Assembly: GCF_021129175.1 (NCBI RefSeq)
Contig: NZ_JAJOHV010000036.1
Coordinates: 1-39,299 of the forward strand
Direction of reading: 5' to 3'
Source: Chromobacterium piscinae
Lineage (GTDB): Bacteria; Pseudomonadota; Gammaproteobacteria; Burkholderiales; Chromobacteriaceae
DNA length: 39,299 nucleotides
Numbering within the stretch: position 1 is the stretch's first letter; each line of letters begins with the position of its first letter. The notes under the pieces are model-generated. The model saw only the letters and a program-made list of their open reading frames with translations, made no database searches and was not told where the DNA came from. Made by a program: the position numbers and the translations under genes. Shown piece by piece: positions 1-39,299 of the stretch.

Positions 1-89
1 CCCGGCGGGGCTGCGGCGTTTGTGGGGGGATGTCGAGGTAGTGTGAATTCTTGGACAGATTGTCCATCTTATGCCATTGCGGGAGATCT

Positions 90-107
90 GCATTTTTGCA
101 AAAATGC
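90..107. promoter_or_regulatory. Perfect 18-bp palindrome upstream of the histidine kinase
   Basis: GCATTTTTGCAAAAATGC is a perfect palindrome. It lies about 65 bp before the start of the sensor kinase, in non-coding and locally AT-rich DNA. Its size and symmetry fit an operator for a dimeric repressor or activator, but I cannot assign a factor. It has no T-run after it on either strand that would make it a terminator. Confidence 0.4.
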
Positions 108-171
108 GCGGCAGATATTTTATGCAGCGCATATTATTCAAAATGTCGAATAAACCCCTGGGGCGGAAGTC

Positions 172-2352
172 TTGAGCAAATTCAAGGGCGGCGAGTGGCT
201 GCTGTTCGGCGCGGTCTGGCTTGCTTGCTCGCTGCTTGTGACGGCGCAGTGGGGAGTGAGCGAATATCGCCGCTTGCAGGACGGCTTCGAGTTAGCCGCG
301 CATCAGGCGTATGCCGGCGTGGCCAGGCGTCTGGACCAGAATGAATCGGTGCTGACGGCGATTGATGCGCTGCTGCTGTCTCGTGAGCCTTTCGACGCGT
401 CGGCGGTCGGCGCCTTTTCCCGAGAGATGCTTCCCCGGTATCAGCAGTTGTACGCCATCCAGTTTCTCCGCAATGTCACCGCCGATAATCGGGCGAGCTT
501 TCTTCGCGAAATGGAGCAGCGCTTCGGCGAGACTTTCTATATCCGCGATTTCGATGTTGTGGGGCGGCGCAGCTGGCAGCCAGCCCCCTCGCGCGAGCAA
601 TCTCTCGTCGTGTCGATGATAGAGCCGGACTTGCCGGTCGCTAGTCCTGTCTATGGCTACGACATGCTTGGGGATGCCTATTTCGCTCCCGAGCTGAGGC
701 GGACGATCTCCGGCGGGCAGAAGGTGTCTTCCCGTCCCTTCGAACTATATGACGGCAGCGGACGGGCCTATTTGCTGATGCAGCCCTTGTTCCGTGATTC
801 CGAATCGTCAGGCAGGAAGCGGTTGGCCGGCATGGCCGTGTTGGTGGTGTTTTGCGATCGACTGCTGCAATTGCCGGTTGACGCCAGCCTGACCAATAGC
901 CTGGATTTGGCTTTGCTGGCAAAGGAGGGGGGGCATGAGCTGTTGTATGAGCGGGTTCATCGCGTCGCCGAGCATGATTGGTGGCCGGTTGTCACCAGGC
1001 TTGAGGCGAAACTGCCGCTGAACAGCGAGGCGCAGCCATTCGTGCTGGGCGTTGCCCAGGATGTTCGCGTCAGCGATCTGGCGCTGCTGCCGCTGCTGCT
1101 GAGAGAGCTGTTGCTGACGCTGCTGCTGGCCGCCGCTGGCCTTATCTACTCCCAGCGCATGGCCTTGAGCCGCCAGCGCAGCCTGGCGGATGAGGAGCTG
1201 TTTCTACAGAGCGAACGCGCGTCTGTGACCTTGAATGCGATTCACGACGGGGTGGTGATCCTGCGCCAGGATCGCAACATTGAAATGGCGAATCCAATGG
1301 CGCTGAGGCTGGTGGAGATGCCGGCCGAAGAGGTGCTGGGCCAGCCTTGCCACGAGGTGTTCCGGCTGCTGGGGGAGCTGGCCTCGGAGTTCGCCGAGGA
1401 TCCGATAGGCGAGTGCTTCCGCACCGGCCAGCCGGTGGAGTTGCAGGAAAGAATGCAGTTGACCACCGCGCGGGGCAAGGTGCACTTCGTCGAGGGCGGC
1501 ATCGCGCCACTGTTGTCCCGCGACGGCGTACTGATCGGCGTGGTGTGCGCGCTGAGGGACATGGGGCCGCTGCGCCAGCGCACGGCAGAGGCATTGGAGG
1601 CCAGCGAGACTCGGGTCAAGGAGCACCTGGAAAAGCTCTCGCACGTGGCGCGGCTGCATACGATGGGGGAGATGGCTTCGGGCATCGCCCATGAGCTCAA
1701 TCAGCCGCTGACCGCCATTTCCAATTATTGCCAGGCGGCGATGCAGATGCTGGAGGGCGTCGACGACGCGCCGCCGCAGGTGCATTCGGCGCTGAAGCTG
1801 GCGGTGGCGCAAGCGGGCCGGGCCGGCGAGATCATCAAGCGGCTGCGAGCGCTGGTCAGCAAACGGGCGATCGAGACGCGGCTGATCGATATCAACCAGG
1901 TGGTGGGCAACTGCATGTTTCTGGCGGAGTACGACCTGCGCGAGCGGGGCATCGAAGTGGTGCAGCTATTGTCGGGTTACTCCATTCCGGTGATGGCGGA
2001 CAGCATCCAGCTAGAGCAGGTGGTGTTGAATCTGCTGTCCAACGCGATGGATGCCTTGAAGGATGAGCCGCCTATGAAACGGCACGTGATCATCCATACC
2101 CGGCGAGAGGGGCGGAAGGGAATCCTGGAGGTGAGGGATACGGGGCGTGGGATTACTCCGGACTTGCTGGAAGTGCTGTTCCACCCATTCTTTTCCACCA
2201 AGCCGCACGGCATGGGCTTGGGCCTGTCGATCTGCCAGACCATAGTCGAGCAGTACGGCGGGCTGATCTCGGCGGAAAACATACCGGCCAGCGGCGCCTG
2301 CTTCCGGATCGAGCTGCCGCTGGCCCTGCAGGCGGAGCGGCAACTGAGCTAG
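172..2352 (+). CDS. Membrane sensor histidine kinase (CHASE-like, PAS, HisKA, HATPase)
   Basis: A 726-aa two-component sensor kinase. An N-terminal membrane helix (about residues 10-30) is followed by an extracytoplasmic region resembling CHASE sensor domains (about 40-240) and a second, very Leu-rich helix near 300-325. A PAS-like domain (about 350-460) leads into a HisKA dimerisation helix with GIAHELNQPLTA, phospho-acceptor His507, and a C-terminal ATPase domain with the N-box LSNAMDAL, the DTGRGI G1 box and the GMGLGLSIC G2 box. The start is TTG, preceded by GGGGCGGAAG. It resembles the FixL/DctB-like class with HELNQP; no receiver domain is present. The partner regulator is not in the window and may lie upstream of position 1. 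The signal sensed is unknown. It ends 1 bp from the convergent regulator gene. Confidence 0.93.
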   Translation: MSKFKGGEWLLFGAVWLACSLLVTAQWGVSEYRRLQDGFELAAHQAYAGVARRLDQNESVLTAIDALLLSREPFDASAVGAFSREMLPRYQQLYAIQFLRNVTADNRASFLREMEQRFGETFYIRDFDVVGRRSWQPAPSREQSLVVSMIEPDLPVASPVYGYDMLGDAYFAPELRRTISGGQKVSSRPFELYDGSGRAYLLMQPLFRDSESSGRKRLAGMAVLVVFCDRLLQLPVDASLTNSLDLALLAKEGGHELLYERVHRVAEHDWWPVVTRLEAKLPLNSEAQPFVLGVAQDVRVSDLALLPLLLRELLLTLLLAAAGLIYSQRMALSRQRSLADEELFLQSERASVTLNAIHDGVVILRQDRNIEMANPMALRLVEMPAEEVLGQPCHEVFRLLGELASEFAEDPIGECFRTGQPVELQERMQLTTARGKVHFVEGGIAPLLSRDGVLIGVVCALRDMGPLRQRTAEALEASETRVKEHLEKLSHVARLHTMGEMASGIAHELNQPLTAISNYCQAAMQMLEGVDDAPPQVHSALKLAVAQAGRAGEIIKRLRALVSKRAIETRLIDINQVVGNCMFLAEYDLRERGIEVVQLLSGYSIPVMADSIQLEQVVLNLLSNAMDALKDEPPMKRHVIIHTRREGRKGILEVRDTGRGITPDLLEVLFHPFFSTKPHGMGLGLSICQTIVEQYGGLISAENIPASGACFRIELPLALQAERQLS

Positions 2353-2353
2353 T

Positions 2354-3349
2354 TCAGGATGCGCGCGTCAGCGCGCCGGGCAGGGCGCGTTGGGCGCGCT
2401 CTTCACGCGGCGTGATGTTGAAGTGGTTGCGGTAGGTGCTGGAGAAATGCGGACCGCTGGAGAAGCCGCAGGCCAGGCCGATCTGGACGATGGATTTGCT
2501 GGTTTGCTGCAGCAGTTGCCGGGCGCGGCTCAGACGCAGCTCCAGATAGTATTTCGACGGCACCGTGCCCAGGTATTGCTTGAACAGCCGTTCCAACTGG
2601 CGGCGGGATACGCCGACGTAGTAGGCGATGTCGTCGGTGGACAGGGGCTCTTCGATATTCGCTTCCATCAGACTGACAGCCTCGGTCAGCTTGGGCTGGC
2701 TGCCGCCGATGCGGGTGGCCAGCGGGATGCGCTGGCGTTCGTTGCCGGGACGGATCCGTTCCATGCTGAACAGCTCGGACAGCTGGGCGATGAATTCGTG
2801 GCCCTGCTGCTTTCCCACCAGATCCAGCATGAAGTCGAAGGTGGCGGCACCGCCTGCGCAGCTCAGGCAGCGGCCCTCGCTCTCGTACAGATTGGACGTG
2901 ACGATCACGTCTGGGAATTCCTCGGTCAGCCGCGCGATTTCGCGCCAGTGTATCGTCGCGCGCTGTCCCGCCAGCAGGCCGGCTCGGGCCAGCCAGTAAC
3001 TGCCGCAGCCTAGGCCGGCCAGCGTCATCTTGTCGGCGTTGCCGCCCCCCAGAGCCTTGCTCAGGTCTTCCAGCGCGAAATCGCTGACGATCTCGTCGGC
3101 CAGGATCAGCAGGTAGTCCAGCTTGGGCGCGTAGGATAGCGGCAGGTCCACTGCCAGCTTGATGTCGTTGGATAGCTGCACCGGCGCGCCGTCCAGCGAC
3201 AGCAACAGCGTTTCGTACAGGCGTTTTTCCGCCAGCAGATTGGCGTGCGTCAGCACCTCGGAGGCGCTGGCGAAGTCGGCCATCGAGGCGTGGGGCAGGA
3301 GCAGGAAGCCAAAGCGCAGGGCTTTGCCGGTTTGGGGCGGGTGACCCAT
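2354..3349 (-). CDS. argR: GlxA-family AraC regulator, probable Pseudomonas-type ArgR
   Basis: A 331-aa transcription factor with an N-terminal DJ-1/PfpI-like domain (about 10-190) that lacks an obvious protease nucleophile role, and a C-terminal AraC double helix-turn-helix (about 215-320: GVSRRQLERLFKQYLG and IVQIGLACGFSSGPHFS). The stretch MERIRPGNERQRIPLATR followed by a helix with LMEANIEEPL closely matches my memory of P. aeruginosa ArgR, the arginine-responsive regulator of arginine uptake and catabolism. Context supports this: in Pseudomonas argR is the last gene of the aotJQMOP-argR operon, and here it follows the J, Q and M homologues. The ATG at 3349 is chosen because the alignable domain starts right after it and the 36 upstream codons overlap a terminator. 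It is unrelated to E. coli ArgR. A general GlxA regulator is the alternative. Confidence 0.8.
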   Translation of the reverse strand: MGHPPQTGKALRFGFLLLPHASMADFASASEVLTHANLLAEKRLYETLLLSLDGAPVQLSNDIKLAVDLPLSYAPKLDYLLILADEIVSDFALEDLSKALGGGNADKMTLAGLGCGSYWLARAGLLAGQRATIHWREIARLTEEFPDVIVTSNLYESEGRCLSCAGGAATFDFMLDLVGKQQGHEFIAQLSELFSMERIRPGNERQRIPLATRIGGSQPKLTEAVSLMEANIEEPLSTDDIAYYVGVSRRQLERLFKQYLGTVPSKYYLELRLSRARQLLQQTSKSIVQIGLACGFSSGPHFSSTYRNHFNITPREERAQRALPGALTRAS

Positions 3350-3373
3350 GGTGTGATTGTCTGTGTCAGTTGG

Positions 3374-3412
3374 CAAAAATGCCGCCATGGCAGGCAAGCC
3401 TGGCATGGCGGC
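3374..3412 (-). terminator. Intrinsic terminator of the ABC transporter operon
   Basis: On the minus strand a near-perfect 15-bp stem (GCCGCCATG, one G-G mismatch, then CAGGC/GCCTG with a 2-nt loop) is followed by ATTTTTG. It sits between the aotM-like stop and the argR-like start, so argR expression would need read-through or its own promoter. Confidence 0.75.
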
Positions 3413-3445
3413 GTTATCTCGCCCTGCATTGTACGATTTATTTCG

Positions 3446-3475
3446 GCGGGCCGGCACAAATTGTTGCCGGCCCGC
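3446..3475 (-). other. Second intercistronic hairpin after aotM
   Basis: A perfect 11-bp inverted repeat, GCGGGCCGGCA / TGCCGGCCCGC, with an 8-nt loop lies just past the aotM-like stop codon. It has no T-run on the minus strand, so by itself it is not a classical terminator. It could stabilise the 3' end of the transporter mRNA or act with the terminator further on. Confidence 0.5.
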
Positions 3476-3481
3476 GCGGCC

Positions 3482-4213
3482 TTACTGCTTGCGGGGGGCG
3501 AGGAAGGCCAGATAGCGGCGTTCGGCCCGTTTCATCAGCCAGACCAGGCCGAAGGTGAGGGCTAGGTAGATCAGCGCGGCGGTGAGAAAGGGCTCGAACG
3601 GCATATAGCTTTCACTATAGATGCGGCGGGCGACGCCGGTCAGGTCGGCCAGCGTCACCAGGCCGGCGATCGCGGTGCTCTGCAGCATCATGATCACCTC
3701 GTTGCTATAGGCCGGCAGCGCGCGGCGCAGCGCCGACGGCAGCACGATGCGGCGCAGCATCAGCCACTGGCTCATGCCCATCGAGCGGGCCGCCTCGATC
3801 TCGCCCCAGTGGGTGGCGCGAATCTGGCCGGCGATGATCTCGGTGGTGTAGGCGGCGGTATTCAGCGTGAAGGCCAGAATCGCGCAGACGTAGGCGTCCT
3901 GCAGATATCGCCAGGCCCAGCTGTCGCGCACCCAGTCGAACTGGGCGAGGCCGTAGTAGATGATGAACAGCTGCACCAGCAGCGGCGTGCCGCGGAACAC
4001 GTAGCCGAATAGCCAGACGGCGCCGGATAGCGCGCGGTTTTTGGAGACGCGCGCCACCGCCAGCGGGACGGCCATGGCCAGGCCCAGCAGTAGGGACAGG
4101 CCCAGCAGCTCTAGGGTCAGAATCAGGCCGTCGGTGCTGGACAGCATCGGGCCGCCGTCATGAGCGCCGAAGAATTCGGGCAGCCGCTCGATAATCAGTT
4201 GGGGATCGATCAC
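3482..4213 (-). CDS. aotM: Basic amino acid ABC transporter permease (HisM/AotM-like)
   Basis: A 243-aa inner-membrane permease of the polar amino acid uptake family (His/Glu/Gln/Arg/opine 3-TM region), which would form a heterodimer with the neighbouring HisQ/AotQ-like permease. Visible are several hydrophobic helices and the conserved cytoplasmic EAA loop, GEIEAARSMGMSQWLMLRRI (about residues 136-155), which docks on the ATPase. Its start overlaps the upstream permease stop by 4 nt (ATGA), indicating translational coupling. Length fits the HisM family. Substrate is inferred as arginine, lysine, ornithine or histidine from the operon and from the ArgR-like regulator downstream. Naming between hisM, aotM and artM cannot be settled from sequence alone. 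Confidence 0.88.
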   Translation of the reverse strand: MIDPQLIIERLPEFFGAHDGGPMLSSTDGLILTLELLGLSLLLGLAMAVPLAVARVSKNRALSGAVWLFGYVFRGTPLLVQLFIIYYGLAQFDWVRDSWAWRYLQDAYVCAILAFTLNTAAYTTEIIAGQIRATHWGEIEAARSMGMSQWLMLRRIVLPSALRRALPAYSNEVIMMLQSTAIAGLVTLADLTGVARRIYSESYMPFEPFLTAALIYLALTFGLVWLMKRAERRYLAFLAPRKQ

Positions 4214-4896
4214 AGTCCGCTCTCCTTGGCGCCCATCGAATAGCGTTTTTCCAGCCAGTGGAGCAGCAGGTTGGATACGCCGGTCACGGCGAGGAATAGC
4301 GCGCCGACGACGACGTAGACATCGAACGGCTGCTGGGTGGCGGATTTGGCGGCGTCGGCGCGGTACATCACGTCATTGAGGCCGATCACCGACACCAGCG
4401 CGGTGGATTTCACCAGCACCAGCCAGTTGTTGGAGAAGCTGGGCAGCGCGTAGCGCACCATCTGCGGCAGCTGGATGCGGAAAAACACCCGCAACGGCGA
4501 CATGCCGTAGGCGAGGCCGGCTTCCATCTGGCCCTTGTGCACCGCCATCATCGCGCCGCGGAAGGTTTCCGTCATGTAGGCGCCGAAGATGAAGCCAAGC
4601 GTGGCCACGCCGGCGGCGAAGGGGTTGATGTCTGGGCTCTGCCAGCCGAAATAGCCGCAGATGTCGTTGAGCGCCATCTGAGCGCCGAAGAACAGCAGGA
4701 ACATCCACACCAAGTCGGGAATGCCGCGCACCACGGTGGAGTAGAATTCGGCCAGCAAGGTCAGCGGGCGGGAGTGGCTGGACTTGAACAGCGCGCCGAC
4801 CAGGCCGAGCGCGACGGACACGACCAGCGAGGTGCCGGCCAGTTTCAGAGTCAGCACGCCGCCTTCGAGGATGCTGGGAAGGTAGCCTTGAAGCAT
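4210..4896 (-). CDS. aotQ: Basic amino acid ABC transporter permease (HisQ/AotQ-like)
   Basis: A 228-aa inner-membrane permease, partner of the overlapping HisM/AotM-like subunit. It has an N-terminal helix from GVLTLKLAGTSLVVSVALGL, a further hydrophobic core near 60-75 (VWMFLLFFGA) and the EAA loop GQMEAGLAYGMSPLRVFFRI (about 121-140). Length and motif are typical of HisQ. It lies 82 bp after the periplasmic binding protein gene; that gap holds a hairpin. No ATP-binding protein is encoded in this operon or elsewhere in the window apart from znuC, so the ATPase must come from another locus. Confidence 0.88.
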   Translation of the reverse strand: MLQGYLPSILEGGVLTLKLAGTSLVVSVALGLVGALFKSSHSRPLTLLAEFYSTVVRGIPDLVWMFLLFFGAQMALNDICGYFGWQSPDINPFAAGVATLGFIFGAYMTETFRGAMMAVHKGQMEAGLAYGMSPLRVFFRIQLPQMVRYALPSFSNNWLVLVKSTALVSVIGLNDVMYRADAAKSATQQPFDVYVVVGALFLAVTGVSNLLLHWLEKRYSMGAKESGL

Positions 4897-4929
4897 GAAG
4901 CAATCTCGGAAAAGGGGATTGCCGGCGCC

Positions 4930-4948
4930 GGCGCGCGGGAGGCGCGCC
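4930..4948 (-). other. Intercistronic hairpin between binding protein and permease genes
   Basis: GGCGCGC, a 5-nt loop GGGAG, then GCGCGCC, in the 82-bp gap after the binding-protein stop. Transport operons of this type commonly carry a 3' stabilising hairpin here, so that the periplasmic protein is made in excess over the permeases. That role is inference. Confidence 0.45.
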
Positions 4949-4978
4949 AGCGTCGTATCGGGTGGTTCAGTTCAGGGC

Positions 4979-5743
4979 TCAGCCGCCGTAAATGTCGAAG
5001 CTGAAGTACTTGTCCTGGACTTTCTTGTAGGCGCCGTCTTTGCGGATTTGGTCGATGGCCTTGTTCAGGCGTTCGACCAATGCCTTGTTGCCTTTCTTGA
5101 CGGCGATGCCGCAGCCCGGGCCGAAGTATTTGACATCGGAGTAATTGGGGCCGACGAAGGCGTAGCCCTTGGCTTGGGCGGTCTTGAGGAATTCCTGTTC
5201 GCCGACGGCGCTGTCGACGAACACGGCGTCCACGCGGCCGGACTTCAGGTCCAGGAAGGATTCAGGCGACTTGGCGTAGGACACAATGGCGGCGCCGTTC
5301 TTGCCCCAATTGTCCTTGGCGAACTTCTCCTGAGTGGAGGCGCGCAGCACGCCGATCTTCTTGCCCTTCAGGCTGGCGGCGTCCACCTTGGTGCCGTCCT
5401 TGGCCACCATGCGGCTGGCGATGTTGTAGTACTTGTGGGAGAAATCCACCGCCTTTTGGCGCTCCGGCGTGATCTGCATCGAGGAGATGATGGCGTCGAA
5501 CTTGTTGGCGTTCAGCGCCGGGATCAGGCCGTCCCAGTCCTGAGGCACGATCTGGCAGGTGACTTTCATCGCCGCGCACAGCGAATTGGCGATGTCGATG
5601 TCGAAGCCTTGCGGCTTGCCGTCGGCGCCTTGCTTGGAGAACGGCGGGTAGTTGAGATCCACGCCGATGCGCAGGGTTTCCGCCTGGGCGGACAGGGAGG
5701 CGAGCAGGGCGAGGCCGGCGCTTGCGATCAGGGCTTTTTTCAT
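4979..5743 (-). CDS. aotJ: Periplasmic basic amino acid-binding protein (HisJ/AotJ-like)
   Basis: A 254-aa substrate-binding protein of the SBP_bac_3 family. A Sec signal peptide (MKKALIASAGLALLASLSAQA, cut predicted after residue 21 or so) precedes the mature start ETLRIGVDLNYPPFS, a classic beginning for LAO/HisJ proteins. QGFDIDIANSLCAAM, DWDGLIPALNANKFDAIISS and TPERQKAVDFS are the family's usual ligand-pocket blocks. It delivers ligand to the two permeases encoded after it. The ATG at 5743 is chosen because it begins the signal peptide; 78 in-frame codons upstream have no coding character. It is read from the long divergent intergenic region shared with the glutamate dehydrogenase. Confidence 0.92.
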   Translation of the reverse strand: MKKALIASAGLALLASLSAQAETLRIGVDLNYPPFSKQGADGKPQGFDIDIANSLCAAMKVTCQIVPQDWDGLIPALNANKFDAIISSMQITPERQKAVDFSHKYYNIASRMVAKDGTKVDAASLKGKKIGVLRASTQEKFAKDNWGKNGAAIVSYAKSPESFLDLKSGRVDAVFVDSAVGEQEFLKTAQAKGYAFVGPNYSDVKYFGPGCGIAVKKGNKALVERLNKAIDQIRKDGAYKKVQDKYFSFDIYGG

Positions 5744-6020
5744 GATGTTGCTTCTACTTCTCTCTCGTTGGCCGCTGGCGCGATGCGCAGGCGGCCGGCT
5801 TGTAAACCCCGCACCGGAGGCGACGTTAATGTTCCGATCCGGGCCGTTTTGTGTTCTGAATTGACCAACGGTTTTTGCGATAGCCAACAATAATCGGCTG
5901 ATTTGGTCAATCCCCACAAGCAAGTGCGCACATTCTACCTTACTTTTGCGAATAAATGGAAATATCATAAAAATCAATAAGTTACGCGATAATTTTTTGA
6001 TGATCTACAATGCGTGCTGT

Positions 6021-6062
6021 TACGAGATTTGTGTAATTGTCCGTCGCTTTGCTGTAAGGTGT
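6021..6062 (+). promoter_or_regulatory. Candidate distal ArgR operator
   Basis: CGTCGC at 6042-6047 followed by 8 nt and AA matches the Pseudomonas ArgR half-site TGTCGC-N8-AA-N5 in 7 of 8 defined positions. The 21-bp unit before it (from 6021) keeps only the N8-AA spacing, with a poor first hexamer (TACGAG). TGTCGG at 6060 is another partial match, but at 18 bp rather than 21 bp spacing. Confidence 0.35.
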
Positions 6063-6116
6063 CGGCTGGATTTTCGGGCGGCTTATGCGCCTGCGTTGTT
6101 GCCTCTGGGATAGGCA

Positions 6117-6159
6117 GGGCGCTTTTTGTGTAAGTGCATGTCGCATTAAGGAAATCCGG
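6117..6159 (+). promoter_or_regulatory. Candidate ArgR operator at the gdhB-like promoter
   Basis: TGTCGC at 6139-6144, then 8 nt, then AA is an exact match to the Pseudomonas ArgR half-site consensus as I recall it. A weaker hexamer, GGGCGC at 6117, stands 22 bp upstream in the same orientation. The downstream half overlaps where the -35 of the TACAAT at 6176-6181 would fall (6153-6158, AATCCG, far from TTGACA). That is the layout expected for an activator-dependent promoter. Confidence 0.5.
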
Positions 6160-6175
6160 CCGGGGTGGCGCTATC

Positions 6176-6181
6176 TACAAT
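6176..6181 (+). promoter_or_regulatory. Candidate -10 element of the gdhB-like gene
   Basis: TACAAT lies 39 bp before the start codon and has no recognisable -35 at 16-18 bp. The ArgR-like half-site sits in the place of the -35. The same 11 bases (ATCTACAATGC) occur 170 bp upstream. Confidence 0.4.
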
Positions 6182-6219
6182 GCCCCGACAACCTCCCTGC
6201 TCACAACAAGAGAAGCTAA

Positions 6220-9200
6220 ATGTCGCTTACCAACAAGACCGAACTGGCCAGCCTGATCGCTGATATTCAGGCAGTGGCCGAGAGCAAGCTTTCTTCCAAG
6301 GAGACCCAACGACTCGCCGCCTTCTTCCCGATCTATTTCGAAGAGACCGAACACGCTGACCTCAGGCAGTTCTCCTCGCTCGATCTGTTCGGCGCAGCGA
6401 TGGCGCACTACGAGTTCGCCGGCAAGCGCTCTGCCGGACAGGTCAAGTGCCGCATCTACAACCCCGATTTCGAACGCGACGGCTGGCAAAGCACCCACAC
6501 GGTGATCGAAGTGGTGAACGACGACATGCCGTTCCTGATCGATTCGATCTCCATGCTGCTTTCGCGCTACAACCTCAATCTGCATCTGCTGGTCCACCCG
6601 GTGTTGGCGGTTGCCCGCGACAAGAGCGGCGTGCTGGCCGAGGTGAAGCGCACCGAGGACCGTAGCCTGCCGCTGGAGTCCTTCATTCACGTCCAGATCG
6701 ACCGCATCAGCGACGCCGAGCTGCTGGCCAAGCTCGAAGCCGAGCTCAAGCGCGTGCTGGCCGATATCCGCCTGGTGGTCAGCGACGAGCCGAAAATGCG
6801 CGAAGTGCTGGCCGGCATCGGCAAGGATCTGGCCAAGGTGAAGGGCGAGCGCGCCGCCGAAGCCAAGGAAGCCGTGGCCTTCCTCGACTGGATGGCTGCG
6901 CGCAACTTCCTGTTCATGGGCTATTGCGATTACGATCTGGTCAAGCGCGACGGCAAGGACAGTCTGAAGATCGTCAAGGAGTCCGGTCTTGGCATCCTGA
7001 AAGAGCAGGGCGACAAGGAATACTCCGCCAGCTTCGAACAACTGCCGCAGGAGCTGCGCGAACTGGCCCACCTGCCGCAGCTGATCATCCTGAACAAATC
7101 GCAGACCCGCTCCATCATCCACCGTCCGGCCTATGTCGACTTCGTCGGCATCAAGCGCTTCAACGACAAGGGCCAGGTGATAGGCGAGCGCCGCTTCTTG
7201 GGTCTGTATACCGCCAGCGCCTACCAAGCTTCGCCGAAGGACGTGCCCATCCTGCGCCAGAAAGTGGCGACCGTGGTGTCCAGCTGCGACTTCGTCGACG
7301 ACAGCTATAAGTCCAAGACTCTGGGCTTTGTGCTGGAAAGCTACCCGCGCGACGAGTTGTTCGAAATCCCGGCCGAGGTGCTGGGGCCGATCGCCGAAGG
7401 TATCGTCAGCCTGCAGGAACGCCCGCGTGTGCGGCTGTTCGTCCGCGCCGACCGCTACCACCGCTATGTCAGCAGCCTGGTTTACGTGCCGCGCGACAGC
7501 TTCAGCACCGAAGTGCGGCTGAAGATCGAAAAGGTGTTGATGAACGCCTTCAATGGCGCCAGTGCCGAGTTCAGCGTACAGATCGGCGACGGCACCTTGG
7601 CCCGCGTCCATTACATCATTCGAACCGCATCCGCCAAACTGCCGGAATTCCACGCCGCCGACATCGAGGCTGAAATCGCCCGTCTGGTGCGCGGCTGGAG
7701 CGAAGAGCTGCACCAGCAATTGGTGGAAGCCCATGGCGAAGAGCGCGGCAACGGCCTGTTCAACCGCTACAAGGATGGTTTCCCGCTGGCTTACCGCGAA
7801 GAATTCGCGGTGCGCAACGCGGTGCTGGACGTCCAGCATCTGGAGGCGATCTGCCCCGAGCAGCCGCTGGCGATGAAGCTGTACCGTCCCTTCCACCGCG
7901 TCGGCGCGGCCTTCAATCTCAAACTGTTCCGCGAAGGCGAGCCGCTGGGCCTGTCCGCCAGCCTGCCCATTCTCGAGAACATGGGCGTCAAGGTGCGCGA
8001 TGAGCATCCGTACTGCGTGAAGCGCGCGGACGGCAGCCAGGTGTGGATCAGCGACTTCGGCCTCGACGTCGGCGGTTTCGGCGAGCAGATGGCGCAGGAC
8101 CAGGTGCAGCAGGACTTCCAGGAGCTGCTCGCCCAGGTGTTCGCCAAGCGTTGCGAAAACGACGGCTTCAACCGCCTGGCGCTGGTGGCGGGCCTCGACT
8201 GGCGCGAGATCTCGCTGGTGCGCGCGCTGGCCAAGTATCTGCGCCAGGGCGGCTTGACCTTCAGCCAGGCGTACATCGAGCAGTGCGTGGCCAACTACCC
8301 GGCCATCACCCGCAGCCTGGTTGAGCTGTTCTACGCCCGCCTGGACCCGGCAGGCTTCGACGACGACAAGGCCGAGCTGCTGCTGGCCGCCGTGCGCGGC
8401 ATGCTGGACGGCGTGGCCAATCTGGACGAAGACCGCATCCTGAACGGCTTCCTGGCCGTGATCTTGGCCACTCGCCGCACCAACTTCTGGCAGAAGGCGG
8501 AAGACGGCCACTTCAAGTCCTACATCTCGTTCAAGCTGGAATCCAACCAGATTCCGTTCCTGCCGCAGCCGCGCCCGATGTTTGAAATCTGGGTCTACAG
8601 CCCGCGCGTGGAGGGCGTGCACCTGCGCGGCTCCAAGGTCGCCCGCGGCGGCCTGCGCTGGTCCGACCGGATGGAAGACTTCCGCACCGAAGTTCTGGGC
8701 CTGGTGAAGGCGCAGATGGTGAAGAACTCGGTGATCGTGCCGATGGGCTCCAAGGGCGGCTTCGTCGGCAAGCAACTGCCGGCGCCGTCCGAGCGCGAGG
8801 CCTTCCTGGCCGAGGGCATCGCCTGCTACAAGATCTTCATCTCCGCCTTGCTGGACGTCACCGACAATCTGGTGACCGGCCAGATCATTCCGCCGACCGA
8901 CGTCCGCCGCCTGGATCCGGACGATCCGTACCTGGTGGTGGCCGCCGACAAGGGCACGGCCACCTTCTCTGACATCGCCAACGGCATTTCCGAGTCCTAC
9001 GGCTTCTGGCTGGGCGACGCCTTCGCCTCCGGCGGTTCCGCCGGCTACGACCACAAGGGCATGGGCATCACCGCCCGCGGCGCCTGGGAGTCGGTGAAGC
9101 GCCACTTCCGCCACCTGGGCGTCAACACCCAGGAACAGGATTTCACGGTGATCGGCATCGGCGATATGGCCGGCGACGTGTTCGGCAACGGCATGCTGCT

Positions 9201-11028
9201 GTCCGAGCACATTTGCCTGAAGGCGGCGTTCAACCACTTGCACATCTTCCTGGATCCGACGCCGAACGCGAAGAAGAGCTTCGCCGAGCGCGCGCGCCTG
9301 TTCAATCTGCCGCGTTCCAGCTGGACCGATTACAACCGCGAGCTGATCTCCAAGGGCGGCGGCATTTTCGAGCGCAGCGCCAAGTCTATCCCGCTGTCGC
9401 CGGAAGTGAAGGCGTGGCTGGAAACCAGCAAGGACAGCATGGCGCCGAACGAGCTGATCCATGAGATCCTCAAGGCCAAGATCGACCTGCTGTACAACGG
9501 CGGCATCGGCACCTACGTCAAGGCGTCCACGCAGAGCCACGCCGACGCCCGCGACCGCGCTTGCGATCCGGTGCGCGTCAACGGCAACCAGCTGCAAGCC
9601 CGCGTGGTGGCCGAAGGCGGCAACCTGACGTGCACCCAGCTGGGCCGCGTCGAGTTCGCGCTGGCAGGCGGCCGCATCGCCACTGACGCCATCGACAACT
9701 CCGCCGGCGTCGATTGCTCCGACCACGAGGTCAACATCAAGATCCTGCTGGGCGCGGTGATGCAGGCCGGCGACATGACGCTGAAGCAGCGCAACGAGCT
9801 GCTGGCCGAGATGACCGACGAAGTGGGCCATCTGGTGCTGCGCAACAACGTGCTGCAGACCCAGGTGCTGGCGATCAAGCGTCTGGAAGCCGCGTCGATG
9901 CTGTCCACCCATGCGCGGATGATCGCGCACATGGAAAAGACCGGCGAACTGAACCGCGAGATCGAGTACCTGCCGTCCGAAACCCAGATCAACGAGCGCC
10001 GCCTGGCCCGCCAGGGCCTGACCGTGCCGGAGATCGCGGTGCTGCTGGCCTACAGCAAGATTTCGCTGGACCAGGCTATCCTGGCTACCGACGTGCCGGA
10101 CGACAAGGACTTCCTGCCGATACTGGTCAACTACTTCCCGAAACCGTTGCAGCAGCGCTTCGGCAAGCAGATGGAACAGCATCAGCTGCGCCGCGAGATC
10201 ATCGCCAACCAGCTGGCCAACCAGATCATCAACCGCATGGGCACCACCTTCGTGTTCCGGATGCAGGAGGAGTCGCCGTTCTCCGCGGCCGACATCGCCC
10301 GCGCCTGGTGGATCGCCAGCCGCGTGTTCGACGCGGAAAGTCTGTGGGGCCAGATCGAGGCGCTGGACAACAAGGTGCCGGCCGACCAGCAGATGCAGCT
10401 GATGGTGTTGGTGCGCACGCTGGTGGAGCGCGTGACCCGCTGGGTGCTGCGCAACAAGCGTCCGTTCGGGTCCGTCAACGCGGTAATCGAGCAGTACGCG
10501 TCCAAGGTGCAGGGCCTGCTGGCGCAGCTGCCCAAGCTGATTCCGGCCGCCGACTACCCGGCGGTGGCCGCGCTGGAGCAACGCATCGCCCACGCGAATC
10601 TGCCGCAGCCGCTGACCCAGGTGCTGGCGCGCCTTGAGTTCGCGGTACCGCTGATGGACATCATCGAGATCAGCGAGGGCAGCAAGCTCAAGCTGGAGCA
10701 AGTGGCGGCCAACTACTACCAACTGGGCAGCGCGCTGCAGCTGGATTGGCTGCGCGACGCCATCACCGGCCTGCCGCGCGACAACCGCTGGCAGTCTCTG
10801 GCTCGTTCGGCGCTGCGCGACGACCTGTACAGCGTGCACCGCAATCTGGCCCGACAGGCGCTGGAAGGCGTGTCGGCGGCGGACTTCGCCGCCAAGTGGC
10901 TGGTCAACCGCCAGGGCGCGGTGGAAATCTGCGGCCAGATGTTCGCCGAGCTGCAGTCGTTCAGCGCGCTGGACCTGGCGATGCTGTCCGCCGGCATGCG
11001 CGAGCTGAACAACCATCTGCTGGCATGA
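6220..11028 (+). CDS. gdhB: NAD-dependent glutamate dehydrogenase, 180-kDa class
   Basis: A 1602-aa cytoplasmic enzyme converting glutamate to 2-oxoglutarate and ammonia with NAD. The length is that of the large (L180) GDH class known from Streptomyces, Pseudomonas (GdhB) and Caulobacter. The long N-terminal part (to about 700) corresponds to the family's ACT-like regulatory region. The catalytic core starts near residue 808 with GGLRWSDRMEDFRTEVLGLV and continues to KGGFVG; the NAD-binding part includes GIGDMAGDVFGNGML and VVAEGGNLTCTQLGR. In P. aeruginosa this enzyme is arginine-inducible through ArgR and allosterically controlled. The divergent arginine transporter genes and the ArgR-like sites upstream suggest the same here. 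The start at 6220 follows AGAGAAGC. A strong terminator ends the unit. Confidence 0.96.
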   Translation: MSLTNKTELASLIADIQAVAESKLSSKETQRLAAFFPIYFEETEHADLRQFSSLDLFGAAMAHYEFAGKRSAGQVKCRIYNPDFERDGWQSTHTVIEVVNDDMPFLIDSISMLLSRYNLNLHLLVHPVLAVARDKSGVLAEVKRTEDRSLPLESFIHVQIDRISDAELLAKLEAELKRVLADIRLVVSDEPKMREVLAGIGKDLAKVKGERAAEAKEAVAFLDWMAARNFLFMGYCDYDLVKRDGKDSLKIVKESGLGILKEQGDKEYSASFEQLPQELRELAHLPQLIILNKSQTRSIIHRPAYVDFVGIKRFNDKGQVIGERRFLGLYTASAYQASPKDVPILRQKVATVVSSCDFVDDSYKSKTLGFVLESYPRDELFEIPAEVLGPIAEGIVSLQERPRVRLFVRADRYHRYVSSLVYVPRDSFSTEVRLKIEKVLMNAFNGASAEFSVQIGDGTLARVHYIIRTASAKLPEFHAADIEAEIARLVRGWSEELHQQLVEAHGEERGNGLFNRYKDGFPLAYREEFAVRNAVLDVQHLEAICPEQPLAMKLYRPFHRVGAAFNLKLFREGEPLGLSASLPILENMGVKVRDEHPYCVKRADGSQVWISDFGLDVGGFGEQMAQDQVQQDFQELLAQVFAKRCENDGFNRLALVAGLDWREISLVRALAKYLRQGGLTFSQAYIEQCVANYPAITRSLVELFYARLDPAGFDDDKAELLLAAVRGMLDGVANLDEDRILNGFLAVILATRRTNFWQKAEDGHFKSYISFKLESNQIPFLPQPRPMFEIWVYSPRVEGVHLRGSKVARGGLRWSDRMEDFRTEVLGLVKAQMVKNSVIVPMGSKGGFVGKQLPAPSEREAFLAEGIACYKIFISALLDVTDNLVTGQIIPPTDVRRLDPDDPYLVVAADKGTATFSDIANGISESYGFWLGDAFASGGSAGYDHKGMGITARGAWESVKRHFRHLGVNTQEQDFTVIGIGDMAGDVFGNGMLLSEHICLKAAFNHLHIFLDPTPNAKKSFAERARLFNLPRSSWTDYNRELISKGGGIFERSAKSIPLSPEVKAWLETSKDSMAPNELIHEILKAKIDLLYNGGIGTYVKASTQSHADARDRACDPVRVNGNQLQARVVAEGGNLTCTQLGRVEFALAGGRIATDAIDNSAGVDCSDHEVNIKILLGAVMQAGDMTLKQRNELLAEMTDEVGHLVLRNNVLQTQVLAIKRLEAASMLSTHARMIAHMEKTGELNREIEYLPSETQINERRLARQGLTVPEIAVLLAYSKISLDQAILATDVPDDKDFLPILVNYFPKPLQQRFGKQMEQHQLRREIIANQLANQIINRMGTTFVFRMQEESPFSAADIARAWWIASRVFDAESLWGQIEALDNKVPADQQMQLMVLVRTLVERVTRWVLRNKRPFGSVNAVIEQYASKVQGLLAQLPKLIPAADYPAVAALEQRIAHANLPQPLTQVLARLEFAVPLMDIIEISEGSKLKLEQVAANYYQLGSALQLDWLRDAITGLPRDNRWQSLARSALRDDLYSVHRNLARQALEGVSAADFAAKWLVNRQGAVEICGQMFAELQSFSALDLAMLSAGMRELNNHLLA

Positions 11029-11066
11029 TGCCGATGGCCTGAAAATTCCGGCCGCGAGGACGGAAT

Positions 11067-11100
11067 GAAAAACGCCGCGAGGATTCCTCGCGGCGTTTTT
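11067..11100 (+). terminator. Intrinsic terminator after the gdhB-like gene
   Basis: AACGCCGCGAGG, a 3-nt loop, CCTCGCGGCGTT and a T5 run, about 40 bp past the stop codon. The A-rich left flank makes it potentially bidirectional. Confidence 0.92.
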
Positions 11101-11246
11101 GTTGATATTGCCGGAATATCGGATTTGCATCGGTTTTGTGGATTTTAGTAGCTCAAATGTCACTGAAATTGTGTATCTTTGCCGATCTCGACGTCATGCC
11201 GTGGCAGCGGCGGGCTTCGTTAAGAACAATACACAAGGAGCAAGTG

Positions 11247-12956
11247 ATGAAACTGATTCCACTGGGCATGACCCTGAGCGCCGCGCTGGCGCTGGGCGGC
11301 TGCATGTCCGATTCCTCGTCCGTGGGCGCGACGCGCACCCAGACCGGCGACGAAGCCGCCGCCGGCCAGGTGGCGGTCAAGATGATCGCCTTCAACGATT
11401 TCCACGGCAACCTGGAAGCGCCGGGCACGCTGGCGATTCCTGATCCGAAGGACCCGAGCAAGACCGTCAAGGTGACGGCCGGCGGCGTCGACTATCTGGC
11501 CGCCTGGGTCAAGCAGCTGCGCGCGCAGTCGCCGAACACCGTGGTGGTGTCGGCCGGCGATCTGATCGGCGCCAGCCCGCTGGTGTCCGGCTTGTTCCAC
11601 GACGAGCCGACGATAGAGGCGATGAATCTGCTGGGCCTGGACATCAACGCGGTGGGCAATCACGAATTCGACGACGGCCAGGATGAGCTGCTACGGATGC
11701 AGAACGGCGGCTGCAAGGCCGGTGCGGTTGAAACCTCCTGCTTGTACGGCGGCGGCTTCTCCGGCGCCAAGTTCAAGTTCCTGGCGGCCAATGTGCAGAA
11801 ACAGGACGGCGGCACGCTGTTCCCGGCTTACGAGATCAAGAAGTACGGCAATATCCCGGTCGCCTTCATCGGCATGACGCTGAAGGGCACGCCCGACATC
11901 GTGTCGCCCACCGGCATCCAGGGCCTGAGCTTCAAGGACGAGGCCGACACCGTGAATGCGCTGGTGCCCAAGCTGAAAGCGCAAGGCGTGGCCGCGGTGG
12001 TGGTGGTGGTGCACGAGGGTGGCTACCAGAGCGGCAACTACAACGAGTGCAAGGGCATTTCCGGCCCCATCGTCGACATCGTCAAGAAACTCGACAAGGT
12101 TGTGGGGCTGGTGGTCACCGGCCACACCCATCAGGCATACAATTGCCAGATCGACGGCCGCACGGTCACCAGCGCCAAGAACTACGGCCAGCTGTTCACC
12201 GAGATCAACTTCAAGCTGAGCCCGGCGACGCGGACCTTCGTGCCGGGGTCGATCCAGGCGGTCAACCGTCCGGTGACGCAGGACATCACGCCGCTGGCCA
12301 GTATCAGCAGCCTGGTCCAGTTCTATCTGGATAAGGCGGCGAAGAAAGGCAACAAGCCTGTAGGCACGCTGGCGGGCGCGCTGACCCGCAGCCCCAACGC
12401 GGCGGGCGAATCGACCTTGGGCGATGTGATCGCCGACTCGCAATTAGCGGCCAGCGGCAAGAAGGGGACGGCAGTAGCGGAGGTGGCTTTCATGAACCCG
12501 GGCGGCATCCGCGCCGACCTGGCGCCGGCCGCGGACGGTAGCGTCAGCTACAAGCAGGTCTACACCGTGCAGCCCTTCGGCAACACCATGATGACGATGA
12601 CGCTGACCGGCCAGCAGATAGACCGCCTGTTGGAGCAGCAGTGGAGCAATCCGTCCCAGCCCAAGATCCTGCAGGTGTCGTCCGGCTTCAGCTACAGCTG
12701 GAGTCTATCGGCCCCAACCGGCAATAAGGTAGACATCAACAGCATCACCATCAACGGCAAGAAAATCGATCCTGCAGCCAGCTATACGGTGCAGGTGAAC
12801 AACTTCATCACCGGCGGCGGCGACGGCTTCACCGTGCTGACCGAAGGCGGCAACCGCGTCGGCGGCGGGGTGGACGTGGATGTGCTGAATGACTACCTGG
12901 CGGGGCATCCCAATCTGCCGGTGCCGGCGCTGAACCGCATCGTTCAGCTGCCATGA
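11247..12956 (+). CDS. Lipoprotein 5'-nucleotidase/metallophosphatase (UshA family)
   Basis: A 569-aa exported phosphohydrolase, likely acting on extracellular nucleotides. The signal ends in a lipobox, LALGGC, with Cys19 as lipidation site. The N-terminal calcineurin-like metallophosphatase domain shows AFNDFHGNLE, AGDLIGASPL, VGNHEFDDG, VVVVHEGGY and VTGHTHQAYN, the metal ligands of the family. The C-terminal 5'-nucleotidase domain has NPGGIRADL and YTVQPFGNTMMTMTLTG. The ATG at 11247 is chosen for its ideal AAGGAG at 11235-11240 and because the signal peptide starts there. Residues after the Cys include Asp21 (M20-S-D is not residue +2), so +2 is Met, which gives no inner-membrane retention signal; outer-membrane anchoring is likely. 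No clear terminator follows. Confidence 0.92.
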   Translation: MKLIPLGMTLSAALALGGCMSDSSSVGATRTQTGDEAAAGQVAVKMIAFNDFHGNLEAPGTLAIPDPKDPSKTVKVTAGGVDYLAAWVKQLRAQSPNTVVVSAGDLIGASPLVSGLFHDEPTIEAMNLLGLDINAVGNHEFDDGQDELLRMQNGGCKAGAVETSCLYGGGFSGAKFKFLAANVQKQDGGTLFPAYEIKKYGNIPVAFIGMTLKGTPDIVSPTGIQGLSFKDEADTVNALVPKLKAQGVAAVVVVVHEGGYQSGNYNECKGISGPIVDIVKKLDKVVGLVVTGHTHQAYNCQIDGRTVTSAKNYGQLFTEINFKLSPATRTFVPGSIQAVNRPVTQDITPLASISSLVQFYLDKAAKKGNKPVGTLAGALTRSPNAAGESTLGDVIADSQLAASGKKGTAVAEVAFMNPGGIRADLAPAADGSVSYKQVYTVQPFGNTMMTMTLTGQQIDRLLEQQWSNPSQPKILQVSSGFSYSWSLSAPTGNKVDINSITINGKKIDPAASYTVQVNNFITGGGDGFTVLTEGGNRVGGGVDVDVLNDYLAGHPNLPVPALNRIVQLP

Positions 12957-13135
12957 GCGATGGGCCTCTCCGCCTGCGGGCAGGTGGAAGGGCTCTGCGC
13001 CTGTTCAAAGTCCGACGAGCGAGGGCGAGGCAAGGCCAAAGCAGCTGAAGAAGCGCCGCGCGGATACGGCGCGTGAGATTCTGAAGCTGTTTGCAACGCC
13101 GTGTCGCCGATGCGCGGCAGGCATTGGGCAGGCTT
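12957..13135. other. Intergenic stretch, possible dispersed repeat
   Basis: The 179 bp between the convergent nucleotidase and diguanylate cyclase genes holds no gene and no good terminator. The part from about 13005 to 13130 has an even purine-rich run (GAGCGAGGGCGAGGCAAGG) and a short stem, GCGCCG/CGGCGC, which look like a dispersed intergenic repeat. No second copy is present in this window. Confidence 0.25.
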
Positions 13136-14155
13136 TCAGAAGTAGTCTATCTGGTCGGCGATGAGCGGGGATTCCAGCTTGCCGCCGGCCACCAGCTTCT
13201 CAAAGCCGCATACCTGGTCGCGGCCGTGGCTCTTGGCGTAGTAAAGCGCGCGGTCGGCTTGTTCCAGCAGCTGGTCCGGCAGCAGGCCGGGCGTGATGCG
13301 GGTGTAGCCGATGCTGATGGTGATGCAGCCCGCTTGGGGGAAAACGTGCCGCCGGACCGAGGCCCGGAAGCGCTCCAGCGCGACTTCGGCAGGCTCGGCG
13401 TCCCCGCATTCCAGCAGCAACGCGAATTCTTCGCCGTCATAGCGGAACAGTCCGTCTTCTTCGCGGAAGCTTGCCTGCATCAGCTGAGCCATCAGCAGCA
13501 GCACCTCGTCCCCGACCATGTGGCCGAAGCGGTCATTCACCTGCTTGAAATGGTCGATGTCCAGCAAGGCCAGCATATGGGTGGCCGCGGATTCCGCCTC
13601 ATGCTGCAAGGAGGCGATCAGGTTATAGAAGCGCAGATCGAATTTGCGCCGGTTATGCAGCGCGGTCAGCATGTCGCGGTCGGCCTCGAACAGCAGCCGC
13701 AGGAAGTTCTCGTGTATCCGCGCCATCGCCAGCAGCATGTCCCGGTTGACGTCGGCGTCCGGACCGCAGTGGATGACTACCAGCGAGGTGATGTTGCCCA
13801 TGCAGTGCAAGGGCAGGCACAGGCCGCTGGGAATGCGCAGTAGCGCCGTGTTGTCGTGATGGGCGTGGCTGAACAGATCGCGCAGAAACGGGGAAGGGGG
13901 CAGCCAGCCGTCTGCCGGGGTTTCGCGGACTTCCGGCTTGCCGGACGCGGCCAGCGCTTCCAGTCGGCGGCAGAGGTAGGGCGAGCCGTTGACCCGGCGG
14001 CAGGCGAACAGCTCCACCCTGTCGACATGCATCAGCTCCACCAGAGTGGACAGCAGGCTGGACTCCAGCATTTCCTGTTCGCGCTGCGAGGTCAGCTCGA
14101 CCAGATTGTCGAGCAGCAGCTTGCTTTCATCCTGCTCCGCGGGAGGCGTCGGCAT
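13136..14155 (-). CDS. Diguanylate cyclase with a variant GGDEF motif (DGEEF)
   Basis: A 339-aa cytoplasmic protein predicted to make cyclic di-GMP. The N-terminal 150 residues resemble a GAF-like sensor module; there is no membrane segment. The C-terminal GGDEF domain begins with DMLTALHNRRKFD (about 161-173) and has DIDHFKQVNDRFGHMVGDEVL. The active-site loop reads RYDGEEFALLL, so the usual first Gly is Asp240. The inhibitory I-site REED (231-234) has the exact spacing of five residues before the loop. SIGYT near 290 is also standard. The Gly to Asp change lies in the signature turn and may affect activity; the rest is intact. The mRNA leader can fold over the Shine-Dalgarno sequence (listed separately). 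Confidence 0.88.
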   Translation of the reverse strand: MPTPPAEQDESKLLLDNLVELTSQREQEMLESSLLSTLVELMHVDRVELFACRRVNGSPYLCRRLEALAASGKPEVRETPADGWLPPSPFLRDLFSHAHHDNTALLRIPSGLCLPLHCMGNITSLVVIHCGPDADVNRDMLLAMARIHENFLRLLFEADRDMLTALHNRRKFDLRFYNLIASLQHEAESAATHMLALLDIDHFKQVNDRFGHMVGDEVLLLMAQLMQASFREEDGLFRYDGEEFALLLECGDAEPAEVALERFRASVRRHVFPQAGCITISIGYTRITPGLLPDQLLEQADRALYYAKSHGRDQVCGFEKLVAGGKLESPLIADQIDYF

Positions 14156-14208
14156 GGCGGGAACTCCTGGAATGGCCGCAATGCGGCGCGTTTGCGCCGC
14201 AAGTTCCC
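14156..14208 (-). promoter_or_regulatory. Structured leader that could mask the cyclase ribosome binding site
   Basis: In the minus-strand mRNA, GGGAACT (14208-14202) is followed by a tight hairpin TGCGGCGC-AAAC-GCGCCGCA (14201-14182), a 16-nt single-stranded stretch ending in CCAGG, and AGTTCCC (14165-14159), which is complementary to the first arm. The Shine-Dalgarno AGGAG (14168-14164) runs into that last arm, 8 nt before the ATG. Pairing would cover its end and the whole spacer. Confidence 0.4.
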
Positions 14209-14241
14209 AGAATTATAGGCAAGCCGCCGAAGAAAACAGTC

Positions 14242-14694
14242 CTAGCCGCGACCAGTGCTGCCGAAGCCGCCGGCGCCGCGGTCGGAAGCGTCGAAGTCGT
14301 CGACGATATTGAAGCCCACCTGCACCACCGGCACGATCACCATCTGGGCGATGCGCTCCATTGGCTCCAGACGGAACGGTTCCTGGCCGCGGTTCCAGAC
14401 CGAGACGAACATCTGGCCCTGGTAGTCGGAGTCGATCAGGCCCACCAGATTGCCCAGTACGATGCCGTGTTTGTGGCCCAGGCCGGAGCGCGGCAGCAGC
14501 ATGGCGGCCAGGCCCGGATCGTTCAGGTGGATGGCGATGCCGGTCGGGATCAGCTTGGTTTCGCCCGGCTGGATGGTCATCGTTTCTTCAGTGGCGGCGC
14601 GCAGATCCAGGCCGGCCGAGCCGGAGGTGGCGTAGGCGGGCAGGTTGTCGCGCAGGCGCGCGTCCAGGATCTTGACGTCGATTACGGGTTGCAT
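14242..14694 (-). CDS. dut: Deoxyuridine triphosphatase
   Basis: A 150-aa trimeric dUTPase hydrolysing dUTP to dUMP and pyrophosphate, keeping uracil out of DNA and supplying thymidylate synthesis. All five family motifs are visible in order: [42 protein letters not shown] and the flexible C-terminal arm [13 protein letters not shown], which closes over the active site of the neighbouring subunit. Full length for the bacterial family. It lies 52 bp after coaBC in the same direction; coaBC-dut is a common proteobacterial operon. Confidence 0.97.
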
Positions 14695-14746
14695 GGTGTT
14701 TCCTTGTGATGCGGGGCGGCCGGAAAGCCGCCCGATGGTTGATTCT

Positions 14747-15928
14747 TCAGCGCTTGGCCAGCAGGGCGGCCAGGTGGCGGACGATGGCGGCGGCCACGTC
14801 GTCCTTCGGCATCTGCGGCAGCGGGTGCTCGCCGGCGTCGTCCAGCAGCACTACTTGGTTGTTGTCGGCGCCCATCGCCTGCTGGGCGAGGTTGGCCACC
14901 AGCATCGGCAGTTTCTTGCGCCTGCGCTTGGCCTCGGCGAATTCCAGCAGATTCTGGCTTTCGGCGGCGAAACCGACGCAGAACGGCGCGGCGGGCAGGC
15001 TGGCGACGGTGGCCAGGATGTCCGGGTTTTCTTCCAGCTCGATCGTCGGCGCGGCGGCGCCTTTCTTGATCTTGTGCTCGCTGCGGTTCTTCACTCGGTA
15101 GTCGGCCACTGCCGCGACGGAAATGAACACGTCGCTGCGGCCCACTTCGGCCAGCACCGCCTGCTGCATCTCGGCGGCGCTCTGGACGTCCAGCCGGCGC
15201 ACGTTCAAGGGCGCGTCCATGCCGGTGGGGCCGGATACCAGCGTCACTTCGGCGCCGGCGTCGCGGCAGGCGCGCGCCAGCGCGTAACCCATCTTGCCGG
15301 AGCTGACATTGGTGATGCCGCGCACCGCGTCTATCGCTTCATAAGTCGGACCCGCCGTCAGCAGCATTTTCTTGCCGGCGAGCAGCTTGTCGGCGAAAAA
15401 GCCGCGCAGCAGCTCGACGATTTCATGCGGCTCCAGCATGCGGCCGTCGCCGGTCTCGCCGCAGGCCTGGAAACCGTTGCCGGGGCCGAACACGGTCGCT
15501 CCGTCCGCTTCCAGTTGGGCGATGTTGCGCTGGTTGGGCGGGTTCTGCCACATCTGCAGATTCATCGCCGGAGCGACGATCAGCGGGCAGGCGCGGGCGG
15601 CGGCCAGCGTCGAGACCAGGTCGTCGCAGGCGCCGTGGGCCAACTTGAACAGCAGGTTGGCGGTGGCCGGCGCGATCAGGAAGGCGTCGGCGCGGCGCGA
15701 CAGCTCGATATGGGCCATCGCGTTGCTGGGGCGGTGGTCCCACAGGTCGGTGTAGACGGTGTGGCCGGACAGCGCCTGGAAGGTGGCGGGCGTCACAAAA
15801 TGGGTGGCCGATTCGGTCATCACCACTTCCACTTGGTGCCCGGCCTTGATCAGCTGGCGGGTCAGCTCGGCCGACTTGTAGGCGGCGATGCCGCCGCCGA
15901 TGCCGAGGAGGATGCGTTTGGCAGTCAT
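14747..15928 (-). CDS. coaBC: Bifunctional phosphopantothenoylcysteine decarboxylase/synthetase
   Basis: A 393-aa coenzyme A biosynthesis enzyme. The N-terminal CoaC flavoprotein half (about 1-190) has [10 protein letters not shown], the active-site His in [13 protein letters not shown], the PAMN substrate-recognition motif and the clamp CGETGDGRM with the conserved Cys. The C-terminal CoaB half has [17 protein letters not shown] and [10 protein letters not shown]. It adds cysteine to 4'-phosphopantothenate using CTP, then decarboxylates the product. Length is typical of the fusion. It heads the operon with dut and is divergent from radC. Confidence 0.97.
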
Positions 15929-16090
15929 CTCTATGGTTTCGAAATCAGCCGTAAACTGGCCATTCTAGCGGATTTGTCCTTTCGGGTGGTCGTGTCGTCG
16001 GCAGTTCATGCCAATGTTAATGTCATTGCCTGCTTCTATCTTGTTGGCCTGACCCCACAAACAATGCTATAGCCAGAAGGAGAGCGCGAG

Positions 16091-16765
16091 ATGTCCATCG
16101 CCAGTTGGCCCGAGTCCGAGCGTCCGCGGGAGAAGCTGTTGTCCCAAGGCGCCGCGACGCTGAATGATTCCGAATTGCTGGCCATCTTCCTGCGCACCGG
16201 CATCAAGGGCGTCAACGCGGTGGAGCTGGCGCGGCGGCTGTTGCAGGAATTCGGCTCCCTCTCGGCGCTGCTGGCCGCGCCGCTGCCCGCGTTCAAAGCC
16301 AAGCAGGGCCTCGGGGAGGCGAAATACGCGCAATTGATGGCCTGCACCGAGCTGGCGCGGCGGGCGCTGTCTGAGCAGCTGAAACTGGGCGACGCGCTGT
16401 CCAGCCCGCAGCAGGTGAGGGATTATCTGAGGCTGAGCATAGGCAGGCGGGAGGTCGAAACATTTGTTGTGATTTTTCTATCGGCACAAAACCGGCTGAT
16501 CGAAGTCGAAGAAGTGTTCAAGGGAACCTTGACCGAGACCCGGGTGTATCCGCGCGAAGTGTTGCGGCGGGCGTTGCGGCACAATGCGGCGGCGCTGATT
16601 ATCGCGCATAATCACCCCTCGGGCGTCAGCGAGCCGTCCAGCGCCGACCGGGTGCTGACCGACACGCTCAAGCGGGCGCTGGAACTGGTCGATATCAGGT
16701 TACTTGACCATTTTGTCGTAACCGGCGGGCACGCGGAGTCGTTCGCCGAACGAGGCTGGCTGTAA
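16091..16765 (+). CDS. radC: RadC/UPF0758 JAMM-domain protein
   Basis: A 224-aa protein of the RadC family. The N-terminal part (about 1-90) contains helix-hairpin-helix-like sequence around [17 protein letters not shown], and the C-terminal JAMM metalloprotease-like domain carries the zinc motif [14 protein letters not shown] (H-x-H...D), with a Glu earlier in the domain (VEEVFKG). Despite its name, a role in DNA repair is unproven for the family. The start at 16091 follows AGAAGGAGA and is divergent from coaBC, with 162 bp between. Confidence 0.95.
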
Positions 16766-16887
16766 AGGCGTGTGAACGCGGGGCTTGATGCGATGGCGGT
16801 TTGACAGTGCCGCTCCCGACGGCGGGGCCCGCGAACAATAACTGTCTGCTTGACCTTTGTTCTCCACCGCATCATAAGGAGGTCGTC

Positions 16888-17139
16888 ATGAACATCCTGC
16901 GTTTGCTGAATGAGTCGGATTACATTCAGGTCAACAACCAGTTCGTCAAGCCGGACTTCCACACGGTTTCAGAAGAGTTTTCAGACGACGACGACGTGGT
17001 GCTGGAAGCCACGCTGGATGGCCAGGAGCTGGTGCTGACCGTGGCCGACCTGACCGACGCCACGCCGCTGGCTGATGGAGGGTTCTGGCTGGAGGGCCTG
17101 GGCTACCTCCGTTTCCTGTCGCAGCAGAATCTGCATTGA
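16888..17139 (+). CDS. Small acidic conserved-type protein of unknown function
   Basis: An 83-aa protein that I do not recognise. It is acidic, with a DDDDVVLEATLDGQELVLTV stretch near 33-52 that would form alternating beta-strands, and it ends in WLEGLGYLRFL. No signal peptide, membrane helix or Cys pair. The ATG at 16888 is preceded by an excellent AAGGAGG (16876-16882), which supports translation; a longer in-frame TTG start at 16801 has no such site. A hairpin terminator follows. It is 122 bp after radC and probably has its own promoter. Fold suggests a small beta-rich, cytoplasmic protein; function is open. Confidence 0.75.
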   Translation: MNILRLLNESDYIQVNNQFVKPDFHTVSEEFSDDDDVVLEATLDGQELVLTVADLTDATPLADGGFWLEGLGYLRFLSQQNLH

Positions 17140-17160
17140 CGTTTAGTCTCCGCATTCCCC

Positions 17161-17191
17161 AATGGCCCGGCTGACGCCGGGCCATTTCGTT
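17161..17191 (+). terminator. Hairpin terminator after the small acidic protein gene
   Basis: AATGGCCCGG, a 6-nt loop, CCGGGCCATT, followed by TCGTTTGG. Strong 10-bp stem with a modest T tract. Confidence 0.7.
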
Positions 17192-17291
17192 TGGCCGCCG
17201 TGGTTTGACCTGCCTCAACTCCGGCACGGGCGCGATGTTCTAGAGTGGCGGCTGTTATTTGCCAGTCATAAATCGGGAGCGTGGAGCGCGT

Positions 17292-17666
17292 ATGCAAAAG
17301 TTCAGGATAGGCATGGTGGGAGTGGGAGAAACAGGCACGCCTTTGCTGAAGCAGCTGCTGGATGCGTCCTTCGTCGATCTGGTCGGCGTGGCGGATCTGG
17401 ATCTGCAGTTGCCGGGCATTTTGCTGGCTAAGGAGCGCGGCGTGCCGGTGACTGATAACTTCATCGAGATCGCAGAGCAGGGCGAGCGCGTCGACATCAT
17501 CATCGACGTCACCGGGTCGCGCAAGGTTAGGGAGGATTTGCGCCGTTATATGCAGTTTTCCGGCAACACTCATACCGTGATCGTGCACGAGCGGGTCGCC
17601 TTGTTGATGCTGTCGTTGGGTGCCGGTAGCTGGGTGGAAACCCGCCATGACGAGCTAAGCTATTGA
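17292..17666 (+). CDS. Stand-alone NAD(P)-binding Rossmann-domain protein
   Basis: A 124-aa protein consisting of little more than one Rossmann fold: FRIGMVGVGETGTPLLKQLL (glycine-rich loop GVGETG), then LVGVADLDLQLPG, where the Asp would contact the ribose of NAD, and VDIIIDVTGSRKV. The pattern resembles the N-terminal domain of Gfo/Idh/MocA or homoserine dehydrogenases. It also resembles, from memory, the domain found at the N-terminus of some deltaproteobacterial sensor kinases. Here nothing follows it: no catalytic domain, and a T-rich terminator comes soon after. A ligand-sensing or redox-sensing role is possible but not shown. The ATG at 17292 begins the fold; the upstream in-frame codons are not conserved-looking. 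Confidence 0.75.
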   Translation: MQKFRIGMVGVGETGTPLLKQLLDASFVDLVGVADLDLQLPGILLAKERGVPVTDNFIEIAEQGERVDIIIDVTGSRKVREDLRRYMQFSGNTHTVIVHERVALLMLSLGAGSWVETRHDELSY

Positions 17667-17725
17667 TCTGTAATGTCTAGAATGTGAGGCTGTCCCAGCG
17701 ATAAGGGAAAGCTGCACGAGGGGAT

Positions 17726-17754
17726 GCGGGAGGCTTGCGCCTCCCGCTTTTTTT
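17726..17754 (+). terminator. Intrinsic terminator after the Rossmann protein gene
   Basis: GCGGGAGGC-TTGC-GCCTCCCGC followed by T7. Confidence 0.92.
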
Positions 17755-17862
17755 ATTCTCCGGTCGGCGGCTCTGGCTGGGCCGCGTTCTTGTATGCTGA
17801 GAGTGTAGTCCGCGCGGTATGGCGCCGCGGATTATCCTTCATTGCCGTGCAAGGGGAATTCA

Positions 17863-18306
17863 ATGATCAAGCCATCTTCATCCGCCTGGCTGCTGCTATT
17901 GCTGCCCGGGCTTGCCTTCGCCGCTCTCGGGCAGCGCATTGATTTATCATCCTCAACCCCTGTCGCTGGCCGTCAGCTGATGGCGGCCGCTATTGGCGCG
18001 CCATATCGGGTGGTGCAGGATCAGGATGCCGCGGGACGGGTGATACGCCAGTATGTCGCCGGCGACGGCACCGTTTTTGCCGTGACCTGGAGCGGACCGA
18101 CGCTGCCGGATCTGCAGCAGTTGCTGGGTGATTACTTTCCCGCTTTCCGCCAAGCCCAGCAGTCCAATCGTCGAGGACTGAATGCGCTGCAAGGGCAGGC
18201 AGGCGGCTTTGTGGTGCAGTCCCGCGGCAGGTTGGGAGCATTTTCCGGCTTTGCTTGCGACAGCGCGCTGCTGCCTGCGGGTGTGACAATTGATCAGCTG
18301 AAATGA
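17863..18306 (+). CDS. Exported DUF2844 protein
   Basis: A 147-aa protein with a Sec signal (WLLLLLPGLAFAALG). The mature part contains RVIRQYVAGDGTVFAVTWSGPTLPDLQQLLGDYF in shortened blocks that match DUF2844: REY-type strand, GTVFAV-W-GP-LPDL, and VVQSRGRLGAFSGFA. The family is common in Burkholderiales and is regularly found next to DUF3443, as here: the next gene starts 10 bp after this stop. Function unknown; export to the periplasm is the only firm inference. Start at 17863 follows AAGGGGAA. Confidence 0.85.
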   Translation: MIKPSSSAWLLLLLPGLAFAALGQRIDLSSSTPVAGRQLMAAAIGAPYRVVQDQDAAGRVIRQYVAGDGTVFAVTWSGPTLPDLQQLLGDYFPAFRQAQQSNRRGLNALQGQAGGFVVQSRGRLGAFSGFACDSALLPAGVTIDQLK

Positions 18307-18316
18307 GGGCGAAACG

Positions 18317-19534
18317 ATGCGCAGAATGATATCGATATGCCTGATGCTGTTGTTGAGCGCTTGCGGCGGCGGTGGAGGCGGGGGGGGCAATCTATCCAAT
18401 GGCAACAATGGCGGCAGTACCCCCTCCAATAGTGTGGCGATGACGGTGGACACGGGGCCAAGCGGCGTGCAGGGGGCGTTCAACATTCCTTATGTCTCGG
18501 TCACCGTGTGCGCGCCGGGCAGCACCAGCAATTGCCAGACCATAGATCACGTTCTCGTTGACACCGGCTCCACTGGTCTGAGGATACTGGGGTCGGCTTT
18601 GAACTCTTCGCTGCTTTCCGGGCTGGGTAGCCAGCAGGTGAATAGCCGCCAAGTAGTGGAGTGCATGCAGTTTGTCACGAGCATCACCTGGGGCGTGGTC
18701 AAGCTGGCCGACGTCAAGATGGCGGGCAAGGTGGCGAGCTCGTTGCCGATGCAGGTGATATCGGACCCGGTTTATACCACGGTTCCTAGCGGCTGCGCGT
18801 CGCGGGGCACCAATGACGGCACGCTTGCCGGTCTTGAGGCGAATGGGATTCTTGGCGTTAGCCAGGCTCTGCAGGACTGCGGCGGCAGTTGCGCGAACAG
18901 CTCGCTGAACAGCGTGTATTACCTATGCTCGGGCGCATCCAGCTGTGTCGGTGGCGCGGTGCCTGTTTCGCAGCAGGTGGCGAATCCGGTGGCGGCGTTC
19001 AGCGGCGATAACAATGGCGTGCTGCTGCAATTGCCCAGCGTGGCTGCAACCGGCACGGCAACCGCTACGGGCTCGCTGACTTTCGGTATAGGCACGCAGT
19101 CGGACAATGCGATTCCCAGCGGGGCGCAGGCTTTCCTGGCCGCCAACTCGGGCTTTACTATCAATACCAATTACAAGGGCGTCAACTATTCCAGCTTTAT
19201 CGACAGCGGCTCCAATATTCTGTTCTTCCCGGATAGCGGCATCAACACTTGTACGGTATACGGCTCGACCTGGTTTTGCCCGTCCTCGCAGCAGAATCTG
19301 AGCGCGGTGCTGTCCAGCGGTTCCAGCAGCAGCACCGTGAATTTCAGCGTGATCAGCGCGCAGTATCTGACGAGCAACAATTATGCAGCTATACCCGGGA
19401 TTGCGGCGCCGGCCACAGGTTCCTTGTCTACCCAATTTGATTGGGGCTTGCCGTTTTTTTATGGACGCAGCGTGTTCATTGGCTTTGTCGGCGGCAGCAA
19501 TCCCTTGGGGTCCGGACCTATGTATATTTTCTGA
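18317..19534 (+). CDS. DUF3443 lipoprotein with a pepsin-like aspartic protease pattern
   Basis: A 405-aa lipoprotein: signal MRRMISICLMLLLSAC with lipobox LLSAC (Cys16), then a Gly-rich linker. The mature part has DHVLVDTGSTGLRILGS (Asp82), a LEANGILGVS stretch (about 173-182), YSSFIDSGSNILFF (Asp296) and, near the C-terminus, LPFFYGRSVFIGF. These match in order the two DTG/DSG catalytic loops, the DGILGL strand and the final strand of A1 (pepsin) proteases. The two Asp are 214 residues apart, compared with about 183 in pepsin. Several Cys could form disulfides. The family is named only as DUF3443 as far as I know. It pairs with the DUF2844 gene just upstream. Proteolytic activity is inference. 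Confidence 0.85.
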   Translation: MRRMISICLMLLLSACGGGGGGGGNLSNGNNGGSTPSNSVAMTVDTGPSGVQGAFNIPYVSVTVCAPGSTSNCQTIDHVLVDTGSTGLRILGSALNSSLLSGLGSQQVNSRQVVECMQFVTSITWGVVKLADVKMAGKVASSLPMQVISDPVYTTVPSGCASRGTNDGTLAGLEANGILGVSQALQDCGGSCANSSLNSVYYLCSGASSCVGGAVPVSQQVANPVAAFSGDNNGVLLQLPSVAATGTATATGSLTFGIGTQSDNAIPSGAQAFLAANSGFTINTNYKGVNYSSFIDSGSNILFFPDSGINTCTVYGSTWFCPSSQQNLSAVLSSGSSSSTVNFSVISAQYLTSNNYAAIPGIAAPATGSLSTQFDWGLPFFYGRSVFIGFVGGSNPLGSGPMYIF

Positions 19535-19633
19535 TCTAGTCCGATCTTGCGGCGCAGCAATATCTGATCTATAACGCAATCGTCATCACGATGACATCTC
19601 CTCTGTCTTTGTGCTTGAGGATAATGGCAAACA

Positions 19634-19661
19634 GGCCCGGAAAATTCCGGGCCTTTTTTTG
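19634..19661 (+). terminator. Intrinsic terminator after the DUF3443 gene
   Basis: GGCCCGGAA-AA-TTCCGGGCC followed by T8. Confidence 0.92.
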
Positions 19662-19743
19662 TTATATGGGCAGCACGAAATATCAGTTAAGCCGGCATTC
19701 GTTCCGTGCTACATTTCCATGTCATTTTTATTTCGGAACAAGC

Positions 19744-20028
19744 GTGAACGCGGCGAAGAAGATACGCCAGTTGCTGGATCAGAGCGAAGAGCCGGAACAG
19801 GTGGAGGTGTTGCTGCAAATGGTGGCCGGCTTGCAACTGGGGCAGCCGTTCGACCTGAGGCGGTTGTGCGGGATCGAGCAGTCCTATTTCGAGCTGGGCA
19901 TGGCGCTGTTGAAGGATTGGCATGCCGATCATCACATCGCCGCGCGCAGCAAGTTGGTCGAGTCCATTCTGGCGCGCGACCATGGCCTGCAGCAGCAGCT
20001 GTGCCATCTGGACGCCTCGGCCGGCTGA
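19744..20028 (+). CDS. Small helical protein of unknown function
   Basis: A 94-aa protein starting at a GTG, beginning VNAAKKIRQLLDQSEEPEQ. It is predicted helical throughout, with a Leu-rich centre (VEVLLQMVAGLQLGQPF) and ELGMALLKDWHADHH followed by ARSKLVESILARD. No export signal. The frame extends upstream through a terminator, so the internal GTG at 19744 is the most sensible start; the ribosome binding site is weak (GGAAC). I do not recognise the family. Codon use fits its neighbours. The next gene starts 43 bp later. Confidence 0.6.
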   Translation: MNAAKKIRQLLDQSEEPEQVEVLLQMVAGLQLGQPFDLRRLCGIEQSYFELGMALLKDWHADHHIAARSKLVESILARDHGLQQQLCHLDASAG

Positions 20029-20071
20029 CGCTTGCTGTTAGAATAGTCGTCTTTGCGCGACGGAGACGATC

Positions 20072-20623
20072 ATGCTGGCGGATGTGGAACTGGCCAAATC
20101 CTATCGTTTGTTGAACCACGGGCCGACGGTGCTGGTGAGCAGCGCGGCGGGCGGCAGGCGCAATGTGATGGCGGCGGCCTGGGCGATGCCGCTGGATTTC
20201 GATCCGCCCAAGGTGCTGGTGGTGGTGGACAAGTCCACCTATACCCGCGAGCTGATCGAGGCCAGCGGCGAATTCGTGCTCAATATCCCGTGTCGCGCCC
20301 AGGCGGCGCAAGTGGTGCAGGTCGGCAGCGAGAGCGGCCACGGGCAGGACAAGTTCGCGTCCAGCGGGCTGAAGCCCATGCCTGGGCTGAAAGTGGGCGC
20401 GCCGAGGGTGGCCGGCTGCATCGCTTACCTGGAATGCAGGGTGGTGCAGGAGCAGCATAACCAGCAGCAGTACGATCTGTTCATCGGCGAAGTCGTCGCG
20501 GCCCAGGCCGACAGCGAAGTTTACAGCGATGGCCGTTGGCATTTCGCCGATGACGCCAAGCGCAGCCTGCATTACATCGCCGGCGGCGCTTTCTTCGCCA
20601 CCGGCGAGGCGTTCAGCGTGTAA
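20072..20623 (+). CDS. Flavin reductase-like FMN-binding protein
   Basis: A 183-aa protein of the flavin reductase-like (FMN-binding split barrel) family. Blocks visible: HGPTVLVSSAAGGRRNVMAA, WAMPLDFDPPKVLVVV, TYTRELIEASGEFVLNIPC, and a C-terminal region with YDLFIGEVVAA. Family members bind FMN and reduce flavins or act as small oxidoreductases; the substrate here is unknown. Full length. It lies just before a bidirectional terminator shared with the convergent tyrS. Confidence 0.87.
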   Translation: MLADVELAKSYRLLNHGPTVLVSSAAGGRRNVMAAAWAMPLDFDPPKVLVVVDKSTYTRELIEASGEFVLNIPCRAQAAQVVQVGSESGHGQDKFASSGLKPMPGLKVGAPRVAGCIAYLECRVVQEQHNQQQYDLFIGEVVAAQADSEVYSDGRWHFADDAKRSLHYIAGGAFFATGEAFSV

Positions 20624-20680
20624 GAAAAGAACCCGTTTATGATCGCGAACAGGCGCCAAGCGCCGTGACTGTGATCCGAT

Positions 20681-20712
20681 AAAAAAAGCCCGCCATCACG
20701 GCGGGCTTTTTT
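20681..20712. terminator. Bidirectional terminator between flavin reductase and tyrS
   Basis: A7, GCCCGCC, loop ATCAC, GGCGGGC, T6. It serves the plus-strand gene and, read the other way, tyrS. Confidence 0.92.
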
Positions 20713-20728
20713 GTTGGCGTCGCGGCGC

Positions 20729-22003
<1,275 letters not shown>

Positions 22004-22232
22004 TTGACTGGGTCTCCAACACGGTAGAAAACAACGGCCCGTTGCGGGGCCGTCATGGGATGCGGTTCCGACGCCGCTTCGCGCCGCCGGGAAAAACGTC
22101 CATCTTAACCGAAAATGGAGCGAATTGCGCCTCCGGGCGTAGAATAGCCATACCCATAGCATGGGTGGGTTTGCCCAGATGCCGCATTGCGGCAAAATAT
22201 CGGGCGGGAAATCAGGAAAGGAAAAAAAATCG

Positions 22233-22889
22233 ATGTCGCAGCAGGTCAAAGTATGGGATGCGCCCACTCGTTTGTTCCACTGGACGCTGGTGGGATTGTT
22301 CTGCGCCATGTGGTATTGCGCGGAGCAGGGCGGAGAATGGCTGCAATACCATATCTATTGCGGCGTCGCGCTGGCGTCGCTGCTGGTGTTCCGTCTGATC
22401 TGGGGTGTGATCGGCAGCCAGACCGCGCGTTTTTCCAGTTTCGTGCGCGGTCCGCGGGCAATCCTGCGCTATCTGAAGGGCGAACTGCCGGAGCGTGAAG
22501 CGCCGGGCCACAATCCGCTGGGCGGCTGGATGGTGGTGGTGATGCTGCTGGCGCTGTGCGCGCAGGTGCTGACCGGTTTGTTCGCCGCCGACGTGGACAG
22601 CTATCTGTATGACGGCCCGCTGGCCAAGCATGTGGACGGCGGTTTGGCGGAAGCCGCCACCGGCGTGCACAAGCTGCTGTTCAACGGCCTGTTGGGCCTG
22701 GTGGCGCTGCACATCGCCGCCATCGTGCTCTATCGGGTAGTGAAAAAGCAGAACCTGGTGGGGCCGATGCTGACCGGCTACAAGCACATGGCCGGGGAGA
22801 AGCCGCGGCTGCGTTTCGCCCACGGCGCGCTGGCGTTGGCGGCGTTGTTGTTGTCGGCTGGCGGCTTGTACTTCGCGCTGCTGCGCTGA
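22233..22889 (+). CDS. Cytochrome b561-type membrane haem protein
   Basis: A 218-aa di-haem cytochrome b of the bacterial b561 / Ni,Fe-hydrogenase b-subunit superfamily. It opens with [17 protein letters not shown], where His16 in the first helix is a probable haem ligand. Other candidate ligands are His in [11 protein letters not shown], in [13 protein letters not shown] and in [13 protein letters not shown]. About four to five membrane helices; the last is near 200-217. It would pass electrons between quinol and a periplasmic c-type cytochrome. Two c556-type cytochromes are encoded just downstream on the other strand, a frequent association. The start at 22233 follows AGGAAAGG. Confidence 0.88.
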
Positions 22890-22910
22890 AGCGTTTCCGT
22901 GGAAAAAGAC

Positions 22911-22935
22911 AAAGCCGGCAGTCGCCGGCTTTTTG
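22911..22935. terminator. Terminator between cytochrome b561 and cytochrome c genes
   Basis: AAAGCCGGC-AGTC-GCCGGCTTTTT, with A-rich and T-rich flanks on both sides; it can serve both convergent units. Confidence 0.88.
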
Positions 22936-22955
22936 ATTTCCATCGCGCGAGGCGC

Positions 22956-23396
22956 TTATTTTTCCGGGCCGCGGAAGGCGTCGTGACAGGTCTTGCAGTT
23001 CTGCGCCACCTGGCCGTATGCCTTCTTGATGGCGGCCAGGTCGCCGGCTTTGGCGATTGTGGCGAGGTTGTCCACCGACTTCAGGAAGACGTCGCGGTCG
23101 GCCTGGAACTTGGCTGGCTGGCTCCAGATTTCCGGTTTGGCGCGGCTCTTGCCGCTGATGCTGTTCGCTGGGAAGTGCTTGAACGGTTCCGCCGCCAGCG
23201 TCTTCATCGCTTCCGCCTGCTGCTCGAATTTGGCCTTGTCGTAAGGCGCGCGCTCGCGCACCGCCATGCCCATCGGCTCGAACGACTGCAGCAGCATTTT
23301 CTTGAATGCCTGGCTGCGGGTTTCGGCAGGCGTGTCGGCGTGGGCGGCGGGAATGGCGATCGCTGCCAGCAGCAGCGCGGTGAATATCTTGTTCAT
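22956..23396 (-). CDS. Periplasmic cytochrome c556/c' (first paralogue)
   Basis: A 146-aa exported cytochrome. Signal peptide MNKIFTALLLAAIAIPAAHA (cut near residue 20), then a four-helix-bundle type chain with the haem motif CKTCH (134-138) near the C-terminus, as in class II cytochromes c. Met42 or Met44 in helix 1 (EPMGMAVRE) could be the sixth haem ligand, favouring a low-spin c556 over a five-coordinate c'. The block AKPEIWSQPAKFQ is shared with the gene encoded 111 bp upstream, so the two are tandem duplicates. The ATG at 23396 starts the signal. Confidence 0.88.
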   Translation of the reverse strand: MNKIFTALLLAAIAIPAAHADTPAETRSQAFKKMLLQSFEPMGMAVRERAPYDKAKFEQQAEAMKTLAAEPFKHFPANSISGKSRAKPEIWSQPAKFQADRDVFLKSVDNLATIAKAGDLAAIKKAYGQVAQNCKTCHDAFRGPEK

Positions 23397-23506
23397 GGCG
23401 TCTCGAATGAATGGCGATGCATGGTCGAATGCCGGCGCGCGCGGCGCCGAACATTGATTATATCGATGACGGCGGGAAATGGGGCCGGGTGGGCGGCCCG
23501 GGCGAA

Positions 23507-23935
23507 TCAATCCTTGCGGAAATCCTTGTGGCAGGCCTTACAGGTCTGCTGGGTGGCGCCGAACTGGGCCTTGATCGCGGCCAGATCGCCGGTCAGCGCC
23601 ACTTGCTTCAGCTTGGCGGTGGCGGCCTTGTGGTTGTCGATGGCTTTCTGCCAGTCGGCGGGCTTGCTCCAGATTTCGGGCTTGGCGTCAGTCTTGCCCG
23701 CGCCGCTGCCGGCGGGGAAGTATTGCCAGGGTTGCTGCGACAGCTGTTCCAGCTTGGCGGCCTGCTTGGCGAATTCGTCCTTGTTGTAAGGAATTTCGCC
23801 TTTGACCATCTTGCCCATCTCGCCGACCACCGGCTTGTATTGCTTGAACGCCTCTTTGCGCTGGCTGGCCGGATCGGCGGCGAATGCCTGGCCGGCGATC
23901 AGCAGCGCCAGCGACGCCATTAACATCTTTTTCAT
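23507..23935 (-). CDS. Periplasmic cytochrome c556/c' (second paralogue)
   Basis: A 142-aa exported cytochrome with signal peptide MKKMLMASLALLIAGQAFAA, a helical body and haem motif CKACH (132-136). Shares with its neighbour the blocks YNKDEFAKQA versus YDKAKFEQQA, AKPEIWSKPADWQ versus AKPEIWSQPAKFQ, and GDLAAIK before the haem site. Met40 or Met43 are possible axial ligands. It is the upstream gene of the pair on the minus strand and is divergent from zur; its leader contains a 7-bp hairpin. Confidence 0.88.
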   Translation of the reverse strand: MKKMLMASLALLIAGQAFAADPASQRKEAFKQYKPVVGEMGKMVKGEIPYNKDEFAKQAAKLEQLSQQPWQYFPAGSGAGKTDAKPEIWSKPADWQKAIDNHKAATAKLKQVALTGDLAAIKAQFGATQQTCKACHKDFRKD

Positions 23936-23964
23936 CGAAAGCTTCCTTTTTTGGCATGAAAAGA

Positions 23965-23989
23965 CGCCCGCAGCCTATCACAGCGGGCG
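23965..23989 (-). other. Leader hairpin upstream of the cytochrome c556 gene
   Basis: CGCCCGC, 11-nt loop, GCGGGCG. On the minus strand it is followed by TCTTTTC, so it might act as a weak attenuator about 30 nt before the start codon. Confidence 0.3.
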
Positions 23990-24027
23990 GACCGTCAAAA
24001 CCCGCATTATGTAAATGGTTGAATGGT

Positions 24028-24052
24028 TGTGATGTTATACAGTAACATTCGT
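24028..24052 (+). promoter_or_regulatory. Zur box upstream of zur
   Basis: GATGTTATACAGTAACATTC (24031-24050) contains the perfect inverted repeat ATGTTA-N5-TAACAT (24032-24048) and closely fits the proteobacterial Zur consensus built on TGTTATA-N-TATAACA. It ends 18 bp before the zur start, so Zur with zinc bound should block the whole zinc operon including itself. It also lies about 95 bp upstream of the divergent cytochrome gene. Confidence 0.88.
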
Positions 24053-24066
24053 TCACTATTTAGCCG

Positions 24067-24513
24067 ATGCCTATCAATATGGACCCTACCGTTTATCTCG
24101 CCGCCGCCGAGCGCCATTGCGCCGCGCGCGGCAGCAAGCTCACCGATCTGCGCCGCCAAGTGCTGGAGCTGGTGCTGAACCGCAGCGGCGTGGTCAAGGC
24201 CTACCATGTACTGGCCGACTTGCAGCAGCAGCGCGGTTCGGCCGCGCCGCCGACTGTCTACCGCGCGCTGGACTTCCTGGTGGAGCACGGCCTGTTGCAC
24301 AAGGTGGACGCGCTGAATGGCTTCATCGTCTGCGAGCATTTCGATTGCCAGCACGAGAGTCTGATCCTGGTGTGCGAACAATGCGGCCGCGTCAACGAAG
24401 TGGACGCCGCCAGCGGCCTGGCTCGGCTGCGCGAGATGGCGCAGGCCGCCGGCTTCGCGCTCAGCCCGCAAAACCTGGTGCTGGCCGGACGCTGCCAGTC
24501 CTGTGCAGCCTGA
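24067..24513 (+). CDS. zur: Zinc uptake regulator of the Fur family
   Basis: A 148-aa metal-dependent repressor. The winged helix is at about 20-85 (GSKLTDLRRQVLELVL, PPTVYRALDFLVEHGLLHKV). The metal sites include CEHFDCQHESLILVCEQCG, with the structural-zinc pair C103/C106, and a second pair C143/C146 (CQSC), which is the Zur/Fur four-Cys arrangement. Gene order with the zinc importer and the Zur box before it separate it from Fur and PerR. The start could be 24067 or the Met at 24079; neither has a strong ribosome binding site. The next gene begins 12 bp after the stop. Confidence 0.94.
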   Translation: MPINMDPTVYLAAAERHCAARGSKLTDLRRQVLELVLNRSGVVKAYHVLADLQQQRGSAAPPTVYRALDFLVEHGLLHKVDALNGFIVCEHFDCQHESLILVCEQCGRVNEVDAASGLARLREMAQAAGFALSPQNLVLAGRCQSCAA

Positions 24514-24525
24514 ATCTGAAAAATC

Positions 24526-25443
24526 ATGAACAAGACCAAAGTTAATCTGTTTACCGGCTTTCTGGGCGTAGGCAAGACCACCGCGCTGCGCCATCTGATC
24601 GCCAACCGCCCGCAGAATGAGAAGTGGGCAGTGATCGTCAACGAATTCGGCGAAGTGGGCATAGACGGCGCCGCCTTGCTCAACGACGAGCTGGCGGTGG
24701 CCGAGATCGCCGGCGGCTGCCTGTGCTGTGTCGCTGGTCCACAGATGACCGCCACCGTGGCCACGCTGCTGCGCCGCGAGAAGCCCGACCGCCTGCTGAT
24801 CGAGGCCAGCGGCCTGGCCCACGCCGCCGGCGTCATCGACGAATTGCGCGCCAAGCCCTTGGGCGAGGCGCTGGAAGTGGCCGCGGTGCTGACGCTGGTG
24901 GACCCGCGCCAGTTCATCCTGCCCGATTACCACCGCCAGCCCTTGTATCGCGACCAGATCTCGATCGCCGACGTGCTGGTGGCCAACAAGATAGACACCG
25001 CCGACATCCCGACCATGGAAGCCTTCCGCGCGCAGGCGGCGGCGCTGTTTCCGCCCAAGTCGCTGGTCGGCGAGGTGCGCGACGGCCAACTGGATGTCGC
25101 CTGGCTGGACGCCGAGCTGGCGGCCAAGCCGCGCTACCGTCCGGCGGCGCTGCCTGATAACACAAGCGCGTGGCAATCGGCCGGCTGGACCTTCGAGCCG
25201 GAACTGAATTTCGACGGCGAGCGGCTGACGCGGCTGTTCGACGACCTGCCCGCCAAAGTGCCGGGCCTGGTGCGCGCCAAGGGCGTGTTCCGCGTGCTGG
25301 ACAGTTGGGTGTGGCTGAACTGGGCGGCCGGGCAGTGGGGCGCCGCCCAGGTGTCCTGGCGCCGCGACAGCCGCTTCGAGCTGATTGCGCCGGAATTCGA
25401 CGCCGCCGCGGTGGAAGCCTGGCTGAAGGAGTGCCTGGAATGA
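24526..25443 (+). CDS. zigA: COG0523 zinc-chaperone GTPase (ZigA/CobW-like)
   Basis: A 305-aa G3E-family GTPase. Landmarks: Walker A GFLGVGKTT (11-19), the switch region VNEFGEVGIDGA, the metal-binding motif GGCLCC (63-68) that defines COG0523 metallochaperones, EASGLAHAAGV, and NKID for guanine recognition (about 152-155). The C-terminal CobW_C domain follows. In zinc-starved bacteria Zur-controlled COG0523 proteins are thought to deliver zinc to client enzymes. Being in the zur-znu operon supports that use. Its stop overlaps the start of the small His-rich gene (ATGA). Confidence 0.92.
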   Translation: MNKTKVNLFTGFLGVGKTTALRHLIANRPQNEKWAVIVNEFGEVGIDGAALLNDELAVAEIAGGCLCCVAGPQMTATVATLLRREKPDRLLIEASGLAHAAGVIDELRAKPLGEALEVAAVLTLVDPRQFILPDYHRQPLYRDQISIADVLVANKIDTADIPTMEAFRAQAAALFPPKSLVGEVRDGQLDVAWLDAELAAKPRYRPAALPDNTSAWQSAGWTFEPELNFDGERLTRLFDDLPAKVPGLVRAKGVFRVLDSWVWLNWAAGQWGAAQVSWRRDSRFELIAPEFDAAAVEAWLKECLE

Positions 25444-25625
25444 GCGAACCGCATTCGCACGATCACGGCCACGCGCACGCGCCGCACCGCCATGTGACCG
25501 CCGCCAACCTGCGCCCGCCGCTGAGCCTGCTGGCCATGTCCGCCGTTCAGCGCGTCGCGCTGACGCTGCTGCCGCTGGCCGGTCTGTGGCTGCTGGTGTG
25601 GTGGGCGTTGAGGGAGCTGGCATGA
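25440..25625 (+). CDS. 61-aa His-rich single-helix membrane microprotein in the zinc operon
   Basis: A 61-aa protein that I cannot match to a named family. Residues 1-18 carry seven His in a near-alternating pattern (MSEPHSHDHGHAHAPHRH), suited to binding zinc. About residues 37-57 form one hydrophobic helix (VQRVALTLLPLAGLWLLVWW). Its ATG overlaps the zigA stop by 4 nt and its stop overlaps the znuC start by 4 nt, so it is embedded between two translated genes. It has no signal cleavage site. By the positive-inside rule (Arg38 before and Arg58 after the helix) topology is uncertain. A role as a membrane-anchored zinc buffer or as an accessory subunit handing zinc between ZnuBC and ZigA is inference. 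Confidence 0.82.
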   Translation: MSEPHSHDHGHAHAPHRHVTAANLRPPLSLLAMSAVQRVALTLLPLAGLWLLVWWALRELA

Positions 25626-26365
25626 GCATCATCCTGAACAACCTGACGGTGTCCTACCAGCGCCATCCGGCGGTGCACCACATCAGCGGCCGCTTCGCTG
25701 ACGGCGACGCGACCGCGATTTTCGGGCCCAACGGCGCCGGGAAAAGCACCTTGCTGAAGGCGATGATAGGCGCGCTGACGCCGGATTCCGGCAGCGTGGA
25801 CCTGAACGGCCACCGCCGCAGCGACATCGCCTACCTGCCGCAGCAGGCCGAGATAGACCGCAGCATGCCGGTCAGCGTGCTGGAGTTGGTCGGCACCGGC
25901 CTGTGGCACAAGAGCGGCCCCTTCGGCCGGGTGGGGCGCGATGGCATGGCCCGCGCGATCGAGGCGCTGGAGCAGGTGGGACTGGCCGACTTCGCGCTGA
26001 GGCCGATCGCCGCGTTGTCCAGCGGCCAGTTCCAGCGCGTGCTGTTCGCCCGCATCCTGGTGCAGGACGCCAAGCTGATCCTGCTGGACGAGCCCTTCAA
26101 CGCGGTGGACGCCAAAACCACCGAAGATCTGCTGGGCCTGGTGGCGCAGTGGCGGCGCGAAAAGCGTACCGTGATCGCGGTGCTGCACGACGCGCTGCAG
26201 GTGAGGGCGCATTTTCCGCACACGCTGCTGATGGCGCGCGAAGTGATCGCCTGGGGCGACAGCGCCACGGTATTGAACGATGACAATCTGCGGCGCGCGG
26301 TGGACACCGCCGCCCATTGGCAGTCGCAGGCCCCGGTTTGCGGCCTGGATGGAGCGAGAGCCTGA
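25622..26365 (+). CDS. znuC: Zinc ABC transporter ATP-binding protein
   Basis: A 247-aa ABC ATPase. Walker A GPNGAGKST, Q-loop YLPQQAEID, signature ALSSGQFQRVLFARIL (LSSGQ in place of LSGGQ), Walker B LILLDEPFNAVD and the switch His in VLHDALQ. It energises zinc import through ZnuB. The ATG at 25622 overlaps the stop of the 61-aa gene by 4 nt, and its own stop shares one base with the znuB start. It lacks the long C-terminal extension of some ZnuC proteins. Confidence 0.94.
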   Translation: MSIILNNLTVSYQRHPAVHHISGRFADGDATAIFGPNGAGKSTLLKAMIGALTPDSGSVDLNGHRRSDIAYLPQQAEIDRSMPVSVLELVGTGLWHKSGPFGRVGRDGMARAIEALEQVGLADFALRPIAALSSGQFQRVLFARILVQDAKLILLDEPFNAVDAKTTEDLLGLVAQWRREKRTVIAVLHDALQVRAHFPHTLLMAREVIAWGDSATVLNDDNLRRAVDTAAHWQSQAPVCGLDGARA

Positions 26366-27240
26366 TGCAACATTTGTACGATCTTCTGGTGTCGCCCTTC
26401 GTCGAATTCGCCTTCATGCGCCGCGCCTTGGCCGGCTGCTTGGCCTTGGCGCTGGGCTCGGGCCCGATCGGCCTGTTCCTGGTGATGCGGCGGATGAGCC
26501 TGATGGGCGACGCGATGAGCCATGCGGTGCTGCCGGGCGCTGCGGTCGGCTTCATGTTCGCCGGCCTCAGCCTGCCGGCGATGAGCCTGGGCGGCTTCGT
26601 CGCCGGCGTGCTGGTGGCGCTGCTGGCGGGCCTCGCCACCCGCTTCACCAGCATCAAGGAGGACGCCAGCTTCGCGGCTTTCTACCTGCTGTCGCTGTCG
26701 CTGGGCGTGCTGCTGGTGTCAAAAGGCGGCAGCAATGTCGACCTGATGCACATCCTGTTCGGCTCGGTGCTGGCGGTGGACGACGCCGCGCTGTACCTGG
26801 TGTCCGGCGTGGCCACGGTGACGCTGCTGACGCTGGCCGTCATCTACCGGCCGCTGCTGCTGGAGAGCCTGGACCCGGTCTACCTGCGCGCGGTGGGCGC
26901 GCGCGGCGCCTGGTGGCATCTGCTGTTCCTGATGCTGGTGGTGCTGAACCTAGTGGCCGGTTTCCAGTCGCTGGGCACGCTGATGGCGGTCGGCCTGATG
27001 ATGTTGCCGGCAATCACCTCGCGGCTGTGGACCGAGCGCATCGAGGCCATGCTGGCGTTGGCGGTTGGCATCGCCTTCTTCAGCGGCCTGGGCGGCTTGC
27101 TGTTGTCTTATCACTTCGAACTGCCATCCGGCCCCGCCATCATCCTGCTGGCCGGCCTGGTCTATCTGTTGTCCCTGTTGTTCGCGCCGGTGGGCGGGGC
27201 TTTGCCGCGCTATATCCGCGCGCGCCACCTTGAATCGTAA
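26365..27240 (+). CDS. znuB: Zinc ABC transporter permease
   Basis: A 291-aa inner-membrane permease of the ABC-3 family with about eight membrane helices. Family sequences are MRRMSLMGDAMSHAVLPGAAVGF near residues 35-57 (shown in parts), GSVLAVDD, and MAVGLMMLPAITSRLW (about 208-223). Start: ATG at 26365, TGATG junction with znuC. It forms the channel for zinc delivered by ZnuA. Polytopic hydrophobic character runs through nearly the whole length. Confidence 0.93.
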   Translation: MQHLYDLLVSPFVEFAFMRRALAGCLALALGSGPIGLFLVMRRMSLMGDAMSHAVLPGAAVGFMFAGLSLPAMSLGGFVAGVLVALLAGLATRFTSIKEDASFAAFYLLSLSLGVLLVSKGGSNVDLMHILFGSVLAVDDAALYLVSGVATVTLLTLAVIYRPLLLESLDPVYLRAVGARGAWWHLLFLMLVVLNLVAGFQSLGTLMAVGLMMLPAITSRLWTERIEAMLALAVGIAFFSGLGGLLLSYHFELPSGPAIILLAGLVYLLSLLFAPVGGALPRYIRARHLES

Positions 27241-27256
27241 GAGTGAGGAAACACGC

Positions 27257-28153
27257 ATGAAGAAGACTTTAGCCGCCTTGCTGCTGCTGGGCATGCCGGC
27301 GCTGGCCTTGGCCAAGGTGCCGGTAGTGGCCAGTTTCAGCATCATTGCCGACATGACCCGCGAGATCGGCGGCGACCGCGTCGACGTGGTGTCGCTGGTG
27401 GGGCCGGACCAGGACGCGCACGTGTTCCAGCCGTCGCCGGCCGACATCAAGAAGGTATCCGCCGCCAAGGTGCTGGTGACCAACGGCCTGGGGCTGGAAG
27501 GCTGGATGACCCGTCTCGATAAAGCGGCCAATTTCCGCGGCGCGGTCGTAGTGGCGTCCAAGGGCATCAAGACCCGGCAGGCGCCGGAAGAGGAGCATGC
27601 CGACGAGGACCACGGCCATGACCATGGCGACGTCGATCCGCACGCCTGGCACGATCCGGCGCGGGTGCAGACCTATATCAAGAACATCAGCGCCGGCCTG
27701 ATCCAGGCCGATCCGGCAGGCAAGGCCGAGTACCAGCGCCGCGCGGCCGACTACGCCGCCAAGGTGAAGGCGGTGGACGACTGGGCGAAGCAGCAGTTCG
27801 CCGCGGTGCCGGTCGCCAAACGCAAAATCCTGACCTCGCATGACGCCTTTGGCTATCTGGGCGAGCGCTATCAGCTGAAGGTGCTGGCGATCCAGGGCGT
27901 CAGCACCGAGTCCGAGGCCTCGGCCAAGGGCGTCGCGCAATTGACGCGGCAGGTGAGGAAAGAGGGCGTGAAGGCGATCTTCATGGAAAACATGAGCGAC
28001 GCCCGCCTGCTGAAGCAGCTGTCCACCGAGGCCAAGGTCCAGATCGGCGGCAAGCTGTACGCCGACGCGCTGTCCGGCCCGAGCGGCCCGGCCGCCAGCT
28101 ATCTGCAGCTGATGCGCTACAACGTCGACACCATCGTCAAATCATTCCGCTGA
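27257..28153 (+). CDS. znuA: Periplasmic zinc-binding protein
   Basis: A 298-aa A-1 cluster solute-binding protein. Signal peptide MKKTLAALLLLGMPALALA; mature start KVPVVASFSIIADMTREIGG. Metal-site residues: His in DQDAHVFQPSPADIK, the VDPHAWHDPA block, His in TSHDAFGYLG and the late Asp in YADALSGPSG. Between them is the acidic His-rich loop EEEHADEDHGHDHGD (about 112-126), characteristic of zinc rather than manganese binders. The start follows AGTGAGGAA at 27241. It closes the operon; the stop overlaps by 17 bp the end of the convergent membrane protein gene. Confidence 0.94.
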   Translation: MKKTLAALLLLGMPALALAKVPVVASFSIIADMTREIGGDRVDVVSLVGPDQDAHVFQPSPADIKKVSAAKVLVTNGLGLEGWMTRLDKAANFRGAVVVASKGIKTRQAPEEEHADEDHGHDHGDVDPHAWHDPARVQTYIKNISAGLIQADPAGKAEYQRRAADYAAKVKAVDDWAKQQFAAVPVAKRKILTSHDAFGYLGERYQLKVLAIQGVSTESEASAKGVAQLTRQVRKEGVKAIFMENMSDARLLKQLSTEAKVQIGGKLYADALSGPSGPAASYLQLMRYNVDTIVKSFR

Positions 28154-28811
28154 CGAGCTGAGTCAGCTTCCAAAAGCCGATTCCCGCCACGCCCAGGCCG
28201 GCCGTCAGCCGCACTGGGCGTTTTTGCATCCAGCGGCGCAGGCCGTCGGCGAACACGCCCATCAGCAAGAGATTGGGCAAGGTACCCAGGCCGAAGGCCA
28301 GCATCATGCCGGCGCCGTTCCAGGCCGAGCCGCTGGCCAGAGCCGAGATCGACGCGCTGTACACCAGGCCGCAGGGCAGCCAGCCCCAGGCCGCGCCGAC
28401 CGCGACCGCGCCGCCGGCCGACCGCACCGGCAGCAGCCGTCCCACCAGTGGCTGAACCCGCCGCCAGACCGGTTGTCCCAACTTTTCCAGCGCGACGATG
28501 GCCTGGGCGAATCCCGCCAGATAGAGGCCCATCGCGATCAGCATCAGATCGGCCAGCGCGGCCAAGGCCATCTGCCAAGCGTGGGTGGAGGCCAGGCTGA
28601 GGCCGCCCGCCGCAAGTCCGCCCAGCAGCGCGCCGATCAGCGCGTAGCTGGCGATGCGTCCCAGATTGTAGCCGGCCAGCACCCGCCAGCGGGCGTAGCC
28701 TGACGGCTGATGCAGGGTGAGCGCGGCGACGATGCCGCCGCACATGCCGACGCAGTGCCCGCCGCCCAGCAGGCCGGCTAGGAACAAGATCCAGAAATTT
28801 GTCTCAATCAT
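28137..28811 (-). CDS. TauE/SafE (DsbD_2)-like membrane protein
   Basis: A 224-aa membrane protein with about six helices. It opens with FWILFLAGLLGGGHCVGMCGG, carrying the Cys pair of the DsbD_2 / 'sulfite exporter TauE/SafE' group, and a second conserved-type Cys in WGWLPCGLVYS (about 150-160). Members are associated with cytochrome oxidase assembly, copper or thiol handling; the exact role is not known. It is convergent with znuA and overlaps its last 17 bp. No terminator is seen between them. Confidence 0.85.
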   Translation of the reverse strand: MIETNFWILFLAGLLGGGHCVGMCGGIVAALTLHQPSGYARWRVLAGYNLGRIASYALIGALLGGLAAGGLSLASTHAWQMALAALADLMLIAMGLYLAGFAQAIVALEKLGQPVWRRVQPLVGRLLPVRSAGGAVAVGAAWGWLPCGLVYSASISALASGSAWNGAGMMLAFGLGTLPNLLLMGVFADGLRRWMQKRPVRLTAGLGVAGIGFWKLTQLVSGMI

Positions 28812-29165
28812 GCCGCAAGCGCTTCAGGAAAGCTCTATGGTAACAGAGGGCATGACGGAGCGGCTTGAACGCGCCGATTTGGCTTGACGACGGGGTTTGC
28901 GGCGGTTTGTTCGATTCTTTTTGGCATTGTTGAAACAGTCATTCTACAAAAAAGGTTGAAGATAATTGTTTCGCCTACTGGCCAAAAGTACAGTTTGCAA
29001 AGAAAATGGCGGTTTGGGCGAGACAAGAAGGGCGGCGCTGTCTACTAAGACGGACGCGGTCCAAGCCCGGAGCCAGGCTGGGATATGGGAGCGATTGCCG
29101 CGTAAGGCGGATCGATCCGGCCTGGGCTGCAATGAAAAGGAATGGGGATACATGAGGAACACAAT
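28812..29165. other. Non-coding gap between divergent membrane protein and enoyl-CoA hydratase genes
   Basis: This 354-bp stretch contains no convincing gene. It is more AT-rich around 28915-28990, where the divergent promoters probably lie. TTGGCA at 28921 with CTACAA 17 bp later is a possible weak plus-strand promoter. I see no FNR, Fur or Zur-like palindrome. Confidence 0.4.
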
Positions 29166-29951
29166 ATGGCCAGGTATCTGACACTTGAACGGCTGGGCAA
29201 ATCGGCCATCATCACGCTTTCCAACCTGCCTGCCAATCTGCTGACGACCGATGGCCTGAACGAGCTGACGGCGACGCTGCAGGCGTTGAATGCGGATGAC
29301 GATGTGCGTTCGGTGGTGATTACCGGCGCCGGCGACGCGTTTTTTTCCGCCGGAGCAGATTTGAAGCAGTTCGCCGCCGGCGACAAGGCCGCGGCGGATG
29401 TGGTGCTGCAGGCCTTCGCCAACGCGCTGCAGGCGATACGTGCCTATCGCGGCGTCACGGTGGCGGCCGTCAACGGCTTCGCGCTGGGCGGCGGCCTGGA
29501 GTGCGCGTTGGTGTGCGACTACATCATAGCCGAGCGCGGCTCCAAGCTGGGCCTGCCGGAAGCCAAGGTCGGCCTGATTCCCGCCGCGGGCGGCACCAAG
29601 ACGCTGGCCGACAAGGTGGGCGTGTCCTGGGCCAAGCGCATCATCCTGGGCGGCGAGGTGGTGTCGGCCGAGCAGGCGCTGAAGATAGGCCTGATCGAAG
29701 AGGTGGTGGATCAGGGCTTCGCCAAGATCGTCGCGGTCAGTCTGGCCAACAAGGTGGCGGGGCAGGGGCCGGTCGCGGTGGCCGCCGCGCGCAAGCTGAT
29801 CGAAGACAGCCCCAATCTCAATCTGGACGAGCATCTGAAGCGCGAGCGCGCTGCGACGCTGGGCCTGGTGGGCGGTTCGGAGCAACTGGAAGGCGTAGCC
29901 GCTTTTCTGGCCAAACGCGCGCCGGGCTGGGCGCAGGACGACGACGACTGA
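29166..29951 (+). CDS. Enoyl-CoA hydratase/isomerase family protein
   Basis: A 261-aa crotonase-fold enzyme acting on acyl-CoA thioesters. The oxyanion-hole blocks are FSAGADLKQF (about 59-68) and VNGFALGGGLECALVCDY (about 102-119); GLPEAKVGLIPAAGGT holds the Glu that is catalytic in hydratases. It ends with an acidic tail, AQDDDD. Hydration in fatty acid oxidation is the likely role, but isomerase activity cannot be excluded. The ATG at 29166 has GAGGAA 6 nt before it, better than the ATG at 29142. Confidence 0.92.
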   Translation: MARYLTLERLGKSAIITLSNLPANLLTTDGLNELTATLQALNADDDVRSVVITGAGDAFFSAGADLKQFAAGDKAAADVVLQAFANALQAIRAYRGVTVAAVNGFALGGGLECALVCDYIIAERGSKLGLPEAKVGLIPAAGGTKTLADKVGVSWAKRIILGGEVVSAEQALKIGLIEEVVDQGFAKIVAVSLANKVAGQGPVAVAAARKLIEDSPNLNLDEHLKRERAATLGLVGGSEQLEGVAAFLAKRAPGWAQDDDD

Positions 29952-29983
29952 GCCGTCGCCGCTTTGCGAGCCGATATGACGAC

Positions 29984-30024
29984 AGCCGCCTGCGCGCAAG
30001 TTTTGCCGCCGGCGGCTTTGTTTT
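29984..30024 (+). terminator. Possible terminator after the enoyl-CoA hydratase gene
   Basis: AGCCGCC (29984-29990) and GGCGGCT (30011-30017) form a 7-bp stem with a 20-nt loop, followed by TTGTTTT. The long loop makes this tentative. Confidence 0.45.
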
Positions 30025-30105
30025 GGCGGCGTCGGCCATGTTAGCCTAGTCGTCATTTGGCATATTCGGCCGCAGACGCCTGTGGCCGGCATCGCAGGGG
30101 AGAGC

Positions 30106-30999
30106 ATGGAAATCTACCAGTTGCGCACCTTTGTCACCGTGGCCCAGCAAGGCCACCTGACGCAGGCGGCCGAGTTGCTGCATCTGTCGCAGCCGGCTGT
30201 GACCGCGCAGATCAAGGCCCTGGAGGAAGAAGTGGGCATGCAGTTGTTCGAGCGCAGCGCCGGCGGCGTCAGCCTGACCCGGGCTGGCCAGGAATTGCTG
30301 CCGCAGGCGCAGGGCGTGCTGGCCGCCGCGCGCGACATCATCAACCACGCCAAGCAGCTGAAGGGGCAGCTGTCGGGACAGGCGCGCATCGGCGTGACGC
30401 TGATGCCGGACATCCTGAAGCTGGGGCCATGGGTGGCGGCGCTGGCGGACGCCCACCCGCTGCTGGAGGTGAAGCTCACTCATGGCGTATCGGTGGATGT
30501 GCTGAACCTGGTGCGCAAGAAGGAGCTGGACGCGGGCTTCTATCTGGGCAAGAACCCCTATATGAACGTCAGCACCGTGCCTTTGCGGATGCTGAATTTC
30601 CGCGTCGCCTTGCCTCCGGCCTGGGCGGGGCAGGCGGCGGAAGGGCGACTGAAAGAGCTGGGCAAGCTGCCCTGGGTCGGCATCTCGCAGTTTTCCAGCT
30701 TGTCCAAGATCACCGCAGAGTTGTGGCGGGAACTCAATATCTCTCCTAAAAAGGTGGCGGAGAGCGATCACTTGTCTGTAATACTGGAGCTGGTGGCCGC
30801 GGGCGTGGGCGCGGCCCTGGTGCGCGAGGAAGACGCGCTGGCCTGTGAGGCCGCCGGGCGCGTCCGGCTGGTGCCTGATCTGCGCAAGAGCGCCGAGCTG
30901 CAGTTTGTCTATCCGGCCGACCGGACCGGCGATCCGGTGCTGGAAACCTTGTTGCGCGAGTTGCTGGCGGTCTGGGAGCTTCCCTGTCCGCAAACGTGA
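30106..30999 (+). CDS. LysR-family transcriptional regulator
   Basis: A 297-aa LysR-type regulator. The N-terminal winged helix is clear: IYQLRTFVTVAQQGHLTQAA, then LHLSQPAVTAQIKALEEEVG and LFERSAGGVSLTRAG (about residues 1-62). A linker helix and the periplasmic-binding-like effector domain (about 92-290) follow. The target is unknown; LysR regulators usually act on a divergent gene, but here the upstream gene points the same way. Start ATG at 30106 follows GGGGAGAGC. Confidence 0.94.
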   Translation: MEIYQLRTFVTVAQQGHLTQAAELLHLSQPAVTAQIKALEEEVGMQLFERSAGGVSLTRAGQELLPQAQGVLAAARDIINHAKQLKGQLSGQARIGVTLMPDILKLGPWVAALADAHPLLEVKLTHGVSVDVLNLVRKKELDAGFYLGKNPYMNVSTVPLRMLNFRVALPPAWAGQAAEGRLKELGKLPWVGISQFSSLSKITAELWRELNISPKKVAESDHLSVILELVAAGVGAALVREEDALACEAAGRVRLVPDLRKSAELQFVYPADRTGDPVLETLLRELLAVWELPCPQT

Positions 31000-31036
31000 G
31001 TCCGGGCGCGAGAGCGTCGTCGAATGAGGAGGCTGC

Positions 31037-31492
31037 ATGGCCAGCTGGATAGTCGGAGCGATGGAAACATATTGCGGCGCGGTGGAGCAGGGGCAGCGCC
31101 GCTGGCTGGATGCTCAGCAGGAGGCGTGCAGCTGTTGGCTGTCGTCGATCACGCCGAGCTTCGCCTTGTCGGAAGGGGAGATGGAGCGGCGGATCGATGG
31201 AGGTCTGCTGGCGGGCGCCTCGATATGGCAGGCCCAGGCTGATATCCAGCGTGGATTGATGCTGGCCGCCGAGAGGCTGTGGACCGAGATGGGACGCAGC
31301 ATCGCGCGGCAGCTGCCCGATGACGGGGCGGCGCCGATCGCGGCGGTGCGCCAGGCGCTGGAGGTGGGCTGCGTTTCCGGCGCGGCCTTGTCCACCGCGT
31401 CGCGGCAGGCTGGACATTTCGCCGCCACCAATTTTTCCGGCATTCCGCTGAAGGCCACGCGCGAGGTACGGCGGGTGTGGTTCAAGAAGTAA
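31037..31492 (+). CDS. Helical protein of unknown function, weakly phasin-like
   Basis: A 151-aa protein I do not recognise with confidence. It is predicted almost all alpha-helical, without signal peptide or membrane helix, and opens WIVGAMETYCGAVEQGQRRWL. Alternating amphipathic helices with many Ala, Gln and Trp (SIWQAQADIQRGLMLAAERLW) and the Ala-rich stretch ASRQAGHFAATNF recall phasins, the proteins coating polyhydroxyalkanoate granules. The similarity is only in style. It starts 37 bp after the LysR stop, preceded by GAGGAGGC, and ends before a terminator. Confidence 0.65.
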   Translation: MASWIVGAMETYCGAVEQGQRRWLDAQQEACSCWLSSITPSFALSEGEMERRIDGGLLAGASIWQAQADIQRGLMLAAERLWTEMGRSIARQLPDDGAAPIAAVRQALEVGCVSGAALSTASRQAGHFAATNFSGIPLKATREVRRVWFKK

Positions 31493-31575
31493 GCTGTGGA
31501 GGGTAATGGGTCTGGCTGTGACGGTATGTCAAAGCTTGATTGAGATTGGGTTCTGAGTGTTCAGAGTGGTGTGCT

Positions 31576-31599
31576 GCCCGGCTTAGGCCGGGCTTTTTT
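31576..31599 (+). terminator. Intrinsic terminator before the low-GC cassette
   Basis: GCCCGGC-TTAG-GCCGGGC followed by T6. It ends the LysR/helical-protein unit and marks the left edge of the AT-rich segment. Confidence 0.92.
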
Positions 31600-31618
31600 G
31601 TATGCCCACTTTTGTCTG

Positions 31619-31646
31619 TTGACATTTTCAAGCAGTAGATTACTAT
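31619..31646 (+). promoter_or_regulatory. Sigma-70 type promoter of the low-GC cassette
   Basis: A consensus -35, TTGACA (31619-31624), then 16 bp and TACTAT (31641-31646). It lies in the first bases of the AT-rich segment and 69 bp before the first cassette gene. It is one of the clearest promoter-like sequences in the window. Confidence 0.6.
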
Positions 31647-31714
31647 TGAAAATGCTTTTGGCATTTTTAAATGGCAGTTCTATTGTTTATCGTTGCTTAT
31701 GGATAGGAGATATG

Positions 31715-32212
31715 ATGTCAGTTATTGATGCGCTGAATCTGAAGAATAGTGATAATTACAATAGGCTGGATAGTGGATCGGGTAAAATTGGGCAGAGAAC
31801 TATTGAGCTTGGTAATTCAGTTATTGCTGTTAATAGTATCGGGACCATGCGAGTTATCGAGGGAAGTAAAAATCATGGCTTGACTATTTTAGGAGTGATG
31901 ATTTTATTTGTGGGGCTGATGTCGTGGGGTGCAAGTCATATGCTTGCGTTCTTGTTTTTTATTGTCGGCGGTGTAGTTCTGTATCTTGGAATTAATCAAA
32001 AGGTGGAGCTTTGTTTGTCTATTGGAACTTGTGATGGTCGCTCGACAGCGATAGTTTCTAAAAATCGTGACTTTTTGATCGGATTGAAAAGCTTCATTCA
32101 AAATAAAATTGATACTGGTAGCTTGAGCGTTGCGAATATTAATATTAGCAATAGCACGCTTGAGGGAAATATTGCCATTGGTGAAGGCGCGAGTGCGGTT
32201 CTGCAGTCATAG
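31715..32212 (+). CDS. Two-helix membrane protein of the low-GC cassette (DUF6232-like)
   Basis: A 165-aa protein. Residues 1-50 are soluble (strand-rich, GNSVIAVNSIGTMRVIEG), followed by two closely spaced membrane helices (about 54-72 and 75-92) and a second strand-rich part (VELCLSIGTCDGRSTAIVSK), a layout like DUF6232 proteins. The C-terminal tail has ISNSTLEGNIAIGEGASAV (about 144-162), a motif repeated near the start of the next protein. Codon use is AT-rich (local GC about 33-47%), unlike its neighbours, suggesting horizontal acquisition. The ATG at 31715 is preferred to the one at 31712, because AGGAG at 31705-31709 is then 5 nt away. Function unknown; a role in a defence or conflict cassette is speculation. 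Confidence 0.72.
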   Translation: MSVIDALNLKNSDNYNRLDSGSGKIGQRTIELGNSVIAVNSIGTMRVIEGSKNHGLTILGVMILFVGLMSWGASHMLAFLFFIVGGVVLYLGINQKVELCLSIGTCDGRSTAIVSKNRDFLIGLKSFIQNKIDTGSLSVANINISNSTLEGNIAIGEGASAVLQS

Positions 32213-32221
32213 GGGGGAACT

Positions 32222-32581
32222 ATGTCGAATGATATAAGAATCGAAGGTGGAATTGTCAGCGGAAATGTTGCTATTGGCGATGGTGCTAAAGCCATTTCTG
32301 TCCAGTTTGCAAATGGTGGGGTGAGTACTGGTTCGGAGAATTTATTGCTGGATGGGCTGAGAAAGTATAATGTCTCAGATGGTGATTTGCAGGATTTGTT
32401 GTATGCTATTAAGCAGGATGAGGGCTCGCCTGCATTGTCTAGAAAAGAGCTTGGGCCGAACGTAAGGTCGTGGATGCAGATTATGTTTGGGAAGGCGGTC
32501 AATTCCATTTGGCAGGTGGAGTTAGGCATGGCGGGTAGTATCCTTGCATCGGCTATGCAGCATTATTATGGTTGGGGATGA
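32222..32581 (+). CDS. Small protein of the low-GC cassette with a GNVAIGDGA motif
   Basis: A 119-aa protein without signal peptide. The N-terminus carries IVSGNVAIGDGAKAISVQFA (about 11-30), matching the tail of the preceding protein. The remainder is helical: LLLDGLRKYNVSDGDLQDLL, an acidic linker, then LGPNVRSWMQIMFGKAV and a C-terminal helix ending in HYYGWG. From memory, GP-x-V-x-x-W...KA...W...YYG resembles the C-terminal region seen in several bacterial defence-associated proteins such as AbiTii-containing ones; I cannot verify this. It starts 9 nt after the previous stop, behind GGGGGG, with the same AT-rich codon use. Confidence 0.72.
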   Translation: MSNDIRIEGGIVSGNVAIGDGAKAISVQFANGGVSTGSENLLLDGLRKYNVSDGDLQDLLYAIKQDEGSPALSRKELGPNVRSWMQIMFGKAVNSIWQVELGMAGSILASAMQHYYGWG

Positions 32582-32653
32582 TTTCTTGTTTTGATTTCGG
32601 TGTGCAGTACCATATGGCTTTTATATTCCATAGTACTCATTTTGCCAAATGTC

Positions 32654-33070
32654 ATGATCATCCACGGTGCCTGCCATTGCGGGAATATTTTCTTCGATCT
32701 TTATTGGCCTGACGGCGTTGTCATCCCCGCTCGACGTTGCGGCTGCGGCTTCTGCCGCAAGCATGGCGGCGTCTGGACCGCCTCTCCTGCCGGCAGGCTG
32801 GAGGTGACGCTGCGCAATCCGCAACGAGTATCGCATTACCGCTTCGGCACCCGTACTGCTGACTTCCACATCTGTTCCGATTGCGGCGCCGCGCCGCTAG
32901 TCACCAGCGAGATCGGCGGCTGCTTGCGCGCCGTGGTCAGCGTCAATGCCTTCGAGACGCCTGGCCTGCCGCTGGGCGATGCGGCCGACGTATCGTTCGA
33001 TGGCGAGAGCGAAGCGGAGAGGCTGGAGCGGCGCGCCCGCAACTGGATCCCCGATGTCCGCTTCGTCTGA
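32654..33070 (+). CDS. GFA-family zinc protein (glutathione-dependent formaldehyde-activating type)
   Basis: A 138-aa protein with the CENP-V/GFA zinc-ribbon pattern: HGACHCGNI near the start, RRCGCGFCRKHGG in the middle and ICSDCGAAP, giving Cys ligands for two zinc sites. Family members were proposed to condense glutathione with formaldehyde, but most have unknown substrates. The ATG at 32654 lies at the boundary between AT-rich and GC-rich sequence and has no good ribosome binding site; an in-frame TTG at 32591 is an alternative start. It overlaps the following acetyltransferase gene by 17 bp. Confidence 0.82.
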   Translation: MIIHGACHCGNIFFDLYWPDGVVIPARRCGCGFCRKHGGVWTASPAGRLEVTLRNPQRVSHYRFGTRTADFHICSDCGAAPLVTSEIGGCLRAVVSVNAFETPGLPLGDAADVSFDGESEAERLERRARNWIPDVRFV

Positions 33071-33593
33071 TCGCTTTCCCTTTATCCGGCTGGAGGCCTT
33101 GCCGGCCGAGGTGCTGGCCGATCTGGCCGCTGGTAGGCAGCCGGCAAGCCTGGGCCGCCGTTGCGAGGAGGGCGCCTTGCCGCCGCAGGAGGTGGCAGGC
33201 TGGGCATTGCGCTTGCTGGCGTCAGGCGTGGCCGAGCGTTGGAGCCTGCCCTACGCGATGATCGATGAGCGCGGCGCGATAGTCGGCGCGTGCGGCTTCA
33301 AGGGCGCTCCCTGCCTGGGGCTGGTGGAGATCGGCTACGGGGTGGCGCCGCTGCGGCGTGGGCGCGGCATTGCCGCCGCCGCCGTGAGGCTGTTGCTGGA
33401 GGAGGCGGTCATCCGCGGCGGCGCGCGCCGGGTGCTGGCGCGGATCAATCCGGATAATGCCGCGTCGTCGCGGGTGGCGGACAAGCTGGGTTTCGTCCGC
33501 GGCGAGGTGGCGCTGGACGACGACGGCGAGCCGCTGGCGCAATGGCTGTGGCCGCCTTCAACTGATTTTGCCCATGATGGAGAAGCGCCATGA
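33054..33593 (+). CDS. GNAT-family N-acetyltransferase
   Basis: A 179-aa acetyltransferase. The acetyl-CoA loop is VAPLRRGRGIAAAAVRLLLE (Q/R-x-x-G-x-G/A type), preceded by the strand LVEIGYGV and followed by RVLARINPDNAASSRVADKLGF, the usual C-terminal GNAT block. GNAT proteins of this RimJ/RimL-like type acetylate small amines or protein N-termini; the substrate is not evident. It begins inside the GFA gene (17-bp overlap) and ends overlapping the GST gene by 4 nt, so all three are co-translated. Confidence 0.88.
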   Translation: MSASSDRFPFIRLEALPAEVLADLAAGRQPASLGRRCEEGALPPQEVAGWALRLLASGVAERWSLPYAMIDERGAIVGACGFKGAPCLGLVEIGYGVAPLRRGRGIAAAAVRLLLEEAVIRGGARRVLARINPDNAASSRVADKLGFVRGEVALDDDGEPLAQWLWPPSTDFAHDGEAP

Positions 33594-34225
33594 AGCTGAT
33601 CGGGATGTTGGATTCCCCTTATGTTCGCCGCGTCGCGGTTTCCCTGCAGTTGCTGGACCTTCCATTCGAACACCATCCCTTGTCGGTGTTCAGCGCATTC
33701 GACCGTTTCCGGGAGATCAATCCGGTGGTCAAGGCTCCCACGCTGATCTGCGACGACGGCGCGGCGCTGATGGATTCCACGCTGATCCTGCAGTACGCGG
33801 AGTCGATTTCGCCGGGGCGCAGCCTGCTGCCGTCCGATCCGCAACGTTTGCTGCGCAGCCTGCGGGTGACCGGGCTGGCGTTGGCGGCGTGCGAGAAGAG
33901 CGTGCAGATCGTTTACGAGCGCAAGCTGCGCCCTGAAGACGCGCGCTACCAGCCCTGGCTGGAGCGGATCAGCAGCCAGTTGCTGGCCGCTTACGACGAA
34001 TTGGAGCGGGAGCTGGCATCCGGCGTGCCGGACATCGGCTGCGGGGCCATTGATCAGGCCTGGCTGAGTACTGCCGTCGCCTGGCACTTCAGCAGGCGGA
34101 TGACGGCTGACATCGTGCCGGAAGATGAGTATCCGGCGTTGGCCGCCCTGTCCGCGCGAGCGGAGGCGCTGGACGCGTTCCGGGCGGCGCCGTATGGCGA
34201 TGGCGCGTATCCGGTCAGGTTTTGA
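33590..34225 (+). CDS. Glutathione S-transferase
   Basis: A 211-aa GST. The N-terminal thioredoxin-like domain begins MKLIGMLDSPYVRRVAVSLQ, where Ser9 is the likely glutathione-activating residue; KAPTLICDDG with the cis-Pro and the glutathione-binding MDSTLILQYAES follow. The C-terminal domain is helical (about 85-205). Its start overlaps the GNAT stop (ATGA). Grouping with a GFA-family protein suggests a small glutathione-linked detoxification operon. Confidence 0.92.
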   Translation: MKLIGMLDSPYVRRVAVSLQLLDLPFEHHPLSVFSAFDRFREINPVVKAPTLICDDGAALMDSTLILQYAESISPGRSLLPSDPQRLLRSLRVTGLALAACEKSVQIVYERKLRPEDARYQPWLERISSQLLAAYDELERELASGVPDIGCGAIDQAWLSTAVAWHFSRRMTADIVPEDEYPALAALSARAEALDAFRAAPYGDGAYPVRF

Positions 34226-34340
34226 TGCGCTATCGCCCGCGCGTGCAATCGAAAGCTGCGGCTCGATTTCAACGGCCCGGGGCAATTCCGTGAGGCGCCG
34301 CGATGCGTTCACGCTGACTGCGTTCTGAGGCAAGGGCAAA

Positions 34341-34375
34341 ATAAAACGCCGCCGCATTTCACAATGCGGCGGCGT
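34341..34375. terminator. Terminator between the GST and cytochrome c genes
   Basis: ACGCCGCCGCATT-TCAC-AATGCGGCGGCGT, a 13-bp stem. On the minus strand it is followed by TTTATTTTG, fitting termination of the cytochrome c unit; on the plus strand only TCGTCATT follows. Confidence 0.8.
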
Positions 34376-34396
34376 CGTCATTGGCGATTGATGGAG

Positions 34397-35629
34397 TTAC
34401 TTCTGATGCGCGCCGTCGGCCACGATGCCGCGCACCTTGGCCACGTCGCCGGCGGCCACCGGACTGGCGGCGTTGCCCCAGCTCTGGCGCATGTAGGTGA
34501 GCACGTCGGCCACTTCCTGGTCGTTCATCTGCTGGGCGTAGCCCGGCATGCTGTATTCCCAGGCCAGGTGGCGGGTGCGGGCGTTGACGCCGCCTTCCAG
34601 CACCACGCGGATCAGCGAGGTGGCGTCGCGCGCCATCACCGCCGAGCTGCCGGCCAGCGCCGGCACCACCTGGTCATGCCCCTGGCCGTTGGCTTGGTGG
34701 CAGGTGGCGCAGTTCTCGAAGAACAGCGTGGCGCCGGTGCGCACCGGGGCGACGTCGGCCGCTCCCGCGCCGGGCAGGCTCTTCAGGTAGACGGCGATCG
34801 CCGACAGGTCGGCGGTGTTGATGTGCTGGCTGCTGTAGTGCACCACTTCCGCCATCGGGCCGAAGGCCGCGGTGTAGCGGTTGCGGCCGGTTTGCAGGTA
34901 TTGCACCAGTTCTTCGGCCGACCAGCCGCCCAGGCCTTCGCGCGCGTCGCCGGTCAGGTTGCCGGCGTACCAGCCCGCCAGTTGCGCGCCGGTCAGATAG
35001 CCGGGCTTCTTGTCGCTCAGCGCCACTTCCTGGAAGGCGACGCCGCGCGGGGTGTGGCAAGTGCCGCAGTGAGCCATGCCCTGCACCAGATAGGCGCCGC
35101 GGTTCCACTCGGCGTTCTTGCCGGCATCCGGCTGGTAGCGGCTGTCATCGTGGAACATCCAGCGCCACAGCGTCAGCGGCCAGCGCATGGACAAGGGCCA
35201 CGGGATGTCGCTGTCGCGGTTGGCCTGTTTCACCGGCTGCACGCCGTACATGAAGTAGGCGTATAGGTCGCGCATATCGTCGTCGTTGATGCGCGCGAAC
35301 GAGGTGTAGGGCATGGCCGGGTACAGTGAATGGCCTTCCTTGGCCACTCCCTTGCGCAGCGCGCGGGCGAAGTCCTCGTAGCTGTAATTGCCGATGCCGG
35401 TTTCCTTGTCCGGGGTGATGTTGGTGGAGTAGATCTTGCCCACCGGGGTATCCATCGGCAGTCCGCCGGCGTTTTCCTTGCCGCCGGGCGCGCTGTGGCA
35501 GGCGATGCAGTCCGACACGCGGGCGAGGTAGGCGCCGCGGCGCACGCCCTCGGTGTCGACATGCGCCAGGGCGGCGTTTGCCGCACAGGCCAGCAGGGCC
35601 GCGAGGCCCAGGGTTTTCATCAGTTTCAT
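34397..35629 (-). CDS. Tri-haem periplasmic/membrane cytochrome c, dehydrogenase subunit type
   Basis: A 410-aa cytochrome with a signal peptide (TLGLAALLACAANAALA) and three haem motifs: CIACH (41-45), CGTCH (188-192) and CATCH (307-311). Three-haem chains of this length are the cytochrome subunits of alcohol, gluconate and sorbitol dehydrogenases, which pass electrons from a flavin or PQQ enzyme to ubiquinone or an oxidase. Here it directly follows (13 bp) the gene for a flavoprotein on the same strand, so it is probably that enzyme's electron acceptor. The start could be the ATG at 35629 or the GTG at 35632. Confidence 0.9.
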   Translation of the reverse strand: MKLMKTLGLAALLACAANAALAHVDTEGVRRGAYLARVSDCIACHSAPGGKENAGGLPMDTPVGKIYSTNITPDKETGIGNYSYEDFARALRKGVAKEGHSLYPAMPYTSFARINDDDMRDLYAYFMYGVQPVKQANRDSDIPWPLSMRWPLTLWRWMFHDDSRYQPDAGKNAEWNRGAYLVQGMAHCGTCHTPRGVAFQEVALSDKKPGYLTGAQLAGWYAGNLTGDAREGLGGWSAEELVQYLQTGRNRYTAAFGPMAEVVHYSSQHINTADLSAIAVYLKSLPGAGAADVAPVRTGATLFFENCATCHQANGQGHDQVVPALAGSSAVMARDATSLIRVVLEGGVNARTRHLAWEYSMPGYAQQMNDQEVADVLTYMRQSWGNAASPVAAGDVAKVRGIVADGAHQK

Positions 35630-35642
35630 CACGGTGTTCCTG

Positions 35643-37520
35643 TTAGCTCAGCTCGTTGACGGCGCGCCATGCCTGGTCGATGGCAGCGTGGGTGTACGGG
35701 TTCCAGTCGGAGTCGGAGTTGGCGATCGCCACTTTGCCGGCCGGGCGGCGGGCGGTGGCGATGATGCGCTTGGACTCTTCTTCGTCGTCGTACATCGAGT
35801 TGAGGAAGTAGGAATAGCCGTGCGACCAACGGTTGACGGTGATGGCTGCGATGTCGCGGTTGTGGTCGAAGCCGGTGGGGCCGAGGATGCGCTGCAGCTG
35901 GCTGCGGATCATGTTCTCGTGCTCGGAGAACGGCATGGCCAGCAGCTTGGCGCGGCCCATCTTCCACTGGGTGCGCGGGTCCAGGTTGGAGCCGGCGATG
36001 GTGGGCACGTAGACCATGTGCAGGCACATCGGCTCCGACGGCTTGCGCGGGTGCTGGTAGCCGCCCAGGTCCACCGGGTAGTCCATCTTGATGCGGCTGT
36101 ACGGCATGGACGGACAGTACAGTTCGTGCAGGCCCAGCTTCATGAAGCTGTCCCAGTTTTTCAGCACCACCTTGGTGTAGACCAGCGGCGCCTTGACGTT
36201 CATCGCCAGCGCCTGCTTCTGATCGTTTTCCAGCTCCGGCATGATGTGCGGGATCATCATGTTGTAACAGGCCATCACCACGTGGCGGCCCTGCACGCGG
36301 TGCAGCCTGCCGCCCTTGTCCAGGTAGCCGACATCAACCGGGCCCTTGGCGTTTTCCACGCGCACCACGGTGCTGTTCAGGCGCAGCCGCACCGGATTTT
36401 CCGGCAGGTCCAGCTTGCTGTAGTCGAAGCGGGCCAGCACGATGTCGTTCATGTCCTTGCCCGGCGCCACTTGCGGGATCATTTTGCGCACCAGAAGGCG
36501 GGCGATGGACGCGTTGCCGTCCGGGAAGTGGTAGATGTAGGGGTCGCGCAGCTCGGCTTCCGCCTCGGCGCTGATCTTGCCCAGGCCGGCCACGCCGTGG
36601 AAGCCCGGCAGATCCAGGTTGCGCGCGTCCAGCGCCGGCAGGCCGTCGATGCCCACCGCCTGGAAGTCGTTGCTGCGCGACTGGAAGAAGCGGATCGCGG
36701 TGGCGCTCAGGCCGACGTGGCGGGACAGGTAGGTGCTGTAGCTGATCTTGGCGAGATAAGCCTCGCGCTTGTTCTTGGGCATGTCGCCCAGGTAGTCGCG
36801 GGTGCTGGTGTGTAGATCGATCAGCGCGTCGCGGTCCTTCTTCGACATCGGGAAGTCGTTGATGAAGTCGCGGATCGGGCGCGCGTTCAGGCGTTTGGGA
36901 TCGATGTCGTCCGCCACCTGCAGGTAGGGGTCGCCGCCGACGATCTTGTCCACGCCGAAGTCTTCCTTGTTGAAGAACACGCCGCGCGACAGCTTGAGGT
37001 CGGGGTAGAAATTGCGGTGGAAGTGGCTGGCCAGGCCATCGATGTCGATGGTCAGTTCCTTCATCAGCGCCAGCGCTTCCTTGCTGAACACGTGCTTGGG
37101 CGATTGCAGCGATTCGGTGCCGCCGTAGCCCAGCATCAGGCGGTTGCCGACCTTGAACTCGTTGCGCTTGGCGTGGCCGCCGAAGTCGTCGTGGTTGTCC
37201 AGAATCAGCACCTTGGCCTGCGGATGCTTCTTGCGATAGTAATGCGCGGCCGCCAGGCCGCTGATGCCGCCGCCTACCACCACCAGGTCGTAATGCTCTT
37301 CCACCTTGGCGCCGCCGAGGTTGAAGGCGTGGTGTGCGCGGCCCAGCTTGTGCGCGTTTTCGAAGGAGCCGTCATGGTTGCCGCGCAATCCTGTGAGCGA
37401 AGGCGGATAGTAGCTAGCGCTGATCTGTCGGGGTGCGGCACGGAGGATTTCCAGCGGAGTGAGCCCGGCAGCCACCGTCAGCGCGAAACCGTTTAGGAAG
37501 TCTCGTCGGGTAATAGACAT
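35643..37520 (-). CDS. Tat-exported FAD oxidoreductase, spermidine dehydrogenase-like
   Basis: A 625-aa flavoprotein. The N-terminus has the twin-arginine motif ITRRDFLNG (Arg5-Arg6) and a hydrophobic segment, indicating export in folded form. A Rossmann fold starts at YDLVVVGGGISGLAAA (about 77-92), followed by ILDNHDDFGGHAKRNEF. From memory these blocks, with SLTGLRGNHDGSFE before them, match the spermidine dehydrogenase (SpdH) family of Pseudomonas and Citrobacter, which oxidises spermidine with FAD. C-terminal block: WSHGYSYFLNSMYDDEEES and ANSDSDWNPYTH. The downstream tri-haem cytochrome c would take its electrons. Substrate is not proven by sequence; another amine or an alcohol is possible. 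Confidence 0.8.
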   Translation of the reverse strand: MSITRRDFLNGFALTVAAGLTPLEILRAAPRQISASYYPPSLTGLRGNHDGSFENAHKLGRAHHAFNLGGAKVEEHYDLVVVGGGISGLAAAHYYRKKHPQAKVLILDNHDDFGGHAKRNEFKVGNRLMLGYGGTESLQSPKHVFSKEALALMKELTIDIDGLASHFHRNFYPDLKLSRGVFFNKEDFGVDKIVGGDPYLQVADDIDPKRLNARPIRDFINDFPMSKKDRDALIDLHTSTRDYLGDMPKNKREAYLAKISYSTYLSRHVGLSATAIRFFQSRSNDFQAVGIDGLPALDARNLDLPGFHGVAGLGKISAEAEAELRDPYIYHFPDGNASIARLLVRKMIPQVAPGKDMNDIVLARFDYSKLDLPENPVRLRLNSTVVRVENAKGPVDVGYLDKGGRLHRVQGRHVVMACYNMMIPHIMPELENDQKQALAMNVKAPLVYTKVVLKNWDSFMKLGLHELYCPSMPYSRIKMDYPVDLGGYQHPRKPSEPMCLHMVYVPTIAGSNLDPRTQWKMGRAKLLAMPFSEHENMIRSQLQRILGPTGFDHNRDIAAITVNRWSHGYSYFLNSMYDDEEESKRIIATARRPAGKVAIANSDSDWNPYTHAAIDQAWRAVNELS

Positions 37521-37580
37521 GGCTTTTCCTGTGTTGTTGTTGGCATAAACCAGCAGCCTCTGCGTGCTGTCTGGCGTTCC

Positions 37581-37608
37581 ATTATAACAAATTGTAAATA
37601 TAGTTAAT
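37581..37608 (-). promoter_or_regulatory. Possible promoter of the flavoprotein-cytochrome operon
   Basis: On the minus strand TATAAT (37586-37581) lies 60 bp before the start codon. ATTAAC (37608-37603) is a poor -35 at 16 bp. The surrounding stretch 37580-37615 is the most AT-rich part of the gap. Confidence 0.4.
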
Positions 37609-37650
37609 TTTTATGCCGTGGAAATGGCAGGCAGGGGCGGGGAAATGGAC

Positions 37651-37671
37651 AAGCCCGGCGGAGCCGGGCTT
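37651..37671 (-). terminator. Hairpin terminator after the fructose PTS gene
   Basis: AAGCCCGGC-GGA-GCCGGGCTT, with only TTGTCC after it on the minus strand; weak T tract. Confidence 0.55.
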
Positions 37672-37704
37672 GGAAAAGCGGGGGACGGCAACGCGGCGGC
37701 GGGA

Positions 37705-39299
37705 TCAGGCCTGGACGATTTTCTTCTTCAGCAGGCCCAGCGCCAGCGCGGTGACGACGGTGCCGGCGGCCAGCGCCGCCAGATAGCTGGCCAGGTGCTC
37801 CACCGCGTTGGGGATGGGCAGCACGAAGACGCCGCCGTGCGGCACTTTCAGCTCCACGCCCATGGTCATCGAGATGGCGCCGGCCAGCGCCGAGCCGGCC
37901 ATCAAGGCCGGAATCACCCGGAAGGGATCACGCGCGGCAAACGGTATCGCGCCCTCGCTGATGAAGGCCAGGCCCAGCACCGCGGCGGCCTTGCCGGCCT
38001 CGTGCTCGTCGACGGTGAAGCGGTCGCGGAATAATCGGGTGGCCAGCGCGATGCCCAGCGGCGGCGTCATGCCGGCGGCCATCACCGCCGCCATCGGCGT
38101 GTAGACCTGGCTGGCGATCAGGCCGGTGGCGAAGGCGTAGGCCGCCTTGTTGACCGGGCCGCCCATGTCGAAAGCCATCATCGCGCCCAAGAGCGCGCCC
38201 AGGGCCAGCGCGCTGCTGCCCTGCATGCCCTTCAGCGCCTCGGTCAGCGCCGCCAGCACGGCGGCCACCGGCTGGCCCACCACGTAGATCATCAGCAGGC
38301 CGGTCAGCAGCGAGCCCAGCACCGGCAGGATCAGCACCGGCTTCAGGCCGTCCAGATGCTGGCCCAGCTTGATCCGGCGGTTCAGCTCCCGCGTGCCGTA
38401 GCCGGCGATGAAGCCGGCGACGATGCCGCCGAGAAAGCCCGATCCCAGGCTGGCGGCCAGCATGCCGCCCACCATGCCGGGGGCGATGCCGGGGCGGTCG
38501 GCGATGGAGTAGGCGATGTAGCCGGCCAGGATGGGTACCATCAGCGCGAAGGCGGACTTGGCGCCGATCTGGAACAGCGACCAGGCCAGCGTGCCCTTGT
38601 GCGCGTCGTCGAAGGCGTAGATGCCGCCCAGCGCGAAGGCCAGCGCGATCAGGATGCCACCTGCGGTGACGAAGGGCAGCATGAAGGACACGCCGGTCAT
38701 CAGGTGGCGGTAAGGGCCGTCCTTGGCTTTTTCCTGGCTGGCGGTCTTGGCCACGGCCGAGCTTGCGCCTTCCCATGGCCGCGCTTCTTCGATGGCGCGG
38801 CGGATCAGCGCCTTGCCGTCGCCGATGGCGGCCTTGGTGCCGCTCTTGAACAGCCGCTTGCCGGCGAAGCGGTCCAGCTGCACCTGGGTGTCGGCGGCGA
38901 TCACCACCAGATCGGCGGCGGCGATTTCGGCGTCGGTCAGCGCGTCCTGCGCGCCGACCGAGCCTTGGGTTTCAACCCGCATCGCGTGGCCCAGCGCCTT
39001 GGCTCCCTGGACCAGCCCCTCGGCCGCCATGAAGGTGTGGGCGATGCCGGTGGGGCAGCCGGTGATGGCGACAATGCTGAGCGCGCGTTCGGCCGCGGCC
39101 GCGCCGTCCAGCTGTGAGGCCGGGTCGGCCAGCACCGCGTCCAGCGTGGCGCGGCGCGCGGGGCGCTGTCCGGCGCGGCCGTCGTCGGGACAGTCCACCA
39201 GCAGGAACTGGCTGGCGGCTTGCAGGATGCCGGCGTCCAGCGCCGGTTGGCCGTCGATCTCGATGTCTATCCGCTTGCCTTGCCGCTGGGCGGCCTGGC
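37705..39299 (-). CDS. fruA: Fructose-specific PTS EIIBC component (5' part outside the window)
   Basis: A partial gene: the frame stays open to the window edge, so the N-terminus is missing; about 530 codons are present. The first visible residues ([20 protein letters not shown]) belong to the degenerate B' domain. The active EIIB domain follows with [17 protein letters not shown], whose Cys is phosphorylated, and the membrane EIIC domain starts near [18 protein letters not shown] with about eight to ten helices ([48 protein letters not shown]). It imports fructose with phosphorylation to fructose 1-phosphate. The fruB and fruK partners, if present, should lie just beyond the right edge. Confidence 0.95.

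Follow-up and report, generated by a model that had tools for sequence, protein, structure and literature searches.

A small membrane protein encoded ahead of znuC, a putative accessory component of Zni-type zinc importers

The zinc genes of the Chromobacterium window

The stretch of DNA analysed here in its entirety (39,299 nucleotides of Chromobacterium piscinae contig NZ_JAJOHV010000036.1), called the window below, belongs to a 5.0 Mb genome. Among the best 80 of 561 ZnuB candidates the closest named one is that of Chromobacterium sphagni (97%), nearer records having possibly been left out. The genes follow each other on the plus strand in the order zur, COG0523 GTPase, small gene, znuC, znuB, znuA. 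zur (24067..24513) encodes a Fur-family zinc regulator (PF01475, E 6.2e-13), which scored 114.1 bits against the Zur model PRK11639, under the cut-off of 167. The COG0523/CobW-type GTPase gene (24526..25443; cobW, E 3.1e-42) separates zur from the importer genes and belongs to the same gene string. An earlier note on this DNA had named it zigA; it is a COG0523/CobW GTPase, and the ZigA name is not supported, the product scoring 75.8 bits with the NCBIfam ZigA equivalog NF038288, which has a cut-off of 600. On the minus strand, divergent from zur, lies a cytochrome c' gene (PF01322, 23507-23935), and the frame beside it (22956-23510) looks similar to that gene.

The three importer genes (25622-28153) encode an ABC ATPase of the znuC/zniC type (25622..26365), an ABC-3 permease of the znuB/zniB type (26365..27240) and a binding protein of the znuA/zniA type with a His-rich loop of its own (27257..28153; ZnuA, E 3.8e-90). 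All three are slightly below the cut-offs of the Azt models (211.3 bits for 220 with AztA, 256.9 for 280 with AztB and 298.9 for 350 with AztC), and identity with AztABCD was rejected. They are far below the cut-offs of the ZnuC, ZnuB and ZnuA models, with 96.8 bits for 306 in the case of ZnuC and 85.1 for 284 in the case of ZnuB; the binding protein also scored 300.1 bits with the manganese-binding MntC model (cut-off 400). An ABC-3 permease, an ATPase and a ZnuA-type binding protein are present in C-B-A order, and by these scores and this order the operon is Zni-type, not canonical Znu.

A Zur-like palindrome, ATGTTATACAGTAACAT, stands ahead of zur (24032..24048). It agrees with 15 of the 17 positions of the general Zur motif used here, and it is the top match in the window, where the runner-up scores 12. 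Boxes scoring 15-16 precede zur at 18 same-genus loci, and in operons led by the small gene (e.g. in Pseudomonas, rhizobia and Neisseria) a Zur-like box is often found about 30-90 bases upstream. This motif suggests that the operon of the small gene is controlled by Zur. Zur control has been reported for relatives of the importer (PMC9280163, available portion) and for Rhizobium leguminosarum, where the box described in the accessible part of the paper (PMC12183173) lies 153 bp before zniC, a distance that would leave enough room for the small frame.

A short gene with a constant helix and a variable tail

The small gene (25440..25625, plus strand) was recognized by sequence reading, by its relatives and by selection. 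It starts with the ATG at 25440, ends with the TGA at 25623-25625 and encodes 61 residues. At its 5' end an ATGA combines its start codon with the TGA that ends the COG0523 gene (24526-25443), and at its 3' end another ATGA combines its stop codon with the ATG of znuC (25622). An AAGGAG (25426..25431), the likely ribosome-binding site, lies 8 nt before the ATG and is the same or similar in close relatives. Residues 1-18 (25440..25493) form a His-rich tail, predicted to be cytosolic and variable across the family, with His at positions 5, 7, 9, 11, 13, 16 and 18. In an AlphaFold2 model made from 53 sequences, a helix spans residues 28-60 (25521..25619), with a pLDDT of about 95 for residues 41-60 and low confidence for the N-terminal tail. 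The frame with an ATGA overlap at each end, the seven His among the first 18 residues and the single hydrophobic helix, all described in the earlier note, are thus present. That note also took the gene to be almost certainly translated in step with the importer under Zur control; the gene overlap and the Zur-like box are seen, and from these, control and translational coupling to znuC may be supposed.

The frame is unbroken in all 19 genomes of the genus, that of the window included (E of at most 1.6e-10; 61 genomes searched). The start-side ATGA is kept in all 19, and the znuC-side ATGA in 18, the remaining genome having GTGA. Nine of the 18 same-family genomes outside the genus were followed to locus level. 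Over the last 37 codons, compared in 20 sequences from the genus and its near family, the median dN/dS was 0.39 and the pooled pN/pS 0.50, compared with a median dN/dS of 0.88 and 2.2 for the +1 and +2 frames of the same DNA; dN/dS was 0.13 in nine close sequences. Constraint extends to the first 23 codons, where the His tail is encoded: their pN/pS is 0.23 in six members of equal length. The Ka/Ks comparison proposed in the earlier note thus came out in favour of the frame, and the broken frame at the same junction that it had considered was encountered in none of the 19 same-genus genomes. By the pattern of substitutions, the small frame is a real gene under purifying selection.

Relatives were collected with a presence rule of more than 0 bits and a KD above 1.4, which retained 211 of 222 loci (190 distinct sequences); this ratio is not a frequency, as many of the loci (L001-L097) entered the set by virtue of having the small gene. 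The rule was too loose, since it would pass three controls (L249, L257 and L263, with 1.0-1.5 bits). Requiring at least 10 bits keeps 187 of the 190 relatives and passes no control, the highest control scoring 2.3. The three sequences below 10 bits, L166 (3.4), L236 (5.4) and L240 (1.4), were retained on position and sequence, and L092, which failed the first rule on hydropathy and scores 46 bits, was counted as present.

Among the 190 distinct relatives, the best conserved residues are R38 and W50 (98% each), W55 (94%), A56 (93%) and L49 (91%), all in the helix. In four loci from MAGs (L146, L155, L170 and L182), Q replaces the otherwise almost invariant R38. A motif composed after the family had been seen, R-x11-W-x4-[WFVL]-A, is found in 170 of the 190 members and in none of 62 frames taken from 19 loci that lack the gene. 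A single face of the helix is not clearly marked out by the conserved residues (peak at 100 degrees, p = 0.07). Lys and Arg are more abundant on the N side of the helix in 160 of the 190 relatives, on the C side in three, and equal in 27. The positively charged side of a membrane helix is the cytosolic one (positive-inside rule); the prevalence of positive charges on the N side therefore predicts that the N-terminus and the tail are in the cytosol. The 61-residue protein matched no Pfam or NCBIfam family; when 46 members were searched, no family was matched by more than two of them (best E 0.012), and no PDB sequence matched the small protein at E of 1 or less.

The tail is far less constant. 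It has no His in 107 of the 190 relatives, one to three in 36 and four or more in 47; these counts are approximate, the start codons of many relatives being uncertain, and longer starts give 54 members with four or more. His accounts for 389 of 4310 tail residues (9.0%) versus 11 of 4205 in the remainder of the proteins, and HxHxH occurs in 40 relatives. A tail with four or more His is present in 19 of 19 same-genus genomes. At nine named Neisseria loci the small protein has 31-35 residues, and none of the nine has a His. On a ZnuB tree the His-tailed members are scattered, with at least 12 changes on starred branches, although the tail labels are noisy (L230 and L236 are shortened). Across these relatives, then, it is the helix that makes the protein, and the His tail is an extra that turns up repeatedly. 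The His run, which the earlier note took as the defining feature, lost that status with the 107 tails and nine Neisseria loci that lack it; of the properties whose conservation was in question, the position before znuC and the helix are kept and the His run is not.

Occurrence of the small gene with Zni-type importers

The co-occurrence counts below are based on loci selected by ZnuB, not by the small gene. Among the 399 genomes sampled from the order, 80 loci have a ZnuB of at least 50% identity; three of these were cut by contig ends. The small gene precedes znuC in all of the 77 resolvable loci; it was detected by a profile hit in 72 and by DNA reading in five. The family profile itself gave 86 hits in these genomes (its rows were drawn from the same order sample, so that E-values and scores are partly self-matches). 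Seventy-one are on the same strand as ZnuB and 688-1673 bases upstream of it, which is about one znuC length, and one (G292) is before a znuC whose znuB is on another contig; the other 14, away from znuC (E 1.2e-5 to 0.01), were taken as chance. No profile hit came from nine genomes of the order whose only ZnuB is distant (31-34%). In one set of family hits, 56 of 62 loci lie before znuC, and the six that lie elsewhere (E 9.6e-4 to 0.0076) were also taken as chance.

Named loci gave the same result. The best 80 of 561 ZnuB candidates, i.e. the nearest importers, were fetched by ZnuB alone; one locus was cut (L143) and two had no znuC match (L144 and L177), and all 77 readable loci carry the small gene before znuC. 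Seventy-six score at least 10 bits; L166 reaches just 3-5 bits, yet ends in LLWVAVAWALGWLGQ. These loci span Alpha-, Beta- and Gammaproteobacteria, with Neisseria, Agrobacterium, Rhizobium, Magnetospirillum, Rhodoferax and some Pseudomonas among the carriers, a range wider than the Neisseriales envisaged before. In a gonococcal record the small gene overlaps znuC by 4 bases, five named Rhizobium loci carry the small frame, and so does an Enterobacter locus between mltB and pncC, with an ATGA. Outside the order the family is patchy and not general in the class: in a class sample of 229 genomes (228 besides that of the window), seven others had hits, four of them before znuC. The three class-sample hits away from znuC (L122-L124) were taken as chance. 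Of four PLSDB records with the small frame, three have no entry for it, in a table that is incomplete; in that of Skermanella it is annotated as a hypothetical protein.

The 4-nt overlap with znuC is the commonest arrangement (49 of 190 relatives), and the stop of the small gene ranges from -140 to +10 nt relative to the estimated znuC start. The upstream neighbour varies: it may be the COG0523 gene, zur or another gene, or there is none and the small gene comes first. In many loci the COG0523 gene is not adjacent to it. Judged by gene order, the constant neighbour of the small gene is znuC, not the COG0523 gene.

Related importers without the small gene were found by an AztB-family search of a phylum sample of 249 genomes, in which 50 of 107 places were read (the 30 best and 20 picked lower down). 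Among the 30 best, the small frame is present in none of six loci above the AztB cut-off, all from a single genus (g414), and in 23 of the 24 others, all but L222, two of these 23 (L236 and L240) scoring under 10 bits. It is absent from three of three plasmid loci annotated aztA-aztB, and altogether from nine of nine AztAB loci (L211-L216, from one genus, and L206, L241 and L242). It is also absent from 18 of 18 loci with a distant ZnuB (30-36% identity), including L258 and L260, which have another gene order. L261, with a ZnuB 47-51% identical, has it. Two small genomes keep a related importer that lacks it: L262, in a 1.0 Mb genome (G775; ZnuB 49%), and L222, in a 1.5 Mb genome (G725; ZnuB 45%), whose long branch clusters with the AztABC rows. 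In the ZnuB tree, five rows without the small gene, L222 included, make one clade (support 99) inside the others when the tree is rooted at its midpoint. This suggests a single loss of the small gene on the way to AztABC, with the rooting being unsure. As L222, L262 and AztABC lack the gene, the importer fold can work without the small protein. One further locus, L208 (Roseomonas gilardii plasmid), has a znuB-znuA pair downstream of cyd genes and a DUF2474 gene of 47 aa; the gap between them is too short for a znuC.

A possible role in the importer and comparison with known systems

The small gene is near-universal with the Zni-type importer and absent from the related types examined, which argues for a job on this importer rather than in general zinc handling. 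We consider it probable, with some reserve, that the small protein is a fourth, overlooked accessory component of Zni-type zinc ABC importers. It would be translated from an mRNA repressed by Zur, immediately before ZnuC and coupled to it through the overlap, and its single helix, with the N-terminus in the cytosol, would pack against the permease ZnuB/ZniB and perhaps also touch ZnuC, helping assembly, stability or activity of the transporter. Where present, the His-rich tail would lie close to where zinc leaves the importer on the cytosolic side; there it would probably bind the metal, either to buffer it locally or to slow import when zinc is sufficient. The contact with the importer and the accessory function are both deduced. 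Covariation with the small-protein helix was only slightly stronger for ZnuB (top z 6.2) than for ZnuC and ZnuA (4.8 each), on about 61-94 effective sequences, in a signal dominated by helix positions 37 and 38 with the partner proteins. Among the roles advanced in the earlier note, that of a regulator of ZnuBC, widened to a partner, has survived best.

The same data bear on other explanations. The His-rich tail could catch zinc as it leaves the importer and pass it to the COG0523 GTPase. Tails with at least four His, seen in all 19 genomes of the genus and in 47-54 of the 190 relatives, scattered over the ZnuB tree, the 40 relatives with HxHxH and a topology that puts the tail in the cytosol would suit a buffer of this kind. 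However, 107 of the 190 relatives with the chosen starts, and nine of nine named Neisseria loci, have no tail His, and the COG0523 gene is frequently not adjacent, so that a hand-off between importer and chaperone, as the earlier note had also proposed, is unlikely as a common role where the constant neighbour is znuC. We regard buffering and hand-off as quite unlikely. Microproteins may also be regulatory, as MgtR and SgrT are, and the small helix could be an inhibitor that shuts ZnuBC once zinc returns; that the small membrane protein is encoded together with a single type of transporter, and keeps to it, would be compatible with this. It would nevertheless apparently be made together with the importer and not at zinc repletion, which seems to fit a subunit better, and the possible His sensor is missing in most members; inhibition appears very unlikely.

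Alternatively, the frame could be a regulatory leader peptide, whose translation or stalling controls translation of znuC and whose product has no job in trans. Its place just ahead of znuC, the 4-nt overlap as the commonest arrangement and several conserved residues near the C-terminus agree with this idea, but R38, over 20 codons before the end of the frame, is constrained as well, the stop position spreads from -140 to +10 nt around the estimated znuC start, and a hydrophobic helix is retained in three classes. A leader peptide is, in our view, the least probable of these explanations, and a most unlikely one. The accessory-component reading could be extended further, to the proposal that Zni-type importers, neisserial ZnuCBA/MntABC included, are four-part systems in which a cytosolic tail, repeatedly turned into a His-rich sensor, gates import according to cytosolic zinc; this extension is speculative and rather unlikely.

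This importer type has been studied as a three-gene system in Neisseria, Klebsiella and rhizobia. Three genes are described, in the text available, for ZniCBA of Klebsiella pneumoniae (PMC10797113) and of Rhizobium leguminosarum (PMC12183173), both reporting zinc transport by these Zni-type relatives, and for neisserial ZnuCBA/MntABC (NGO_0170-0168; PMC9280163); the accessible parts of these three descriptions do not mention a small frame. The importers of K. pneumoniae and R. leguminosarum are of the same type as that of the window, and the small frame was read in Enterobacter and in named Rhizobium loci. The name ZniCBA is also used for an unrelated Cupriavidus efflux pump. No small protein of this kind came up in full-text searches of freely accessible papers, and the main text of a paper on a small-membrane-protein finder (PMC10903887) contains neither zinc nor znu. 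Should there be a fourth subunit, any reconstitution, structure or deletion construct from which it is missing is perhaps incomplete, and deletions of the znuC/zniC region may unknowingly remove or keep the small gene. The small protein offers a compact, well-delimited system in which to study what a single helix does for an ABC importer, and to learn whether the His tail senses zinc.

KdpF of the Kdp potassium pump is a small membrane protein associated with a transporter; its partner is a P-type pump, whereas the putative partner here is an ABC importer. AztABCD of Paracoccus has related ABC proteins and, in the part of the report available, a Zur motif before aztA (PMC5387054); it differs in that the AztAB loci examined here have no small gene (0 of 9). 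AcrZ (PMC7267776) is another small transporter-associated membrane protein, its partner AcrB being an RND pump and not an ABC importer. The closest in kind is CydX of cytochrome bd oxidase (PMC4325964, available portion), a protein of tens of residues, few of them highly conserved, which is often unannotated. CydX has been placed in its complex by experiment and has another partner, whereas the small protein is known from sequence, and we claim no homology between them. Like CydX, which is encoded with its enzyme and coupled to one allele type, the small protein has one hydrophobic helix and few invariant residues, and it is encoded with, and tied to, one partner type (with L222 and L262 as exceptions).
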